A DNA stretch of 64,000 nt from positions 464,641-528,640 of the forward strand of contig NZ_QAJM01000016.1 of NCBI RefSeq assembly GCF_003852405.1, written 5' to 3'. The stretch comes from Pseudomonas sp. KBW05 (lineage in GTDB: Bacteria > Pseudomonadota > Gammaproteobacteria > Pseudomonadales > Pseudomonadaceae). The notes under the pieces are model-generated. The model ran no database searches. It was not told the origin of the DNA and saw only the letters and a program-made list of their open reading frames with translations. Made by a program: the position numbers and the translations under genes. This document shows, in pieces, positions 1 through 64,000 of this stretch (position 1 is the stretch's first letter; each line of letters starts with the position of its first letter).

Positions 1-513
1 GTGGCCGTGATGATCAGCCTCACCAGCCTGGATGACGAACTCAAGCGCATCCTGGAACCGCGCACGGCTGCGCCCAAGGCACGGTTGCGGGCGATTCGGG
101 TGATGCGCGAGGCGGGCATCCCGGTGGGCGTGTTGTGTTCGCCGATGATCCCGATGATCAACGACAGCGAGCTGGAAAGCCTGCTCACCGAAGCACACGC
201 TGCCGGCGCGCAAAGTGCGGCGTACATGATGCTGCGCCTGCCGCTGGAGGTGGCGCCGTTGTTCGAGGAGTGGCTGGCGGCGCATTACCCGCAGCGCGCG
301 GCCCATGTGATGAGCCTGGTGCGCCAGGTGCGTGGTGGTGAGGTGTATGACAGCCGGTTCGGCGTGCGCATGCGCGGCGAGGGGCCTTTTGCCGATCTGC
401 TGGCCCAGCGTTTCAGCAAGGCGGTCAAACGCCTGGGGCTCAATCGTCGGGAAGGGTTTAATCTGGATTGCACGGCGTTCTGTCCGCCAGGCAGGCAGAT
501 GGCGTTGTTGTAG
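1..513 (+). CDS. Radical SAM family protein, C-terminal part only (5' end outside window)
   Basis: The reading frame is open from the first base and ends in TAG, so this is the 3' part of a longer gene. The segment MREAGIPVGVLCSPMIPMIN followed by a Tyr/Met-rich strand fits the back half of a radical SAM TIM barrel of the family annotated as PA0069/Rv2578c-like; the CxxxCxxC cluster that would prove it lies upstream of the window. The C-terminal tail contains a conserved-looking Cys pair (DCTAFCPP). Substrate is unknown for this family. The family call rests on recognised sequence flavour, not on a search. Confidence 0.7.
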   Translation: MAVMISLTSLDDELKRILEPRTAAPKARLRAIRVMREAGIPVGVLCSPMIPMINDSELESLLTEAHAAGAQSAAYMMLRLPLEVAPLFEEWLAAHYPQRAAHVMSLVRQVRGGEVYDSRFGVRMRGEGPFADLLAQRFSKAVKRLGLNRREGFNLDCTAFCPPGRQMALL

Positions 514-739
514 ACTGTTGAGGAAAGGTGCGCGTTTTCTGTAGGAATAGTCTCACTTTGACATCACTGAAACCCGCGTTCTAGAGCGGTTCATTCAGTT
601 TGAGTTAAGTTTCGGCGGCTACCTTGTTCAGCGAGTGACTGATGAGTCGGCGGCCTGGTTTTTGGCGTTTGCAACGATTGCACTGGCCTGGCGTCGAACG
701 CACTTGAATACTCCCCTGCATTAACCAAGAGGAAGAATC
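514..739. other. Intergenic region upstream of carbonic anhydrase gene
   Basis: 226 bases without a convincing ORF. A TTGACA hexamer at 558-563 could be a -35 box, but no good -10 follows at the right distance. The Shine-Dalgarno of the next gene (AGAGGAAG) is at the right edge. No repeat or RNA structure was recognised. Confidence 0.4.
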
Positions 740-1471
740 ATGAGTGATAAGGATAAACAGCCGTTGGCTGCGTCGGCTTCAGCCCCAGAGGTGGCGGAAA
801 CCGCCGATGCAGCGCTAAAGCATATCGTTGACGGCTTTTTGCATTTCCATCACGACGTCTTCCCCCAGCAGGAAGAACTCTTCAAGAAACTCGCCACGGC
901 CCAGAGCCCACGGGCGATGTTCATTACCTGCGCCGATTCGCGCATCGTCCCCGAGCTGATTACCCAGAGTTCGCCGGGCGACCTGTTCGTGACCCGTAAC
1001 GTCGGTAACGTGGTGCCGCCCTACGGTCAGATGAACGGCGGTGTTTCCACGGCCATCGAGTACGCGGTGCTCGCCCTGGGCGTACAGCACATCATTGTCT
1101 GCGGGCACTCCGACTGTGGTGCGATGCGCGCGGTGCTCAACCCCGACAGCCTGGAAAAAATGCCAACGGTAAAGGCCTGGCTGCGGCATGCCGAGGTCGC
1201 CAAGACCATGGTCCATGACAACTGCGACTGCGCCAATGAAAGCGAAAGCATGAAGGTGCTGACCGAAGAAAACGTCATCGCCCAGTTGCAACACTTGCGC
1301 ACCCACCCTTCCGTGGCTTCGCGCATGGCCAATGGTCATTTGTTTATCCATGGCTGGATCTACAACATCGAGACCAGCGAGATCCGTGCCTACGATGCCG
1401 ATCAGTCCACGTTCAGACCCCTGAACGGCGAAGGGCCAATCCCTTGCGCGACGCCTAAAGCGCGCTTCTAA
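740..1471 (+). CDS. can: Beta-class carbonic anhydrase
   Basis: Catalyses reversible hydration of CO2 to bicarbonate in the cytoplasm. The zinc site of beta-carbonic anhydrases is visible: Cys64-x-Asp66-x-Arg68 in the motif CADSRIV, and His123-x2-Cys126 in GHSDCGAM. Length (243 aa) is slightly more than the usual 210-220 because of a polar N-terminal extension of about 25 residues. The start has a clear AGAGGAAG ribosome site. It sits 85 bases upstream of a SulP-family anion transporter, a recurring pairing that suggests joint handling of CO2/bicarbonate, as does the neighbouring terminal oxidase locus. Equivalent to the gene I recall as PA0102 in P. aeruginosa. Confidence 0.93.
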   Translation: MSDKDKQPLAASASAPEVAETADAALKHIVDGFLHFHHDVFPQQEELFKKLATAQSPRAMFITCADSRIVPELITQSSPGDLFVTRNVGNVVPPYGQMNGGVSTAIEYAVLALGVQHIIVCGHSDCGAMRAVLNPDSLEKMPTVKAWLRHAEVAKTMVHDNCDCANESESMKVLTEENVIAQLQHLRTHPSVASRMANGHLFIHGWIYNIETSEIRAYDADQSTFRPLNGEGPIPCATPKARF

Positions 1472-1556
1472 AACACTTCCCTGCCGGGTAATGCGGTGGC
1501 TGCCATGGATGCAGCCAGGTATTACCGCGCCCGGCGAATGCCTCGGGAGAGTCATC

Positions 1557-3086
1557 ATGCGTGCTGCTCAATTGAAAGCTGTATTACCACGGGAGCTGCT
1601 CGCCTCGGTGGTTGTGTTCCTGGTCGCCCTGCCCTTGTGCATGGGTATTGCGATTGCGTCCGGCATGCCGCCGGCCAAGGGTTTGATCACCGGGATCATT
1701 GGTGGCCTGGTCGTCGGGTGGCTGGCGGGTTCGCCGCTGCAAGTCAGCGGCCCGGCGGCAGGCCTGGCGGTGTTGGTGTTTGAGTTGGTACGCCAACACG
1801 GAATGATGATGCTGGGGCCGATTCTGCTGCTGGCGGGCTTCCTGCAACTGGTGGCCGGGCGGTTGCGCCTGGGGTGCTGGTTTCGCGTAACGGCGCCAGC
1901 GGTGGTGTATGGCATGTTGGCGGGCATTGGCGTGCTGATTGTGTTGTCGCAGATCCATGTGATGCTCGACGGTGTGCCCAAGCCTTCGGGGTTGGATAAC
2001 CTGGCGGGGTTCCCGGCGGCGGTGGCGCAGGCCATTCCCAGCCTGGGTTGGCAGGCGGGCTTGCTCGGGTTATCGACGATGCTGGTGATGTACCTGTGGG
2101 ATAAACTTCGCCCGAAAACCCTGCGCTTTGTGCCTGGCGCATTGCTGGGAGTGGGCCTGACCACGCTGGTCAGCCTGATGCTGGCGTTGCAGGTCAAGCG
2201 TGTGGAAGTCCCGGAAAACCTTGCGGACGCCATCGATTGGCTGCGCCCCAGCGACCTCTTGAACCTGGCCGATCCGCAACTGTTGATCGCGGCATTCGCC
2301 GTGGCCTTTATCGCCAGCGCCGAAACCTTGCTCTCCGCCGCCGCGGTGGACCGCATGCACAACGGCCAGCGTTCGGATTTCGACAAGGAATTGTCCGCGC
2401 AAGGTGTCGGCAATATGTTGTGTGGCCTGGTCGGCGCCCTGCCGATGACCGGTGTGATCGTGCGCAGCTCAGCCAATGTCCAGGCTGGTGCGACCACGCG
2501 GTTATCGGCGATGTTCCACGGGCTGTGGCTGTTGGCATTCGTGCTGTTGCTGTCGAGTGTGCTGCAAAGCATTCCGGTGGCGAGCCTGGCGGGCGTGCTG
2601 GTGTACACCGGGATCAAGCTGGTGGACATAAAGGCGTTCAAGGCGTTGGGACGTTATGGGCGCATGCCGATGTTCACCTATGCGGCGACGGCGCTGGCGA
2701 TCATCTTTACCGACCTGCTGACCGGTGTGCTGGTGGGCTTCGGACTCACGCTGGTGAAGCTGGCATTCAAGGCGTCGCGCTTGAAGGTGAGCCTGATCGA
2801 CCTGCCCCAGGACGGTGAAATGGAACTGCGCTTGAGCGGGGCGGCGACCTTTCTGAAAGTACCGGCGTTGACCCAGGTGCTGTCGACGGTGCCGGCGGGG
2901 ACCACCGTGCATGTGCCGCTGAACAACCTGAGCTACATCGACCACTCCTGCCTGGAGCTGCTGGAGGAATGGGGGCGGGCCAATGCGGCGAAGGACTCGA
3001 AACTGGTGATCGAGGCGCGTGGGTTGAAGCGCCGGCTGGAAGGCCGGGTGCGGATGACGACGGGGATAGGTTCGGCGGCAGTCTGA
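1557..3086 (+). CDS. SulP family inorganic anion transporter (likely bicarbonate or sulfate)
   Basis: A 509-residue inner-membrane protein with the SulP signature near the N-terminus (ASGMPPAKGLITGIIGG), about a dozen hydrophobic segments and a C-terminal cytoplasmic STAS-like domain from about residue 415 (ending with the segment NNLSYIDHSCLELLEEW). I chose ATG 1557, which has GGGAGA 6 bases upstream, over an in-frame start at 1491 that would overlap the region just after the carbonic anhydrase. Adjacent to a carbonic anhydrase on the same strand, so bicarbonate is a reasonable substrate (BicA/DabA-like logic), but sulfate cannot be excluded. Followed by a REPIN rather than an obvious terminator. 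Confidence 0.9.
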   Translation: MRAAQLKAVLPRELLASVVVFLVALPLCMGIAIASGMPPAKGLITGIIGGLVVGWLAGSPLQVSGPAAGLAVLVFELVRQHGMMMLGPILLLAGFLQLVAGRLRLGCWFRVTAPAVVYGMLAGIGVLIVLSQIHVMLDGVPKPSGLDNLAGFPAAVAQAIPSLGWQAGLLGLSTMLVMYLWDKLRPKTLRFVPGALLGVGLTTLVSLMLALQVKRVEVPENLADAIDWLRPSDLLNLADPQLLIAAFAVAFIASAETLLSAAAVDRMHNGQRSDFDKELSAQGVGNMLCGLVGALPMTGVIVRSSANVQAGATTRLSAMFHGLWLLAFVLLLSSVLQSIPVASLAGVLVYTGIKLVDIKAFKALGRYGRMPMFTYAATALAIIFTDLLTGVLVGFGLTLVKLAFKASRLKVSLIDLPQDGEMELRLSGAATFLKVPALTQVLSTVPAGTTVHVPLNNLSYIDHSCLELLEEWGRANAAKDSKLVIEARGLKRRLEGRVRMTTGIGSAAV

Positions 3087-3100
3087 CCACCGCAAAACAA

Positions 3101-3206
3101 TGTGGGAGCGGGCTTGTGTGGGAGCGGGCTTGCTCGCGAATGCGGTGGATCAGTCGGCACACTTGTCACTGACACACCGCATTCGCGAGCAAGCCCGCTC
3201 CCACAT
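3101..3206. repeat. REPIN (two inverted REP units) with a duplicated end
   Basis: Two inverted copies of the GTGGGAGCGGGCTTGCTCGCGA palindromic unit (about 3117-3140 and 3182-3205) flank a short variable spacer. The 16-base end TGTGGGAGCGGGCTTG is present twice in tandem at 3101-3116 and 3117-3132. This is the REP family typical of fluorescent pseudomonads. It lies between two convergent genes and can fold into a long hairpin, so it may also act as a bidirectional terminator. Confidence 0.92.
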
Positions 3207-3229
3207 TTGACCTTCACCGGTCTCGAAAA

Positions 3230-3877
3230 CTAAGCCGGTTGATCCAACGCCAACTCCACACCCAACTGCCGCGACAGGCACGGCCAGCGCTTCCACGCCG
3301 CTTCCGTGTCCGGGCTCTTGAGCGTTTCGCGATAAGCCTCCACCGACTCCAGCGCAAAGCTGTCTTCGTTGAGCATCTCATCCACCGCCAGATGCACGGC
3401 CTCATCCAGGCTGTTGGCAAATGCTTCGCCGATCAGTTGGTGCGCAATCAGGTTGGCGACGGTGGTGTCCGCCGGGATCAACGGCTGGCCGAAATGCTTG
3501 ATATACAGATCGTTTACTTCTTCCACCAGGCGATGGGCCAGGTAGGCCTCGTCCAGCAGGCCGTCGAGCCCTTCGTGCCCGGCGAGGATCGCGGGCGGCT
3601 GCAGGAAGAATTGCTCGGCGATTTTCAGCACCGGCTTGATCTGGCTTTCGATACCGGCCTCGCGGGCCACGTCGTTGGCGGCGTCGAGCAAGTCCGGGAC
3701 GAGGTCGATATAAGCGGTCACGAAGCGCGTCATGACAATGTTGCGATCACCGTCAGCCAGAGAGATGGCCGAATGCAGGTGCGGCAATTGGGTTTCCAGT
3801 TGCTGGGCAAGCTGGCCCGTGCTGGCTTCGTGTTGATGGGCACGGGAAATCTGCTCGCGCAATGCGGCGGTGTTCAT
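3230..3877 (-). CDS. Conserved hypothetical protein (PA0104-like)
   Basis: A 215-residue soluble, helix-rich acidic protein with no signal peptide, no membrane segment and no catalytic motif I recognise. I chose the ATG at 3877 (MNTAALREQ) because a GGAG lies just upstream; the longer frame begins with low-complexity arginine-rich residues unlike a real N-terminus. In the P. aeruginosa genome a protein of this kind lies between the SulP gene and coxB (recalled as PA0104). It is divergent from the cox operon. Function is unknown. Confidence 0.75.
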   Translation of the reverse strand: MNTAALREQISRAHQHEASTGQLAQQLETQLPHLHSAISLADGDRNIVMTRFVTAYIDLVPDLLDAANDVAREAGIESQIKPVLKIAEQFFLQPPAILAGHEGLDGLLDEAYLAHRLVEEVNDLYIKHFGQPLIPADTTVANLIAHQLIGEAFANSLDEAVHLAVDEMLNEDSFALESVEAYRETLKSPDTEAAWKRWPCLSRQLGVELALDQPA

Positions 3878-4243
3878 GAGGGCTCCAGTGATGCAGGCGT
3901 AGGAAAAGGGAGAGGATAAGGTAGCTCGTTTATACGAGCGCCTCAGACGCATTTGTCATAATTATTTCATGGTTATGCGCCTGCGTTATATCGAAATGCC
4001 ATCGTTCGTCGGATAAACGATTCCGCCCCCGGGTTTATTGGCTCCGCCCGTCTGTTTTCGCTGATTTGTCCCCACACATTGCGGGGTTGCAGGTGCTGTC
4101 TATACTCGGTTTTGTAAGCAATTAGCTGATGACGCCAGACTGCATAAGCAGGTGAGGCTAAGCGGTTGTAAGCAGTATGGAAGCCGCTCCCTTCGACGCA
4201 GGTGCAAACCGGCGGGATAACAAGAACGATAAGGGGAACCCGC
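3878..4243. other. Divergent intergenic region upstream of coxB
   Basis: 366 bases between the hypothetical gene and coxB. The region near coxB contains CTATACT at 4100-4106, which matches the extended -10 element favoured by RpoS. No other gene was seen; the short overlapping ORFs here lack ribosome sites. Confidence 0.5.
4100..4106 (+). promoter_or_regulatory. Candidate RpoS-type -10 element of the cox operon
   Basis: CTATACT followed by CGG, about 140 bases upstream of coxB. RpoS promoters prefer CTATACT and tolerate the absence of a -35 box. From the literature, aa3 oxidase in P. aeruginosa is induced by starvation through RpoS. A match of 7 bases alone is weak evidence. Confidence 0.35.
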
Positions 4244-5371
4244 ATGACGCGACATCCACACGTTTGGATGGGCCTTCTGTTGTGGTCGGTATTCGGCCAG
4301 GCGCACGCCGCCTGGACCACGAATATGGCGCCAGGGGCGACTGAAGTCAGCCACGCTGTGTTTGACCTGCACATGACCATTTTCTGGATCTGTGTGGTGA
4401 TCGGCATCATCGTGTTTGGCGCGATGTTCTGGTCGATGATCCTGCATCGCCGGTCCACGGGCCAGGTAGCGGCCAAGTTCCACGAGAGCACCACCGTGGA
4501 GATCCTCTGGACCGTGGTGCCCTTGCTGATCCTCGTCGCGATGGCCGTTCCGGCGACCAAGACCCTGATCAATATCTACGACAGCAGTGAGTCGGATATC
4601 GATATCCAGGTCACCGGCTACCAGTGGAAGTGGCACTACAAATACCTGGGCCAGGATGTGGAGTTCTTCAGCAACCTGGCCACCCCCGCCGAGCAGATCC
4701 ACAACCAGGCGACCAAGGGCGAGCACTACCTGCTGGAAGTCGATCAGCCGCTGGTATTGCCGGTGGGCGCCAAAGTGCGCTTCCTGGTGACCGCCGCCGA
4801 CGTGATCCACTCCTGGTGGGTGCCGGCCTTTGCGGTCAAGCGCGACGCCATCCCCGGCTTCGTCAACGAGGCCTGGACCCGCGTCGAGAAGCCCGGCATC
4901 TACCGTGGCCAATGCGCCGAGCTGTGTGGCAAGGATCACGGCTTCATGCCCATTGTGGTCGAGGTCAAGTCCAAGGCCGACTACGAGACCTGGCTGGGTG
5001 AGCGCAAGGAAGAGGCCGCCAAGCTCAAGGAACTGACCTCCAAAGAGTGGACGCTGGAAGAGCTGGTGGCCCGCGGCGACAAGGTTTACCACACCACCTG
5101 CGTGGCTTGTCACCAGGCGGAAGGCCGGGGCCTGCCGCCGATGTTCCCGGCGCTCAAGGGCTCGAAGATCGCCACCGGCCCTGCGGTTGACCACCTGAGC
5201 ATCGTTTACCACGGCAAGCCCGGTACCGCGATGGCGGCCTTTGGCAAGCAGCTCTCGGAAGTGGATATCGCCGCCGTTGTCACCTACGAGCGCAACGCCT
5301 GGGGCAACAACAAAGGCGACATGGTCACGCCCAAAGACGTGCTGGCCATCAAGCAGGCGGAAAGCAAATGA
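4244..5371 (+). CDS. coxB: Cytochrome c oxidase subunit II with fused cytochrome c domain
   Basis: Electron-entry subunit of the aa3-type terminal oxidase (375 aa). An N-terminal signal-like segment is followed by two transmembrane helices (about 45-65 and 85-105). The CuA site is complete: His189, then Cys224, Glu226, Cys228, His232 and Met235 in CAELCGKDHGFM. The C-terminal third is a cytochrome c domain with CVACH (Cys286, Cys289, His290), making this the caa3-like variant that can accept electrons at a covalently bound heme. ATG 4244 has AGGGGAA upstream; a start at 4202 lacks one. First gene of the oxidase operon. Confidence 0.97.
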   Translation: MTRHPHVWMGLLLWSVFGQAHAAWTTNMAPGATEVSHAVFDLHMTIFWICVVIGIIVFGAMFWSMILHRRSTGQVAAKFHESTTVEILWTVVPLLILVAMAVPATKTLINIYDSSESDIDIQVTGYQWKWHYKYLGQDVEFFSNLATPAEQIHNQATKGEHYLLEVDQPLVLPVGAKVRFLVTAADVIHSWWVPAFAVKRDAIPGFVNEAWTRVEKPGIYRGQCAELCGKDHGFMPIVVEVKSKADYETWLGERKEEAAKLKELTSKEWTLEELVARGDKVYHTTCVACHQAEGRGLPPMFPALKGSKIATGPAVDHLSIVYHGKPGTAMAAFGKQLSEVDIAAVVTYERNAWGNNKGDMVTPKDVLAIKQAESK

Positions 5372-5429
5372 CTGACTTCAGAGCGTCCAACTCGACCGGC
5401 CCCGCCCACTCGCCTGCAGGAGAACGGCC

Positions 5430-7016
5430 ATGAGCACTGTGATCGATGACCATGGTCACGCCGACCACGCCCACGGCCCCGCCAAAGGCCTGATGCGTTG
5501 GGTGCTGACCACCAACCACAAAGACATCGGCACGATGTACCTGTGGTTCGCCTTCGCCATGTTTCTGCTCGGCGGTTCGTTCGCCATGGTGATCCGTGCC
5601 GAACTGTTCCAGCCCGGCCTGCAGATCGTCGAGCCGGCGTTCTTCAACCAGATGACCACCATGCACGGCCTGATCATGGTGTTTGGCGCGGTGATGCCGG
5701 CGTTTGTCGGCCTGGCCAACTGGATGATCCCGCTGATGATCGGCGCGCCGGACATGGCCCTGCCGCGCATGAACAACTTCAGCTTCTGGCTGCTGCCGGC
5801 GGCCTTCCTGCTGCTGGTCTCGACCCTGTTCACTCCTGGCGGCGGGCCGAATTTCGGCTGGACCTTCTACGCCCCGCTCTCCACCACCTATGCGCCGGAA
5901 AGCGTGACGTTCTTTATCTTCGCCATTCACCTGATGGGCATCAGTTCGATCATGGGCGCGATCAACGTGGTCGCCACCATCCTCAACTTGCGCGCGCCGG
6001 GCATGACCTTGATGAAAATGCCGCTGTTCGTGTGGACCTGGCTGATCACCGCGTTTCTGTTGATTGCGGTGATGCCGGTGCTGGCGGGTTGCGTGACCAT
6101 GATGCTGATGGACATCCACTTCGGCACCAGCTTCTTCAGCGCGGCCGGTGGCGGTGACCCGGTGCTGTTCCAGCATGTGTTCTGGTTCTTCGGCCACCCC
6201 GAGGTGTACATCATGATCCTGCCGGCCTTCGGCGCCGTCAGCTCGATCATCCCGACCTTCTCGCGCAAGCCGTTGTTCGGCTACACCTCGATGGTGTACG
6301 CCACGGCAAGCATCGCGTTCCTGTCGTTCATCGTGTGGGCGCACCACATGTTCGTGGTGGGCATTCCGTTGGTGGGCGAGTTGTTCTTCATGTACGCGAC
6401 GTTGCTGATCGCCGTGCCGACGGGGGTGAAGGTGTTCAATTGGGTCAGCACCATGTGGCAAGGCTCGCTGACCTTCGAGACGCCGATGCTGTTTGCCGTG
6501 GCCTTTGTGATCCTGTTCACCATCGGCGGCTTCTCCGGGCTGATGCTGGCGATTGCCCCGGCGGACTTCCAGTACCACGACACCTACTTTGTGGTGGCGC
6601 ACTTCCATTACGTACTGGTGCCCGGCGCGATCTTCGGCATCTTCGCCTCGGCCTACTACTGGCTGCCGAAATGGACCGGCCACATGTACGACGAAACCCT
6701 GGGCAAGCTGCACTTCTGGCTGTCTTTCGTGGGCATGAACATGGCGTTCTTTCCGATGCACTTTGTGGGATTGGCGGGCATGCCGCGGCGGGTGCCGGAC
6801 TACAACCTGCAGTTCGCCGACTTCAACATGGTGTCGTCGATTGGCGCGTTCATGTTCGGTGCCACGCAGATCTTCTTCCTGTTTATCGTGATCAAGTGCA
6901 TCCGTGGCGGCCCACCGGCACCGGCCAAACCGTGGGATGGCGCTGAAGGGCTGGAGTGGAGCGTGCCTTCGCCGGCGCCGTACCACACCTTCACCACGCC
7001 GCCGGAGGTCAAATGA
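5430..7016 (+). CDS. coxA: Cytochrome c oxidase subunit I
   Basis: Catalytic subunit (528 aa) carrying low-spin heme a, high-spin heme a3 and CuB. Ligands are visible: His79 and His393 for heme a, His391 for heme a3 (HFHYVLVPG), His256 and the cross-linked Tyr260 (FGHPEVYI), and His305/His306 (AHHMF) for CuB. Twelve hydrophobic helices fit the family. Starts 59 bases after coxB with CAGGAGAA as ribosome site. Its TGA overlaps an ATG (ATGA at 7013-7016) that opens a short frame running through a REPIN. Confidence 0.98.
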   Translation: MSTVIDDHGHADHAHGPAKGLMRWVLTTNHKDIGTMYLWFAFAMFLLGGSFAMVIRAELFQPGLQIVEPAFFNQMTTMHGLIMVFGAVMPAFVGLANWMIPLMIGAPDMALPRMNNFSFWLLPAAFLLLVSTLFTPGGGPNFGWTFYAPLSTTYAPESVTFFIFAIHLMGISSIMGAINVVATILNLRAPGMTLMKMPLFVWTWLITAFLLIAVMPVLAGCVTMMLMDIHFGTSFFSAAGGGDPVLFQHVFWFFGHPEVYIMILPAFGAVSSIIPTFSRKPLFGYTSMVYATASIAFLSFIVWAHHMFVVGIPLVGELFFMYATLLIAVPTGVKVFNWVSTMWQGSLTFETPMLFAVAFVILFTIGGFSGLMLAIAPADFQYHDTYFVVAHFHYVLVPGAIFGIFASAYYWLPKWTGHMYDETLGKLHFWLSFVGMNMAFFPMHFVGLAGMPRRVPDYNLQFADFNMVSSIGAFMFGATQIFFLFIVIKCIRGGPPAPAKPWDGAEGLEWSVPSPAPYHTFTTPPEVK

Positions 7017-7174
7017 GCACTCCGGCCAGCCAGCCACCACCAACCCCCTGTGGGAGCGGGCTTGCTCGCGAAAGCGGTGTGTCAGGCGCCACATGTAGTG
7101 CCTGGCAAACCGCATTCGCGAGCAAGCCCGCTCCCACATTGACCGCGTTCACTTTGGGAGGGCGTCATGGCTGA
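7013..7174 (+). CDS. Short ORF overlapping the coxA stop, interrupted by a REPIN (doubtful)
   Basis: An ATG overlaps the coxA stop codon as ATGA, an arrangement typical of translational coupling, and opens a 53-codon frame. Only the first 12 codons precede a REPIN; the rest translates the palindrome and then runs 8 bases into ctaG. The product has no recognisable domain. It may be a remnant of a small gene or chance. I do not regard it as a proven gene. Confidence 0.2.
   Translation: MSTPASQPPPTPCGSGLARESGVSGATCSAWQTAFASKPAPTLTAFTLGGRHG
7049..7138. repeat. REPIN inside the cox operon
   Basis: Inverted pair of GTGGGAGCGGGCTTGCTCGCG units with a 40-odd-base centre, located in the gap between coxA and ctaG. 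Because it lies inside an operon it would form a strong hairpin in the mRNA and could lower or stabilise expression of segments differentially. Confidence 0.92.
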
Positions 7175-7718
7175 GTCCGTGCCAATCAGGCGGCTGGTCA
7201 CCCGCCTGCTGATCCTGGTCGCCGCCATGTTCGCCTTCGGCTTCGCCCTGGTGCCTATCTACGACGTGATGTGCAAGGCGTTCGGCATCAACGGCAAGAC
7301 CGCCGGGCAGTACGAAGGCTCGCAGGTGGTGGACCCGTCACGGCAGGTGCGCGTGCAGTTCCTGTCCACCAATGCCATCGACATGGTCTGGGAGTTTCAC
7401 GCCAAGGCCGATGAGGTGGTGGTCAACCCCGGTGCGGTCACCGAGATGCTGTTCGTGGCCTACAACCCCACGGACAAGGCCATGACCGCCCAGGCCGTGC
7501 CGAGCATTTCCCCGGCGGAAGCGGCGATGTACTTCCACAAGACCGAATGTTTTTGCTTTACCCAGCAGGTGTTGCAGCCGGGCCAGCGCATCGAGATGCC
7601 GGTGCGTTTTATCGTCGATCGCGACATGCCCAAGGATGTGAAGCATTTGACCCTGGCGTACACGCTGTTTGATATCACTGCGCGCCAACCGCCGGTGGCC
7701 GTCCACAGCGGCGGCTAG
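7167..7718 (+). CDS. ctaG: Cytochrome c oxidase assembly protein Cox11 (CuB insertion)
   Basis: A 183-residue protein with one N-terminal membrane anchor (about 10-30) and a periplasmic copper-binding domain. The copper site motif ECFCF is at Cys128 and Cys130, and the family sequence VPIYDVMCKAFG follows the anchor. It delivers copper to the CuB centre of subunit I, which is encoded just upstream. Ribosome site GGGAGG lies 7 bases before the ATG, after the REPIN. Confidence 0.96.
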   Translation: MAESVPIRRLVTRLLILVAAMFAFGFALVPIYDVMCKAFGINGKTAGQYEGSQVVDPSRQVRVQFLSTNAIDMVWEFHAKADEVVVNPGAVTEMLFVAYNPTDKAMTAQAVPSISPAEAAMYFHKTECFCFTQQVLQPGQRIEMPVRFIVDRDMPKDVKHLTLAYTLFDITARQPPVAVHSGG

Positions 7719-7753
7719 CTACTGTTTGCCCCCTCAATCAGGAGAGCGAATAC

Positions 7754-8641
7754 ATGTCGTCTCATGATACGTACTACGTACCAGCGCAAAGCAAATGGCC
7801 AATAATTGCCACGGTTGGCATGCTGGTCACGGTGTACGGCCTGGCCGTGTGGTTCAACGATCTCAAGGCCGCGCGCCCGGAATCCCACGGCCCGTGGATC
7901 TTTTTCGTCGGCGGGCTGTTGCTGGCCTACATGTTGTTTGGCTGGTTCGGCGCGGTGATCAAGGAAAGCCGCGCCGGTTTGTACAGCCCGCAGATGGACC
8001 GCTCGTTCCGGTGGGGCATGACCTGGTTCATCTTTTCCGAGGTGATGTTCTTTATCGCATTCTTCGGTGCACTGTTTTATGTACGGCACATGTCGGCGCC
8101 GTGGCTGGCGGGCGAGGGCTCAAAAGGCATCGCGCATATGCTGTGGCCGAACTTCGAGTTTGCCTGGCCGTTGCTCAACAACCCTGATCCAAAACTGTAC
8201 CCCGCGCCGGAAGGAACGATCAGCCCGTGGGGCCTGCCGCTGGTCAATACCATCTTGCTGGTGAGTTCCAGCGTGACCATCACCATTGCTCACCACGCGT
8301 TGCGCAAAGGTCATCGCGGTGCGCTGAAGATCTGGCTAGCGATCACCGTGCTGCTGGGGTTGGCGTTTCTCGGGTTCCAGGCCGAGGAATACATCCACGC
8401 CTACAAAGAGCTGGGCCTGACCTTGGGCTCGGGCGTCTACGGCGCGACGTTCTTCATGCTCACCGGTTTCCACGGCGCCCACGTGACCATCGGCACGATC
8501 ATTCTGTTTGTGATGCTGATGCGCATCCTCAAGGGGCACTTCAATGCCGAGCATCAGTTCGGCTTCGAAGCGGCGAGCTGGTATTGGCACTTTGTGGATG
8601 TGGTGTGGATCGGCCTGTTTTTCTTCGTCTATGTGCTGTGA
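7754..8641 (+). CDS. coxC: Cytochrome c oxidase subunit III
   Basis: A 295-residue integral membrane subunit with seven hydrophobic helices, containing the family segments GMTWFIFSEVMFF, FHGAHVTIG and SWYWHFVDVVWI near the C-terminus. It lacks redox centres and stabilises subunit I and proton uptake. It starts 35 bases after ctaG with CAGGAGAG as ribosome site, in the order coxB-coxA-ctaG-coxC usual for pseudomonads. It is followed after 6 bases by the stop of a small gene on the opposite strand. Confidence 0.97.
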   Translation: MSSHDTYYVPAQSKWPIIATVGMLVTVYGLAVWFNDLKAARPESHGPWIFFVGGLLLAYMLFGWFGAVIKESRAGLYSPQMDRSFRWGMTWFIFSEVMFFIAFFGALFYVRHMSAPWLAGEGSKGIAHMLWPNFEFAWPLLNNPDPKLYPAPEGTISPWGLPLVNTILLVSSSVTITIAHHALRKGHRGALKIWLAITVLLGLAFLGFQAEEYIHAYKELGLTLGSGVYGATFFMLTGFHGAHVTIGTIILFVMLMRILKGHFNAEHQFGFEAASWYWHFVDVVWIGLFFFVYVL

Positions 8642-8647
8642 GGCGAT

Positions 8648-8851
8648 TTACCACGGCGCGTGAGACACCAGCTGGCCGCTGAAAAAGCCCCAGGTGATCA
8701 GCGCCAGGGTGATGACGGCGAACACGACACGCACGGTCAAGGCAGTGACGAGGCGATTGGAGTTGCCCTCGTCCTTGACCAGAAAGAACAAGCCACTGAA
8801 CAGGCTCACAACGGTCGCGATCAGCATCAGGGCAATAGCGGCTTTGAGCAT
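8648..8851 (-). CDS. Twin transmembrane small protein (DUF2909-like)
   Basis: A 67-residue protein with two hydrophobic helices separated by a short polar stretch (VKDEGNSNR). This is the shape of the DUF2909 family, whose members usually lie next to cox genes and are suspected assembly or stability factors; there is no experimental role I can name. ATG 8851 (MLKAAIALM) is preferred over 8905, which would overlap the SURF1 start. It is encoded on the minus strand, breaking the otherwise co-directional oxidase cluster, with an outward promoter shared with the SURF1 side. Confidence 0.85.
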   Translation of the reverse strand: MLKAAIALMLIATVVSLFSGLFFLVKDEGNSNRLVTALTVRVVFAVITLALITWGFFSGQLVSHAPW

Positions 8852-8903
8852 GGTCGGGCTCCAATGGGATGGGCGGGCAATGAAAACAAGTATAGCCAGC
8901 GCC

Positions 8904-9644
8904 ATGAAATGCTTTCGCCCCGGGATCGCGCCGACACTGGTGGTGTTGGTGCTGCTGCCCTTGATGGTAGGCCTGGGGTTTTGGCAACTGTCTCGCGGCC
9001 ATGAAAAGCAGCTGCTGGTGGACAGTTACGCCGAGCGGCGCGCGGCGGAGCCGATCAGCAGCGCGCAACTCAATGACATGCCGGACCCGGCCTTTCGCCG
9101 CGTGCGCTTGCGCGGCCAATTTGACGCCGAACACAGCGTGTTGCTCGACAACCGCATGCGCGACGGCAAGGCCGGCGTAGAGCTGTTGCAACCCTTCCAC
9201 GACCAGGCCAGCGGCCTCTGGCTGTTGCTCAATCGCGGCTGGCTGCCCTGGCCAGACCGACGCACCCCGCCCGCCTTCACCACCCCGGCCACGCCGGTGA
9301 ATCTCGACGCCTGGGTGTATGTTGCCCCCGGCGAAACCTTCCAGCTGCATGCCGACCCGGCGACCGCGCAATGGCCGCGCCTGCTGACCGCCTTGCACCC
9401 TGGCGCGCTGTGGGCGGAACTGGGTCGCGGCGGCTTTGCCTACGAGCTGCGCGCCGAAGCCGGCCCCGGCACGTACGACACCACGTGGGCCGTGGTCGCC
9501 ATGGGCCCGGAAAAACACCTCGCCTACGCCGTGCAATGGTTCGCCATGGCCCTGGCGTTGCTCGCGCTGTACCTCTACCTCGGCTGGCACAACACAAAGG
9601 AGAAGTCCCATGGGAGCGGCCATGAATCCACTCAACATGTCTGA
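8904..9644 (+). CDS. SURF1-family cytochrome oxidase assembly protein
   Basis: A 246-residue protein with a transmembrane helix at each end (about 8-25 and 215-235) and a periplasmic domain, as in SURF1/Shy1, which helps heme a insertion into subunit I. The motif GFWQLSRGHEKQ after the first helix is the family signature. I chose ATG 8904 (MKCFRPG) from the usual family N-terminus; an in-frame ATG at 8880 adds 8 residues and cannot be excluded, as neither has a perfect ribosome site. Its last 35 bases overlap the next gene. Confidence 0.9.
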   Translation: MKCFRPGIAPTLVVLVLLPLMVGLGFWQLSRGHEKQLLVDSYAERRAAEPISSAQLNDMPDPAFRRVRLRGQFDAEHSVLLDNRMRDGKAGVELLQPFHDQASGLWLLLNRGWLPWPDRRTPPAFTTPATPVNLDAWVYVAPGETFQLHADPATAQWPRLLTALHPGALWAELGRGGFAYELRAEAGPGTYDTTWAVVAMGPEKHLAYAVQWFAMALALLALYLYLGWHNTKEKSHGSGHESTQHV

Positions 9645-10194
9645 GGCGCCGGACCGGCGCAAAGGCCGCTGGCAGTTGATCCTGATCCTGATGATGGTGA
9701 TCGGCCCGATGGTGCTGGCCACGTTCATGTACAAATTGCAGTTCTGGGTGCCGGACAGCCGCAGCTACCACGGCGAGATGATCGGCAACGGCCAGACCCG
9801 CGCCGACATCGGCGTGCAGGCCGATGAAGAGCGCTGGCAGCTATTGGTCACCGCGCCCGCCGCCTGCGCTGCCGATTGCCAGCAACTGGTGTACCTGGCG
9901 CGCCAACTGCAAATCGGCCTGGGGCGTGATGCATCGCGGGCCAGCCATGCCTTGGCCAGTGCGCAGCCGGTGGGCGCCGAGTACGAGGCCAAGCTGAAGG
10001 CCGAATATCCGCAACTGCAACGTTACCCTCTGGACCTTCCGACGTTCCGCAAGGACGCCGCCGCGCCGGGCGATGCGCAGCTATGGATCGTCGACCCCCA
10101 CGGCAACCTGGTGTTGCGCTACGACGCCACGGTCAAGGGCAAGGACTTGCTCAACGACCTGCGCCACCTGCTGAAACTGTCGAATATCGGATAA
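9610..10194 (+). CDS. Membrane-anchored SCO-like protein of the cox locus (PA0111-like)
   Basis: A 194-residue protein with one N-terminal helix (about 22-40) and a periplasmic domain. ATG 9610 has AAAGGAG 8 bases upstream and overlaps the SURF1 gene by 35 bases. The sequence around Cys86-AAD-Cys90 has the CxxxC spacing of SCO/SenC proteins, and the C-terminus WIVDPHGNLVLRY resembles the strand with the SCO histidine (DPHG). This suggests a divergent SCO/thioredoxin fold involved in copper or thiol handling during oxidase assembly. Usually annotated only as hypothetical; the functional idea is inference. Confidence 0.82.
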   Translation: MGAAMNPLNMSEAPDRRKGRWQLILILMMVIGPMVLATFMYKLQFWVPDSRSYHGEMIGNGQTRADIGVQADEERWQLLVTAPAACAADCQQLVYLARQLQIGLGRDASRASHALASAQPVGAEYEAKLKAEYPQLQRYPLDLPTFRKDAAAPGDAQLWIVDPHGNLVLRYDATVKGKDLLNDLRHLLKLSNIG

Positions 10195-10204
10195 GGGCAT
10201 CGTC

Positions 10205-11284
10205 ATGGCCAAACCTGGATTTCGCCTCGCGTTGTTTGCCACCTTGCTGGCGTTGATCGTCGTGTTGCTCGGCGCCTATACCCGCCTGACCCACGCCGGC
10301 CTCGGTTGCCCGGACTGGCCGGGTTGCTACGGCTTTATCAGCGTGCCGCAAAGCGAAACCCAGCTGGCCCATGCCGAATTGCACTTCCCTGACACACCGG
10401 TGGAGGCGGACAAGGGCTGGAGCGAGATGATTCATCGCTACTTCGCCGGCTCCTTGGGGTTGTTGATCGCGTTGCTGGCCGCGCGCTCGTGGAGCCATCG
10501 CCGTGACCCAGGCCAACCGGTGAAACTGCCGCTGTTCCTGTTGGCGGTGGTGATTGCCCAGGCCGCATTTGGCATGTGGACGGTGACGTTGAAGCTGTGG
10601 CCGCAGGTGGTGACCGGGCATCTGCTGGGCGGTTTCGCCACCTTGAGCCTGCTGTTTCTGCTGACGCTGCGCCTGTCAGGCGTGCTGCCCGCGCTGATCG
10701 TGCCCAAGCGTCTGCAATACTGGGCGACGGCCGGGCTGGTGCTGGTGATCGGGCAGATTGCGCTGGGCGGCTGGGTCAGCTCCAACTATGCGGCGGTGGC
10801 CTGCATCGATCTGCCGACCTGTCATGGCGAGTGGTGGCCGGCGGCGGACTTTGCCAATGGCTTTCACCTGACCCAGCACATCGGGCCCAACTATTTGGGC
10901 GGGCAACTGGACAGCGAGGCGCGCACGGCGATTCACCTGACCCATCGCCTGGGCGCGGTGGTGGTTTCGCTGGTGTTGCTGGGCCTGGCCTGGCAACTGC
11001 GCGCCGTGGGCATGAGCCGTTTGGCCGGCCTGCTGCTGATCGCCCTGGGTGCGCAAATCTGCCTGGGCTTGAGCAATGTGTATTTCCACCTGCCGCTGCC
11101 GGTGGCGGTCGGGCATAACGCCGGCGGCGCGGCGTTGCTGCTGACACTGGTGCTGGTCAACTACCACGCCCGTACCAGCCTGGTGCGGGTGCGCAATCAG
11201 CTGCCGTTCGGCTGGCGTTTTATCCCGCGCAAACACGTCTCGGGCCTCATCACCCTTAAAGGAGAGATGCCATGGCGGCCTTGA
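10205..11284 (+). CDS. ctaA: Heme A synthase (COX15/CtaA)
   Basis: Inner-membrane monooxygenase that converts heme O to heme A for the aa3 oxidase (359 aa). Eight hydrophobic segments are arranged as two related halves. Conserved pieces include YTRLTHAGLGCPDWPGCYG at the start, HRYFAGSLG in the first half and HLTHRLGAVVV plus VGHNAGGA in the second, giving the heme-binding histidines. Type-2 COX15 with a Cys pair in the first periplasmic loop. It overlaps the cyoE gene by 13 bases, so the two are probably translationally coupled and made together. Confidence 0.95.
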   Translation: MAKPGFRLALFATLLALIVVLLGAYTRLTHAGLGCPDWPGCYGFISVPQSETQLAHAELHFPDTPVEADKGWSEMIHRYFAGSLGLLIALLAARSWSHRRDPGQPVKLPLFLLAVVIAQAAFGMWTVTLKLWPQVVTGHLLGGFATLSLLFLLTLRLSGVLPALIVPKRLQYWATAGLVLVIGQIALGGWVSSNYAAVACIDLPTCHGEWWPAADFANGFHLTQHIGPNYLGGQLDSEARTAIHLTHRLGAVVVSLVLLGLAWQLRAVGMSRLAGLLLIALGAQICLGLSNVYFHLPLPVAVGHNAGGAALLLTLVLVNYHARTSLVRVRNQLPFGWRFIPRKHVSGLITLKGEMPWRP

Positions 11285-12171
11285 TCGGCGCGCGTCAACA
11301 CCAGGCGATCTGGCGTGACTATTTGGAGCTGACCAAGCCGAAAGTGGTGGTGCTGATGCTCGTCACCTCGCTGGTGGGCATGTTCCTCGCCACCCGCGCC
11401 GGCGTGCCGTGGACGGTGCTGGTGTTTGGCAACCTGGGGATTGCCCTGTGTGCTGGCGGTGCGGCGGCGGTCAACCATGTGGTGGACCGGCGCATCGATG
11501 CGGTGATGGCGCGTACCCATAAGCGGCCGTTGGCCGAAGGACGCGTGTCGCCCGTGGCGGCGCTGGTCTTTGCATTGTTGCTGGCGGTTGCAGGGCTGGC
11601 CCTGCTGCTGGCGTTCACCAACGCCTTGGCGGCGTGGCTGACCTTGGCTTCGCTGTTGGGTTATGCGGTGATCTACACCGGCTTTCTCAAGCGTGCGACG
11701 CCGCAGAATATCGTGATCGGCGGCTTGGCCGGCGCAGCGCCGCCGCTGTTGGGTTGGGTTGCCGTCACCGGCCATATCAGCGCCGAGCCTTTGCTGCTGG
11801 TGCTGATCATCTTCGCCTGGACCCCGCCACACTTCTGGGCCCTGGCCATCCATCGCAAGGAAGAATACGCCAAGGCCGACATCCCGATGCTGCCGGTCAC
11901 CCACGGCGAGCACTACACCAAGGTGCATATCCTGCTCTACACCTTCGCCTTGCTGGCGGTGAGCCTGATGCCCTTCGTCATTCACATGAGCGGCGTGCTC
12001 TATCTGGCGTGTGCCCTCTTATTGGGCGCGCGCTTTCTGCAATGGGCCCTGGTGTTGTACCGTGGCGCTCAGCCGCACGCGGCGATCAACACCTTCAAGT
12101 ACTCTATCTGGTACCTGCTGCTGCTGTTTATCGCCCTGCTCGTCGACCATTACCTACTGTTGAGCCTATGA
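11272..12171 (+). CDS. cyoE: Protoheme IX farnesyltransferase (heme O synthase)
   Basis: A 299-residue UbiA-type prenyltransferase that attaches farnesyl to heme B, giving heme O, the substrate of the preceding heme A synthase. The first aspartate-rich motif NHVVDRRIDAVMARTHKRPL is present, and the second conserved loop reads YAKADIPMLPVTHG. About nine membrane helices. It overlaps ctaA by 13 bases and the SCO1 gene by 4 bases (ATGA), so all three are coupled. It could equally be called ctaB; the location in the aa3 locus supports use for heme A rather than heme O oxidases. Confidence 0.96.
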   Translation: MAALIGARQHQAIWRDYLELTKPKVVVLMLVTSLVGMFLATRAGVPWTVLVFGNLGIALCAGGAAAVNHVVDRRIDAVMARTHKRPLAEGRVSPVAALVFALLLAVAGLALLLAFTNALAAWLTLASLLGYAVIYTGFLKRATPQNIVIGGLAGAAPPLLGWVAVTGHISAEPLLLVLIIFAWTPPHFWALAIHRKEEYAKADIPMLPVTHGEHYTKVHILLYTFALLAVSLMPFVIHMSGVLYLACALLLGARFLQWALVLYRGAQPHAAINTFKYSIWYLLLLFIALLVDHYLLLSL

Positions 12172-12803
12172 CCCGTACTCAAAAAACCGTCTTTATCCTG
12201 GTGGCCATTGTCGCGTTGATCATGGGCCTGACCGTCAACAAAGTGCTCAGTGGCAAAGGCCAGGGCGACCCTACTGCGCTGATCGATGCCGGCATTATCC
12301 TGCTGCCGCAAAGCCGCCAGCTGCCGCCAGTGACCATGACCAATCAGGAAGGCCAGCCGGTGCTGGTCAATGAGTTGAAGGGCAAGTGGAGCCTGCTGTT
12401 CTTCGGCTACACCTTCTGCCCGGACATCTGCCCGACCACCCTCGCCCAGCTGCGCCAGATCAAGAGCGAGCTGCCCAAGGAGGCGGTGGACAAGTTGCAG
12501 GTGATCCTGGTCAGCGTGGACCCGAACCGCGACACGCCGACTCAGCTCAAGCAATACCTGGGCTACTTCGATCCGCAGTTTGTTGGCCTGACCGGCGCGA
12601 ATGTGGAGGAGGTGCAGAAGGTCTCGAATGCGGTGAGCATCCCGTTCATTCCGGCGGATACCAGCAAGCCGAACTACACGGTGGACCACAGCGGTAACCT
12701 GGCGCTGATCGGGCCGGATGGGACCCAGCGGGGGTTTATTCGGGCGCCGTTGAATAACCAGAAGCTAATCGCGCAACTGCCTGGCCTGTTGCAGCGCAAG
12801 TAA
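12168..12803 (+). CDS. SCO1/SenC family copper chaperone for cytochrome oxidase
   Basis: A 211-residue protein with an N-terminal membrane anchor (about 7-24) and a thioredoxin-like periplasmic domain. The copper site is complete: Cys84 and Cys88 in YTFCPDICPTT and His174 in TVDHSGNLAL. It transfers copper to the CuA site of subunit II. The ATG overlaps the cyoE stop (ATGA). Last gene of the oxidase cluster, followed by a REPIN with a T-run that may end transcription. Confidence 0.95.
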   Translation: MTRTQKTVFILVAIVALIMGLTVNKVLSGKGQGDPTALIDAGIILLPQSRQLPPVTMTNQEGQPVLVNELKGKWSLLFFGYTFCPDICPTTLAQLRQIKSELPKEAVDKLQVILVSVDPNRDTPTQLKQYLGYFDPQFVGLTGANVEEVQKVSNAVSIPFIPADTSKPNYTVDHSGNLALIGPDGTQRGFIRAPLNNQKLIAQLPGLLQRK

Positions 12804-12821
12804 CTAGCAACGCAAAACAAA

Positions 12822-12910
12822 TGTGGGAGCGGGCTTGCTCGCGAATGCGGTGTATCAGCTACGAATCTATCGACTGACACTCAGCTTTCGCGAGCAAGCC
12901 CGCTCCCACA
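12822..12910. repeat. REPIN
   Basis: Inverted pair of the GTGGGAGCGGGCTTGCTCGCG unit, followed on the plus strand by TTTTTT. Positioned between the convergent SCO1 and metQ genes, so it may serve as a transcription end for the oxidase operon. Confidence 0.92.
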
Positions 12911-12945
12911 TTTTTTGATCTCCGGTGTTGGGAGATAGGGTTACA

Positions 12946-13716
12946 TCAGAACGCCGGCTTGATCGCGCCTTTGTACTTCTCTTCGATGAATTTCTTCACT
13001 TCCGGCGTGTGCAGGGCTGCAACCAGCTTCTTCACCGCGTCCGAATCCTTGTTGTCTTCGCGGGTCACCAGGATGTTCACGTAAGGCGAGTCGCTGCCTT
13101 CGATGACCAGAGCGTCCTTGGATGGGTCCAGCTTGGCTTCCAGGGCGTAATTGGTGTTGATCAGCGCCAGGTCAACCTGGGTCAGTACGCGCGGCAGGGT
13201 GGCGGCTTCCAGCTCGCGGAACTTCAGTTTCTTGCTGTTACCGGTGATGTCCTTGATGGTCGACAGGATGTTGGTCGGGTCCTTCAGGGTGATCAGGTTG
13301 TGCTTGGCCAGCAGCAGCAGCGCGCGGCCGCCGTTGGTGGCGTCGTTCGGGATCACCACGTTGGCGCCGTCCGGCAGTTCGGCGAGGGTCTTGTACTTGC
13401 TGGAGTAAGCGCCCAGGGGTTCCAGGTGCACGGCGCCAACGCTCACCAGGTGCGTGCCCTTGGCCTTGTTGAACTCATCCAGGTACGGCTGGTGCTGGAA
13501 GAAGTTGGCGTCCAGGCGCTTTTCTGCAACCTGTACGTTTGGCTGCACGTAGTCGGTGAAGACCTTGACCTGCAAGTCCACGCCTTCTTTGGCCAGGACC
13601 GGTTTCACGAATTCGAGGATTTCTGCGTGCGGCACCGGCGAGGCAGCGACCGTGATGGTCTCGGCGTGGGCGGAAAACGCAGCAACGGCGGCGAAAGCAA
13701 CCAGTAGTTTTTTCAT
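12946..13716 (-). CDS. metQ: Methionine ABC transporter substrate-binding protein (NlpA/MetQ family)
   Basis: A 256-residue periplasmic binding protein of the NlpA family. The N-terminus is a type I signal peptide ending in SAHA-ET; there is no lipobox cysteine, so unlike E. coli MetQ this looks soluble rather than lipid-anchored. The family segments ITVAASPVPHAEIL and VIPNDATNGGRALLLL are evident. ATG 13716 (MKKLLVAF) has an AAGGAG ribosome site. Last gene of the metNIQ operon. Substrate is probably D/L-methionine, but NlpA paralogues can bind other compounds. Confidence 0.9.
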   Translation of the reverse strand: MKKLLVAFAAVAAFSAHAETITVAASPVPHAEILEFVKPVLAKEGVDLQVKVFTDYVQPNVQVAEKRLDANFFQHQPYLDEFNKAKGTHLVSVGAVHLEPLGAYSSKYKTLAELPDGANVVIPNDATNGGRALLLLAKHNLITLKDPTNILSTIKDITGNSKKLKFRELEAATLPRVLTQVDLALINTNYALEAKLDPSKDALVIEGSDSPYVNILVTREDNKDSDAVKKLVAALHTPEVKKFIEEKYKGAIKPAF

Positions 13717-13767
13717 CCAGCAAGCTCCTTGTTCGGGCATGTGCCGGCTTCTGGCCGGCAATGGCCG

Positions 13768-14442
13768 TTATTTTCGAGAAAAGTGCACCACCAGCTTGTC
13801 GCCGACGGTTTGCAGAATTTGCACCAGGATCAACAGCATGACCACGGTGACCACCATCACATCAGTCTGGAAACGCTGGTAACCGAAACGGATCGCCAGG
13901 TCGCCCAGACCACCGGCACCGACCACACCGGCCATCGCTGTGTAGGAAACCAGTGTAATTGCCGTCACAGTAATCGCCGCAAAAATGCCGGGGCGTGCTT
14001 CGGGCAGCAAGGCGTTGGTAATAATCTGACGCGTAGTGGCGCCCATCGACTGGGTGGCTTCGATGATGCCGCGGTCCACTTCACGCAGGGCGGTTTCCAC
14101 CAGGCGCGCGAAGAACGGCGTCGCACCGACCACCAGTGGCGGAATGGCACCGGCCACGCCCAGCGACGTGCCGGTGATCAGCACGGTGAACGGGATCATC
14201 ACGATCAGCAGGATGATGAACGGGAGCGAACGCAGGATGTTCACGATCAGCGACAGCAGTGCGTACAGGCCTTTCTGTTCGAACAGTTGGCGCGGGCTGC
14301 ACAGGAACAGCAGCACACCCAGCGGCAGGCCGAGCAGTACGGTAAAGAACAGCGAACCAAACAGCATGATCATGGTGTCGCCGGTGGCGAGCCAGATTTC
14401 CGACCAGTCGATATTGGCGAAGAAACTCAACAGGACTTCCAT
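13768..14442 (-). CDS. metI: Methionine ABC transporter permease
   Basis: A 224-residue inner-membrane permease with five hydrophobic helices and the EAA-type loop (ALREVDRGIIEATQSMGATTRQII) that contacts the ATPase. It resembles MetI of the methionine uptake transporter family. The ATG overlaps the metN stop (TAATG), so translation is coupled. The operon is metN-metI-metQ. Confidence 0.95.
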   Translation of the reverse strand: MEVLLSFFANIDWSEIWLATGDTMIMLFGSLFFTVLLGLPLGVLLFLCSPRQLFEQKGLYALLSLIVNILRSLPFIILLIVMIPFTVLITGTSLGVAGAIPPLVVGATPFFARLVETALREVDRGIIEATQSMGATTRQIITNALLPEARPGIFAAITVTAITLVSYTAMAGVVGAGGLGDLAIRFGYQRFQTDVMVVTVVMLLILVQILQTVGDKLVVHFSRK

Positions 14443-15449
14443 TAGCGCAGGACCTCCATGTGGACGTCTGCGGCGGTGAAGCGCGCAAACGCGGCGTCCA
14501 TGTCGCCGCCGGTGACGGCGAGGGTCAATTGCCCGTAGGGGATGTCTTTGATGCGGTCGATACGACCGGCGAGGATGCTGTAGTCCACACCCGTTTCACG
14601 GGCGACGGTACCCAGCAACGGCGCGTAGGTCGCGTCGCCCTGGAACGTCAGGCGCACGATGCGGCCGGGGACGTGGGCGAAGTCATCGCGCTGCTCGTTT
14701 TCATCGACCTGTTCGGACTCTTGCACGAAACGCTTGGTGGTCGGGTGCTTGGGGTGCAGGAACACGTCGGCCACCGAGCCTTGCTCGACGATGACGCCGG
14801 CGTCCATCACGGCCACCTGGTCGCAGACGCGGCGGATCACGTCCATTTCATGGGTGATCAGCACGATGGTCAGTTTCAGCTCGCGGTTGATCTCGGCCAG
14901 CAGTTGCAGGACCGACGCGGTGGTTTGCGGGTCGAGGGCGCTGGTGGCTTCATCGCACAGCAGGATCTTTGGCTTGGTCGCCAGGGCGCGGGCGATGCCG
15001 ACGCGCTGTTTCTGGCCGCCGGACAATTGCGCCGGGTACTTCTTGGCGTGATCCGACAGACCAACGCGGGCCAGCAGCTCGGCGACGCGCAGGTCGATTT
15101 GCTTGCGCGACAGTTCGCCGGCCAGGGTCAGTGGCAGCGCCACGTTGTCGGCAACGGTCTTGGACGCGAGCAGGTTGAAGTGCTGGAAGATCATCCCGAC
15201 CTGCTGGCGGAAACGGCGCAGGCCGTTGGCGTCCAGGGCGGTGACTTCTTCACCATCGACAGTGATCTGACCGCCGCTAGGTTGCTCCAGGCGATTGATC
15301 AGACGCAAAAGGGTACTTTTTCCCGCGCCGGAGTGGCCGATCAAGCCAAACACCTGGCCGTTCTCGACGCGCAGGCTGGTGGGGTGAAGCGCGGGGATTT
15401 CCTTACCGGCGACGCGGTAGGTTTTATGGACGTTATGAAACTCGATCAC
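14442..15449 (-). CDS. metN: Methionine ABC transporter ATP-binding protein
   Basis: A 335-residue ATPase. Walker [10 protein letters not shown] is near residue 38, the signature [15 protein letters not shown] and Walker [13 protein letters not shown] follow, and the C-terminal ~90 residues form an NIL domain, the methionine-sensing regulatory domain typical of MetN. First gene of the operon, divergent from the catalase gene. No SAM riboswitch-like structure was seen in the 228-base gap. Confidence 0.95.
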
Positions 15450-15615
15450 GTAGCGAACCTTGTGGGGCGCATGGAAAAGGGATCAGCGGTTAGCCGGGCG
15501 CGCATTTTAGCCTGTCCGTATAGCGTTTCTTAGCATTTATTTCGCATTCATCCAGCGATTTGGCAATAACGCGATCAAAGGTCATAAAAAAGGAACGGCC
15601 CAAAACCCCATCAGT

Positions 15616-15625
15616 CACTACTTAA
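15616..15625 (+). promoter_or_regulatory. Candidate RpoS-type -10 element of katE
   Basis: CACTACTTAA, about 55 bases upstream of the catalase ATG, resembles the extended RpoS -10 consensus CTATACTTAA with two mismatches. HPII-type catalases are classic RpoS-dependent genes, which raises the prior. Confidence 0.4.
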
Positions 15626-15677
15626 GCAACGCGATTCCCGGGTGCCGTGCCTGGGTCTGAATAAGGAGTTTTGACTG

Positions 15678-17807
15678 ATGAGTACGAAAAAGCCAAAGAG
15701 CGAACTCGCCGGAACCGACACCCTGGACCGTAAGAATACCAATGCCAAGCTAGAGGCTTTGGAAGCATTCCGCGCCGACGCTACCGGCCAGGCCCTGCGT
15801 ACCAACCAAGGCGTGAAGATTTCCGACAACCAGAACAGCTTGAAGGTCGGTGCGCGCGGGCCTTCGCTGCTCGAAGATTTCATCATGCGTGAAAAGATCA
15901 CGCATTTTGACCATGAGCGCATCCCCGAGCGCATCGTGCACGCGCGCGGCACCGGTGCCCATGGTTACTTCCAGGCCTATGAAAACCATGGGGCGCTGAC
16001 CAAGGCCGGGTTTCTGCGTGATCCGGGGCATAAAACCCCGGTATTCCTGCGTTTTTCCACGGTGCAGGGCCCCCGTGGCTCCGGTGATACGGTGCGCGAC
16101 GTACGGGGTTTTGCCGTGAAGTTCTTCACCGACGAAGGTAACTTCGACCTGGTCGGCAACAACATGCCGGTGTTTTTCATTCAGGACGCGATCAAGTTTC
16201 CTGATTTTGTCCACGCAGTAAAGCCTGAACCCCACAACGAGATTCCTACAGGCGGTTCGGCCCACGACACCTTCTGGGACTTCGTGTCGCTGCAGCCCGA
16301 ATCGGCGCATATGGTGATTTGGGCAATGTCCGACCGAGCGATTCCTAAAAGCCTACGGGCCATGCAGGGTTTTGGGGTGCACACCTTTCGCTTCATTAAC
16401 GCCGAAGGGACGTCCAACTTCGTTAAATTCCACTGGCGCCCTACGGCCGGCACCTGCTCGCTGGTGTGGGACGAAGCGCAAAAGCTCGCGGGTAAAGATA
16501 CCGACTATCACCGCCGCGATCTCTGGGAAGCGATTGAGACGGGCGATTACCCCGAGTGGGAATTGGGCGTGCAGGTCATTCCTGAGGACAAGGAGCACGC
16601 GTTCGACTTCGATATTCTCGACCCGACCAAGCTGATCCCCGAAGAACTGGTACCGATCACGCCGCTGGGCAAGATGGTGCTGAATCGCAACCCGGATAAC
16701 TTTTTCGCTGAAGTCGAGCAGGTCGCCTTCTGCCCAGGCCATATCGTGCCGGGCATCGACTTCTCCAATGACCCGTTGTTGCAGGGCCGTCTGTTTTCCT
16801 ACACCGATACGCAGATCAGCCGACTTGGTGGCCCGAACTTTCATGAGTTGCCGATCAACCGCCCGGTGGCGCCGTTCCATAACGGCCAGCGCGATGCCAT
16901 GCATCGCACCACTATCGATAAGGGGCGTGCGGCGTACGAACCCAACTCCATCGATGGCGGCTGGCCCAAGGAAACCCCGCCCGCTGCGCAGGACGGTGGC
17001 TTTGAGTCCTACCATGAGCGCATCGATGCCCATAAGGTGCGCGAGCGCAGTGAGTCATTTGGCGATCACTTCTCCCAGGCGCGCCTGTTTTTCCGCAGCA
17101 TGAGCAAGCATGAGCAGGAGCACATCATTGCCGCCTACAGCTTTGAGCTGGGCAAGGTGGAGCGTGAGCACATCCGTGTGCGCCAGGTGAATGAGATCCT
17201 CGCCAACATCGACCTGGAGTTGGCCAAGCGTGTGGCGCAGAACCTGGGCTTGCCAGTGCCGAAAAAAGGCACGGTGCCGGAGCGCAAAGTATCGTTGTCG
17301 CGCTCTCCGGCCTTGAGCCAGACGAACCTGCTGTCGGGTGACATCAAGACGCGCAAAGTGGCGATTTTGGCCGCGAATGGCGTGGACGGTGCTGCAATCG
17401 AGGCCTTGAAAAAAGTGCTGAAGGCCGAAGGCGCCCACGCCAAATTGCTCGGGCCGACCTCGGCACCGGTCACCACGGCGCAGGGTAAGAGCTTGCCGGT
17501 GGATGCGTCCATGGAGGGCTTGCCGTCGGTGGCGTTCGACGCAGTGTTTGTGCCCGGCGGCGCCAAGTCGGTGAAGGCGTTGAGCGAAGATGGTGTGGCG
17601 CTGCATTACCTGCTGGAGGCTTACAAGCATTTGAAAGCGATTGCGGTAGTGGGCGAGGCCAAGCAGTTGCTGGAGCTGTTGAAGCTGGAGGCGGATGCGG
17701 GGTTGATCGTCGGCGGGGATGCCAAGGCATTGAAGGCGTTTGTGGCGGCGATTGCCCAGCATCGGGTCTGGGATCGGGAGCCGAGGGCCAAGGCGATTCC
17801 GGCTTAA
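15678..17807 (+). CDS. katE: Catalase HPII (large-subunit, clade II)
   Basis: Decomposes hydrogen peroxide to water and oxygen. At 709 residues it is a large-subunit catalase: a core of about 500 residues plus a C-terminal flavodoxin/class I glutamine amidotransferase-like domain (from about residue 555). Active-site residues are visible: His88 ([12 protein letters not shown]), Asn161 ([10 protein letters not shown]) and the heme-ligand Tyr375 (RLFSYTDTQ). The ribosome site AAGGAG lies 9 bases upstream. It stands alone, divergent from metN, without an ankyrin-like or helper gene. Confidence 0.97.
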
Positions 17808-17832
17808 GTCATTGGTTGTTGGTCAGATCGCT

Positions 17833-17904
17833 ATCGCAGGCAAGCCAGCTCCCACACTTGAATGTATTCACAATTCAACATGTGGGAGCTGGCTTGCCTG
17901 CGAT
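17833..17904. repeat. REP pair in the opposite orientation (variant unit)
   Basis: Two inverted copies of a variant unit, ATCGCAGGCAAGCCAGCTCCCACA at 17833-17856 and its complement at 17881-17904, separated by 24 AT-rich bases. Unlike most copies in this window, the GTGGGAG ends face inward. Lies between the convergent katE and lipoprotein genes. Confidence 0.88.
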
Positions 17905-17908
17905 GGCT

Positions 17909-18628
17909 TTATTGCGTCTTGCGCGGAATCAACACAACCTGCGCCGGGATCTTCTTCAGGATCTGCCGATGCAGCTTCAGGTCATACGCCGAATCGATGC
18001 GCTTGACCCGCTTGGTCAGTAGTGTCGCCAACCATGGATAGTCTTCGGTGCGCGGCACCTGGATGCTCACATCACACTGGTAATTCACCACATCGGTGGC
18101 GATCGCATCCAGTTGGTGGCGAAGTTCTTCAATATCGCGCAGGTTCAACGCCACGGTGGTGCTTTCGGCCGTCGGATCGATGACCTTGGCCACCGGCTTG
18201 GCTTCGGCGGCTTTCAGGGCGGCTTCGGCCTGGTCCAGTTCGGCCTTGCGGGCGTGGCTGATGGCGCTGTTCACGCCGCCGGTCAACGCCGGGGCCTTGG
18301 GCATCAGTGCGCGGGCGCGGCTGAGGGCAGTGGCGGCGGCGTTGACGTCGCCTTTTTGCAGCACGATCTGGCTACGCTGCAGGTAGGCTTCGGCCAATTG
18401 GCGCTGGTAAGGCTCCAGCGCGGGATCGTTGGGCGACTGGGCTTGCAGCGCGGCCAACTGGTCTTCGGCGGTGGCCAACTCACTGCTGGCGAGGTTTTGC
18501 TCCAGCTGTGCGATGGCCGTAGCGCGTGCGTCCGGGGCCTGGACGGCGGCGGGCGGTGTGCTTTGACAGGCGCCCAGCAGCAGGGAAAATGCGGCAAGGA
18601 GCAGATAACGGGAGGTGAACGGCTTCAT
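17909..18628 (-). CDS. Putative lipoprotein with tetratricopeptide-like helices (PA5502-like)
   Basis: A 239-residue protein with a lipoprotein signal (LLLGAC, Cys20) followed by an Ala-rich, helix-dense region with repeated heptad-like patterns that could be TPR-like or coiled coil (about 35-150), and a C-terminal basic domain. No enzymatic motif. It lies downstream of znuB, separated by 37 bases on the same strand, so it may be co-transcribed with the zinc genes, but nothing in its sequence (few His/Cys) suggests zinc binding. Function unknown. Confidence 0.8.
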   Translation of the reverse strand: MKPFTSRYLLLAAFSLLLGACQSTPPAAVQAPDARATAIAQLEQNLASSELATAEDQLAALQAQSPNDPALEPYQRQLAEAYLQRSQIVLQKGDVNAAATALSRARALMPKAPALTGGVNSAISHARKAELDQAEAALKAAEAKPVAKVIDPTAESTTVALNLRDIEELRHQLDAIATDVVNYQCDVSIQVPRTEDYPWLATLLTKRVKRIDSAYDLKLHRQILKKIPAQVVLIPRKTQ

Positions 18629-18665
18629 TCCTGCGACTCTCTATTTGCGCAAAAAGCGAGCAAGT

Positions 18666-19454
18666 CTACACCCCTCGACGGGGCAGGACAAAACTCAGCA
18701 GAAACAGCGCGGCGGCCGTGACCACAATCGACGGCCCGGCCGGCGTGTCCTTGAACCAGGACAGCGCCAGGCCCCCGCACACGGCGAGCATCCCCAGCAG
18801 GCTGGCACCAATCGCCATCTGCTCCGGTGAACGGGCATGGCGCTGGGCGGCGGCTGCGGGAATGATCAGCAGCGACGTGATCAACAATACGCCGACAATC
18901 TTCATCGCGACAGCAATCACCACGGCGATCAACAACATCAGGGCCATGCGCAGGGTCGGCACGGGCAGGCCTTCGACGGTGGCCAGCTCTTCATGCACGG
19001 TGATGGCCAGCAGCGGGCGCCACAGGGCTATCAGCAGCACCAGCACCACAGCGCTGCCGCCGAGGATCCAGCCCAAGTCGGTGCTGCTGATCGCCAGCAG
19101 GTCGCCGAACAGGTAGGCCATCAGGTCGATGCGCACTTCGTGCATGAAGCTCAGCACCACCAGGCCCAGGGACAAGGTGCTCGGCGCGAGGATGCCGAGC
19201 AGGGTGTCGGAGGCCAGCGGCTGGCGCTGTTGCAGGGTCACCAGCAGCACCGCCAGCAGCAGGCAGCCGACGGTGACGGCGATGGTCGGGCTGACATCCA
19301 GCAAGAAGCCCATGGCCACGCCCAGTAGCGCGGCGTGGGACAAGGTGTCGCCAAAATAGGCCATGCGCCGCCAGACGACGAACGAGCCCAACGGGCCCGC
19401 CACCAGCGCCAAAGCCAAGCCTGCCAGCAGGGCGTAGAGCAGAAAATCAGCCAT
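18666..19454 (-). CDS. znuB: Zinc ABC transporter permease
   Basis: A 262-residue ABC-3 family permease with about eight hydrophobic helices, including the family segments [18 protein letters not shown] and [20 protein letters not shown] (the latter read as MKIVGVLL). Forms the membrane channel for Zn2+ import. Its start overlaps the znuC end by 8 bases. Ribosome signals are inside znuC. Regulated with znuC through Zur, whose gene starts the operon. Confidence 0.95.
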
Positions 19455-20232
19455 GCTTGCAGCTATCTCCGTGAACGTGGGTATGGGGTGCGGCGGGATC
19501 TTCGACGACTTCGCCGTGCAAATCGTGGGCGTGGTCGTGGTGGTGATGGTAGATCGCCAGGCTCTGCGCGTTCTTGCCGAACAGCTCGACGAACGCCGGG
19601 TCGCCGCTGACCTGTTCCGGGTGGCCGGAGCAGCACACGTGGCGGTTGAGGCACACCACTTGGTCGGTGGTGCTCATCACCAGGTGCAGATCGTGGGACA
19701 CCATCAGCACGCCGCAGCCATGACGGTCACGCAGGCGGGTGATCAGGCTGTACAGCTCGGCCTGGCCGGCGACGTCGACGCCTTGTACCGGTTCATCCAG
19801 CACCAACAGTTCCGGCTCGCGCAGCAAGGCGCGGGCCAGTAGCACGCGCTGCATTTCGCCGCCGGAGATACTTTGCACCGGGCTGTCGATCACCTGTTCG
19901 GCGCCGACTTCCTTGAGCGCGGCCTGGGCGCGGGCGCGGTCTACACCGGGCACCAGGCGCAGGAAGCGCAGCACCGACAGCGGCAGGGTCGGGTCGACGT
20001 GCAGCTTTTGTGGCATGTAGCCCACACGCAGCTTGGGCTTGCGCCACACGATGCCGGTGTCGGGCTTGAGCAGGCCGAGGACGGCGCGCACCAGGGTGGT
20101 CTTGCCGGCGCCGTTGGGGCCGATCAGGGTGACGATTTGCCCAGGTTCGACGCTCAGCGCGATGTTATCCAGCACGGCTTGCCCGGCGAACGTGACCCCG
20201 ACCTGTTCCAGGCGGATTAACGCGTTGCTCAT
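19447..20232 (-). CDS. znuC: Zinc ABC transporter ATP-binding protein
   Basis: A 261-residue ATPase with Walker [12 protein letters not shown] (about 38-48), signature [15 protein letters not shown] and Walker [13 protein letters not shown]. The C-terminus is histidine-rich ([14 protein letters not shown] and [12 protein letters not shown]), which is common in ZnuC and probably binds or buffers zinc. The ATG overlaps the zur stop (TGATG). The longer frame starting at 20256 is rejected because it would overlap zur more deeply without a ribosome site. Confidence 0.96.
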
Positions 20233-20714
20233 CAAGCCCCCTGGCAGCCCGAGCACAGGCCGACCACTTCGACCGTTTGCCCTTCGACCCGGAAACCGAC
20301 GTCGGCAGAGCTCTTGATGATGGCGTCGCTGATGCTTTTTTGTTCAAGCTCAATGGCGGCGTGGCACTCGCGGCAGATCAGGAACTGGCCCTGATGCGCG
20401 TGTTCCGGGTGGTTGCAGCCGACAAACGCGTTGAGCGACGCGATGCGGTGCACCAGGCCGTTCTCCAGCAGGAAATCCAGCGCCCGGTACACGGTTGGCG
20501 GTGCAGCGCGGCGGCCGTCCTGCTCGCTGAGTACGCCGAGGATGTCGTAGGCGCCCAGCGGCTTGTGGCTCTGCCACACCAGTTCCAGCACGCGGCGACG
20601 CAAGGCGGTCAGGCGCAGGCCCTTCTGTGCGCACAGGGTGTCGGCTTCCGACAGCGCGGTATGCACGCAGTGAGAGTGGTCGTGGGGACGGCTGGCAAGC
20701 GGTGTTTTAGGCAT
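20232..20714 (-). CDS. zur: Zinc uptake regulator, Fur family
   Basis: A 160-residue Fur-family repressor. The N-terminal winged helix contains [12 protein letters not shown] and [20 protein letters not shown]; the structural zinc Cys pairs are CRECH and CSGCQ near the C-terminus, and the regulatory site includes HPEHAHQ. With zinc bound it represses znuA and znuCB. First gene of zur-znuC-znuB and divergent from znuA, across a 67-base gap holding a candidate Zur box. Confidence 0.95.
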
Positions 20715-20739
20715 GAGCGGCGACAGATATTTGATAGAG

Positions 20740-20756
20740 ACGTTATTATGTTACCC
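20740..20756. promoter_or_regulatory. Candidate Zur box between zur and znuA
   Basis: The sequence ACGTTATTATGTTACCC fits the gammaproteobacterial Zur operator ATGTTATANTATAACAT at about 10 of 16 informative positions, with the left half GTTAT intact. It sits centrally in the only gap shared by the divergent zur and znuA promoters. Confidence 0.55.
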
Positions 20757-20781
20757 GTTCCTACGCCATTGAGTGGTCATC

Positions 20782-21702
20782 GTGTCCCGACTTTTTCCCG
20801 TTTTTGTCGTATTTGTCGCCAGTTTGTTCGTAACCGGTGCCGCTCAGGCCGAGGTCAAGGTGCTCACCAGCATCAAGCCGCTGCAGTTGATCGCCGCCGC
20901 AGTGCAGGACGGCGTGGCCGTTCCAGAGGTGCTGTTGCCACCGGGCGCGTCGCCGCATAACTACGCGTTGCGGCCATCCGACGTACGGCGTGTGCAGTCG
21001 GTCGACCTGCTGTACTGGATCGGCCCGGACATGGAAAGCTTCCTGCCGCGCGTGTTGAAAGGTCGTACAGCGGCGACGGTGGCCGTGCAGGATCTTCCGG
21101 GGATGAAACTGCGTCGTTTCGCCGAAGATAGCCACTCTCACGCCGACGAAGCCGACGAGCATGACCACGATCACCGCCCAGGCAGCCTGGATGCACACTT
21201 GTGGCTGTCCACGGTGAATGCGCGGGTGATTGCTGCGCGCATGGCGTCTGACCTAGCGGCGGCTGATCCGGCGAATGCCGCGCGTTACCAAAGCAACGTG
21301 AAGGCGTTTAACGAGCGTTTGGATGCGTTGGATGCGCGGTTGAAAGAGCGTTTGGCGACGATTGGCGACAAACCGTACTTTGTGTTCCATGAAGCCTTCG
21401 ATTACTTCGAAGATGCCTACGGGCTCAAGCACACCGGTGTGTTCAGCGTTGCTGCTGAAGTGCAGCCTGGCGCCCAGCACGTGGCCGCGATGCGCACGCG
21501 CTTGCAGGAAGTGGGTAAGACCTGTGTGTTCAGTGAGCCGCCGTTGCGTCCGCGCCTGGCTGAGACGCTGGTGGCTGGCTTGCCGGTGAAGCTGGCGGAG
21601 TTGGATGCGCTGGGTGGCTATACGCCGGCCACGGCTCAGGGGTATGAGCAGGTGCTGGAGAAGTTGGGGAATGACCTGGCGGGTTGCCTGGAATCGCTCT
21701 AA
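20782..21702 (+). CDS. znuA: Zinc ABC transporter substrate-binding protein
   Basis: Periplasmic zinc-capture protein (306 aa from GTG 20782; an in-frame GTG at 20773 adds three residues). A signal peptide ends near GAAQA. The flexible His/Asp-rich loop HSHADEADEHDHDH at about 117-131, followed by DAHLWLS, is the hallmark of ZnuA. Further conserved zinc ligands appear in FHEAFDYF. Divergent from zur-znuCB and probably repressed by Zur. It is followed by a REPIN. Confidence 0.95.
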   Translation: MSRLFPVFVVFVASLFVTGAAQAEVKVLTSIKPLQLIAAAVQDGVAVPEVLLPPGASPHNYALRPSDVRRVQSVDLLYWIGPDMESFLPRVLKGRTAATVAVQDLPGMKLRRFAEDSHSHADEADEHDHDHRPGSLDAHLWLSTVNARVIAARMASDLAAADPANAARYQSNVKAFNERLDALDARLKERLATIGDKPYFVFHEAFDYFEDAYGLKHTGVFSVAAEVQPGAQHVAAMRTRLQEVGKTCVFSEPPLRPRLAETLVAGLPVKLAELDALGGYTPATAQGYEQVLEKLGNDLAGCLESL

Positions 21703-21720
21703 CAGCCAATACAAAACCCA

Positions 21721-21809
21721 TGTGGGAGCGGGCTTGCTCGCGAAGGCGGCGTGTCAGTCAGTACATCTGGCACTGAAACACCGCCTTCGCGAGCAAGCCC
21801 GCTCCCACA
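21721..21809. repeat. REPIN
   Basis: Inverted pair of the GTGGGAGCGGGCTTGCTCGCG unit followed by TTTTT on the plus strand, between the convergent znuA and thrB genes. Confidence 0.92.
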
Positions 21810-21829
21810 TTTTTGACCGAGTTGATGCT

Positions 21830-22783
21830 TTAGAGCGCGAACGGCAGTTGGATTGTCACTTGCTGGCGTTGCGCCAGGCGGTGTTCGAACTCCGCCGGGT
21901 CGTGAATCAATACGTCCTGACCCGCAAACGACTCCGCCGCGATCAGGCGTGACAGCCAGAACCGCACACACGCCACCCGCAGCATCGTCGGCCACAATTC
22001 GGCCTCCTTGGCGGTGAACGGGCGCAGACCTGCATAGGCGCCCAGCAATGCGCGGGCGCGTTGGCCGTCGATCACGCCGTTTTCGTCCGAGCACCAGTCA
22101 TTCAGGGCGATTGCTACGTCGTACAGCATCGGGCCGGAGCAGGCGTTGTAGAAGTCGATCAGCCCTGTCAGATGCGTGCCTTCGAACATCGCGTTATCGC
22201 GGAACAGGTCCGCGTGAATGTTCGCACGCGGCAGGGCGAGGATCTGCGCCTTGTGGGCTTCGATCTCATCAAGGGCGTCTTGCAGCAGGCGCTGCGGCGC
22301 TGCTTCCAGGTGCGAAATAAGCTGCGCACCTTCGCTAAGCATCCAATCCAGGCCGCGATCGGTCTTGCGCTCCAGTACTTTGTCGCCTTGTGTCGCCAGG
22401 TGCAGGTGGCCAAGCAGGTCGCCGACCTGGGCGCAGTGTTGCGCATTGGCATCCTTGATGTGCTTGCCGGCCAGGCGCGGTTGCAGCAGCGCCGGTTTAC
22501 CTTTCAGCTCACGCAGGGCCATGCCGTCAGTGGTGCGCAAGGCGTAGGGCACGGGCAGGTCGGCGTCGTGGAGCACGTCGAGCAGTTCGATGAAGAACGG
22601 CATCTCGGCAACGGGGCCACGTTCAACCAGGGTCAGGACGAATTCGCCCTGTTCCAGGCTGATAAAGAAGTTGGTGTTTTCGCTACCGGCGGCAATTCCC
22701 TGGAAATCAAGCAGGCGGCCGAGGCCGTAAGGGGCGAGAAAGGTTTCCAGCTCGGGCCGAGCCAGGGGGGTGAACACAGACAT
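21830..22783 (-). CDS. thrB: Homoserine kinase, aminoglycoside-phosphotransferase type
   Basis: Phosphorylates homoserine in threonine biosynthesis. At 317 residues it belongs to the APH-fold ThrB found in pseudomonads, not the GHMP kinase of E. coli. The catalytic loop reads NIHADLFRDNAMF (Asp in HADLFRDN) with metal-binding DFYNACSGP after it. ATG 22783 (MSVFTPLARPE) matches the usual family N-terminus; the longer frame from 22825 overlaps the neighbouring gene's terminator region. Followed 56 bases upstream by a small exported protein gene on the same strand, likely co-transcribed. Confidence 0.93.
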   Translation of the reverse strand: MSVFTPLARPELETFLAPYGLGRLLDFQGIAAGSENTNFFISLEQGEFVLTLVERGPVAEMPFFIELLDVLHDADLPVPYALRTTDGMALRELKGKPALLQPRLAGKHIKDANAQHCAQVGDLLGHLHLATQGDKVLERKTDRGLDWMLSEGAQLISHLEAAPQRLLQDALDEIEAHKAQILALPRANIHADLFRDNAMFEGTHLTGLIDFYNACSGPMLYDVAIALNDWCSDENGVIDGQRARALLGAYAGLRPFTAKEAELWPTMLRVACVRFWLSRLIAAESFAGQDVLIHDPAEFEHRLAQRQQVTIQLPFAL

Positions 22784-22839
22784 GGTTAAAACTGCCAGTA
22801 CGGGCGCCGCAGGGCGCGGCGCCAATTTAAGTTAAGAAA

Positions 22840-23130
22840 TCATTTCCATTCGAAAATCTTCCATGACGGAATCAGCATATCCGGCTGGTCAGAGCGGATG
22901 AAGTTCGCATCGGTGCCGTCTGCGCGCACCAGGAAATACGGTGGCGCGCCCTTTGGCGTGACCTTGATCGCGTACAGGAAACCATTTTGGCGGTATTCCT
23001 GGATGGTCTTGTCGCCTTCGGTGCGGATCGTGACCTCAGGGTCACCACCGGGGGCGCTGTCGGCTGCCGTGGCGGCCAGCGGCAGGAGTGCAATCAAGCC
23101 GGTCAACAACAAGCGATTCGCTGTACGCAT
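22840..23130 (-). CDS. Small exported protein, DUF2782 family
   Basis: A 96-residue protein with a signal peptide (cleavage after AATAADSA or nearby) and a conserved C-terminal part with GDKTIQEYRQNGFLYAIKV and PYFLVRADG, which I recognise as DUF2782. It always seems to sit between thrB and polA in pseudomonads. Function unknown. Divergent from polA. Confidence 0.85.
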   Translation of the reverse strand: MRTANRLLLTGLIALLPLAATAADSAPGGDPEVTIRTEGDKTIQEYRQNGFLYAIKVTPKGAPPYFLVRADGTDANFIRSDQPDMLIPSWKIFEWK

Positions 23131-23204
23131 GATAACCTTGTCCCTTTGTCGTCATTGGTCCGGCTATTCTAGCGCCTGACCCGCCGAAAAGGTTGATCCT
23201 GCTC

Positions 23205-25982
23205 ATGAGCCAAGCCCCCCTCGTCCTGGTGGACGGTTCTTCTTATCTGTATCGCGCCTTCCACGCGCTACCACCGCTGACCACCTCCAAAGGCCTGCCC
23301 ACCGGTGCGGTCAAGGGCGTGTTGAACATGCTCAAAAGCCTGCGCAAGCAGTATCCGGGCAGCCCGTTCGCGGTGGTGTTCGACGCCAAGGGTGGGACCT
23401 TTCGCGACGACATGTACGCCGAATACAAGGCCAACCGCCCAAGCATGCCCGATGACATGCGTGTGCAAATCGAGCCGCTGCACCAGAGCGTGATCGCCCT
23501 GGGCTTCCCGTTGCTGTGCGTCGAAGGCGTCGAGGCCGATGACGTGATCGGCACCCTGGCCCGCAGCAGTGCGGCGGCCAACCGCCCGGTGGTGATCTCC
23601 ACCGGTGACAAGGACATGGCACAGTTGGTCGATGGGCACATTACCTTGGTCAACACCATGACCGGTAGTTCGATGGATATCGACGGCGTAAAAGAGAAAT
23701 TTGGCGTCGCTCCCGAGCAGATCATCGATTACCTGGCGTTGATGGGCGATTCGTCCGACAACATCCCGGGCGTTCCGGGCATTGGGCCGAAGACGGCTTC
23801 CGGCTTGCTGGTGGGCGTGAATGGCGGGATCAAAGAGCTGTATGAGCAGTTGGACATTGTGCCGACCTTGCCTATCCGTGGCGCCAAGACGCTGCCAGCC
23901 AAGCTGGAAGAACATAAGGAAATGGCGTTCCTGTCTTACCAGTTGGCGACGATCAAATGCGATGTGCCGCTGGACGTGGGTTTGGATGACCTGCACCTGA
24001 TCGAGCCGGATCGTGAGAAACTGCTGGAGCTCTACACGCTTCTGGAGTTCAAAAGCTGGATTGATGAGATTCAACGCGATGCCAAGCGTGTCGAGCTTCA
24101 GGCCGCGCCTGTTGCTGAAGAAACTGTTGAAGTCGCAGCGCCCGTGGAAGCTGCCTACACCACCATCCTCGACCAGGCCACGTTCGATGTCTGGCTGAAA
24201 AAGCTCAACGACGCGAAGTTGTTCGCCTTTGATACCGAAACCACCGGCATCGACGCCCAGCAGGCGCAGCTGGTTGGGGTTTCTTTCGCCATTCAGCCCC
24301 ATGAAGCGGCCTACATTCCACTGACCCACTCCTACATCGGCGTGCCGGAGCAGTTGGATCGCGACACCGTACTGCTGGCCCTGAAACCGCTGCTGGAAGA
24401 CCCGACCAAGCTCAAGGTCGGCCAGCACGCCAAGTTTGACATGAATATCCTGGCCAACTGCGCCATCGGCGGCGACCCGGCCCACGGCATTACCGTGCGG
24501 GGCATCGCCTTTGACACCATGCTTGAATCCTACGTGCTGAACTCCACCGCGACCCGGCACGACATGGACAGCCTGGCCAAGAAGTACCTGGACTACGACA
24601 CCGTCAGCTTCCAGGACATCGCCGGCAAGGGCGCCAAACAGCTGACGTTCGACCAGATCGCGCTTGAGCAGGCGGGCCCATACGCCGCTGAAGATGCTGA
24701 TATCACTTTGCGCCTGCATCAGGAATTGCATGCGCAACTGGCCGCCATCCCGAGCCTGGCCAGCGTGTTGACCGACATCGAAATGCCGTTGGTGCCTGTG
24801 CTGGCGCGTATCGAGCGCCAAGGCGCGTTGGTGGATGCAGCCCTGCTGGGCGTGCAGAGCGTCGAGCTGGGCGACAAGATGGTGGAGCTGGAGCGCCAGG
24901 CCTACGAGATTGCCGGCGAGGAGTTCAACCTCGGCTCGCCCAAGCAGCTCGGCGCGATCCTCTACGAGAAGCTCGGTTTGCCGGTGCTGAAAAAGACCGG
25001 CAAGGGCCAGGCGTCTACCGCTGAGGAAGTGCTGGCCAAGTTGGCCGAAGATGACTATCCGCTGCCCAAGGTGCTGATGCAGTACCGCAGCATGAGCAAG
25101 CTGAAAAGCACTTACACCGACCGCCTGCCGGAGCAGATCAACCCGCGCACTGGGCGCATCCACACGTCCTATCACCAGGCGGTGGCGGCGACCGGGCGTT
25201 TGTCTTCCAGTGATCCGAACCTGCAGAACATTCCGGTGCGTACCGCTGAAGGCCGTCGGATTCGTCAGGCGTTTGTCGCGCCCAAAGGCTACAAGCTGCT
25301 GGCAGCGGACTATTCGCAGATCGAGCTGCGGATCATGGCGCACCTGTCCAAGGACGAAGGCTTGATGAACGCCTTCCGCGACAACCTGGACGTACACACG
25401 GCCACGGCGGCCGAGGTGTTCAAGGTTGAATTGGATGAGGTCACCACGGATCAGCGTCGTAGCGCCAAGGCGATCAACTTCGGCCTGATCTACGGCATGG
25501 GCGCGCAGAAGTTGGGCAAGGATATTGGCGTCGATACGAAGACGGCCAAGGCGTATATCGATGTGTACTTCGCCCGCTACCCGGGGGTTCGCGAGTACAT
25601 GGAGCGCACCCGCGCCCAGGCGGCGGATCAAGGTTATGTCGAGACCTTCTTCGGCCGTCGCCTGTACTTGCCGGAGATCAACTCCAACAAGCCGCAGGAG
25701 CGCGCGGCGGCAGAACGCACCGCGATCAATGCGCCGATGCAGGGCACCGCCGCAGACATCATCAAGAAAGCCATGGTGCGGGTGGACAACTGGCTGGCCG
25801 ATTCGGACCTGGATGCCAAGGTGATCCTGCAGGTGCACGATGAACTGGTGCTGGAGGTGCGTGAGGATCTGGTCGCCGAAGTCAGCGAGAAAATTCGCGA
25901 GCACATGAGCGCGGCGGCGCAGCTGGATGTACCGCTGCTGGTGGAAGTGGGCGTGGGTAACAATTGGGACGAAGCGCACTGA
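23205..25982 (+). CDS. polA: DNA polymerase I
   Basis: A 925-residue three-domain enzyme for Okazaki fragment processing and repair. The 5'-3' exonuclease occupies about 1-290 ([27 protein letters not shown]), the 3'-5' proofreading domain about 320-520 ([11 protein letters not shown], Asp/Glu intact), and the polymerase about 540-925 (motif [15 protein letters not shown], motif [17 protein letters not shown], motif [11 protein letters not shown]). All catalytic residues are present. ATG 23205 (MSQAPLVL) is preferred to an upstream TTG at 23193. A weak GC hairpin follows at about 25995-26015. Confidence 0.98.
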
Positions 25983-26075
25983 TTCCGGGGCTTTGCCGCC
26001 ACCGCAGGGTGGTGGCAGAGTGCTTTAGATCAGATAACGCCGTCAGTTATTTCCAATAGTTTTTTGTACCTGCCG

Positions 26076-26103
26076 GAACTTAACCCGTGAACGGCTACTC
26101 AGA
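26076..26103 (+). promoter_or_regulatory. AlgU (sigma-22/RpoE-type) promoter of the sRNA gene
   Basis: GAACTT at 26076-26081 and TCAGA at 26099-26103 with a 17-base spacer match the ECF sigma-22 consensus GAACTT-N16/17-TCtgA. Located just upstream of the predicted sRNA in the polA-engB gap. Confidence 0.75.
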
Positions 26104-26106
26104 GTT

Positions 26107-26239
26107 ACTGAATGGGTGGTGAAGCCCTTCAATGCTCCTATGTTGTGTTAAGTGTTGGCAGATATCTGGACCCCGCCCTAGCGGTCCGGAACTTGAACCC
26201 CGAACTTCCCCTCCCCATACGAAGTCCGGGGTTTTTTTT
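26107..26239 (+). ncRNA. ersA: ErsA-type (Spot 42-like) regulatory small RNA
   Basis: The polA-engB gap encodes a non-coding RNA in many gammaproteobacteria: Spot 42 in enterics, ErsA in Pseudomonas. Here an AlgU-type promoter is followed by about 130 bases ending in a perfect-looking intrinsic terminator (stem 26198-26207 with 26222-26231, then eight T residues). The terminator loop and upstream region are rich in C/U (CUUCCCCUCCCC), suited to pairing with ribosome binding sites. ErsA is Hfq-dependent and links envelope stress to exopolysaccharide and virulence control; this connects to the kinB-algB genes 6 kb away. The exact 5' end is an estimate. Confidence 0.8.
26198..26239 (+). terminator. 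Intrinsic terminator of the ErsA-type sRNA
   Basis: CCCCGaACTT pairs with AAGTcCGGGG around a 14-base C-rich loop; TTTTTTTT follows at 26232-26239. Confidence 0.9.
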
Positions 26240-26252
26240 GCCCGCAGAAAAG

Positions 26253-26894
26253 TTACTCGGCGATTTCCGCGCCCTTGTCGGCCAGTTCCATCCAGTCGGC
26301 CAGTACGGTGTAAGCCTCTTCCAGGCCTAGGCGCTTGGGCGCCGAGAACAGCTGGATGGTGATCGCGTCACCCCAACCTTTGCGGATTTCGGCCTGCACT
26401 TTGAGCAGGGTGTTCTTGGCTGCGCCGTAGGTCAGCTTGTCGGCCTTGGTCAGCAGGATGTGCATCGGCATGCCGCTGGCGACCGCCCAGTCGAGCATCA
26501 GCAGGTCGAAGTCGGTCATTGGATGACGGATGTCCATCATCAGGATCAAGCCTTTCAGGCTCTCGCGGCCACCTAGGTAAGCCTCCAGGTGACGCTGCCA
26601 GTGCAGCTTCAGCGGGATAGGTACTTTTGCGTAACCGTAGCCCGGCAGGTCGACCAGACGCCGATCTTCGTCTAGCTTGAAGAAATTGAGCAGTTGCGTG
26701 CGGCCCGGGGTTTTCGAGGTGCGTGCCAGGCTGGCGTGGGTCAGGGTGTTCAGCGCGCTGGATTTGCCGGCGTTGGAACGGCCGGCAAAGGCGACTTCAA
26801 AGCCTTCGTCATCAGGGCATTGGTCAACTTTGGCGGCGCTGAGCATGAACGTGGACTGTTGGCACAGGCCGAGGATGGGGTTCTTGAGTTGCAT
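26253..26894 (-). CDS. engB: Ribosome biogenesis GTPase EngB/YsxC/YihA
   Basis: A 213-residue essential GTPase of the TrmE-Era-EngA-YihA family that assists 50S ribosome assembly. G1 is GRSNAGKSS (38-46), G3 [10 protein letters not shown]4 TKADKL, and the G5 region FSAPKR. ATG 26894 (MQLKNPI) with GGAAA upstream matches the family start; the frame continues upstream to 27020 without further similarity. Convergent with the sRNA, whose terminator lies 14 bases from its stop. Confidence 0.95.
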
Positions 26895-27086
26895 GAGATT
26901 TCCGATGTGGGCGGTGCCGAGAAAGGGTGCGGCAAGCGGTGTCGTTTCCGTTTCAGTAGCGCCAGTATATAATGCCGCAGATTTTGTGTGTGCTTTGTCC
27001 CAGCGAAGGATGAGGTTCACGGGAGCGAAAGACCTTTATTGCGCATTAGAACGCAAAACGCTCTCAAACCCTGAAAAGGTCGATGT

Positions 27087-27389
27087 ATGACCCGATGGTT
27101 GCTCGCTTTTGGTGTCCTGATTCCGCTTTATGGCGCTCAGGCTACACAGGATCCGGAAGCGGTGTACAACCGAGTTTGCGTGGCTTGCCATGCTGGCCAG
27201 TTGCCCAATGCCCCCAGACGGGGAGATCAGGCAGCCTGGGCGCCAAGACTGGCGCAGGGCATGGACACGCTGGTGCAACACGTGACCCAGGGTTTCAAGG
27301 CAATGCCGCCGCGTGGTTTGTGCATGGACTGCAGTACTGAGGATTACCAGGCCGTCATTCAGTTGATGGTGAGTAAACCCGGTAGATAA
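27087..27389 (+). CDS. Small c-type cytochrome of the cytochrome c5 type
   Basis: A 100-residue periplasmic monoheme cytochrome. A signal peptide (about 1-19) precedes the heme motif CVACH at 31-35. The C-terminal part has the axial-ligand methionine in FKAMPPRG and the CxxC pair in GLCMDCS typical of cytochrome c5 proteins. It lies 34 bases upstream of cytochrome c4 on the same strand, so both may be one electron-transfer unit feeding terminal oxidases. Equivalent to PA5491 as I recall. Confidence 0.92.
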   Translation: MTRWLLAFGVLIPLYGAQATQDPEAVYNRVCVACHAGQLPNAPRRGDQAAWAPRLAQGMDTLVQHVTQGFKAMPPRGLCMDCSTEDYQAVIQLMVSKPGR

Positions 27390-27423
27390 CTCTTAAACCC
27401 CTTAGCCGTAGTTGGATTAGCTG

Positions 27424-28035
27424 ATGAACAAACTGATCGTGAGTCTGCTGTTGACCCTGGGCATCACCGGTGTTGCCCATGCTGCAGGCGACGCTACAGC
27501 GGGCCAGGCGAAAGCCGCCGTGTGTGGTGCTTGCCATGGACCGGATGGCAACAGCCCGGCGCCGAACTTCCCCAAACTGGCCGGCCAGGGTGAACGCTAC
27601 CTGACCAAGCAGATGCACGACATCAAGGATGGCAAGCGCACGGTGCTGGAAATGACCGGCTTGCTGACCAACCTCAGCGATCAGGACCTGGCGGACATCT
27701 CGGCGTATTTTGCCAGCCAGAAGGGCAGCGTGGGAGCTGCCGATCCGAAACTGGTCGCCCGTGGCGAGAAGCTGTTCCGTGGCGGTGACCTGGAAAAAGG
27801 CCTGCCGTCCTGCATCGGCTGCCATTCGCCAAATGGCGCCGGTATCGCCGCCGCGGGCTTCCCGCACTTGAGCGGCCAACACGCCACCTATATCGCCAAG
27901 CAGCTGACCGATTTCCGCAAGGAAGAGGCAGGGCGAGCCAACGATGGCGACGCCGCAATCATGCGCACCATCGCCCGCAAACTGAGCGATGAAGACATTG
28001 CAGCGGTCTCCAGCTACATCCAGGGCCTGCACTAA
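27424..28035 (+). CDS. cc4: Diheme cytochrome c4
   Basis: A 203-residue periplasmic diheme cytochrome. Signal peptide cleaved near AHAAG; first heme motif CGACH at 34-38, second CIGCH at 130-134, giving two similar halves. Cytochrome c4 donates electrons to cbb3 and aa3 oxidases in Pseudomonas, which links it to the cox locus at the start of the window. Followed by a strong terminator. Confidence 0.95.
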   Translation: MNKLIVSLLLTLGITGVAHAAGDATAGQAKAAVCGACHGPDGNSPAPNFPKLAGQGERYLTKQMHDIKDGKRTVLEMTGLLTNLSDQDLADISAYFASQKGSVGAADPKLVARGEKLFRGGDLEKGLPSCIGCHSPNGAGIAAAGFPHLSGQHATYIAKQLTDFRKEEAGRANDGDAAIMRTIARKLSDEDIAAVSSYIQGLH

Positions 28036-28080
28036 GCTGCACGCAACGTTAACGCTCGATTAATCCGTCGATGCAAGCAT

Positions 28081-28109
28081 AAAAAGGGTGGCTTAGGCCG
28101 CCCTTTTTT
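28081..28109 (+). terminator. Intrinsic terminator after cc4
   Basis: AAAAAGGGTGGC / GCCGCCCTTTTTT hairpin with a four-base loop, 45 bases after the cc4 stop. Confidence 0.9.
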
Positions 28110-28203
28110 GTGGCCGGTGCCGTTACACTAACGAACTCATGCCCGCGTAGACCTGTCACAACAAAGGTCGCGTGAGGCGACTTTATTTGTCCAGGAGTAA
28201 AGC

Positions 28204-28839
28204 ATGCGTAATCTGATCCTCAGCGCCGCTCTCGTCACTGCCAGCCTCTTCGGCATGACCGCACAAGCTGCCGACGTGCCGCTTGAAGCCGGTAAAACCT
28301 ATGTTGAATTGACCAATCCGGTACCGGTTTCGGTGCCTGGCAAGATCGAAGTGGTGGAGCTGTTCTGGTACGGCTGCCCGCATTGCTACGCCTTTGAGCC
28401 GACTATCAACCCATGGGCCGAAAAACTCCCGTCCGACGTTAACTTCAAGCGCATCCCGGCCATGTTCGGCGGCCCTTGGGATGCCCACGGCCAACTGTTC
28501 CTGACCCTGGAAGCCATGGGTGTGGAGCACAAGGTCCACAACGCGGTATTCGACGCGATCCAGAAGCAAGGCAAGCGCCTGACCAAGCCTGACGAAATGG
28601 CTGACTTCGTTGCCACCCAAGGCGTGGACAAGGACAAGTTCCTGGCCACCTTCAACTCCTTCGCCATCCAGGGCCAGATCAAACAGGCCAAGGAACTCGC
28701 GCAGAAGTATGGCGTGCAAGGCGTACCGACCCTGATCGTCAACGGCAAATACCGTTTTGACCTGGGTACTGCCGGTGGTCCGGAGGCTGTCCTCAACGTC
28801 GCCGATCAACTGATCGCCAAAGAGCGCGCAGCCAAGTAA
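28204..28839 (+). CDS. dsbA: Thiol:disulfide interchange protein DsbA
   Basis: Periplasmic oxidant that introduces disulfide bonds into exported proteins (211 aa). A signal peptide ends at AQAAD; the thioredoxin-fold active site is Cys58-Pro-His-Cys61 (WYGCPHCYAF), and the cis-proline loop GVQGVPTLIVNG is intact. It starts after a terminator, so it has its own promoter, and is followed 10 bases later by an EEP-family gene, suggesting co-transcription. Confidence 0.97.
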   Translation: MRNLILSAALVTASLFGMTAQAADVPLEAGKTYVELTNPVPVSVPGKIEVVELFWYGCPHCYAFEPTINPWAEKLPSDVNFKRIPAMFGGPWDAHGQLFLTLEAMGVEHKVHNAVFDAIQKQGKRLTKPDEMADFVATQGVDKDKFLATFNSFAIQGQIKQAKELAQKYGVQGVPTLIVNGKYRFDLGTAGGPEAVLNVADQLIAKERAAK

Positions 28840-28849
28840 GGGGCCCACC

Positions 28850-29728
28850 ATGCGCCGCTGGGGGACTGAACGTGTGGTTGGCCTGCATGATCCGCAGGTC
28901 AACGAGCACCACCTGGAATCCACGGGCCTGCCGGCCGACAGCCGGTTGCGCCTGCTCAGCTTCAATATTCAGGTGGGCATCAGTACCGAGAAGTACCGGC
29001 ACTACCTCACCCGTGGCTGGCAGCACCTGCTGCCCCACAATGGGCGCGCCGGCAACCTGCAGAAAATCGGCAACCTGCTGAGCGACTTCGACCTGGTCGC
29101 CTTGCAGGAAGCCGATGGCGGCAGCATCCGCTCCGGTTACGTCAATCAGGTTGAGCACCTGGCGCAGCTTGGGGCCTTCCCCTACTGGTACCAGCAGCTC
29201 AACCGCAACCTCGGGCGCCTGGGCCAGCACAGCAATGGTGTGCTCAGCCGCTTGAAGCCTTGGGCGATCGAAGATCACCCGCTGCCCGGCCCCAAGGGGC
29301 GCGGCGCGATCCTCGTGCGATTTGGCGAAGGCCCTGAAGCCCTGGTGGTGGTGATGATGCATCTGGCGCTGGGTGCCCGCACCCGCACGATGCAACTGGC
29401 CTACATCCGCGAGCTGATCGGCAACTACAAACACCAGGTGCTGATGGGGGACATGAACACCCACGCCAGCGACCTGCTGAACAATTCTCCGCTGCGGGAC
29501 CTCGGGTTGTTGGCGCCGCAAGTCGAAGCCACGTTTCCCAGCTGGCGCCCGCAGCGCTGTCTGGACCATATCCTGCTGAGCCCGACCCTCACGCTCGAAA
29601 GCGTGCAGGTCCTGGCGCAGCCCATCTCCGACCACCTGCCGGTCGCGGTAGAGATTCGCCTGCCGGGTTCGCTCACGGCCGATGCATTGCCCGCGTTGAG
29701 CCCTGGCCCCCGCGGACCCCTTGCATGA
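28850..29728 (+). CDS. Endonuclease/exonuclease/phosphatase (EEP) family protein
   Basis: A 292-residue cytoplasmic protein with the EEP fold. Metal and catalytic residues are evident: Asn/Phe-Asn-Ile in LLSFNIQVG, Glu in DLVALQEADGG, Asp/Asn in LMGDMNTHASD, and the terminal His in PISDHLPVAVEI. Nucleic acid or phospho-lipid substrates are both possible in this family. It overlaps the following diguanylate cyclase gene by 4 bases (ATGA), and follows dsbA by 10 bases. The overlap suggests a functional tie to c-di-GMP signalling, which is inference. Confidence 0.88.
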   Translation: MRRWGTERVVGLHDPQVNEHHLESTGLPADSRLRLLSFNIQVGISTEKYRHYLTRGWQHLLPHNGRAGNLQKIGNLLSDFDLVALQEADGGSIRSGYVNQVEHLAQLGAFPYWYQQLNRNLGRLGQHSNGVLSRLKPWAIEDHPLPGPKGRGAILVRFGEGPEALVVVMMHLALGARTRTMQLAYIRELIGNYKHQVLMGDMNTHASDLLNNSPLRDLGLLAPQVEATFPSWRPQRCLDHILLSPTLTLESVQVLAQPISDHLPVAVEIRLPGSLTADALPALSPGPRGPLA

Positions 29729-31758
29729 GCGACGACGCCCAGCGCTGGAAAGAAAAGTACCTGTTAAGCATCGAGCAACAAGAAAAGCTCGAACGCCGTT
29801 GGGCTGCCCGCCTCGACCTGCTGCGCCGAGGGCTGGTGCGCAGCACGCTGGCGGCGGAAGGCACCGACCGCGCGGTTGACCAATGCATGAAGGAAATGCG
29901 CGACGTGGTGCGCACCGACGACATGGACGCCGCCCTCGCCGCCCTGCTGCCACGCCTGGAAAAGGCCGTGCTGGATTCCGAGCAGCGCCGCGAAACCCGG
30001 GTCGAGCAGATCAGCACCGCGCTGACGGCACTGGTTGCGCAGCTGCAAAAACTGCCGTTGCCCCGTGACGTCGCGCGCCCGCTGAAAACCTTCGCCAAGC
30101 AGTTGGACAGCCGAGTGGGCCAGGCGCGGGAGATTCCGCTGCTGCTCAGTGAGTTGAGCAGCCTGCAAGGGCAGGCGCTGGATAACCTGGAGCCGGAAGG
30201 CGAAGCCACGCGCCCAGGGCCGGGCCTGCTGCAACGCTTGTTTGGTGGCAAGGACGTCGCCAGTGAGGCGCCGGTGAGCGAGCCGGCGGCGCTTGCCGCA
30301 GTGCCGCCCGCCCCTCCGAAGCCGGCGTCCGAACCTGCGCCCCAAGAGCCTGCTCAATCCGAAGAATTGTCCGAGGCGCTGCGGGCTTTCGCGCCACTGC
30401 CGCAAATCGGGGCCGCACCTGTGACTCCCGCCCCGGCGGCAGAGGTCGCCAAGCCAGCGGTTGTAGCTGACGCGCCGGTCCACACTGCTGCACCTGTCGC
30501 TACGCCAGAGCCCGAGCCGCCCGCGCCGCAGGCCGAAGCGCCAGCCGCCGAAAGCGCACTCGCCACCTTTGTCGACGCGCCGCAGGTGCCAATCGAAGCA
30601 CCGGAGCAAACCGTCATCGGCAGCCTGTCGTTGCCGCCAGTGCTCGAACGCGACGATCCCGACGAGCTGCAATCAGAGGGCATCTACGCCCTGCCCGATT
30701 CGCCCGAGCCGTCCTACAGCTCCGTGGCCAAGCATATCGAAGACACCTTGCTCGGCCTGCTCGAAGACCTGTCGCTGCCCGAACGCCACCGGCCACAGGC
30801 CGAGGCGATGCGCGAGCGCCTGGCCCATGGCTTGAACTGGTACGAACTGCTGCCGATCCTCGATGATCTGGCGGTGTTGATGCTGGCGATCACCGACAGC
30901 GGCCAGCACGAGTTCGAGGCTTATCTCAAGCAACTCAACGAGCGCCTCGAAGCGTTCCAGGGTCATCTGCAAGTGGCCAGCGAGGGTCATGCCGACAGCC
31001 GTGACGCAGCCCGCGAGCTGGACACGCAGATCCGTGAGCAAGTCGATGGCCTGCAAAGCAGTGTGCAGGAAGCGGCTGACCTGGACAGCCTCAAGCACGT
31101 GTTGGAAAGCCATCTGGAAGGCCTGCTCGGCACCATGGACCAGCACCAGCAGCAACGCGACCAGCGTGAGCAAGAGGTCGCGGCGCGCTTGAAGGGCTTG
31201 GCCGAGCGGGTGGCGAACATGGAACAGGAAGCCCAGGGTTATCGCGAGCACCTGGAAGTGCAGCGCCAGAAAGCCCTGCTCGACCCGCTCACCGGGCTGC
31301 CGAACCGCGCGGCGTGGAGCGAACGCCTGGACCACGAGGTCAATGCCTGGCACCAGCGCGGCAACAGCCTGTCGCTGGCGATGCTCGACCTGGACCACTT
31401 CAAGCGGATCAACGACGGTTACGGCCATCTGGCGGGCGACAAGGTGCTGAAAATCATCGCCAACGTCCTGCGCAAGCGCCTGCGCCCGAGCGACTTCATC
31501 GCCCGTTTTGGTGGCGAAGAGTTTGTCTTGCTGATGCCCGACTCATCCCTGGCGGATGCGCTGGCGGTGGGCGAGGTGCTGCGTGCAGCCATCGAGGCGT
31601 GCCCGTTCCACTTCAAAGGCGAGCCGGTGACGGTCACCGTGTCCATGGGCGTGGCGCAGTTCCTGCCGGGCGAGCGCAGTGACCTGGCGCTCAAGCGCGC
31701 CGATGCGGCGTTGTACCGGGCCAAGGCGGCGGGGCGTAACCGCGTACAGGCAGCATAA
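29725..31758 (+). CDS. GGDEF-domain diguanylate cyclase (DgcH-like)
   Basis: A 677-residue protein. The N-terminal ~180 residues are helical, about 190-310 is a Pro/Ala-rich low-complexity linker, then a coiled-coil region (about 380-510) and a C-terminal GGDEF domain. The active site is GGEEF at 596-600, with the inhibitory I-site RPSD at 587-590 at the correct five-residue distance, so c-di-GMP synthesis with feedback inhibition is expected. No transmembrane helices, so the protein is cytoplasmic. I recall the equivalent P. aeruginosa gene as PA5487 (dgcH). Start overlaps the EEP gene. Confidence 0.93.
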   Translation: MSDDAQRWKEKYLLSIEQQEKLERRWAARLDLLRRGLVRSTLAAEGTDRAVDQCMKEMRDVVRTDDMDAALAALLPRLEKAVLDSEQRRETRVEQISTALTALVAQLQKLPLPRDVARPLKTFAKQLDSRVGQAREIPLLLSELSSLQGQALDNLEPEGEATRPGPGLLQRLFGGKDVASEAPVSEPAALAAVPPAPPKPASEPAPQEPAQSEELSEALRAFAPLPQIGAAPVTPAPAAEVAKPAVVADAPVHTAAPVATPEPEPPAPQAEAPAAESALATFVDAPQVPIEAPEQTVIGSLSLPPVLERDDPDELQSEGIYALPDSPEPSYSSVAKHIEDTLLGLLEDLSLPERHRPQAEAMRERLAHGLNWYELLPILDDLAVLMLAITDSGQHEFEAYLKQLNERLEAFQGHLQVASEGHADSRDAARELDTQIREQVDGLQSSVQEAADLDSLKHVLESHLEGLLGTMDQHQQQRDQREQEVAARLKGLAERVANMEQEAQGYREHLEVQRQKALLDPLTGLPNRAAWSERLDHEVNAWHQRGNSLSLAMLDLDHFKRINDGYGHLAGDKVLKIIANVLRKRLRPSDFIARFGGEEFVLLMPDSSLADALAVGEVLRAAIEACPFHFKGEPVTVTVSMGVAQFLPGERSDLALKRADAALYRAKAAGRNRVQAA

Positions 31759-31846
31759 AAGATGTTCCATTTTGTGATTTGAGCGCCGCGTCACAAACGG
31801 TACGTTACACTGTTGCATTATCGTCTTCAGCGTACTGCCTTCTGCC

Positions 31847-32623
31847 ATGAAATCCTTATCCATTGCCTTTGTGTTTCTTCTGCTTGCGGGTTGCGCCAGC
31901 GGCCCGCGCCTGGACACCAGCCATCCCTCGGCGAACCACGACAACCGCGTGCAGTTCGTGATCGTCCACTACACCTCCACCGACCTTGAGCGCTCGCTGG
32001 CACTGCTGACCCACGGCCAGGTCAGCAGCCACTACCTGATCGGCGACGACGCCTCAGGCAAGATCTACAAATTGGTGGATGAGAGCCAGCGCGCCTGGCA
32101 TGCCGGGGAAAGCGAGTGGATGGGCCGCACCTGGCTCAACTCCAGCTCCATCGGTATCGAAATCGTCAACCCAGGCTATCGCGACACGCCGACGGGACGC
32201 GTGTGGTATCCGTATTCCGAAGCGCAGGTGAAGTCGCTGGTGGTGTTGCTCAAGGACATCAGCAAGCGTAATGGCATCGACCCGAAGAACATCATTGGCC
32301 ATAGCGATATTGCACCGCTGCGCAAGCTGGACCCGGGCCCGTTGTTTCCGTGGAAGCGTTTGGCCGAAGAAGGCCTGGGAGTGTGGCCGGACGCCCAGGC
32401 TGTGGCGCGATTCCAGGTGCAATTCGCCGCTGACCTGCCGAGCATTACCTGGTTCCAGGAAGAATTGGCCCGCCTGGGCTATCAGACACCGCAGACCGGC
32501 GAACTGGATGTAGCTACGCGCCATGTGATTGCCGCGTTCCAGATGCACTTCCGACCGTCGCTGTTTGATGGCACGCCCGATGCCGAGAGTGCCGCAATCC
32601 TGCGGGCGTTGAACCGCCGCTGA
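31847..32623 (+). CDS. Lipoprotein N-acetylmuramoyl-L-alanine amidase (AmpDh2-like)
   Basis: A 258-residue outer-membrane-type lipoprotein (LLLAGC, Cys16) with an amidase_2 domain. Zinc ligands and catalytic residues are present: His41 (VIVHYTSTD), Glu105 (GIEIVN), His152 (IIGHSDIAP) and Asp162 (KLDPGP). The C-terminal ~70 residues look like a peptidoglycan-binding domain. It removes peptide stems from murein or anhydromuropeptides in the periplasm and so affects recycling and AmpC induction. In P. aeruginosa ampDh2 is also next to kinB-algB. Confidence 0.9.
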   Translation: MKSLSIAFVFLLLAGCASGPRLDTSHPSANHDNRVQFVIVHYTSTDLERSLALLTHGQVSSHYLIGDDASGKIYKLVDESQRAWHAGESEWMGRTWLNSSSIGIEIVNPGYRDTPTGRVWYPYSEAQVKSLVVLLKDISKRNGIDPKNIIGHSDIAPLRKLDPGPLFPWKRLAEEGLGVWPDAQAVARFQVQFAADLPSITWFQEELARLGYQTPQTGELDVATRHVIAAFQMHFRPSLFDGTPDAESAAILRALNRR

Positions 32624-32658
32624 TCACTTGCAGCTGTTGTTGTAGTCAGGGCGCTTGT

Positions 32659-32753
32659 TGTGGCGAGGGAGCTTGCTCCCGCTGGGCTGCGAAGCGGCCC
32701 CAGAATTTTTGGGAGCGCTGCGCACTCCAGCGGGAGCAAGCTCCCTCGCCACA
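32659..32753. repeat. REPIN of a second family (GTGGCGAGGGAGCTTGCTCCCG type)
   Basis: Inverted units TGTGGCGAGGGAGCTTGCTCCCGCTGG (32659 onward) and CCAGCGGGAGCAAGCTCCCTCGCCACA (ending 32753). The core differs from the other REPINs in this window, so it belongs to a separate REP group. Lies between the convergent amidase and kinB genes. Confidence 0.9.
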
Positions 32754-32771
32754 GGTATCGGTAGTGCGCTG

Positions 32772-34559
32772 TTACAGCGGCAGCGCCATATAGAACTGTG
32801 TCCCCTGCCCCGGCCGCGAATACACGCCCATGCGGCCGCCGTGCAGTTGCACGATCTCCTTGCACAGCGCCAGCCCCAGGCCGGCGCCGCCTTTCTTGCG
32901 GCCCACCTGGACGAACGGTTCGAAAATGCGCCCTTGCTGGCCATAGGCGATACCTTCGCCGTTGTCCTCGACGCTGACAATCACCCGCTCCCCATGACGC
33001 CGCGCCTGCAGGCGAATCTGCCCGCCCTCGGCGGTATGACGCAAGGCGTTGGCCAGCAGGTTGTCGAGTACACGCTCCAATTGCGCCTGGTCAGCGTACA
33101 GGCGTGGCAACTCGGCTTGTGCTTCTATCAGTAGTTCGATGTTCTGCGCATTGGCCAGTTCTGCGAAACGCGCACGGGCATGCTCAAGCAGATCGTTCAC
33201 GTCACACGGCCCCAAGGTGAGTTTTTGCAGGCCGTTCTGGTAGCGCGAGAAGTTGAGCAAGTCGTTGATCAACTGCATCAGGCGCTGCATTTCTTCATTG
33301 ACCGTATCCAGCAGGTCCGCTTCGCGCGATTCCGCCGCAAACTTCGCACGTTCGCGAAACAGGCCGAACGCCATATGCATGCCGGTCACTGGTGTCCGCA
33401 GCTCATGGGAAGCGCGCAGCACGAACTCACTGCGCACCCGTTCAAAGGCGCGCTGTTCGGTGACGTCATGCAGCACCATCACCGCGCCGAGGATATGCCC
33501 CTCGGTATGGCTCACGGGCGTGAGGCTATAGGTCAGCAGGCGCAGTTCACCTTCGACTTCCACTTCCAGGTCTTCCGGTGCGCGCTCCAGGTTGCCGCCG
33601 CGCAGCACCAGTTGCAGCTGCTCATCCAGTTCGGGGCGCATCAAGGCTTCGCCCAAGCCCTGGCCGAGGCGTTCCTCATCCCAGCCCAATTGGCGTTGTG
33701 CTACCGGGTTGAGGTGTTCCAGGCGGCCTTGGCGGTCGATCATCAGCAGGCCATCGTCGATGCTGTCGAGCACGGCTTGCAGGCGTTGCTGGCCGGCGAG
33801 CAGTTCGTCGATATTGGTCGCCTGATGCTGACGGAGGGCCTCGGCCATGATGCCGAAGCGACGCGTCAGTTGGTTCATCTCCGCCGCTGACGAGATTGGC
33901 AGCGTCACTTCGAAGTCACCCTGGCCGATCTTGTCCGCCGCCTTGGCCAAGGCTTCGATCGGCCCGCCAAAACGCCGGGCGATGCCATGGGCGGTGACAA
34001 AGCCGATGATCAGTACGGCAAGCCCTACCAGACCGAGCAAGCCGGCGATGAGCAACGCGCGCTCGCGGGATTTATGCTCACTGGTGCTGATGTTTTCCAA
34101 GGCCTGCTTGTGTTCGGCGATCAGGCCGTTGCGTAGCACATTGAAGGTGTCGGTGAGCTTGTCCTTGGTGCCTGGCGGTGGCGAGGCCTGCTGGGATTGG
34201 TCAAACGCGTCCAGCAGGTTTTGGTACTCGCCCCGGGCCTGGCTGAAGCCGGTGCCGTGGCCATCGCGCTGTTCATGGGCGATGCCTTGGTCGAGCAGAT
34301 CGAAGTAGCGTTGCTTCGACGCTTGCAGCGCCGCGGGGTCGGGGCGCTGCTCCAGCATCATCATCAGTTGGTCGCCCAGGCTCTGACGCAGCTTGAGGCC
34401 CAGGTCCAGGGTGATGAAGTTGCTGCGAATCAGCGACTCCTGGGTCTTGGCCATTTGCATGACGCTGACCAGGCCCAGTATCAGGCCCAGCAGGGCGACG
34501 GTGATCAGCGCTGAGATACTCAGGAACAAGCGAGTTCGCAGCTTCATCGCTAACTTCAT
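32772..34559 (-). CDS. kinB: Sensor histidine kinase KinB (alginate biosynthesis)
   Basis: Inner-membrane kinase/phosphatase for AlgB (595 aa). Two membrane helices (about 10-34 and 168-190) flank a helical periplasmic sensor domain; then HAMP (about 191-245), PAS (about 255-370), HisKA with the phospho-acceptor His385 (ASHELRTPVTG) and a HATPase_c domain with N (NLLANALRHT), G1 (VEDNGEGIAYG) and G2 (GGAGLGLAL) boxes. Starting at 34559 places the histidine at 385, the number used for P. aeruginosa KinB, and gives its 595-residue length. Shortly downstream of algB in the same operon. Confidence 0.97.
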   Translation of the reverse strand: MKLAMKLRTRLFLSISALITVALLGLILGLVSVMQMAKTQESLIRSNFITLDLGLKLRQSLGDQLMMMLEQRPDPAALQASKQRYFDLLDQGIAHEQRDGHGTGFSQARGEYQNLLDAFDQSQQASPPPGTKDKLTDTFNVLRNGLIAEHKQALENISTSEHKSRERALLIAGLLGLVGLAVLIIGFVTAHGIARRFGGPIEALAKAADKIGQGDFEVTLPISSAAEMNQLTRRFGIMAEALRQHQATNIDELLAGQQRLQAVLDSIDDGLLMIDRQGRLEHLNPVAQRQLGWDEERLGQGLGEALMRPELDEQLQLVLRGGNLERAPEDLEVEVEGELRLLTYSLTPVSHTEGHILGAVMVLHDVTEQRAFERVRSEFVLRASHELRTPVTGMHMAFGLFRERAKFAAESREADLLDTVNEEMQRLMQLINDLLNFSRYQNGLQKLTLGPCDVNDLLEHARARFAELANAQNIELLIEAQAELPRLYADQAQLERVLDNLLANALRHTAEGGQIRLQARRHGERVIVSVEDNGEGIAYGQQGRIFEPFVQVGRKKGGAGLGLALCKEIVQLHGGRMGVYSRPGQGTQFYMALPL

Positions 34560-34569
34560 AAGGTGCAGC

Positions 34570-35916
34570 TCACAGGTTGTACTGTTTGCGTTTGCGGTAC
34601 AGGGTCGAGGCATCGATGCCGAGGGTGCGGGCCGCCTGATCCAGGGTGTCGGCGGTGGCCAGCACGGCGCCGATGTGCGCTTTCTCCAACTCGTCCAGGC
34701 TCAGCGCCGCGCCGATGCGCGGAGCGTTGTGGGTGGTTTGCTCGGCCATGCCGAGGTGGCTGATTTCCACCTTTTCCTGCGGGCAGATAATGCTCGCGCG
34801 TTCCACCACGTTGCGCAGCTCGCGGATATTGCCCGGCCAGCGATAGTTGAGCAGCGCCTCGCGGGCTTCATCACTGAAGCCGCGTGCCGGCCGCGCGTAT
34901 TCCTTGACGAAGCGCGCCAGGAAACGATCGGCCAGGGTCAGGATGTCTTCGCTGCGTTCGCGCAGCGGCGGCAGGTGCAAGGTGATGACGTTGAGGCGGT
35001 ACAGCAAGTCTTCACGGAAGCGGCCGTCGCGCACCATGTCTTCCAGGTTCAGGTTGGTGGCGGCGAGGATGCGCACATCGGCCCGGCGGGTGACCGGGTC
35101 GCCCACGCGCTCGTATTCCTTGTCCTGGATGAATCGCAGTAACTTGGGTTGCAACGTGAGGGGAAAGTCGCCGATCTCGTCAAGAAACAGCGTGCCACCG
35201 TCGGCTTGGTTGACCCGGCCCAAGGTGCTTTCACTGGCGCCGGTGAACGCGCCGCGACTGTGGCCGAACAATTCGCTTTCCATCAGTTCTGCGGTCAGCG
35301 ACGGGCAGTTGATGGTCACGCAGGATTTCTTCGCGCGTTTGCTCCAACCGTGGATGGCCCGGGCCAGTTCGCCTTTACCGGTGCCCGACTCGCCGAGGAT
35401 CAAGATGTTGGCGTCGGTCCCGGCCACCTGGCGCGCGGTTTCCAGCACGACCATCATGGCCGGGCTGTGGGAGTCGAGGCCGTCTTTGGGCTGGCGCACT
35501 GCGCCTTCCAGCGCTTCCAGGCGCGCAGACAGTTGGCGTACTTCCAACTGTTTGGCGGTGGCCAGGCGCAATTGGTCCGGGCTGCACGGTTTCACCAGGT
35601 AATCGGCGGCGCCGGCCTGGATCGCATCCACGGCGGTATCCACGGCGGAATGCGCGGTGACAATGACCACGCGCATCCATGGCGCCTGGATACGCATTTG
35701 CGCGAGCACGTCGAGGCCGTTGTCTTCGCCCAGGCGCAGGTCCAGGAAGCACAGGTCGAACACCTGGCGTTGCATCAGCGCATCGGCCTGGGCGGCGCTG
35801 TTGGCGGTGGCCACGGTGTAGCCTTCATCTTCCAGGCAATACCGGAAGGTGCGCAGGATAGCGGATTCGTCGTCCACTAAAAGAATGCGGCCTTGAAGTT
35901 CCTTGGCTGATTCCAT
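34570..35916 (-). CDS. algB: NtrC-family response regulator AlgB
   Basis: A 448-residue sigma-54-type activator: receiver domain with phospho-Asp59 (CFLDLRLGED), AAA+ domain with Walker A GESGTGKG (175-182), the sigma-54-contacting loop GAFTGA (222-227) and Walker B GGTLFLDEIGD, and a C-terminal Fis-type helix-turn-helix (DQAARTLGIDASTLYRK). Activates alginate genes and is modulated by KinB. Ends 10 bases before kinB. A sigma-54-like promoter is found upstream of the divergent gene at 36294. Confidence 0.97.
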   Translation of the reverse strand: MESAKELQGRILLVDDESAILRTFRYCLEDEGYTVATANSAAQADALMQRQVFDLCFLDLRLGEDNGLDVLAQMRIQAPWMRVVIVTAHSAVDTAVDAIQAGAADYLVKPCSPDQLRLATAKQLEVRQLSARLEALEGAVRQPKDGLDSHSPAMMVVLETARQVAGTDANILILGESGTGKGELARAIHGWSKRAKKSCVTINCPSLTAELMESELFGHSRGAFTGASESTLGRVNQADGGTLFLDEIGDFPLTLQPKLLRFIQDKEYERVGDPVTRRADVRILAATNLNLEDMVRDGRFREDLLYRLNVITLHLPPLRERSEDILTLADRFLARFVKEYARPARGFSDEAREALLNYRWPGNIRELRNVVERASIICPQEKVEISHLGMAEQTTHNAPRIGAALSLDELEKAHIGAVLATADTLDQAARTLGIDASTLYRKRKQYNL

Positions 35917-36293
35917 CGGTGCCGCGCTCCTTAACTATGAATGATGGTGATTAGTCCCGGAATAATCGGGCAAGTTGCATGGTTTATTCTGATCGATAAA
36001 AGGAGATGTCGTGCAGGTATCTGCATTGCTTCCTACAAATCCCCGTCTGATGGCGTTTTCATGCTGTCTTGCCACTTCGGCAACCCGTCACTTGTTTTCT
36101 ATCCCTTGATCCGACCGCTGGTGATCGTGCATTTCGCACGGCTCTCAAGGTGGCATCGTGCAGGATGCTGTGCTCTTCAGTTCTGGAGTTCGTGCAAGTT
36201 ACTGATTTTATTGAATTTTATTTTGTAAAAAAGCTGGCATGCACCCTGCAATATCCCTCTCAACGAATAATCAGAATGCGGGAGCACTACAGC
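35917..36293. other. Divergent intergenic region algB / small membrane protein
   Basis: 377 bases of lower GC than its surroundings. It holds a sigma-54-like -24/-12 element near the right end; two short ORFs here have no ribosome sites and no similarity I recognise. Confidence 0.5.
36234..36250 (+). promoter_or_regulatory. Candidate sigma-54 (RpoN) -24/-12 promoter
   Basis: CTGGCATGCACCCTGCA aligns with YTGGCACGRNNNTTGCW: TGGC and TGC are intact with the required spacing, and only three of the defined positions differ. It lies 44 bases upstream of the next start codon. Confidence 0.55.
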
Positions 36294-36578
36294 ATGACTC
36301 GCCAACGTCTCAGCCAATTGCATGTATCGCCACTGCGCTTGCAGCAAGGCTTGTTTGCCAGCCTGGCCCTCATGGTCACGTTGATTGGCGGCCAGCAGAT
36401 GCAGCATTGGCAGCAGAGTCAGCAACAAGTCCCGCAGTTCGAACATTCCGTGAAGACCCAGACCCACTTCCGTTCCGTTGGCAGCGTTGCCGCCGATGTA
36501 ACCGCCCCGCAATTGAGAGTCGCCGACCAGGATTCCACCTTGGGCGAGCTGCCGATCCAAGAGCGTTGGGTGTTCTAG
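36294..36578 (+). CDS. Small membrane-anchored protein of unknown function
   Basis: A 94-residue protein with one hydrophobic helix (about residues 18-36: GLFASLALMVTLIGG), then a Gln/His-rich stretch (QQMQHWQQSQQQ) and a polar C-terminus. ATG 36294 has GGGAG upstream. No domain was recognised. It precedes two envelope-stress type genes (DUF1328 and Ivy) on the same strand, and follows a sigma-54-like promoter divergent from algB, so a role in envelope stress is possible but unproven. Confidence 0.65.
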   Translation: MTRQRLSQLHVSPLRLQQGLFASLALMVTLIGGQQMQHWQQSQQQVPQFEHSVKTQTHFRSVGSVAADVTAPQLRVADQDSTLGELPIQERWVF

Positions 36579-36659
36579 GCAAGAAAAGCGCTCGCTCACC
36601 TTGAGCGGCCGTACGGCACTACCGTTGTTACCCCTTTAGAAAGCGTAAGGAGAATCACC

Positions 36660-36824
36660 ATGTTGAGTTGGGCAATCACATTTCTGATCATCGCCATTGT
36701 GGCTGCAGTCCTGGGCTTCGGTGGTATCGCGGGCACCGCTACGGGGATCGCCAAGATTCTGTTTGTGGTCTTCCTGGTGATGTTTATTGCTTCGTTCTTC
36801 TTTGGTCGTCGTGGCCGAGGCTGA
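36660..36824 (+). CDS. DUF1328 small membrane protein (YtjA-like)
   Basis: A 54-residue protein, almost entirely two hydrophobic helices, with the DUF1328 signature [20 protein letters not shown] and a basic C-terminus (FGRRGRG). AAGGAGAATCACC provides the ribosome site. Two bases after its stop the Ivy-family gene begins, so they are likely one operon. DUF1328 proteins are often induced by membrane or osmotic stress; precise function unknown. Confidence 0.92.
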
Positions 36825-36826
36825 AT

Positions 36827-37294
36827 ATGACCTCTTTGTCCCTTAAAGCCCTGGTTGCCGCCGTCCTGTTGGGCGGCAGCGGCTTGGTGATGGCCGCCAA
36901 CGACGGCCAATCACGCGCCAACGAGTTGCTCAGTGCGGACCCGCAATACCGCCAGACCTGGCAAGGCGTGGTGAAGAAAGAAGAACGCCTGCCGGAATGG
37001 GTGATGAACCTGTCGGGTACGGCTGAGCAGATGAATGCCGTGGAAGAAGACGGCGACAAGTACTTGGTCGGGCCGCTCTGCGAAACCGCGGACACCTGCC
37101 TGAACAAGCGCCTGATCGTGGCCTTCAGCCTCGACAAGGACGATGCCTACGCGCTGTTGGTAGAAGTCCCGGCCGGCTTGCCGGCGGACAAGTCGCCCAC
37201 GCGGCACGCTGATTACCGGTTTATCGGCAAGCCGGATGCGGGCATGCAGAAGCTGCTGATGGAGCAGTTGAAGAAAGATCCGAATTGGTACTAA
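36827..37294 (+). CDS. Inhibitor of vertebrate lysozyme (Ivy) family protein
   Basis: A 155-residue periplasmic protein with a signal peptide (cleavage after VMAAN) and the Ivy fold. The inhibitory loop is bounded by a Cys pair, CETADTC (about residues 85-91), where E. coli Ivy has CKPHDC; the histidine that plugs the lysozyme active site is not present in this loop. The C-terminal segment GKPDAGMQKLLMEQLKKDPNWY fits. Its missing loop histidine makes strong C-type lysozyme inhibition less certain; it may act on bacterial lytic transglycosylases instead. Confidence 0.82.
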   Translation: MTSLSLKALVAAVLLGGSGLVMAANDGQSRANELLSADPQYRQTWQGVVKKEERLPEWVMNLSGTAEQMNAVEEDGDKYLVGPLCETADTCLNKRLIVAFSLDKDDAYALLVEVPAGLPADKSPTRHADYRFIGKPDAGMQKLLMEQLKKDPNWY

Positions 37295-37644
37295 GGCCCG
37301 TTGGCGGGCTTGGTCACTCGTCGCAGGTTCACAAACCCACGGTTTGCTGAACTTGTGGCGGGCTTGTGACGCTCATTCCCCGCTTCTCATACCGCGCATA
37401 GCCGCAAATTTCCGTTTTGCCCGATTCCAACCATTACTTGGTGTGTCGGCGTGACCACCTATCGATAAAATTTCGCCGGTGCTATAGGACATTTCCGACA
37501 CTGCGCCGCAGTATTCCCAGGCATTTCTGCCAACCCTTCGAAGACGTGCTGAATCTCTGAGCGAGCCGGCTTTGGCAGGTTCACGGCATATTCAGCGGGC
37601 AATTTGTCGCATTTGAACTGACCGTTCGGACAGTTATTATGAAA

Positions 37645-37666
37645 AAAAGCCATGCCGATTCGGCAT
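37645..37666 (-). terminator. Minus-strand intrinsic terminator (15-bp palindrome + T7)
   Basis: ATGCCGA-T-TCGGCAT (37652-37666) is a perfect inverted repeat followed on the minus strand by GGC and TTTTTTT. No annotated minus-strand gene ends here, implying an unannotated transcript starting between here and gltP. Confidence 0.6.
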
Positions 37667-37685
37667 AGGGTAGGCGTTTACGGCA

Positions 37686-37772
37686 TTAGACGTCGCTCCC
37701 TTGCATCGGAATAGTTGCGCCTTTTTTCGCCTGCCAGTAAGCCATTTCGGCCACGCTGCGGTGACCTTCCAT
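37686..37772 (-). CDS. Possible small protein of 28 residues, divergent from gltP
   Basis: The frame starts MEGHRSVAEMAYWQAKKGAT and ends at TAA just before the terminator above. An in-frame stop lies four codons upstream, so it cannot be longer. Amino acid composition is balanced and unlike a random translation, and the terminator 20 bases downstream supports an expressed short transcript. The Shine-Dalgarno is weak. I do not know a family for it. Confidence 0.4.
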   Translation of the reverse strand: MEGHRSVAEMAYWQAKKGATIPMQGSDV

Positions 37773-37856
37773 GGAGGCAGATGCTCACACTTTTTCGCTT
37801 TCGAGCGTTGCGGCTGGCGCATTTGCCTTGAGTTCACTTGAAGTAAGGGTAATGAC

Positions 37857-39188
37857 ATGAAGAAGGCAAAGCTAAGCCTCGCCTGGCAGATCCTCATCGG
37901 TTTGGTGTTGGGGATCGCAATCGGCGCAGTGCTTAACCATTTCAGTGCTGAAAAAGCCTGGTGGATCAGCAATGTGTTGCAGCCAGCGGGCGATATCTTT
38001 ATCCGCCTGATCAAGATGATCGTGATCCCGATTGTGATTTCCTCGCTGATCGTCGGCATTGCCGGTGTCGGTGACGCGAAGAAACTCGGGCGTATCGGCG
38101 TCAAGACCATCCTTTACTTCGAGATCGTCACCACCATCGCGATCGTGGTCGGCCTGTTGTTGGCCAACCTGTTCCATCCGGGTGCGGGCATCGACATGAG
38201 TACCCTGGGTACGGTCGATATCTCCAAATACCAGGCCACGGCTGCGGAAGTGCAGCACGAGCATGCGTTTATCCAGACCATCCTCAACCTGATCCCGTCG
38301 AACATCTTCGCCGCTGTTGCCCGTGGTGAAATGCTGCCGATCATCTTCTTCTCGGTGCTGTTTGGCCTGGGCCTGTCGAGCCTCAAGCCTGACCTGCGCG
38401 AGCCGCTGGTGACCATGTTCCAGGGCGTGTCCGAGAGCATGTTCAAAGTCACCCACATGATCATGAAGTACGCCCCGATCGGCGTTTTCGCACTGATCGC
38501 GGTGACCGTGGCCAACTTCGGTTTTGCCTCCCTGCTGCCGCTGGCCAAGCTGGTGATCCTGGTTTACGTCGCCATCCTGTTCTTCGCCTTTGTGATCCTC
38601 GGCCTGATCGCCCGCCTGTTCGGCTTCTCGGTGATCAAGCTGATGCGCATCTTCAAGGATGAGCTGGTACTGGCCTACTCCACCGCCAGCTCCGAAACAG
38701 TACTGCCGCGTGTGATCGAGAAGATGGAAGCCTACGGCGCGCCAAAAGCGATCTGCAGCTTCGTGGTGCCGACCGGTTACTCGTTCAACCTCGACGGTTC
38801 GACCCTGTACCAGAGCATCGCGGCGATCTTTATCGCCCAGCTGTATGGCATCGACCTGTCGGTTGGCCAGCAACTGATGCTGGTCCTGACCCTGATGGTC
38901 ACCTCCAAAGGCATCGCCGGTGTGCCGGGCGTGTCCTTCGTGGTACTGCTGGCGACCCTGGGCAGCGTGGGTATCCCGCTGGAAGGCCTGGCGTTCATCG
39001 CCGGTGTCGACCGCATCATGGACATGGCGCGTACCGCCCTGAACGTGATCGGCAACGCCCTGGCCGTGTTGGTCATCGCACGTTGGGAAGGCATGTACGA
39101 CGACGCCAAGGGCGAGCGCTACTGGAACTCCCTGCCGCACTGGCGCAGCAAGGACGCGGCTCCGGCTGCCCAGGCTACTCGCAGCTGA
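37857..39188 (+). CDS. gltP: Proton/sodium-coupled glutamate/aspartate symporter
   Basis: A 443-residue dicarboxylate/amino acid:cation symporter family (DAACS) protein with eight helices and two re-entrant loops. Signatures: YSTASSETVLPRV in the serine-rich HP1 loop, VPTGYSFNLDGSTLYQS in TM7 (the NMDGT-like cation motif, here NLDGS), and GIAGVPGVSFVVLLATL in HP2. The C-terminus is polar. Closest to GltP of pseudomonads rather than DctA. A monocistronic unit followed by a hairpin. Confidence 0.92.
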   Translation: MKKAKLSLAWQILIGLVLGIAIGAVLNHFSAEKAWWISNVLQPAGDIFIRLIKMIVIPIVISSLIVGIAGVGDAKKLGRIGVKTILYFEIVTTIAIVVGLLLANLFHPGAGIDMSTLGTVDISKYQATAAEVQHEHAFIQTILNLIPSNIFAAVARGEMLPIIFFSVLFGLGLSSLKPDLREPLVTMFQGVSESMFKVTHMIMKYAPIGVFALIAVTVANFGFASLLPLAKLVILVYVAILFFAFVILGLIARLFGFSVIKLMRIFKDELVLAYSTASSETVLPRVIEKMEAYGAPKAICSFVVPTGYSFNLDGSTLYQSIAAIFIAQLYGIDLSVGQQLMLVLTLMVTSKGIAGVPGVSFVVLLATLGSVGIPLEGLAFIAGVDRIMDMARTALNVIGNALAVLVIARWEGMYDDAKGERYWNSLPHWRSKDAAPAAQATRS

Positions 39189-39205
39189 TAGCGCGAGCGC
39201 TGTGA

Positions 39206-39234
39206 GACAAACCCCGGGAAATCCGGGGTTTGTC
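39206..39234 (+). terminator. Hairpin terminator after gltP
   Basis: GACAAACCCCGG and CCGGGGTTTGTC form a 12-base-pair stem around GAAAT; the T-tract is short. Confidence 0.7.
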
Positions 39235-39285
39235 GTTTCTGCCAGCCCCGCTATCATTCGCCCCATCATTCGGGGGATTTAACTG

Positions 39286-40515
39286 ATGCTCAATGGCCTG
39301 TGGCTTGGCTTCTTTGTCGTGGCAATGGTGTCAGCGCTGGTGCAGTGGCTGGTGGGCGGTAACGCCGGGATATTTTCGGCAATGGTCGAAAGCATTTTCG
39401 CCATGGCCAAACTGTCGGTGGAAGTCATGGTGCTGCTGTTCGGCACCCTGACCTTGTGGCTGGGCTTTCTGCGCATTGCCGAAAAAGCCGGGATCGTCGA
39501 TTGGCTGGCCAAGGCCCTCGGCCCGTTGTTTCGCCGCCTGATGCCGGAAGTGCCGGCTGGCCACCCCGCCATCGGTTTGATTACCCTCAACTTCGCCGCC
39601 AACGGCCTGGGCCTGGACAACGCCGCCACGCCTATCGGCTTGAAGGCGATGAAGGCCTTGCAGGAACTCAACCCGATCCCCAACACCGCCAGTAACGCGC
39701 AGATCCTGTTCCTGGTGCTCAACGCGTCCTCGCTGACGCTGTTGCCGGTGACCATCTTCATGTACCGCGCCCAACAAGGCGCCGCCGACCCGACGCTGGT
39801 GTTCCTGCCGATCCTGCTGGCCACCAGTGCCTCGACCCTGGTGGGCCTGCTGTCCGTGGCGATCATGCAGCGCCTGCGCCTGTGGGACCCGGTGGTGCTC
39901 GCGTACCTGGTCCCGGGCGCGCTGGTGCTGGGTGGCTTCATGGCGTTGCTGGCGACCCTGTCCGCCACCGCGCTGGCCAGCCTCTCGTCGATCCTCGGCA
40001 ACCTCACCCTGTTTGGCCTGATCATGCTGTTTCTGATCATCGGCGCGTTGCGCAAGGTCAAGGTCTACGAGGCGTTTGTCGAAGGCGCCAAAGAAGGCTT
40101 CGACGTGGCCAAGAACCTGCTGCCGTACCTGGTGGCGATGCTGTGTGCGGTCGGGGTGTTGCGTGCCTCGGGGGCGTTGGAATTCGGCCTGGAAGGGATT
40201 CGCCATCTGGTGGCCTGGACCGGCATGGACACACGTTTTGTCGATGCCTTGCCGACGGCGATGGTCAAGCCGTTCTCCGGCAGCGCCGCGCGGGCGATGC
40301 TGATCGAAACCATGCAGACCCAAGGTGTGGACAGCTTCCCGGCGCTGGTGGCGGCGACGATCCAGGGCAGTACCGAGACCACCTTCTATGTGTTGGCGGT
40401 GTACTTTGGTTCGGTGGGGATTCAGCGGGCCAGGCATGCCGTGGGCTGTGCGTTGCTGGCGGAGTTGGCGGGTGTCGTTGCGGCGATTGCGGTGTGCTAC
40501 TGGTTCTTTGGCTGA
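39286..40515 (+). CDS. Nucleoside recognition (Gate) domain membrane protein, SpmA-SpmB fusion type
   Basis: A 409-residue inner-membrane protein with about ten hydrophobic helices in two related halves. The first half contains LNFAANGLGLDNAATPIGLKAMKALQ, and the second PFSGSAARAMLIE and IQGSTETTFYVLAVYFGSVG, which are the signatures of SpmA and SpmB spore-maturation/nucleoside recognition domains in one chain. Substrate unknown. Equivalent to PA5478 as I recall, which also follows gltP. Confidence 0.88.
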   Translation: MLNGLWLGFFVVAMVSALVQWLVGGNAGIFSAMVESIFAMAKLSVEVMVLLFGTLTLWLGFLRIAEKAGIVDWLAKALGPLFRRLMPEVPAGHPAIGLITLNFAANGLGLDNAATPIGLKAMKALQELNPIPNTASNAQILFLVLNASSLTLLPVTIFMYRAQQGAADPTLVFLPILLATSASTLVGLLSVAIMQRLRLWDPVVLAYLVPGALVLGGFMALLATLSATALASLSSILGNLTLFGLIMLFLIIGALRKVKVYEAFVEGAKEGFDVAKNLLPYLVAMLCAVGVLRASGALEFGLEGIRHLVAWTGMDTRFVDALPTAMVKPFSGSAARAMLIETMQTQGVDSFPALVAATIQGSTETTFYVLAVYFGSVGIQRARHAVGCALLAELAGVVAAIAVCYWFFG

Positions 40516-40523
40516 GGCTGAAA

Positions 40524-40614
40524 CCGCCTTCGCGAGCAAGCCCGCTCCCACAGTTGACTGCGTTTCGTCAGAATAAACGCGATCCACTGTGGGAGCGGGC
40601 TTGCCCGCGAAGAG
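40524..40614. repeat. REPIN with GTGGGAG ends facing inward
   Basis: CGCGAGCAAGCCCGCTCCCAC (40531-40551) and GTGGGAGCGGGCTTGCCCGCG (40588-40609) are inverted with inward-facing GTGGGAG ends. The orientation is opposite to the pairs at 3101, 7049, 12822, 21721 and 50986. Between convergent genes. Confidence 0.9.
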
Positions 40615-40618
40615 GCCC

Positions 40619-41230
40619 TCAGCGTTTCACGGCACCATTGCCCTGCTGCACCACCCACTCCACCACCTGCTTATTCAACTGATCCCCCGCCAACCCAAAC
40701 CCAGCCACCACCGCCGGCACCTTGGTATCCCCCACCGGCTGCCTCACTTCAAACCGCCGACTGGCGATAATCCGCTGATCACTGCCGCGCACCAGTCGCG
40801 CGTCGAGTCGGAACACCACCTCTACCGCATTGCCGCGGTACTCACTCTGGAACGCCTGCAACTGCCCGCCCAGCTCATAGTCGGCTTGCAGGTTGGTGTC
40901 GTCGGTACTCAACAACGTCACCCGCCCATCGCGCTGGAACCCGTCCAGCAGGCGGTTGCGCAACAGCACCGGCGACGGGTCGCTCCAGCGCGAATTGGCA
41001 TAGCTGCTGATCAGGTCGCCATTGGGCACCACGGCAATGCGCGGGCTGTCGAGAAATTCGCTGGTCTGGGGTTTGGTCACCCGCAGCGACCAGGCCACCG
41101 GCGTGCCTTGTACGGTCGCCGGTGCTGCCGCCAAGCGGTACACGTCCGATGGGTCAGGCTTGGGCAGGATCGAGCACGCGCTCACCAGGGCCAGGGCTAC
41201 AGGGACGATCAGTTGATACGCACGCTTCAT
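40619..41230 (-). CDS. PqiC-like ABC transport auxiliary lipoprotein
   Basis: A 203-residue lipoprotein (LVSAC, Cys19) of the ABC-type transport auxiliary family (PqiC/DUF330). Conserved features are the YRL start of the mature domain, SPRIAVVPNGDLISSYANSRWSDPSP and the RRFEVRQPV strand. It probably sits in the outer membrane as the periplasmic endpoint of the lipid path built by the upstream genes. The start overlaps the MCE gene end by 4 bases, so it is the last gene of a four-gene operon. Confidence 0.9.
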   Translation of the reverse strand: MKRAYQLIVPVALALVSACSILPKPDPSDVYRLAAAPATVQGTPVAWSLRVTKPQTSEFLDSPRIAVVPNGDLISSYANSRWSDPSPVLLRNRLLDGFQRDGRVTLLSTDDTNLQADYELGGQLQAFQSEYRGNAVEVVFRLDARLVRGSDQRIIASRRFEVRQPVGDTKVPAVVAGFGLAGDQLNKQVVEWVVQQGNGAVKR

Positions 41231-42165
41231 GGCGTGAACTCCTTGTTCTTGTCACTGCCCAGGAGGTAACCGCTGGGGTTGGCTTCCAGGCGGCGGGAGA
41301 TGGCGCGCAGCGAGCCGAGGGTTTCGCGCAGTTCGCGCACGGCCGGCGCCAGTTCGTTGAGGCCCTGCATGCCGCTGTTCACCGAGTCCTTGTTGTCGGT
41401 CAGCAAGGTGTTGATGGTGGCGGTGCTTTTTTCCAGGGATTTCATCGCCTGCTCGGCACTGCTGAACGCCTGCTTGCCTTGATCGTTCAGCAGGCCGTTG
41501 GCGTTGCGCATCAGCACGGTGGTTTGCTCCAGGGCGCCGCTGGCCTGTTTGCTCACCTGCATCAGTTGTTGCATCACCACTTTGATGTCGCCGCGCTGGT
41601 CGGCGATGGCGCCGGTGGTTTGCTGCAAATTGTCGAGGGTATTGCTCAGGCGCTCGACGTTCTCCCGGGAGAACAGCGCGTTGGCGTTATGCAGCAACAG
41701 GTTGATGCTGCTCATCAGGTCGTTGCTGTTGTTCAGCAGGCGCGCGATGGGTGACGGCGAGGCGATGATTTCCGGCAGGTTGCCGTCCTTGCCCTTGAGC
41801 ACCGGGCTTTGTGGCGTGCCGCCGCTGAGTTGGATGATCGAGGTGCCGGTGATGCCGGTCAGCGCCAGCTTGGCCTGGGTGTCTTCCTTGATTGGCGTCT
41901 GCCCGGCCAGGCGGATGCGCGCGAGCACGCGGCGCGGGTCTTTGGGGTCCAGGCGCAGGCTGATCACGTCGCCCACCTTGATCCCGCTGTACTGCACCGA
42001 GCTGCCCTGGGACAGGCCGCTGACCGCCTCGTTGAACACCACCTCGTAATCCTGGAAGGCACTGTCGATGCTGGATTTGGCCAGCCACAGGCCAAACAGC
42101 ATCGCGCCGACCACGACGATCACGCTGAACAGACCAATCATCACATGATGGGCGCGGGTTTCCAT
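41227..42165 (-). CDS. MCE domain protein (MlaD-like lipid transport)
   Basis: A 312-residue protein with an N-terminal membrane helix (about 9-28: MIGLFSVIVVVGAMLFGLWL), one MCE domain (about 40-120) and a helical C-terminal region rich in coiled-coil heptads (about 170-290). MCE proteins form rings that carry phospholipids across the periplasm. ATG 42165 (METRAHHV) is used; the longer frame to 42348 is a translation of the ATPase gene in another frame. Two bases separate the two genes. Confidence 0.93.
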   Translation of the reverse strand: METRAHHVMIGLFSVIVVVGAMLFGLWLAKSSIDSAFQDYEVVFNEAVSGLSQGSSVQYSGIKVGDVISLRLDPKDPRRVLARIRLAGQTPIKEDTQAKLALTGITGTSIIQLSGGTPQSPVLKGKDGNLPEIIASPSPIARLLNNSNDLMSSINLLLHNANALFSRENVERLSNTLDNLQQTTGAIADQRGDIKVVMQQLMQVSKQASGALEQTTVLMRNANGLLNDQGKQAFSSAEQAMKSLEKSTATINTLLTDNKDSVNSGMQGLNELAPAVRELRETLGSLRAISRRLEANPSGYLLGSDKNKEFTP

Positions 42166-42166
42166 G

Positions 42167-42970
42167 TCATACCTCGTTGAGCGGTTGAGCGGCATCCAAT
42201 GCCGCACGGCCCCGGGGGCCGTGGAAATATTCGTGAATCCAGGCGTCGTCGGTTTCCGAGACGACATCGATGGCATCCGCCACCAGTACTTTTTTCTGCG
42301 CCAGCACCGCCACGCGGTCGGTGATGGTGTACAGCGTGTCCAGGTCATGGGTGACCAGGAACACGCTCAGGCCCAGCGCATCGCGCAGGGTCAGGATCAG
42401 TTGGTCGAATTGCGCCGCGCCAATCGGGTCGAGGCCCGCGGTGGGTTCGTCGAGGAATAGGATGTCCGGGTCCAGGGCCAAGGCGCGGGCCAGGGCGGCG
42501 CGCTTGATCATGCCGCCGGACAGCGACGCCGGGTATTTGTCGGCTGCCGACAATGGCAACCCGGCCAGGGCCAGCTTGACCGCCGCCAAGTGCTCGGCAT
42601 CGCGGCGGCTGAGGCCGGCGTGTTCGATCAACGGCAGCGCGACGTTCTCGGTCACCGTCAGCGAGGAAAACAGCGCGCCCTTCTGGAACAGCACGCCAAA
42701 GCGCCGCTCCACCAGGGAACGCTCATGTTCCGAGAGACTGGGCAGGTTCTTGCCAAACACCCGCACCTCGCCTTCGCTGGGCCGGCGCAGGCCGACGATG
42801 CTGCGCAGCAGTACCGACTTGCCGCTGCCGGAACCGCCGACCACGGCGAGAATCTCGCCCTTGTACAAATCCAGGTCGAGGTTCTCGTGCACGCTCTGGC
42901 TGCCAAAGCGGTTGCACAGCCCGCGCACTTCAATCACCGCCTCAGTGGGCGCACGGTGTAAGCGACTCAC
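42167..42970 (-). CDS. MlaF-like ABC transporter ATP-binding protein
   Basis: A 267-residue ATPase with Walker A GGSGSGKSVLL, signature SGGMIKRAALARAL and Walker B ILFLDEPTAGLD, typical of the MlaF/Ttg2A type. The start is a GTG that overlaps the permease stop (GTGA, start at 42970), giving MSRLHRAPTEAVIEVRG; frames extending further upstream read the permease gene. It powers lipid transport together with the upstream permease. Confidence 0.93.
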   Translation of the reverse strand: MSRLHRAPTEAVIEVRGLCNRFGSQSVHENLDLDLYKGEILAVVGGSGSGKSVLLRSIVGLRRPSEGEVRVFGKNLPSLSEHERSLVERRFGVLFQKGALFSSLTVTENVALPLIEHAGLSRRDAEHLAAVKLALAGLPLSAADKYPASLSGGMIKRAALARALALDPDILFLDEPTAGLDPIGAAQFDQLILTLRDALGLSVFLVTHDLDTLYTITDRVAVLAQKKVLVADAIDVVSETDDAWIHEYFHGPRGRAALDAAQPLNEV

Positions 42971-44115
42971 CAGCCCATCTCCATGAAGAACAGCGCGGCG
43001 ACCGCATCCAGCACGATCACCACAAAGATCGATTGCACCACGCTGGAGGTGGTGTGGGCGCCGACCGACTCGGCACTGCCGCTGACCTTGAAGCCTTCCA
43101 GGCAACCGATGGCCGCAATCAGGAAGGCGAAGATCGGCGCTTTCACCATGCCCACGAGGAAATGCTGCACGCCGATGTCGGATTTGAGCAGCGAGAGAAA
43201 CATCGCCGGCGAAATATCCAGCGCCACGGCACACACCACGCCACCGCCGACAATGCCCGAGAGCATCGCCAAAAACGTCAGCATCGGCAGCGACACCAGC
43301 AGGGCCAGCACCCGTGGCAATACCAGCAGCTCCATCGGGTCGAGGCCGAGGGTGCGGATGGCGTCGATTTCTTCGTTGGCCTTCATCGAGCCGATTTGTG
43401 CGGTAAAGGCACTGGCGGTGCGGCCGGCGATCAGGATCGCGGTGAGCAATACGCCGAATTCCCGTAGGAAAGAGAACGCCACCAGGTCCACGGTGAAAAT
43501 CGTCGCGCCAAAGCTCTTGAGCACCGTGGCACCGAGAAACGCGACCACGGCGCCGACCAGGAAGGTCAGCAAGGCGACGATGGGCGCCGCGTCGAGGCCG
43601 GTCTGTTCGATGTGCGCGACCATCGGCGTGATGCGCCAGCGCTTGGGACGGAAAATCCCCCGGGCAAAGGTCTCGAGGATCAGGCCGATAAAGCCCAGCA
43701 GTTGTTTGCTGTCTTGCCAGACTTTATCCACCGCCCGGCCAATGCGCGCCAACACCTGGATGCCGGTGGCTTCTTCCGGGGCTTTGTCGGGCACACAAAA
43801 ATCGTTGAGGGAGCGGTAGACGGTCTTGAGCAGCGCGCGGTCGGCGGCAGACAGGCTGCAATCGCTCTGCTCGGCGGATTGCTCGATACGGGTGGGCCCG
43901 AGCAATTCCACCAGCAGCGACGCGCCGGCGGTATCCAGGGCGCCGAGGCCGTTGAGGTCGATGCGGGCGCCGGCGTCGTATTGGCCGTCGAGCGTGTCCG
44001 ACAGCTTTTTCAGGTCTGCGTAGTGGGCGAGCGTCCAGTCCCCCGTAATCCGCAGTAACGGAGGCGTGGAGGACGTATCGAGATGGGCTGCGCCGGCCGA
44101 GGTACTACTGGTCAT
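42967..44115 (-). CDS. MlaE-like permease with N-terminal STAS domain
   Basis: A 382-residue protein: an N-terminal STAS-like domain (about 15-100, LLRITGDWTLAHYADLKKL), a linker, then the MlaE/YrbE permease with about five helices (VAFSFLREFGVLLTAILIAGRTASAFTAQIG contains the family signature). Fusing the STAS module (separate MlaB in E. coli) to the permease is typical of this subfamily. ATG 44115 is chosen; a GTG at 44142 with AGGA upstream would add nine residues. First gene of the lipid transport operon. Confidence 0.9.
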   Translation of the reverse strand: MTSSTSAGAAHLDTSSTPPLLRITGDWTLAHYADLKKLSDTLDGQYDAGARIDLNGLGALDTAGASLLVELLGPTRIEQSAEQSDCSLSAADRALLKTVYRSLNDFCVPDKAPEEATGIQVLARIGRAVDKVWQDSKQLLGFIGLILETFARGIFRPKRWRITPMVAHIEQTGLDAAPIVALLTFLVGAVVAFLGATVLKSFGATIFTVDLVAFSFLREFGVLLTAILIAGRTASAFTAQIGSMKANEEIDAIRTLGLDPMELLVLPRVLALLVSLPMLTFLAMLSGIVGGGVVCAVALDISPAMFLSLLKSDIGVQHFLVGMVKAPIFAFLIAAIGCLEGFKVSGSAESVGAHTTSSVVQSIFVVIVLDAVAALFFMEMGW

Positions 44116-44169
44116 AAGCTCCGAGCTTGTTTGGCTATCCACAATTCCTACGTAATAGCACGATCCTGC

Positions 44170-45201
44170 CTACTTTGGGTTGTCCGTTTGTGCTGCGTCG
44201 ATGACTTTGAAGCGCAGCACGCCGATCACCTGGCCGTCTTCGGTGAGCACCTGCACTTGCCAGCGGCCCACGGCATCACCTGGGAAATTCTGTTTATGGG
44301 TCCAGGCGCGATAGCCTTCCTTGCGCCCACCATGGATATCCAGGGCGATGCGGTCGACCTCTTTGCCGTTGAATTTCCACACGTGGTAGATCCGCTCATC
44401 CAGGCCGCGCGGCGCATTGATCGCGGTGTAGGCGTACAGCCCGTCAGTGCGCAGTTGGGCGATGGTGACTTCCTTGAGGTCGTCACCCGGCGTGCGGTCT
44501 TGCAGTTGGGTGCTGATGGCCACTTCTGTCATCCACAGGGTGGCCGGTGGTACCCAACTGCGTAGGAACCAACCCGCGCAGCCAATCGCGGCCGTCACGC
44601 CCATTAGCATCGCCCAGCCTTTGAGGCTGCGCAGCGGCAGGCTGACCGCCAGGCTGGGGATCGACAGCGCCATGGCCACGCCCAGGGCCAGCTTGTAGCT
44701 CTCGGCGGTGGTCAGGTGCAGGATGATCGGCAGCGCAGTGAGCAGCGCGGCGAACAGGGTCAGGGTGTGCAGCGCGAGGAACAACGAGCGCTTGGGCGCC
44801 AGCCACTTGTAGTACAGCGGGTCGACGATCGACACCAGTGCCGCCGCGCCGAGCAGGCCGGTGAACAGCGATTGGCCGCTGTTCCAGGCGGTGGTGACGA
44901 AAAAGAATGGCAGCACAAAGAACAGACTTTCCTGGTGGATCATCTGGGTGGCGTAGCGCAGCAGCGGCTCGGGAATTTCGCGTTTGAAGACTTTGGCAAA
45001 CAGCTGGGTAAAGCTGTTTTCCAGCATCAACCACAGCCAGCTCACCAGCATGATCACCGCGATCCAACTGGCCATGCCCTGCTGGCGATCCACCAGAATG
45101 AAGCTGCACACCCCCGAGATAAAGCCGCCGAGTGCAATCACCCCTGGGTAGCGCTTCATCAGTTCGAGGACGCGGGTGATTATGCGGGTCAGGTTTTGCA
45201 T
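44170..45201 (-). CDS. Membrane protein with C-terminal DUF2914-type domain (DUF5924 family)
   Basis: A 343-residue protein with about six hydrophobic helices in the first 220 residues and a C-terminal soluble domain (VWKFNGKEVDRIALDIHGG and FPGDAVGRWQVQVLTEDGQVIGVLRFKV) that resembles DUF2914, an immunoglobulin-like envelope fold. No enzymatic motif. It sits between the lipid transport operon and a peptidase gene, 54-71 bases from each on the same strand. Function unknown. Confidence 0.82.
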   Translation of the reverse strand: MQNLTRIITRVLELMKRYPGVIALGGFISGVCSFILVDRQQGMASWIAVIMLVSWLWLMLENSFTQLFAKVFKREIPEPLLRYATQMIHQESLFFVLPFFFVTTAWNSGQSLFTGLLGAAALVSIVDPLYYKWLAPKRSLFLALHTLTLFAALLTALPIILHLTTAESYKLALGVAMALSIPSLAVSLPLRSLKGWAMLMGVTAAIGCAGWFLRSWVPPATLWMTEVAISTQLQDRTPGDDLKEVTIAQLRTDGLYAYTAINAPRGLDERIYHVWKFNGKEVDRIALDIHGGRKEGYRAWTHKQNFPGDAVGRWQVQVLTEDGQVIGVLRFKVIDAAQTDNPK

Positions 45202-45272
45202 TCGGCGGTTCGCAGTCTTCGTAGGAAAAATCCCAGACAGAATAACGTCTTAGCCCTGTGCTCGGTGGCTGA

Positions 45273-46655
45273 TTACGCGATCCGTTTGCGATAAACCCGC
45301 ACGCCGATCAACACAATCGCAATCAACCCGAGTACACCGGCGCCGATCCAGCTGAGGGTGTCGTAGCTCAGCAGCGGTTTCTCGATGCGCCAGTAGCCCG
45401 GCTGCTTGAACACTTGGCGCATGGCCTGGTTGGTCTGGTCCAGGCTTACCGCCTTGATGCGTTTGACCGGGTCGCTGAAGTGGCCGTTGTTGTAGTCGCC
45501 CGAGGCGGCCCAGTAGTAATCGGCCAGGGCGCTGTTGCCCTGCACGGCCCAGGCTTGGCGGGCAATGGCGGCTTGTTGCAGGCGTGCGAAAACGGCCGGG
45601 TCGAGGCCGTCCTTGAGCAGTTGCGCCTGTAGGTTTTTCAGCACTTGCTCGGCGTCAGGCAGGTTTTCCCGCTCCAGGTCGGCATTCAGGCTGAGGAAAC
45701 CGACGCCGCCCAGCACTTCACGCTCGCTCCACGGGCCGTAGGACAAAGTGTGCTTGAGGCGTAGCTGGCGATACAGCGCCCAGTCGAGGTAGTCCTTGAG
45801 CAGGTCGTAGGTTTCATCGTGCTGGTCGTCCAGCATCGGTTCGGGGAACAGCCAGTGCAGCTTGGCGCTGTCACCGACCCAGCCGTGGATCAGTTCGCGC
45901 TGGCTGGCGGCGGCGTGCTGGATTTGCGGCAGTTCACGGTGTTCGCTGGGATCGACCGGGGCGAGCTGGCCGTAGGTGCGTTCCAGGTAGGCCGGCAGGA
46001 GTTTGTCGAGATCGCCGACGATGATCAGGGTCATGTTATTGGGGGCGTACCAGTGTTTGCGCAGGTCCTCCAACTGGTCACGGGTCAACTGGCCGACTTC
46101 AGCACGTTCGGCGCACTTGAGCCCCAGTTCCACGGCGAGTTGATTGCTGGCGGTGTGGCCGAGGTCCTGGCGGTCGAGCAGGCGTTGCAGGTGGGAGTAA
46201 TGGCCGCCGTCCTCACGCTCCACCACCTGCTTGGCCGCGTTGATATTGGCGTCGGTCAGTTCGGTGCGGGTGATGATCGCCAGCAGCAGGTCGAGCACCT
46301 TGCGCTGGTTTTGCGCCGGCGCCTCGATCACGAAGGTGGTGTCGGCGTTGCTGGTGTAGGCGTTCCACTCGCCGCCCAGGGCTTGCATGCGGTCTTCCAG
46401 GTCGCCTTCGCCGCCGCCGTCGATGCCGCTGAACAGCAGGTGTTCGAGCAGGTGCGGCAGTTCCTTGTCTGCGCAGGCGAAGTCATCCAGGCCGACGCCG
46501 ACCACCAGGCGGATCGCCACATGCCCGCGCTCGGTGCCCGGCTTGAGCAGCAATTGCAGGCCGTTGGGCAAGGTATAGCCCTCGACTTGCAGGCGGTCAA
46601 AGGCAAAGGCGTGGGCAGAACCCACGAGCAGGCAGATGAATAACAGGCGACGCAT
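45273..46655 (-). CDS. M16 family zinc peptidase with C-terminal membrane anchor
   Basis: A 460-residue protein. A signal peptide ends near AHAFA; the inverted zinc-binding motif HxxEH is present at His68-Leu-Leu-Glu71-His72 (PHLLEHLLF) and the downstream Glu lies in VVERE. The second M16 domain lacks a motif, as usual. A single helix near the C-terminus (about 432-452: WIGAGVLGLIAIVLIGVRV) anchors it to the inner membrane with the peptidase in the periplasm. Substrate unknown. Confidence 0.9.
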   Translation of the reverse strand: MRRLLFICLLVGSAHAFAFDRLQVEGYTLPNGLQLLLKPGTERGHVAIRLVVGVGLDDFACADKELPHLLEHLLFSGIDGGGEGDLEDRMQALGGEWNAYTSNADTTFVIEAPAQNQRKVLDLLLAIITRTELTDANINAAKQVVEREDGGHYSHLQRLLDRQDLGHTASNQLAVELGLKCAERAEVGQLTRDQLEDLRKHWYAPNNMTLIIVGDLDKLLPAYLERTYGQLAPVDPSEHRELPQIQHAAASQRELIHGWVGDSAKLHWLFPEPMLDDQHDETYDLLKDYLDWALYRQLRLKHTLSYGPWSEREVLGGVGFLSLNADLERENLPDAEQVLKNLQAQLLKDGLDPAVFARLQQAAIARQAWAVQGNSALADYYWAASGDYNNGHFSDPVKRIKAVSLDQTNQAMRQVFKQPGYWRIEKPLLSYDTLSWIGAGVLGLIAIVLIGVRVYRKRIA

Positions 46656-46712
46656 AACTGGCTTCCTGGCGAGTGAGGTCAGTGTTAACTGACTTCACGG
46701 GCCATCGTACGT

Positions 46713-48371
46713 TCAGGGCGAATGTGTGATGTCGGCAATATCTTCGGCGGAGAGTGCGCCGGTGTCGGACGTTTCCAACACTACGTAGGCACTGCTGCAA
46801 AACAACGAGTTGAGACGTTTCATGTCGGCAATCAGTTCTAGATGCAGGGAACTGGTCTCCAGGCTCTGTACGATCTTGCGCTGCAAACGGCTGACGTGGG
46901 CGTGGGCCAGGCGCCGTTCCTGGGCGCGAAAACGGCGCTTCTCGCGCAGCAGTTGGCGGGCGCTTTCCGGGTCGGCGCTGAGAAACACCGACAGGCCCAG
47001 GCGCAGGTTGGCAATCAACTGGCTGTGCAGGTCGGACAGTTCTTCCAGGCCGACCTCGGAGAACTGGCGGCGTTGGGAGGTTTTCTGCTGTTGGACTTTG
47101 CGCAGCATGCGTTCGATCAGGTCGCCGGCCAGCTTGAGGTTGATCGACAACTCGATGATCTCGGCCCAGCGTCGGCTGTCTTGCTCGCTGAGGTCTTCGC
47201 GGGGCATTTGTGCCAGGTAGAGTTTGATCGCGCTGTACAGCGCTTCGACATCATCGCTGAGGCTGCGCATGGCCTGGGTGATGGCGGTTTGCTTGCCGCG
47301 CAGCACTTCCTGCATCGAGGTCAGCATGTTGTCGATCAGGTCGCCCAGGCGCAGGGTCTCGCGGGCGGCGTTGGCCAGTGCCAGGCTGGGTGTGGTCAAG
47401 GCGGTCAGGTCCAGGTGACGGGGTTTGGCCTTGCCGTTGAGTTCTTCTCGCTCGGGCAGCAGCCAAGCACACAGGCGCGCCATCGGGCCGATGGTCGGCA
47501 GCAGGATCAGGCAGCGGCTGACGTTGTAGAGCAGGTGGAAGGTGATGACCATGCCCTGCACGCCGTAGTCCAAACCGTCCATCCAGCGTACGAGCGGGTC
47601 GAGCACCGGGATGATCAGCAGCAGGCCGATCAATTTGTACAGCAGGCTGCCCAGCGCCACCTGGCGGCCGGCGGCGTTTTGCATGCTGGTGCTGAGGAAA
47701 GCCAGCACGCCGCTGCCGATGTTGGCGCCGATCACCAGGCCAATGGCCACGTGCAAGCCGATCACACCGGCGCCGGCCAGGGTTGCGGTAAGTAGGACGG
47801 CGGCCAGGCTGGAGTAGGAAATCATCGCGAACAAGGCGCCGACCAAGGCGTCCAGCAGGATGTCGCCGGTCAGCGAGGCAAAGATGACTTTGACGCCTTG
47901 GGCGTGGGTAATCGGCCCAGCCGCTTCGACGATCAATTGCAGGGCCAGCACGATCAGGCCCAGGCCGATGCCGACGCGGCCCATCTGCCCGGCCCGCGTC
48001 TGTTTGCGTGAGAGGAAGAAAATCACGCCGAGGAAGATCAGCAGCGGCGACAGCCAAGACAAGTCAAAGGTCAGCACCCGTGCCATCAGCGCGGTACCGA
48101 CGTCGGCGCCGAGCATGGTCGCCAGGGCGGGCATGAGTCCCATCAGGCCTTGGCCGACAAACGACGTCACCAGCATGGCCGTGGCGTTGCTGCTCTGCAC
48201 CATGGCGGTCACCACGATGCCGGCGACAAACGCCAGCCAGCGCTTGGACATGTTCTGCCCGATGACGTGGCGCAGGTTGGAGCCGTAGACCCGCAAGATG
48301 CCGGTACGGACGATATGCGTGCCCCAGATCAGCAGGGTCACGGCGGAAAGCAGATTGAGCAAGGTCAGCAT
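46713..48371 (-). CDS. Na/Pi cotransporter family protein with PhoU-like C-terminus
   Basis: A 552-residue protein with two Na/Pi cotransporter repeats in the membrane half (about 1-310; the repeated QSSNATAMLVTSFVGQGL and ISYSSLAAVLLTATLAG segments are the QSSS-type signatures) and a cytoplasmic, helical PhoU-like half (about 340-540). It may transport phosphate or regulate it. A CTGTCAT half-site at about 48511 upstream is not a full Pho box. Followed by no clear terminator. Confidence 0.9.
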   Translation of the reverse strand: MLTLLNLLSAVTLLIWGTHIVRTGILRVYGSNLRHVIGQNMSKRWLAFVAGIVVTAMVQSSNATAMLVTSFVGQGLMGLMPALATMLGADVGTALMARVLTFDLSWLSPLLIFLGVIFFLSRKQTRAGQMGRVGIGLGLIVLALQLIVEAAGPITHAQGVKVIFASLTGDILLDALVGALFAMISYSSLAAVLLTATLAGAGVIGLHVAIGLVIGANIGSGVLAFLSTSMQNAAGRQVALGSLLYKLIGLLLIIPVLDPLVRWMDGLDYGVQGMVITFHLLYNVSRCLILLPTIGPMARLCAWLLPEREELNGKAKPRHLDLTALTTPSLALANAARETLRLGDLIDNMLTSMQEVLRGKQTAITQAMRSLSDDVEALYSAIKLYLAQMPREDLSEQDSRRWAEIIELSINLKLAGDLIERMLRKVQQQKTSQRRQFSEVGLEELSDLHSQLIANLRLGLSVFLSADPESARQLLREKRRFRAQERRLAHAHVSRLQRKIVQSLETSSLHLELIADMKRLNSLFCSSAYVVLETSDTGALSAEDIADITHSP

Positions 48372-48540
48372 GCTCGGCCCCCGTGTGGGTGCGCTTCAAG
48401 AGAAGCGTAGGAAAGTTGCCGCGTGCCGCTCTACGTCTTGTACTTAAGCTGTAGTTGGCGAATGGCGTGCGCGCCAGCATTGCATAGCTGAAAGGGTGAT
48501 TGAAACAAAACTGTCATGAAATCAGCTTTCTGCAGACGTG

Positions 48541-48566
48541 AAAAAGGGGCTTGAAAGCCCCTTTTT
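48541..48566. terminator. Bidirectional-looking intrinsic terminator
   Basis: AAAAAGGGGCTT / AAGCCCCTTTTT perfect 12-bp hairpin with a 2-base loop and T-tracts on both strands. It ends the TerC gene on the minus strand. Confidence 0.92.
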
Positions 48567-48579
48567 GACTGGCTCGGGT

Positions 48580-49347
48580 TTATTGACCCGGAATGTCTTT
48601 GCGCAGTTTCACCGGATCCTGCTGTTTCTTCTTTTTCGCGATGGCGGTGCGCATCTTGATGTTCACTGCTTCTACCGCCAGGGAGAACGCCATGGCGAAG
48701 TAAACGTAGCCTTTTGGCACGTGCACATCGAACGACTCGGCGATCAGCACGGTACCCACGACCAGCAGGAACGACAGCGCGAGCATCTTCAGCGACGGGT
48801 GCTTGTCGATGAATTCGCTGATGGTGCCGGCGGCCAACATCATCACTAGTACTGCCACGACAATCGCAGCGACCATGACCGGTACATGGGAAACCATGCC
48901 GACCGCAGTGATCACGGAGTCCAGGGAGAACACGATGTCGATGATCGCGATCTGGATGATGGTGTAGATGAACTTGCCACCCTTGCCGCCCGGTTCTTCG
49001 TGGGTTTCGTCTTCACCTTCCAGCGCGTGGTACATCTCCTGGGAGCTTTTCCACAGCAGGAACAGGCCACCGAAGAACAGGATCAGGTCACGCCCGGAAA
49101 TTCCCTGGCCGAAGACCACGAACAGGTCGGCGGTCAGTTGCATGACCCAGGTGATCGACAGCAGCAACAGGATTCGCGTGACCATGGCCAGGGCCAGGCC
49201 GAAGATCCGGGTGCGTGCCTGCATATGCTTGGGCATGCGGCTGACCAGGATCGAAATCATGATGATGTTATCGATGCCCAGGACGATCTCGAGGGCCGTC
49301 AGGGTGAAGAAGGCAATCCAGATCTCTGGATTGGTCAGCCATTCCAT
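48580..49347 (-). CDS. TerC family integral membrane protein
   Basis: A 255-residue protein with about seven helices. The TerC signature with paired acidic residues appears as ALEIVLGIDNIIMISIL near residue 20 and again as IDIVFSLDSVITAVGM near residue 130. TerC proteins export manganese or help load exported metalloproteins; the Asp residues bind the metal. No yybP-ykoY riboswitch was seen upstream. ATG 49347 (MEWLTNPE) replaces a longer frame at 49365. Confidence 0.92.
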   Translation of the reverse strand: MEWLTNPEIWIAFFTLTALEIVLGIDNIIMISILVSRMPKHMQARTRIFGLALAMVTRILLLLSITWVMQLTADLFVVFGQGISGRDLILFFGGLFLLWKSSQEMYHALEGEDETHEEPGGKGGKFIYTIIQIAIIDIVFSLDSVITAVGMVSHVPVMVAAIVVAVLVMMLAAGTISEFIDKHPSLKMLALSFLLVVGTVLIAESFDVHVPKGYVYFAMAFSLAVEAVNIKMRTAIAKKKKQQDPVKLRKDIPGQ

Positions 49348-49412
49348 GTGTATTCCTTTGAGCAAGTGTTAAACCGCGCAAGCTGCAGCGCCGCGCGGTT
49401 GAGTTGGTACGA

Positions 49413-50720
49413 TTATAGAGTGCTGAACAGCGGAATAATCCCCATCAGCAAAGCGGCGACCATTATGCACAGGCATACCAGCACTGCCCACTTGAGGGTG
49501 AAGCGCTGGTGATCGCCAAATTCGATACCCGCCAACGCGACCAGCAGGTAAGTCGAAGGTACCAGCGGGCTCAACAGGTGCACAGGTTGCCCGACGATCG
49601 ACGCACGGCCCATTTCTGCGGCAGTGATGCCGTAGTGGCTGGCGGCTTCGGCGAGGACGGGCAGTACGCCGTAGTAGAACGCGTCGTTGGACATGAAGAA
49701 GGTGAACGGCATGCTCACCAGCGCGGTGATCACGGCCAGGTACGGGCCCAGCGCGTCAGGGATGACGGCCAACAGGCTCTTGGACATGGCATCGACCATG
49801 CCGGTGCCCGACAGGATGCCGGTGAAGATACCGGCGGCGAAAATCAGGCCGGTGACCGCCAGTACGCTGCCGGAGTGGGCGGCGATACGGTCTTTCTGCA
49901 TCTGCAGGCACGGGTAGTTGACGATCATCGCGATACTGAACGCCACCATGAACAGCACCGGCAGCGGCAACAGGCCGGCGATCAGCGTGCACATCAGGGC
50001 CAAGGTCAGGGCGCCGTTGAACCAGATCAGCTTCGGACGACGGGCATCCGGGAATTGCGACACGCTGATTTCGCTGTGGTCGATCTCGTCGCCTTGCAGG
50101 TGCAGTTCACCCAGGCGTGCACGCTCGCGCAGGCCGTACATGTAGGCAATCACCAGGATCGCAACGACGCCAGCAGCCATCGCCGGGATCATCGGTACGA
50201 AGATGTCCGAGGGGTCCACATGCAGCGCACTGGCGGCGCGGGCGGTCGGGCCACCCCAAGGCGTCATGTTCATCACGCCACCGGCGAGGATGATCAGGCC
50301 GGCCATGATCCGCGGGCTCATGCCGATGCGCTGGTACAGCGGCAGCATGGCGGCCACGCAGATCATGTAGGTGGTGGCGCCGTCACCGTCGAGGGAGACG
50401 ACCAGGGCCAGCACGGCGGTGCCAACCGAAACCTTGAGCGGGTCGCCTTTGACCATCTTGAGGATTTTGCGCACGGCCGGGTCGAACAGGCCGGAGTCGA
50501 TCATCAGGGCAAAGTAGAGGATGGCGAACATCAGCATCACGCCGGTTGGCGCCAGCTTGGTGATGCCCGCAAGCATCATCGGGCCGATGTCCGGCGCGAA
50601 ACCGCCGAACAGCGCGAACAGGATCGGCACGATGATCAAGGCGATCAGCGCAGACAGGCGCTTGGTCATGATCAGGAACATGAACGTGATGACCATGGCA
50701 AAGCCAAGGAAAGTCAGCAT
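49413..50720 (-). CDS. CitMHS family citrate-metal symporter
   Basis: A 435-residue transporter with about 12 hydrophobic helices. The CitMHS/ion transporter signature includes ALVVSLDGDGATTYMICVAAMLPLY and MNMTPWGGPTARAASALHVD. These import citrate in complex with Mg2+ or Ca2+ and similar ions. It stands alone on the minus strand; the 265 bases upstream hold no regulator or two-component system, unlike some citM loci. Confidence 0.9.
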   Translation of the reverse strand: MLTFLGFAMVITFMFLIMTKRLSALIALIIVPILFALFGGFAPDIGPMMLAGITKLAPTGVMLMFAILYFALMIDSGLFDPAVRKILKMVKGDPLKVSVGTAVLALVVSLDGDGATTYMICVAAMLPLYQRIGMSPRIMAGLIILAGGVMNMTPWGGPTARAASALHVDPSDIFVPMIPAMAAGVVAILVIAYMYGLRERARLGELHLQGDEIDHSEISVSQFPDARRPKLIWFNGALTLALMCTLIAGLLPLPVLFMVAFSIAMIVNYPCLQMQKDRIAAHSGSVLAVTGLIFAAGIFTGILSGTGMVDAMSKSLLAVIPDALGPYLAVITALVSMPFTFFMSNDAFYYGVLPVLAEAASHYGITAAEMGRASIVGQPVHLLSPLVPSTYLLVALAGIEFGDHQRFTLKWAVLVCLCIMVAALLMGIIPLFSTL

Positions 50721-51099
50721 AGGAATACTCCAGGCGTAGCGCGGCTAGGGAATGGCGAACCGGGTGGGGCTCAGCGCAGAACGAAAGGCACGAGGCGTAC
50801 GGGGGGAGTTGGAGCGAACAGGCGGGTACGGACGGACATCGGGAATCACCATTGTTGTTGTGTACAGCCGGTCTGGTGCCGGCAGTTGGAGGCGATCCTA
50901 GACGGGAAAGCTTTCAGCCAGCTTTCGCTGGGAAAACAGGTGATGAAGGGAAGAGGCGCTATCTGTGGATTTATGCAGATCCAAATGTGGGAGCGGGCTT
51001 GCTCGCGAATGCAGTCTGTCAGTTGATGATGCATCGACTGACACTGCGCTTTCGCGAGCAAGCCCGCTCCCACATTTGGATAGTGTTTGGCTGGAGATT
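50721..51099. other. Intergenic region between citrate transporter and DUF4105 gene
   Basis: 379 bases including the promoter side of the citrate transporter (from 50721) and one REPIN at 50986-51074. No supported gene or terminator seen in the first 265 bases. Confidence 0.5.
50986..51074. repeat. REPIN
   Basis: Inverted pair of the GTGGGAGCGGGCTTGCTCGCG unit, with outer flanks CCAAA and TTTGG that are also inverted. Between the citrate transporter promoter region and the DUF4105 gene end. Confidence 0.92.
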
Positions 51100-53061
51100 T
51101 TAGGGCAGCTCGAGCCCGCCGGCGGCTTTGTGCAGTTTGCGCAAGTGTTCGCCGACTTGCTTGAGATTGGCCTCGCACGCCGCAATCTCATCCGCCCGGG
51201 CCGGATCCAGCAGCGCCCTCACCTCTTTATCCAGATCACCGGTCAGCGATTGCAGCTGCTTCTGGCGTTCGGCGCTTTCCGATTCCAGGCGTTTGGCTTC
51301 GGACGGTTGCGGCAGGCCGTAGCCGCCGCTGCCGAGCAATTCCGCCGGGCGGCTGAGGAAGCCGCTGTTGGCGAGGATTTGTTGCAAGGTGTTGTTAGCC
51401 TTTTCCATGCCGCCGTTTTTCAGCTCGCGGGCGCCCAGGTAGCGTTGTTTGACTTCGTCCTGGGCCAGCATCAGTTGCTTGCGGTAGCTCGCCTGTTCAA
51501 GCAACAACAGTGCGGCGCTGGTGCGCAGGTCGGCCTTGTCGAACCAGGGGCGGCGTTCGGCGGCGCTGAGGGACAGCCAGTCTTCGACCTGGGTCTGCTT
51601 GATCGGCAGGTGTTTGCGCAACACGTCGAACATCGCCTGGTAGCGCTCGCGGAACGAGTCGAAGTGGTAACCCAGGCGCAGGGCGTTGCGTTTGTCGTCG
51701 AGCACGCTGGTATCGGCCAGGCCACGGGCGCTCAACACTTCGAGCAGGCCGTTGGGGGTGATGTTGTCCAGGCCGGTCAGTTGCGGGTTGGCGCTGCCAC
51801 TGCGCAACAGTTTCAGGCTTTCGACCGCGCAGTTGTTGGAGATGAAGAAGTAGTTGCCGTCATAGCTCCAGTGCATCTCGGCGGCGTGCTCGACGGTGTC
51901 GTTGATTTCCTGGCGTGACAGCTTCAGCGGCACCGAGGCGAGGCCGCGCAGTTCGGTCTTGGTGTATTCGTCGATCACTTGGGCGAGCGGCAGCACGAAT
52001 AGGCGCGAAGGGTATTTGCCCACCAGGCCGTCCCAGCTCGATAGCTGTACGTCACCGACGAACGCGCGGTAGGACAACACCAGGTGCTGGTCCAGGTCCA
52101 GCCGGCAATCCGGCCCGCGTGGGCGACCGGGCGCGCAGATCACCAGGCGCAACATGCTGTGGCCCCAGCGGCTGACCAGGTTCTGGTTGGCTTCGGCCAG
52201 CAGGTAGTCGATTTCGTAGACGCGTTCCGGGTCGATCTGCCCGAGCGGTGTCTTGGCGAAGTCGTTGCCGGCGTTCAGGAAGGCGTAGGTCTTGGCGCAG
52301 GCGTCTTGTTGCGGTGGTGCCCAGCCGAAGTGGTCCTTGTAGTAGCGGAACAGCGCCGGGCGGCGGCAGGCGTAGCTGGGGTCGAGGAGGAAGTACTCCA
52401 TGTTGACCGCGACGAATTCCAGCGGGCTGGTGGTTTCGTATATGTCCGGGCTGCGGGCGACCTGGCGGTTGTGCTGTTCGCGCTCACCGCGACGGCCGAC
52501 GTATTGCGGCCAGCCGGCGAGGTCCAGCAGGCGCGGGTCGTCGCTGAGGGTAAAGCGGCGGCCATTCTGGCCACGGCATTGGTCGGGCAGGCCGATCAGG
52601 CCGGTGAGGTTGTTCTGGCGACTGCAACGGTTGATCAGGGCGCGGTCGTCTTTGGACCACAGGCGCGCACGGTCATAGATGTGGGTCAGTTCATGCAGCA
52701 CGGTGGCGAGCATTTCCCGGCGCACGGTGCCGTGGGGGCGGTTGGTTTTCTGGGTGGCGGCGCTGCCGTCGGTCAGGCTGGCGAGCAGGTTGCGGTTGAG
52801 GTCCAGCTCGGACACCAGGGAGGCCTGGCCGTAGGCATTCTCCGGCATCTTGTCGGTCCAGCCGACATCGATGCGCCGGTCAAGCTGCTCGATAAAGCGT
52901 GGCGGCAGTGCGCGCATCGCTTCGTCGAGCAAGGCCTGGCTGGCTTGCTGCTGTGCTGGGCTCAAACCGTCGGTCTTGAGCCGCAGTTGCAGGCTGGCCT
53001 GGGCTGCGCCTGCGCTGAGCAGGACAGTCCACGCCAGGAGCCAGGCGGTGAGGCGCCTCAC
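51100..53061 (-). CDS. Exported DUF4105 (Lnb N-terminal-like) protein
   Basis: A 653-residue periplasmic protein (signal peptide ends near GAAQAS). Two putative catalytic signatures are visible: a zincin-like HELTH motif at 123-127 with a plausible third ligand in LEFVAVNMEYF (Glu215 or Glu222), and in the DUF4105 part a WGHSML motif (His301) and NNCAVESL (Cys411) spaced like the His/Cys of permuted papain-like (NlpC/P60, LRAT) enzymes. The C-terminal ~100 residues look coiled coil. Its ATG overlaps the stop of a DUF2388 gene (ATGA), so it is coupled to it. The substrate is unknown; envelope-directed hydrolase activity is inference. Confidence 0.8.
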   Translation of the reverse strand: MRRLTAWLLAWTVLLSAGAAQASLQLRLKTDGLSPAQQQASQALLDEAMRALPPRFIEQLDRRIDVGWTDKMPENAYGQASLVSELDLNRNLLASLTDGSAATQKTNRPHGTVRREMLATVLHELTHIYDRARLWSKDDRALINRCSRQNNLTGLIGLPDQCRGQNGRRFTLSDDPRLLDLAGWPQYVGRRGEREQHNRQVARSPDIYETTSPLEFVAVNMEYFLLDPSYACRRPALFRYYKDHFGWAPPQQDACAKTYAFLNAGNDFAKTPLGQIDPERVYEIDYLLAEANQNLVSRWGHSMLRLVICAPGRPRGPDCRLDLDQHLVLSYRAFVGDVQLSSWDGLVGKYPSRLFVLPLAQVIDEYTKTELRGLASVPLKLSRQEINDTVEHAAEMHWSYDGNYFFISNNCAVESLKLLRSGSANPQLTGLDNITPNGLLEVLSARGLADTSVLDDKRNALRLGYHFDSFRERYQAMFDVLRKHLPIKQTQVEDWLSLSAAERRPWFDKADLRTSAALLLLEQASYRKQLMLAQDEVKQRYLGARELKNGGMEKANNTLQQILANSGFLSRPAELLGSGGYGLPQPSEAKRLESESAERQKQLQSLTGDLDKEVRALLDPARADEIAACEANLKQVGEHLRKLHKAAGGLELP

Positions 53062-53378
53062 AGAGCGAGGATAGCTTCGGCGAGGGTCTGATCACTGGCG
53101 TCGCGAGCTTCGGGCACGCGGGTACGCAGGGTGTCGAAGGCGGCTTCGAGTTGCGCGCCACGGATCTCGCCGTTGCTGGCGACGAAGCTGGCGGCGTCGT
53201 CGTGGGCTTCGCGGACGATTTTCGAGTCGCGGATGGAGGTGGTGGTGTCCGAGGTGAAATCAATCGTGCGGCCGGAGGCGCGAACGATGATGTTACTGGT
53301 GGCCACCAAGGTCTGCGCCTGGGCAACGTCGGCCAACAACAGCAGGCCTAGGGTGGCGGCGATCAGCGGGCTACGCAT
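53058..53378 (-). CDS. DUF2388 family exported protein, copy A
   Basis: A 106-residue protein with a signal peptide (cut after DVAQA) and the DUF2388 core: DSKIVREAHDDAASFVAS, then IRGAQLEAAF and a C-terminal TLAEAILAL. It is the last DUF2388 gene of three and overlaps the DUF4105 gene by 4 bases. Function unknown. All three copies share the pattern DDAA.F.A..G..RG..LE.A. Confidence 0.88.
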   Translation of the reverse strand: MRSPLIAATLGLLLLADVAQAQTLVATSNIIVRASGRTIDFTSDTTTSIRDSKIVREAHDDAASFVASNGEIRGAQLEAAFDTLRTRVPEARDASDQTLAEAILAL

Positions 53379-53404
53379 GGAATGACTCCGAAATACAAAG
53401 ATGA

Positions 53405-53710
53405 TTATTGGACGAGAATTGCTTGCGCCAGTTCACGGTCGCTGGCGTTAAGTTTTGGGTGGCTGCGGCGTAGGTAATCCAGTGCGGATTCCAGGCGTGC
53501 TCCACGCCATTGGCCGTCAGTGGCGATGAACGCGGCGGCGTCATCCTGTGCGGCCACGATTTTTCTGTCGAATGGCGCGGAGGTCACCTTGCTGGTGGCG
53601 TACGCGCTGGCGACGGTACCCTGGGTGGTCACGTCAAAGGCCGAAGCCAGTGGCGACCAGCAGGCGGAAAATACTAAAGGGGCGATGAACAGGCGGTATG
53701 AAAAAGCCAT
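53405..53710 (-). CDS. DUF2388 family exported protein, copy B
   Basis: A 101-residue paralogue with signal peptide (cut after LASAF) and DRKIVAAQDDAAAFIATDGQWRG followed by LESALDYLRRSHPKLNASDRELAQAIL. ATG 53710 (MAFSYRL) used. It is more divergent at the N-terminus than copies A and C. Same operon: copy C, copy B, copy A, DUF4105. Confidence 0.85.
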   Translation of the reverse strand: MAFSYRLFIAPLVFSACWSPLASAFDVTTQGTVASAYATSKVTSAPFDRKIVAAQDDAAAFIATDGQWRGARLESALDYLRRSHPKLNASDRELAQAILVQ

Positions 53711-53790
53711 GGGACTCGACAACTGAAAACGAGCGCCAAGGCTAGCGCAATGCCCCGGCGAGAGCCAGCGCCGAGGCATGCGGCCGGTTG

Positions 53791-54111
53791 TCAGATGGCC
53801 AGGATGGCTTGGGCCAGCTGGGCGTCAGTCGCGGTGTTCAGTTGGGGCGCTTGTTGGCGAATCTGGGCCAGGGCGCTTTCCAGTTTCACACCACGGATCG
53901 CGCCTTCGCTGGCGACGAAGCTGGCAGCGTCGTCACGGGCGGCGCGCACGACCTTGTTGTCACGCAGGGAGGAAGTGGCATCGGACGTGGCGTCGGAGGT
54001 GGCTTTGAGCGCGCCGACGATCGAGTCAGTGGTCACGATCAAGCTGGTCGCGTTGGCGTTGGCAGCGATTGCCAACAGAGCGGCAGCACTCAGCAGACGA
54101 AGACGGGACAT
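53791..54111 (-). CDS. DUF2388 family exported protein, copy C
   Basis: A 106-residue paralogue: signal peptide (cut after ANANA), a Ser/Thr/Ala/Asp-rich stretch (KATSDATSDATSSL) and the core DNKVVRAARDDAASFVASEGAIRG, LESALAQIR, QLAQAIL. First gene of the operon; its promoter would lie in 54112-54247. Confidence 0.88.
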   Translation of the reverse strand: MSRLRLLSAAALLAIAANANATSLIVTTDSIVGALKATSDATSDATSSLRDNKVVRAARDDAASFVASEGAIRGVKLESALAQIRQQAPQLNTATDAQLAQAILAI

Positions 54112-54247
54112 GGGGTGACTCCTGTAGATGAACGGATAAGGTGGCGCGAGGCGGCCAATGTGGATCAGACGCCCGTACTACAAGGTTCGCCACGTAGTGG
54201 CTGGATATTAAGCCGCCGCTTATCCGTTCGGAAAGCCTCTTGACCGT

Positions 54248-54421
54248 CTAGTCACGCCAGAACGGCTTGGCCAGCTCGCTCATCCGATCAGCGGGGCTGA
54301 TACCGAGGTCAGACAGTTCGCGATGATCGAGCTGCGCCAACTGGCGCCGTTCGTGGGCTTGGCGTGCCCATTTGGCAAGGGTGGAGAACCAGCGTTTATA
54401 GACAGAGATGTGGGTATCCAT
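54248..54421 (-). CDS. DUF1127 small basic protein (copy 1)
   Basis: A 57-residue protein whose C-terminal 45 residues carry the DUF1127 core: RRQLAQLDHRELSDLGIS and MSELAKPFWRD. Basic and Arg-rich. Start MDTHISVYKRW at 54421 has AGGCGCCC-type weak ribosome signals. DUF1127 proteins bind RNA or modulate phosphate and C/N metabolism in some Alphaproteobacteria; role here unknown. Upstream DNA contains ATACAG and ACTGTAC motifs shared with copy 2. Confidence 0.9.
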   Translation of the reverse strand: MDTHISVYKRWFSTLAKWARQAHERRQLAQLDHRELSDLGISPADRMSELAKPFWRD

Positions 54422-54689
54422 GGTGGGCGCCTTTCTTTCATGAGGTCCTGGAACACCATGTTGGGCGAGTCGCTGTGACCGATACAGATACACCAATGCT
54501 AAATTGTACTGCTTAACTGTTTGATTTTTTAAACTGTACCGCTCTGTGCGCAGGGCTACTGTTTTTGCCGCCGAATAACCCAATCCCAGAAACAACAAAG
54601 CCCGCCTCCGGTCTCCCGGGGCGGGCTTTGTTTTGACAAATCAGGTTGCTGGCGGTGGACCCGGCAGGTCAGGGCCAGCGAGCGCTAAA
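54422..54689. other. Intergenic region between DUF1127 copies with ACTGTAC motifs and terminator
   Basis: 268 bases. Contains ATACAG at 54482-54487, AACTGT at 54515-54520, ACTGTACC at 54533-54540, and a terminator at 54597-54629. Also the promoter of copy 1 on the minus strand. Confidence 0.5.
54597..54629. terminator. Intrinsic terminator between the DUF1127 genes
   Basis: AAAGCCCGCC / GGCGGGCTTT, a 10-bp stem with a 13-base loop. Ends the copy 2 gene (minus strand). Confidence 0.85.
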
Positions 54690-54905
54690 TCAGCGCCAGA
54701 ACGGCTTGCTCAGCTCTTCGTAGCGTTGAGCTTCGCTGATACCGGCGTCAGCCAGCAGACGCGAATCCAGGCGAGCCAGTTGGTGGCGGCTGGAGATGCG
54801 GCGCTGCCACAACATCAGGTTGGCGATAACGCGCAGAGGCAGGGAAGCCTGGGTGTTTACAGCTTTTTCTTCGAAGAACAGTTCGGAACTGAGTGTACGT
54901 TCCAT
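54690..54905 (-). CDS. DUF1127 small basic protein (copy 2)
   Basis: A 71-residue protein with a longer acidic N-terminus and the same DUF1127 core: RHQLARLDSRLLADAGIS and YEELSKPFWR. It is paralogous to copy 1 by the shared end SKPFWR/AKPFWRD. ATG 54905 with GGATGTCATC context and AAGGAT upstream. The region upstream is packed with inverted and direct ATACAG/CTGTAC motifs, suggesting strong transcription factor control. Confidence 0.92.
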   Translation of the reverse strand: MERTLSSELFFEEKAVNTQASLPLRVIANLMLWQRRISSRHQLARLDSRLLADAGISEAQRYEELSKPFWR

Positions 54906-55223
54906 GATGACATCCTTCCGCTTGTGGCGGGATTAGGTAGTGGTTTAACTGATGCCAATGATCCTCCTCCGGCGCAAGACTCTCTAGATACAGTTCACCT
55001 GTATTGTGAGGGGCCAGTTAACTGTTTAAGGAGGCTGTACTGTACGGAAATGGGGCAACTGTACCTGTCCGCACTTAAACAGTGCGAAATAGGCATTTTA
55101 GGCAGGAGGTGTGGGATATTTCGGTAGGAAATGACCGGTACAGCAGTACAGTTTTTGACGGAAGTGACGGTGACAACGCCGGGCTGATGAAACTGTATTT
55201 GCATCAGCCCGGATCTGTATCAA
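54906..55223. promoter_or_regulatory. Repeat-rich control region: ATACAG/CTGTAT, CAGTTAACTG, CTGTACTGTAC
   Basis: 318 bases between the DUF1127 copy 2 start and the CoA-transferase stop. It contains ATACAG-ttcac-CTGTAT (54988-55004, perfect 6-5-6 inverted repeat), CAGTTAACTG (55015-55024, perfect palindrome), CTGTACTGTAC (55035-55045), ACTGTAC (55058-55064), GGTACAG (55137-55143), GTACAGT (55146-55152), ACTGTAT (55192-55198), CTGTAT (55215-55220). This density of one core motif implies binding of a dimeric regulator, most simply a MocR/GntR-type protein encoded elsewhere. No regulator gene is present here. Confidence 0.65.
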
Positions 55224-56717
55224 TCACGCCTTGAGCATATGCCCGGTTTCTTCCAGGTTGATGTGCCAGCTCAGGGCTTCCCGCAGGATGTGCGGGGTGT
55301 GCCCGCCGATGGCGCAGGCCCTGTCGAAATAGGTGTTCAACTCATCGCGGTATGCCGGGTGCACACAGTTGTCGATGATCACCCGCGCGCGTTCGCGTGG
55401 TGCCAGGCCGCGCAAATCCGCCAGGCCGACTTCGGTCACGAGGATATCGACGTCATGCTCGGTGTGGTCCACATGGCTGACCATCGGCACCACGCTGGAA
55501 ATCGCGCCACCCTTGGCGATCGACTTGGTCACAAAGATTGCCAGATGCGCATTGCGCGCAAAGTCGCCGGAGCCGCCAATGCCGTTCATCATCCGCGTGC
55601 CGCAGACGTGGGTGGAGTTGACGTTGCCGTAGATGTCGAACTCCAGCGCCGTGTTGATCCCGATAATGCCCAGGCGCCGCACTACTTCCGGGTGGTTGGA
55701 GATCTCTTGCGGGCGCAGCACCAGCTTGTCCTTATAGTGTTCAAGGTTGCCGAACACGTCGGCGTTGCGGCGCTCCGACAAGGTGATCGAACTGCCCGAG
55801 GCGAAGCTCAGCTTGCCCGCGTCGATCAGGTCGAACGTCGAGTCCTGCAACACTTCCGAGTACATGGTCAGGTCTTCGAACGGTGAGTCGATCAAGCCGC
55901 ACATCACCGCGTTGGCGATGTTGCCGATGCCGGCCTGCAGCGGGCCAAGCTTGTTGGTCATGCGCCCGGCGTCCACTTCCTGCTTGAGGAAGTTGATCAG
56001 GTGATTGGCGATGCCTTGGGTGTCGCTGTCAGGCGGCGTCACGGTGGACGCGGAGTCGGCCTGGTTGGTGATGACGATGCCGACGATTTTCTCCGGTGGG
56101 ATCGGGATCGCAGTGCTGCCGATGCGGTCATCGACCTTTACCAGCGGGATTGGCGTGCGGGTTGGCCGATAGGTCGGGATATAGATGTCGTGCAGCCCTT
56201 CCAGGTTCGGGTTGTGCGCCATGTTGATCTCGACGATCACCTGTTTGGCGAAAATCGCAAAGCTGGCCGAGTTGCCCACGGAGGTGGTCGGCACGATGTG
56301 GCCTTGCTCGGTGATCGCGACGGCTTCGATGACCGCAATGTCCGGCAGCTTGAGCTGGTTATTGCGCAGTTGCTCAACGGTTTCCGACAAGTGCTGGTCG
56401 ATAAACATCACTTCGCCCGCGTTGATCGCCTTGCGCAGGGTGCTGTCGACCTGGAACGGCATGCGTCGGGACAGCACGCCGGCTTCGGTCAGTTGCTTGT
56501 CCAGGTCGTTGCCAAGGCTGGCGCCGGTCATCAGGGTGATTTTCAGCGGCGACGTCTTGGCGCGCTCGGCTAGCGCGTGGGGCACGGCCTTGGCTTCACC
56601 GGCGCGGGTGAAGCCGCTCATGCCGACGGTCATGCCGTCTTCGATCAGTGCGGCGGCGTCTGCCGCGCTCATGACCTTGTCTAACAACGAAGGCAAGCGG
56701 ATGCGATCACGGTACAT
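55224..56717 (-). CDS. Acetyl-CoA hydrolase/transferase family (succinyl-CoA:acetate CoA-transferase type)
   Basis: A 497-residue family I CoA-transferase. The two related lobes contain MTGASLGNDLDKQL and GIGNIANAVMCGL, and the catalytic Glu is expected in YSEVLQDSTF. The glycine-rich IRIIGINTALEFD/GGSGDFARNAHLAIF segments are the ACH1/AarC signature. It converts acetyl-CoA and succinate to succinyl-CoA and acetate or the reverse. Monocistronic; a hairpin and repeat lie on the upstream side. Confidence 0.9.
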   Translation of the reverse strand: MYRDRIRLPSLLDKVMSAADAAALIEDGMTVGMSGFTRAGEAKAVPHALAERAKTSPLKITLMTGASLGNDLDKQLTEAGVLSRRMPFQVDSTLRKAINAGEVMFIDQHLSETVEQLRNNQLKLPDIAVIEAVAITEQGHIVPTTSVGNSASFAIFAKQVIVEINMAHNPNLEGLHDIYIPTYRPTRTPIPLVKVDDRIGSTAIPIPPEKIVGIVITNQADSASTVTPPDSDTQGIANHLINFLKQEVDAGRMTNKLGPLQAGIGNIANAVMCGLIDSPFEDLTMYSEVLQDSTFDLIDAGKLSFASGSSITLSERRNADVFGNLEHYKDKLVLRPQEISNHPEVVRRLGIIGINTALEFDIYGNVNSTHVCGTRMMNGIGGSGDFARNAHLAIFVTKSIAKGGAISSVVPMVSHVDHTEHDVDILVTEVGLADLRGLAPRERARVIIDNCVHPAYRDELNTYFDRACAIGGHTPHILREALSWHINLEETGHMLKA

Positions 56718-56845
56718 GGATTCTTATCTCAGGCTACGGAAGCAAGGTGCGCAGTTTAGTGATTTCAAAAAAATTCGGCCCGCTACCATGGTCGAATGCC
56801 GGGCAGCGATTTAGAGCCTTTGGTCGGGTTTCATGTGTGTGCAAA

Positions 56846-56899
56846 GCGGGGCGCGGAGCGTCCCTGAATGCATTCCCACGCAGAGCGTAGGAACGATCA
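56846..56899. repeat. Palindromic intergenic repeat (GCGGAGCGTCCC / CCCACGCAGAGCGT type)
   Basis: The segment contains GGGGCGCGGAGCGTCCC and ATTCCCACGCAGAGCGTAGG back to back, a repeat I have seen often in intergenic DNA of fluorescent pseudomonads. It is unrelated to the GTGGGAGC REP family. Confidence 0.7.
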
Positions 56900-56901
56900 A
56901 T

Positions 56902-56933
56902 AAAAAACCCCAGCCTATCGCAGGCCGGGGTTT
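56902..56933 (-). terminator. Intrinsic terminator of the pnt operon
   Basis: On the minus strand AACCCCGGCCT pairs with AGGCTGGGGTT (one mismatch) around GCGAT, followed by T6. It is 23 bases downstream of the pntB stop. Confidence 0.88.
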
Positions 56934-56955
56934 CGAGTATTGCGCTGGAGCAGTG

Positions 56956-58392
56956 TCACTCGACGGCTTTGACCATGTCTTCGATGACCTTCTTCGCATC
57001 ACCAAAGACCATCATGGTCTTGTCCAGATAGAACAGTTCGTTATCCAGACCGGCATAACCGCTGGCCATCGAGCGTTTGTTGACGATGATGGTCTTGGCC
57101 TTGAACGCTTCGAGGATCGGCATACCGGCAATCGGCGAGTTCGGATCATTCTTGGCGGCCGGGTTGACCACGTCGTTGGCGCCCAACACCAGCACCACGT
57201 CGGCCTGGCCGAACTCGGAGTTGATGTCTTCCATCTCGAACACCTGGTCATAAGGCACTTCGGCCTCGGCCAGCAGTACGTTCATGTGCCCGGGCATACG
57301 GCCCGCCACCGGGTGGATCGCGTACTTTACGGTGACGCCACGGTGGGTGAGCTTCTCGGTCAGTTCCTTGAGCGCGTGTTGCGCCCGCGCCACTGCCAAG
57401 CCGTAGCCGGGAACAATGATCACGGTGTCGGCGTTGGTCAGCAGGAAGGTCGCGTCGTCGGCCGAGCCGGATTTGACCGGGCGTGCTTCTTTGGAGCCCG
57501 CTGCGGCGCCCGCATCCGGCGCATTGCCGAAACCGCCGAGCAGTACATTAAAGAAGGAGCGATTCATCGCCTTGCACATGATGTACGACAGGATCGCGCC
57601 GCTGGAGCCCACCAGGGAACCGGCGATGATCAGCATCGAGTTGTTCAGCGAGAAGCCGATACCCGCCGCTGCCCAGCCGGAATAGCTGTTGAGCATCGAC
57701 ACCACCACCGGCATGTCGGCGCCGCCAATCGGGATGATGATCAGCACGCCGAGCACGAACGCCAGGACCAGCATCAGCGCGAAGGCGGTGAGGTTGCCGG
57801 TGAACATGAACGCCAGGCCCAGGCCCAGGGTCAGCAGGCCCAGCACCAGGTTGATCTTGTGCTGGCCGCCGAACTGTACCGGTGCGCCCTGGAACAGGCG
57901 GAACTTGTATTTGCCCGACAGCTTGCCGAACGCGATCACCGAACCGGAGAAGGTGATGGCGCCAATGGCTGCGCCGAGGAACAGTTCCAGGCGGTTACCG
58001 GCCGGGATCGCATCACCGAGGTGTTTAACGATACCCAGGGATTGCGGCTCGACGACCGCTGCGATGGCAATAAACACCGCTGCCAGGCCGATCATGCTGT
58101 GCATGAACGCCACCAGCTCCGGCATCTTGGTCATTTCTACACGCTTGGCCATGATCGAACCGGCGGTGCCGCCGACCAGCAGGCCAACAATCACGTAGCC
58201 AATGCCGGCAGTGGCCAGCTCAGCCCCGAGCTTATAGATGAGGCCTACGGTGGTGAGCACCGCCAGCGCCATGCCGAGCATGCCGAACAGGTTGCCGCGA
58301 CGCGAGGTGGTCGGGTGCGACAGGCCTTTGAGGGCCTGGATGAAGCAGATCGACGCGATCAGGTAGAGCGTCGTTACCAGATTCATGCTCAT
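56956..58392 (-). CDS. pntB: NAD(P) transhydrogenase subunit beta
   Basis: A 478-residue subunit. The first ~290 residues form about nine membrane helices (domain II, proton channel), and the C-terminal ~180 residues are the NADP-binding domain III (TVIIVPGYGLAVARAQHAL and the NSPIAGMPIL and VNKRSMASGYAG loops). With the alpha subunits it uses the proton gradient to make NADPH. Its ATG overlaps the pntAB stop. Last gene of the operon. Confidence 0.96.
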   Translation of the reverse strand: MSMNLVTTLYLIASICFIQALKGLSHPTTSRRGNLFGMLGMALAVLTTVGLIYKLGAELATAGIGYVIVGLLVGGTAGSIMAKRVEMTKMPELVAFMHSMIGLAAVFIAIAAVVEPQSLGIVKHLGDAIPAGNRLELFLGAAIGAITFSGSVIAFGKLSGKYKFRLFQGAPVQFGGQHKINLVLGLLTLGLGLAFMFTGNLTAFALMLVLAFVLGVLIIIPIGGADMPVVVSMLNSYSGWAAAGIGFSLNNSMLIIAGSLVGSSGAILSYIMCKAMNRSFFNVLLGGFGNAPDAGAAAGSKEARPVKSGSADDATFLLTNADTVIIVPGYGLAVARAQHALKELTEKLTHRGVTVKYAIHPVAGRMPGHMNVLLAEAEVPYDQVFEMEDINSEFGQADVVLVLGANDVVNPAAKNDPNSPIAGMPILEAFKAKTIIVNKRSMASGYAGLDNELFYLDKTMMVFGDAKKVIEDMVKAVE

Positions 58393-58712
58393 TACTTCGG
58401 CGCCTCTTCTTTTACTTTCGGGGCTTTCTTCTTGAACATCTCAAGCATCCTGCGCGTAACCAGGAAACCGCCGAACACGTTCACCGCCGCCAAAGCCACG
58501 GCCAGGGTGCCCATGGTCTTGCCCAGTGGTGTCACGGTGAGGGCGGCAGCCAGCATGGCGCCGACGATCACAATCGCGGAAATCGCGTTGGTCACCGCCA
58601 TCAATGGCGTGTGCAGCGCGGGTGTCACGTTCCAGACCACGTGGTAACCGACATAAATCGCCAGCACAAAGATGATCAGGTTGTAGATACCGGGGGAGAT
58701 AAGCTCTTCCAT
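58392..58712 (-). CDS. pntAB: NAD(P) transhydrogenase subunit alpha, part 2 (membrane)
   Basis: A 106-residue membrane protein with three to four helices ([43 protein letters not shown]), equal to the membrane C-terminus of E. coli PntA. Pseudomonads split PntA into two genes; this is the second part. The stop overlaps the pntB start, and it begins 15 bases after pntAA. Confidence 0.94.
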
Positions 58713-58727
58713 CGTCTGAATCCCTGC

Positions 58728-59849
58728 TTAGGCGTTTTTGCGGATGACTTGGCCGTCGCGGCACATCAGGCACGCGGCGACGATGTCGTCTTCGAGGTTG
58801 ATTTCAAACTGCCCTTCCTTGGTGAAGACCAGCTTCAGGAAGTCCAGCAGGTTGCGCGCGTACAAGGCCGAGGCGTCGGCGGCGACAGCGCCGGCGAGGT
58901 TGGTCGGGCCGCAGATGATCACGCCGTTCTCCACTACAACCTGGTCGGCGACGGTCAGCGGGCAGTTGCCACCTTGAGCAGCGGCGAGGTCGATGACCAC
59001 CGAGCCGGGTTTCATCTGCGCGACAGTGTCGGCGCTGAGCAGAGTTGGCGCTTTGCGGCCGGGGATCAGTGCCGTGGTGATGACGATGTCAGCCTGCTTG
59101 GCGCGCTCATGCACGGCCAGGGCTTGGCGCTGCATCCAGCTGGTCGGCATTGGGCGAGCGTAGCCACCAACGCCGACGGCACATTCACGTTCTTCATCGG
59201 TCTCGTAGGGCACGTCGACAAACTTGGCGCCGAGGGATTCGATCTGCTCTTTCACCGCCGGGCGTACGTCAGACGCTTCGATCACCGCACCCAGACGTTT
59301 CGCCGTGGCGATGGCCTGCAGGCCAGCAACACCCGCACCGAGGATCAGCACGCGAGCGGCTTTAACGGTACCGGCGGCGGTCATCAGCATCGGCATAAAG
59401 CGCGGGTAGTGATGAGCGGCGAGCAGCACGGCCTTATAGCCGGCGATGTTGGCCTGGGACGACAGCACGTCGAGGCTCTGGGCCCGCGAGGTGCGCGGCG
59501 CGGCTTCGAGGGCAAAGGCGGTAATGCCGCGCTCGGCGAGCTTGGCGATGGTTTCGTTGCTGAACGGGTTGAGCATGCCCACCAACACGGTGCCGCTTTT
59601 GATCAGCGTGAGTTCGCTGTCGCTAGGGGCCACCACCTTGAGAATCAGCTCGGCACCAAACGCATCGTTGGCACTGCCAATGGTTGCGCCTGCCGTTTCA
59701 TAGGCACTGTCAGTGATGCTGGCGTTAATGCCGGCGCCGCTTTGTACAGTGACCTTATGGCCCTGGCCGATCAGCTTCTTGATGGTTTCCGGGGTGGCAG
59801 CCACCCGCGTTTCACCGGTCTGGGTTTCGAGAGGAACACCAATGTGCAC
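58728..59849 (-). CDS. pntAA: NAD(P) transhydrogenase subunit alpha, part 1 (NAD-binding)
   Basis: A 373-residue cytoplasmic NAD(H)-binding subunit. The alanine dehydrogenase/PNT N-terminal domain (HIGVPLETQTGETRVAATP) and the Rossmann motif VLILGAGVAGLQAIATAKRLGA are clear. It starts with GTG at 59849, preceded by AGGAG at 7-8 bases; the longer frame from 59921 is Arg/Ser-rich and has no ribosome site. First gene of the three-gene operon. Confidence 0.95.
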   Translation of the reverse strand: MHIGVPLETQTGETRVAATPETIKKLIGQGHKVTVQSGAGINASITDSAYETAGATIGSANDAFGAELILKVVAPSDSELTLIKSGTVLVGMLNPFSNETIAKLAERGITAFALEAAPRTSRAQSLDVLSSQANIAGYKAVLLAAHHYPRFMPMLMTAAGTVKAARVLILGAGVAGLQAIATAKRLGAVIEASDVRPAVKEQIESLGAKFVDVPYETDEERECAVGVGGYARPMPTSWMQRQALAVHERAKQADIVITTALIPGRKAPTLLSADTVAQMKPGSVVIDLAAAQGGNCPLTVADQVVVENGVIICGPTNLAGAVAADASALYARNLLDFLKLVFTKEGQFEINLEDDIVAACLMCRDGQVIRKNA

Positions 59850-60301
59850 GTCAAATCTCCTGCATGATCTTTTTGCTTTTGATCTTTTTGTAAAAAGGCC
59901 AGTGCGCCGTGAGTGGCGCATCTGGGGCGGCCGATCAGCACGATCCCGCTGAAATGACAGCGGGGCGCGGCATTTTGCAGGCGAACTTTACGGCCTTCAA
60001 GGGATTATGACGGGTGACGAAAAATTAACTACAAGTCACCCTGTGACTGATTGTCGCAACACTCTGAAATAACCTCTTCAAATACATGGGTTTAAAGGGC
60101 TGCAGGCATTTCTCGGGTGTTTTTCCATTGCTGGTGTGAATAGTCGCGCATTGACCTGCAAGTGTCGCTGAAGGCCATGAGAATCATGGCTTTGCGCTGT
60201 ATTTTCAGCCGATAAGTACAGTCTGCTTAAATGCGACATATACGTATATCTGTAGGATCGTAATTTGCCTGACTACAAAGTCAACAAAGTCATTTCAGCC
60301 T
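59850..60301. other. Intergenic region upstream of pntAA
   Basis: 452 bases, AT-rich relative to its neighbours. It includes two copies of GATCTTTTTG (59866-59875 and 59881-59890) close to the pntAA ribosome site. No ORF with similarity or terminator was seen; the LysR gene ends at its right edge. Confidence 0.5.
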
Positions 60302-61201
60302 TTAAATGCTGGGGCTATAGCGCTGTGATTGATCGATCAGCCAGTCCCTGAACGCGTGCAGCGAGGCGGATTCGACTTTTCTGTCAGGAATCATCAGGTA
60401 ATAGGCCTTCGCGCTGGTCAGGACCTCAGGGCTTGCGATCACCAGTCGCCGCTCATCCAGCTCGCGTTGAATAAGGAACGGTGGGATCAGCGCAATGCCC
60501 ATGTCATGCATGGCGGCTTGGGACAGCATCGAGAATAGCTCGTAACGTGGGCCTGTCATGTCGCGGGGCACGTTCAATTGCTGGGCGTCGAACCACTGGC
60601 GCCACGCGTAGGGTCGGGTGGTCTGCTGCAGCAATGGCAGCTGCGCGATCTCCTGGGCGGAAAAGTGCGTGCGGTCGCCCAACAGGTGTGGGCTGCACAC
60701 AGGGACTGGGTTTTCTCCCATCAGTCGGTGGGATTCTGTACCGGACCAATCGGCATCACCGAAGTAGATCGCGGCGTCGAAGTCGGTGTCGGCAAACAGG
60801 AACGGCCGTGTGCGGTTGGTGAGGTTGACCGTGACTTCCGGGTGCTGGCGTTGAAAATCCTTGAGGCGGGGGATCAACCATTGGGTGCCGAATGTCGGGA
60901 CCACGGCCAGTTCGATGACGTTGGCGCCCTGCTGTCCCATCACGGACAAGGTGTCGCGCTCCACGGCATCTAGTTGGGTGGCCACGCGACGGCTGTAGGA
61001 CAGCCCTGCCTCTGTCAGCTTGACCCCGCGGCGTGAGCGCCGAAACAGCTCGACACTTAAAAACTCCTCAAGGCTGGCGATTTGTCGGCAGATGGCGCCC
61101 TGGGTGATCGAAAGCTCGTGCGCCGCCTTGGTAAAGCTCTCGTGACGGGCCGCCGCTTCAAAACTGACAAGGGCGGTGGTGCTGGGGATTTTTCTGCGCA
61201 T
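60302..61201 (-). CDS. LysR-family transcriptional regulator (likely glutarate pathway, GcdR-like)
   Basis: A 299-residue regulator with an N-terminal winged helix (AARHESFTKAAHELSITQGAICRQIASLEEFL) and a type 2 periplasmic-binding effector domain of the GcvA kind (GTQWLIPRLKDFQ). ATG 61201 has GAGGACAAGG upstream. Divergent from gcdH across 158 bases, the arrangement of GcdR, which activates glutaryl-CoA dehydrogenase with glutarate as inducer in Pseudomonas. The effector is inferred from context. Confidence 0.9.
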   Translation of the reverse strand: MRRKIPSTTALVSFEAAARHESFTKAAHELSITQGAICRQIASLEEFLSVELFRRSRRGVKLTEAGLSYSRRVATQLDAVERDTLSVMGQQGANVIELAVVPTFGTQWLIPRLKDFQRQHPEVTVNLTNRTRPFLFADTDFDAAIYFGDADWSGTESHRLMGENPVPVCSPHLLGDRTHFSAQEIAQLPLLQQTTRPYAWRQWFDAQQLNVPRDMTGPRYELFSMLSQAAMHDMGIALIPPFLIQRELDERRLVIASPEVLTSAKAYYLMIPDRKVESASLHAFRDWLIDQSQRYSPSI

Positions 61202-61359
61202 GTACCTTGTCCTCACATGTAAATCGTATGAGCGGAGCTGTTGAGTGTTTCGGAGTGAGAAATTAGCACAACCCTATGCGGAAACCTCGTTTGCCCTCCC
61301 CGCTCGCTCGGCCTAGGCTCCATGCACGACTTCTGATTTATCTTTGCGAGGACTTATTC

Positions 61360-62541
61360 ATGGCTGGCAAGGCAAGCTTCAACTGGATCGATCCACTGTT
61401 GCTGGATCAACAGCTCACCGAAGAAGAGCGCATGGTGCGCGACAGCGCTGAGCAATTCGCCCAGGACAAGCTGGCGCCGCGGGTGCTCGAAGCCTTCCGC
61501 CATGAAAAGACCGACCCGGCGATCTTTCGCGAGATGGGCGAGACCGGCTTGCTGGGGGCGATGATTCCCGAGCAGTACGGTGGCAGTGGCTTGAACTACG
61601 TCTGCTACGGGTTGATCGCGCGTGAAGTGGAGCGTGTCGACTCTGGGTACCGCTCGATGATGAGCGTGCAGTCTTCGTTGGTGATGGTGCCGATCAATGA
61701 ATTTGGCACCGAGGCTCAGAAGCAAAAGTATCTGCCGAAGTTGGCCTCGGGTGAGTGGATCGGCTGTTTCGGTCTGACGGAGCCGGATCACGGTTCCGAT
61801 CCGGGTGCGATGATTACCCGTGCACGTAAGGTAGACGGCGGCTACAGCCTGACGGGCGCCAAGATGTGGATCAGCAACAGTCCGATTGCCGATGTGTTTG
61901 TCGTTTGGGGCAAGGACGATGCGGGGGATATCCGTGGGTTCGTGCTGGAGAAAGGCTGGAAAGGCCTGAGCGCACCGGCGATTCACGGCAAGGTAGGCCT
62001 GCGTGCATCGATCACCGGCGAAATCGTTATGGATAACGTGTTTGTGCCGGAAGAGAACATCTTCCCGGATGTCCGCGGCCTGAAGGGGCCTTTCACCTGC
62101 CTTAACTCCGCGCGTTATGGCATCTCCTGGGGGGCGTTGGGCGCTGCCGAGTTTTGCTGGCACACCGCTCGCCAATACACCCTTGATCGCCAGCAGTTTG
62201 GCCGACCATTGGCGGCGACCCAGTTGATTCAGAAGAAGCTGGCCGATATGCAGACCGAGATCACGTTGGCTTTGCAAGGCTGCCTGCGATTGGGGCGTAT
62301 GAAGGATGAAGGGACGGCGGCGGTTGAAATTACTTCGATCATGAAGCGCAACTCCTGTGGCAAGTCCCTGGATATCGCACGGATGGCGCGGGATATGTTG
62401 GGCGGCAACGGTATCTCCGACGAGTTTGGCGTGGCCCGTCACCTGGTCAACCTGGAAGTGGTCAACACCTATGAAGGCACTCACGACGTGCACGCGTTGA
62501 TTCTGGGGCGTGCGCAAACCGGTCTTCAGGCGTTCTATTAA
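61360..62541 (+). CDS. gcdH: Glutaryl-CoA dehydrogenase
   Basis: FAD-dependent acyl-CoA dehydrogenase that oxidises and decarboxylates glutaryl-CoA to crotonyl-CoA in lysine and glutarate degradation (393 aa). FAD/acyl-CoA fold with [14 protein letters not shown] and the catalytic base Glu372 in [17 protein letters not shown], with the GCDH-typical [12 protein letters not shown] segment (substrate Arg/Ser). ATG 61360 has GAGGA upstream. Followed 12 bases later by a CoA-transferase, its natural partner. Confidence 0.96.
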
Positions 62542-62553
62542 TAGGAGCACGGC

Positions 62554-63774
62554 ATGGGCGCGCTTTCACATCTGCGGGTACTGGATTTATCGCGAGTGCT
62601 GGCAGGGCCTTGGTCCGGGCAGATTCTTGCGGACCTTGGGGCTGAGGTCATCAAGGTCGAGCGGCCGGGCAGTGGTGATGACACCCGGGCGTGGGGGCCG
62701 CCCTTCCTTAAGGATGCCTATGGCGAGAACACCAGCGAGGCGGCGTACTACTTATCGGCCAACCGCAATAAAGAGTCGGTGACCATCGACTTCACGCGAC
62801 CCGAGGGGCAGAAGCTGGTGCGCGACCTGGCGGCCAAGTCCGACATTCTGATCGAGAACTTCAAGGTGGGTGGTCTGGCGGCGTATGGGCTGGACTATGA
62901 GTCGCTCAAGGAGATCAATCCAGAATTGATCTACTGCTCGATCACCGGCTTTGGTCAGACAGGGCCTTATGCCGGGCGTGCGGGCTACGACTTCATGATC
63001 CAGGGCTTGGGTGGGCTCATGAGCCTGACCGGACGACCTGAGGGGGATGACGGTGCTGGACCGGTAAAGGTTGGCGTGGCGTTGACTGACATCCTCACGG
63101 GGCTCTACTCGACTGTAGCGATCCTGGCCGCGCTGGCGCATCGGGACCATGACGGCGGTGGGCAGCATATCGATATGGCGCTGCTGGATGTGCAGGTTGC
63201 ATGTCTGGCCAACCAGGCGATGAATTACCTGACGACGGGTGTATCGCCGAAGCGTTTGGGTAATGCGCATCCGAATATCGTGCCGTATCAGGACTTTCCT
63301 ACGGCAGATGGCGATTTCATCCTGACCGTCGGGAATGACGGACAATTCCGCAAGTTTGCCGAAGTGGCTGGGCAGCCACAGTGGGCGGATGATCCGCGCT
63401 TCTCTACCAATAGGGTGCGGGTAGCCAATCGTGCGGAGCTGATTCCGTTGATTCGCCAGGCGACGGTGTTCAAGACTACCGCTGAATGGGTGACGCAGCT
63501 GGAACAGGTTGGTGTGCCGTGTGGGCCGATCAATGATCTGGCGCAGGTGTTTGCCGACCCGCAGGTCAAGGCGCGTGGCTTGGCGATGGCGTTGCCCCAT
63601 GCGCTGGCCGGGATGGTGCCTCAGGTGGCAAGCCCTATACGACTGTCCAAGACGCCGGTGGAGTATCGAAGTGCGCCTCCGCTGTTGGGGGAGCATACGG
63701 CTCTGGTATTGCGTGAGGTGCTTGGTTTGGGGGAGGCGAATGTGACGGCTTTGAGAGAGGCTGGGGTTGTCTGA
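62554..63774 (+). CDS. CaiB/BaiF family CoA-transferase (succinyl-CoA:glutarate type)
   Basis: A 406-residue class III CoA-transferase. The N-terminus LRVLDLSRVLAGPWSGQILADLGAEVIKVE and the catalytic Asp in GYDFMIQGLGGLMSLTG are clear. Next to gcdH it probably activates glutarate to glutaryl-CoA, as human SUGCT does. Stop at 63774; the next element on the plus strand is an rRNA-type promoter. Confidence 0.93.
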   Translation: MGALSHLRVLDLSRVLAGPWSGQILADLGAEVIKVERPGSGDDTRAWGPPFLKDAYGENTSEAAYYLSANRNKESVTIDFTRPEGQKLVRDLAAKSDILIENFKVGGLAAYGLDYESLKEINPELIYCSITGFGQTGPYAGRAGYDFMIQGLGGLMSLTGRPEGDDGAGPVKVGVALTDILTGLYSTVAILAALAHRDHDGGGQHIDMALLDVQVACLANQAMNYLTTGVSPKRLGNAHPNIVPYQDFPTADGDFILTVGNDGQFRKFAEVAGQPQWADDPRFSTNRVRVANRAELIPLIRQATVFKTTAEWVTQLEQVGVPCGPINDLAQVFADPQVKARGLAMALPHALAGMVPQVASPIRLSKTPVEYRSAPPLLGEHTALVLREVLGLGEANVTALREAGVV

Positions 63775-63856
63775 TACAGCTCTTCTATATAGTAGGGGCT
63801 GAATTGGTGGTTTTTTAATCAATTTTAGCTAATTGATAGAAAAACCAAATTAACGG

Positions 63857-63884
63857 TTGACGGCAGATTTCAGATGTCTATAAT
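63857..63884 (+). promoter_or_regulatory. rRNA operon-type promoter (UP-element-like region, -35, -10, GC-rich discriminator)
   Basis: TTGACG (63857-63862), a 16-base spacer and TATAAT (63879-63884) form a near-consensus sigma-70 promoter. It is preceded by about 45 AT-rich bases with A/T tracts (63811-63856) like an UP element and followed by a GC-rich discriminator (TCGCCCC), the marks of stringently controlled rRNA promoters. The downstream leader matches my memory of Pseudomonas rrn leaders. The 16S gene itself is outside the window. Confidence 0.75.
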
Positions 63885-64000
63885 TCGCCCCACTTCCGGC
63901 GCAGTCGAAACGGAAAACTCCTTGGTAAACAATGAGTTATGAAGCTTTCGGCAGCAGGTGCTTCAGTTCATCGAAGCCAGAAAGAAGTTGAAAAAGAGGT
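63885..64000 (+). other. Probable rRNA operon leader, cut by the window end
   Basis: 116 bases with no ORF; consistent with the transcribed leader upstream of 16S rRNA. No rRNA bases are seen in the window. Confidence 0.5.

Follow-up and report, generated by a model that had tools for sequence, protein, structure and literature searches.

Lnb, the lipoprotein N-acyltransferase of Bacteroides whose domain was formerly called DUF4105, is expected to have a membrane-embedded part, as the Pfam name "N-terminal periplasmic domain" implies. In the accessible part of one report, Lnb is presented as the Bacteroides N-acyltransferase, DUF4105/Lnb is described as an acyltransferase tied to displacement of Lnt, and DUF4105 is placed in the permuted NlpC/P60 group (PMC12994826). 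Permuted NlpC/P60 proteins with structures include TseH (6v98) and 3kw0. A zinc peptidase relevant to the present locus is MtfA of peptidase family M90 (PDB 3dl1, 3khi, 9srw); its listing in an E. coli knockout screen (PMC12147183, the part available) has no bearing on the protein described here. As for the small-protein family DUF2388, the open-access literature, as far as its accessible text goes, yielded no described function, no tie to a DUF7844-Lnb protein, no class with AlgU boxes and no phage class; likewise, no description of a pairing of DUF2388 (TIGR02448) with DUF4105 was found in the accessible open-access full texts.

The window, which is the whole stretch of DNA analysed here, comprises 64,000 nt of Pseudomonas sp. 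KBW05 (NZ_QAJM01000016.1, positions 464,641-528,640; assembly GCF_003852405.1). Its features are listed in Table 1 in window coordinates. An earlier note on this DNA had described three tandem minus-strand genes for proteins of 101-106 residues, followed by a gene for a 653-residue protein, and both the coordinates and the profile scores agree with this arrangement. The pattern that the note had recognized in the small proteins, DDAA.F.A..G..RG..LE.A together with LA.AIL, is real, with several residues invariant or nearly so in 87 aligned sequences. For the overlap between the last small gene and the large gene, the note had given ATGA; the start codon of the large gene is GTG, and the four shared nucleotides therefore read GTGA.

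Table 1. Features of the DUF2388 operon, in coordinates of the window
Feature	Position	Strand	Remarks
Upstream element GAAC...TAATAT	54205..54229	-	Candidate, promoter-like; kept among named Pseudomonas loci; no clean AlgU box
DUF2388 copy 1 (D1), first gene of the operon	53791..54111	-	106 aa; signal-peptide-like start
DUF2388 copy 2 (D2)	53405..53710	-	101 aa from ATG at 53710; the mechanical ORF begins upstream, at 53779
DUF2388 copy 3 (D3), coupled directly to the large gene	53058..53378	-	106 aa
Overlap GTGA of D3 and large gene	53058..53061	-	Formed by the D3 stop codon (TGA) and the start codon (GTG) of the large gene
DUF7844-Lnb_N protein (large gene)	51100..53061	-	653 aa; signal-peptide-like start
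DUF7844 domain, residues 25-253	52303..52989	-	MtfA/PPEP/lethal-factor-type zincin fold, predicted
HExxH motif (H123, E124, H127)	52681..52695	-	Unchanged in 47/47 aligned sequences
Lnb_N domain, residues 270-442	51736..52254	-	Permuted NlpC/P60 fold, predicted; catalytic-type His301
Cys411, catalytic-type cysteine of Lnb_N	51829..51831	-	Unchanged in 47/47

The large protein had been assigned to DUF4105. This is correct as far as the domain now called Lnb_N is concerned, whose profile scored 93.1 bits against a cut-off of 22.2, but it is incomplete: the N-terminal domain scored 390.9 bits against the DUF7844 profile (PF25226; cut-off 27), so that a protein consisting of DUF4105 only is ruled out. 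In addition to the HExxH motif and Cys411, two downstream glutamates and His301 are unchanged in all 47 aligned sequences. The features of M90, HExxH and the downstream Glu of the ExFAVxxE stretch, are both present. The Glu stretch aligns to MtfA significantly, whereas HExxH does so only as a segment of -3.3 bits. The score of the Pfam M90 profile (16.6 bits) was below the cut-off of 26.2; therefore, the domain is termed MtfA-like and not a member of M90. Unlike MtfA, the large protein is probably exported and is fused to the Lnb-type domain.

The likeness to Lnb of Bacteroides lies in the Lnb_N domain with its unchanged His301 and Cys411. The large protein differs from Lnb in having the zincin domain at its N-terminus and in that no membrane segment was found: no 19-residue window exceeded 1.6 on the Kyte-Doolittle scale, in a coarse test that missed the signal-peptide-like start as well. 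TseH and 3kw0 share only 11-15% identity with it, and no secretion-system genes were seen in the operon. The large protein is probably a two-domain secreted enzyme.

D1, D2 and D3 all passed the Pfam DUF2388 (PF09498) cut-off of 25 with 91.8-105.2 bits, and they were also above the cut-off of NCBIfam TIGR02448. A41 and L78 never vary among the 87 aligned sequences, and near-invariance is seen at K32, D40, F44, G49, R52, G53, E57, R64 and D75. K32 in the numbering of the mature protein, which corresponds to K53 of D3, is kept in 85/87 sequences though lysine makes up 2.2% of the residues, and it sits where the main helical part begins. In its AlphaFold2 model, D3 has a beta hairpin followed by five helices; the confidence is only moderate (pLDDT 77.8, pTM 0.64), and the hairpin is poorly scored (51-70). 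A fold search with this moderate model gave no related fold and matched no known binder or inhibitor fold. Since no cysteine is present in any of the 87 mature sequences, classical lipoprotein acylation of DUF2388 is disfavored, and we rejected the idea that these proteins are lipoproteins acylated by the Lnb domain at an N-terminal Cys. The lipobox pattern was likewise absent from the first 30 residues of all 73 phage-type DUF2388 proteins, 9 of which have a Cys after residue 22.

The order D1-D2-D3 was found in 78/80 named Pseudomonas loci; of the other two, the first is truncated, and in the second an additional overlapping ORF was scored as D2. In a tree based on 84 columns, the relatives of D3 form one branch of 31 rows with support of 100/99. 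It should be mentioned that this branch also takes in three long-branch phage-type rows, a join which, according to the warning of the tree program, may be false.

The link between DUF2388 and the enzyme gene is real and old. Of the 68 genomes whose locus was fetched, 67 have a DUF2388 gene immediately upstream of the enzyme gene and in the same orientation; most of the set are best-scoring genomes, supplemented by about 20 hand-selected divergent ones. Among the 67 are 5/5 genomes of a second family, in which the two genes are about 11-121 nt apart. Among 80 named Pseudomonas loci, at least five of which repeat an enzyme sequence from the 68-genome set, it was present in all 79 that have upstream sequence; the remaining one begins too late to tell. 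With starts inferred by alignment, the 4-nt overlap is seen in 79/79 named Pseudomonas loci but in only 25 of the 67 more diverse genomes with the pair. The sole exception to the pairing, genome G347, has a 103-aa ORF with a signal-like start that ends 9 nt before the enzyme gene. This ORF had no Pfam DUF2388 match; among 39 ORFs it had the best score with the DUF2388 profile, but only at E 0.023 (the next, 0.14), so that a DUF2388 identity is no more than suggested.

At the level of genomes, the two families occur together. Among 198 Pseudomonadaceae, both were present in 174, neither in 23, DUF2388 alone in one and DUF7844 alone in none (totals, 174 with DUF7844 and 175 with DUF2388), a few of the negatives being inferred from absence in both positive lists. 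The only genome with DUF2388 alone is 78% complete, and its single copy is of the type adjoining gcvTHP. One near-complete genome is without both families, and its congeners carry 1-4 copies. The same five genomes had DUF7844 and DUF2388 among 145 of the order. In the class (321 genomes), both were present in five, DUF7844 was above the cut-off without DUF2388 in G347, and two more DUF7844 matches were sub-threshold. In the phylum (349 genomes), 19 were above the DUF7844 cut-off, and eight sub-threshold matches, all in one family, are probably MtfA. The surveyed genomes are related, and these counts are not independent events; furthermore, co-loss is weak evidence in genomes with one linked copy, because one deletion removes both genes.

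The genome of the window has eight DUF2388 copies, one DUF7844 gene and two Lnb_N genes; the nearest named relatives are Pseudomonas of the fluorescens kind. Usually one enzyme gene is accompanied by 1-8 DUF2388 copies. The earlier note had taken DUF2388 genes occurring mostly without the large gene as grounds for refutation. Counted per genome, this is not what was found, as 174 of the 175 genomes with DUF2388 have DUF7844; counted per gene, the picture is mixed, since 13 of the 25 copies in five genomes are in the operon and 12 are elsewhere. The tandem triplet is not the essential form: in the single-DUF2388 genomes, the lone copy lies directly upstream of the enzyme gene in all 11 loci fetched.

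One class of the copies outside the operon has boxes of the type recognized by AlgU, the envelope-stress sigma factor. The AlgU consensus is GAACTT-N16/17-TCtgA, and GAACTC and GAACTA sites are listed too in the accessible part of one paper (PMC10651043). The form GAAC[CT][CT]-N15-18-TCNN[AGT] was found upstream of 26/30 unlinked copies and the looser GAACNN form upstream of all 30, when 0.9 and 3.5, respectively, were expected from shuffles of dinucleotide blocks; the scan covered the first 30 nt of the matched stretch and the 200 nt preceding it. These 30 copies were hand-picked from the fetched loci, and some are nearly identical; GAACTT itself is present in only one of them. The six of the 30 that are in the tree fall, with two other unlinked copies, in one clade (100/99). 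AlgU dependence of this class is putative. Upstream of D1, the loose form occurred in 47/79 regions with no shared position established. An AlgU promoter for the operon of the window is not supported: the GAAC...TAATAT element is kept, but there is no uniform AlgU box.

The gcv genes adjoin an unlinked copy at three of the four loci checked and are not near it at the fourth. By this synteny, PA5212 of PAO1, next to what we take to be gcvP1 (PA5213), should be a DUF2388 gene. The following statements hold for the accessible parts of the papers cited. PA5212 rose 11.4- and 17.2-fold with a LolCDE inhibitor, alongside osmC, osmE and lptF, and the group of genes to which it belongs is reported to respond to polymyxin B, to meropenem or to both (PMC7685553). 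A table of cystic-fibrosis adaptation names it alongside lptF and osmE (PMC8190622), it is among the high-ranked biofilm transcripts (PMC2998477), and a sputum study places it in one regulatory gene set (PMC10473638); PA5211-PA5212 is among the regions enriched in aminoglycoside selections (PMC2771283). PP_3743 of P. putida, a DUF2388 gene, was raised in an alr mutant (PMC6034422). No link between the AlgU regulon and PA5212 was found in the open-access literature.

The reading of the earlier note, a multi-copy secreted small-protein set that works with one large envelope protein as substrates, adaptors or inhibitors, is partly supported; that the two work together is what we infer, and the note had overlooked the phage copies as well as the zincin domain and the unlinked copies with AlgU boxes. 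Our own reading, which we put forward tentatively and at somewhat less than even confidence, is that a single bifunctional enzyme is regulated or adapted by DUF2388 proteins acting as its small partners in the periplasm, and that the phage copies interfere. The large protein would be a periplasmic enzyme with two potential catalytic centres, one an MtfA/PPEP-type zinc peptidase domain and the other a permuted NlpC/P60 domain of Lnb type, which would transfer acyl groups or cleave amides. DUF2388 would bind and steer this enzyme as an adaptor, activator or inhibitor. D3, translated together with the enzyme, might be the standing partner, whereas the AlgU-box copies might adjust the enzyme under envelope stress and the phage copies might do so in lysogens. 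A link to lipids or lipoproteins is suggested because Lnb is an N-acyltransferase of Bacteroides, according to the accessible text of PMC12994826, and because of the response to LolCDE inhibition. Several points stand against partners of this kind: the DUF2388 model is moderate and resembles no known binder or inhibitor fold, about half of the copies are unlinked, the co-loss is weak for one linked copy and comes from related genomes, the 4-nt overlap is not general, and the enzyme gene of G347 has no recognizable DUF2388 neighbor. If the reading holds, DUF2388 and DUF7844, carried by 174/198 sampled Pseudomonadaceae, would gain their first function, and Pseudomonas would provide a case of an Lnb-type domain fused to one resembling a zinc peptidase.

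The ratio of one enzyme gene to several small genes could also mean that DUF2388 proteins are substrates, which the enzyme cleaves or acylates at K32 to give several small modified envelope proteins. The retention of this rare lysine and the acyltransferase role reported for DUF4105/Lnb (PMC12994826, accessible part) are in favor of it, and the lack of cysteine argues against classical lipoprotein acylation. The lysine may nevertheless be structural, and carriage of a host-enzyme substrate by phages is harder to explain; we regard substrates as rather unlikely. Less likely still is mere co-expression, in which DUF2388 would be envelope-stress proteins of a general kind that do not interact physically with the enzyme. 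The AlgU-like boxes of the unlinked copies and the 11-17-fold rise of PA5212, a DUF2388 gene by synteny inference, with osmC, osmE and lptF (PMC7685553, in its accessible part) are what it would predict; it fits poorly with the strict co-occurrence, the directly upstream position in two gammaproteobacterial families and an operon without a uniform AlgU box. Finally, the unchanged His and Cys of the Lnb_N domain, together with the connection drawn between DUF4105 and both Lnb and the displacement of Lnt (PMC12994826, accessible part), could suggest a second N-acyltransferase for lipoproteins (an Lnb), served by DUF2388 as lipoprotein-specific chaperone. This seems improbable: the coarse hydropathy test gave no membrane segment, the zincin domain is left unexplained, and the 93 bits for Lnb_N compare with 205 bits for a separate DUF7843-Lnb_N-DUF7840 paralogue.

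A further class of unlinked DUF2388 copies is carried by phages. In the genome of the window, a cI-type repressor gene (phrog_4) is followed by two phage-type DUF2388 genes, which in turn come just before an Imm_superinfect (PF14373) gene; a replication protein is encoded in the same region. A scan of IMG/VR gave 81 phage-type relatives, of which 80 were kept, so that 80 viral contigs or more carry the gene. A search with the alignment added 14 viral loci, many of them near contig ends and possibly host flank. A cI-type repressor is upstream on the same strand in 42/80 phage-type loci, and a superinfection-immunity relative is present in 15/80; these counts come from single queries, which left the remaining loci unmatched. 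The large gene was found in none of 94 viral loci, and DUF7844 in none of 50 viral records from the 80, records that may be fragments, none being rated 90% complete. A host carrying the enzyme was seen for the genome of the window only. No match to DUF2388 was found in plasmids.

The phage-type genes have a median dN/dS of 0.13 (69 sequences, 1689 non-independent pairs), which indicates purifying selection. Lying near lysogeny genes of phage genomes and being under selection, they have the properties of phage morons. They resemble morons of the immunity region in their placement by the cI-type repressor and the Imm_superinfect gene, but differ in that their homologues form a chromosomal family of the host which is linked to a host enzyme. 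It might be that DUF2388 proteins are small periplasmic control proteins of the bifunctional zincin/Lnb-type enzyme and that temperate phages have acquired a copy, placed in their immunity region, with which they redirect or block this enzyme in lysogens, perhaps altering the envelope so as to hinder superinfecting phages. This extension is doubtful; if true, it would explain a gene found in so many viral contigs. The phage copies may have another target, and the viral records may be incomplete pieces. The near-constant gene pairing and the phage relatives of the small protein together make the locus a promising candidate for an envelope-control system. Among phage GenBank records, MT836865.1 gave a good match with 54.6% identity, and one fragment was found at a record end. 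The core DA..FIGS.GEIRGA..E.A and the segment D..LA.AI are kept in the phage-type proteins.

The operon is immediately preceded, on its 5' side, by the genes of two DUF1127 small proteins on the same minus strand.

Features immediately 5' of the operon
Feature	Window position	Strand
DUF1127 small protein	54248-54598	-
DUF1127 small protein	54690-54905	-

At the other end, after the large gene, a long inverted repeat consisting of GGGAGCGGGCTTGCTCGCG and its complement was spotted by eye at 50980-51080 of the window. This repeat, which is similar to a Pseudomonas REP/REPIN element, may act as a terminator.

Elsewhere in the same genome, a DUF2388 copy resembling D1, the first gene of the operon, is located on contig C37 (locus L130), close to a gene that by eye looks gloB-like. 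On contig C1, a prophage-like immunity region (L132:1962-7396) contains two genes of the phage-type DUF2388 class, followed by that of an Imm_superinfect protein. Outside this region lies a further phage-type copy (L131:5836-6174; C1:90991), the neighbours of which by eye look like a permease gene and envelope-polysaccharide genes.

Contig C15 encodes another Lnb_N protein (L140:5648-7498; 617 residues) with the domain order DUF7843-Lnb_N-DUF7840, the C-terminal part of which has the appearance, by eye, of an outer-membrane beta barrel. It is an Lnb-type protein separate from the large protein of the operon.
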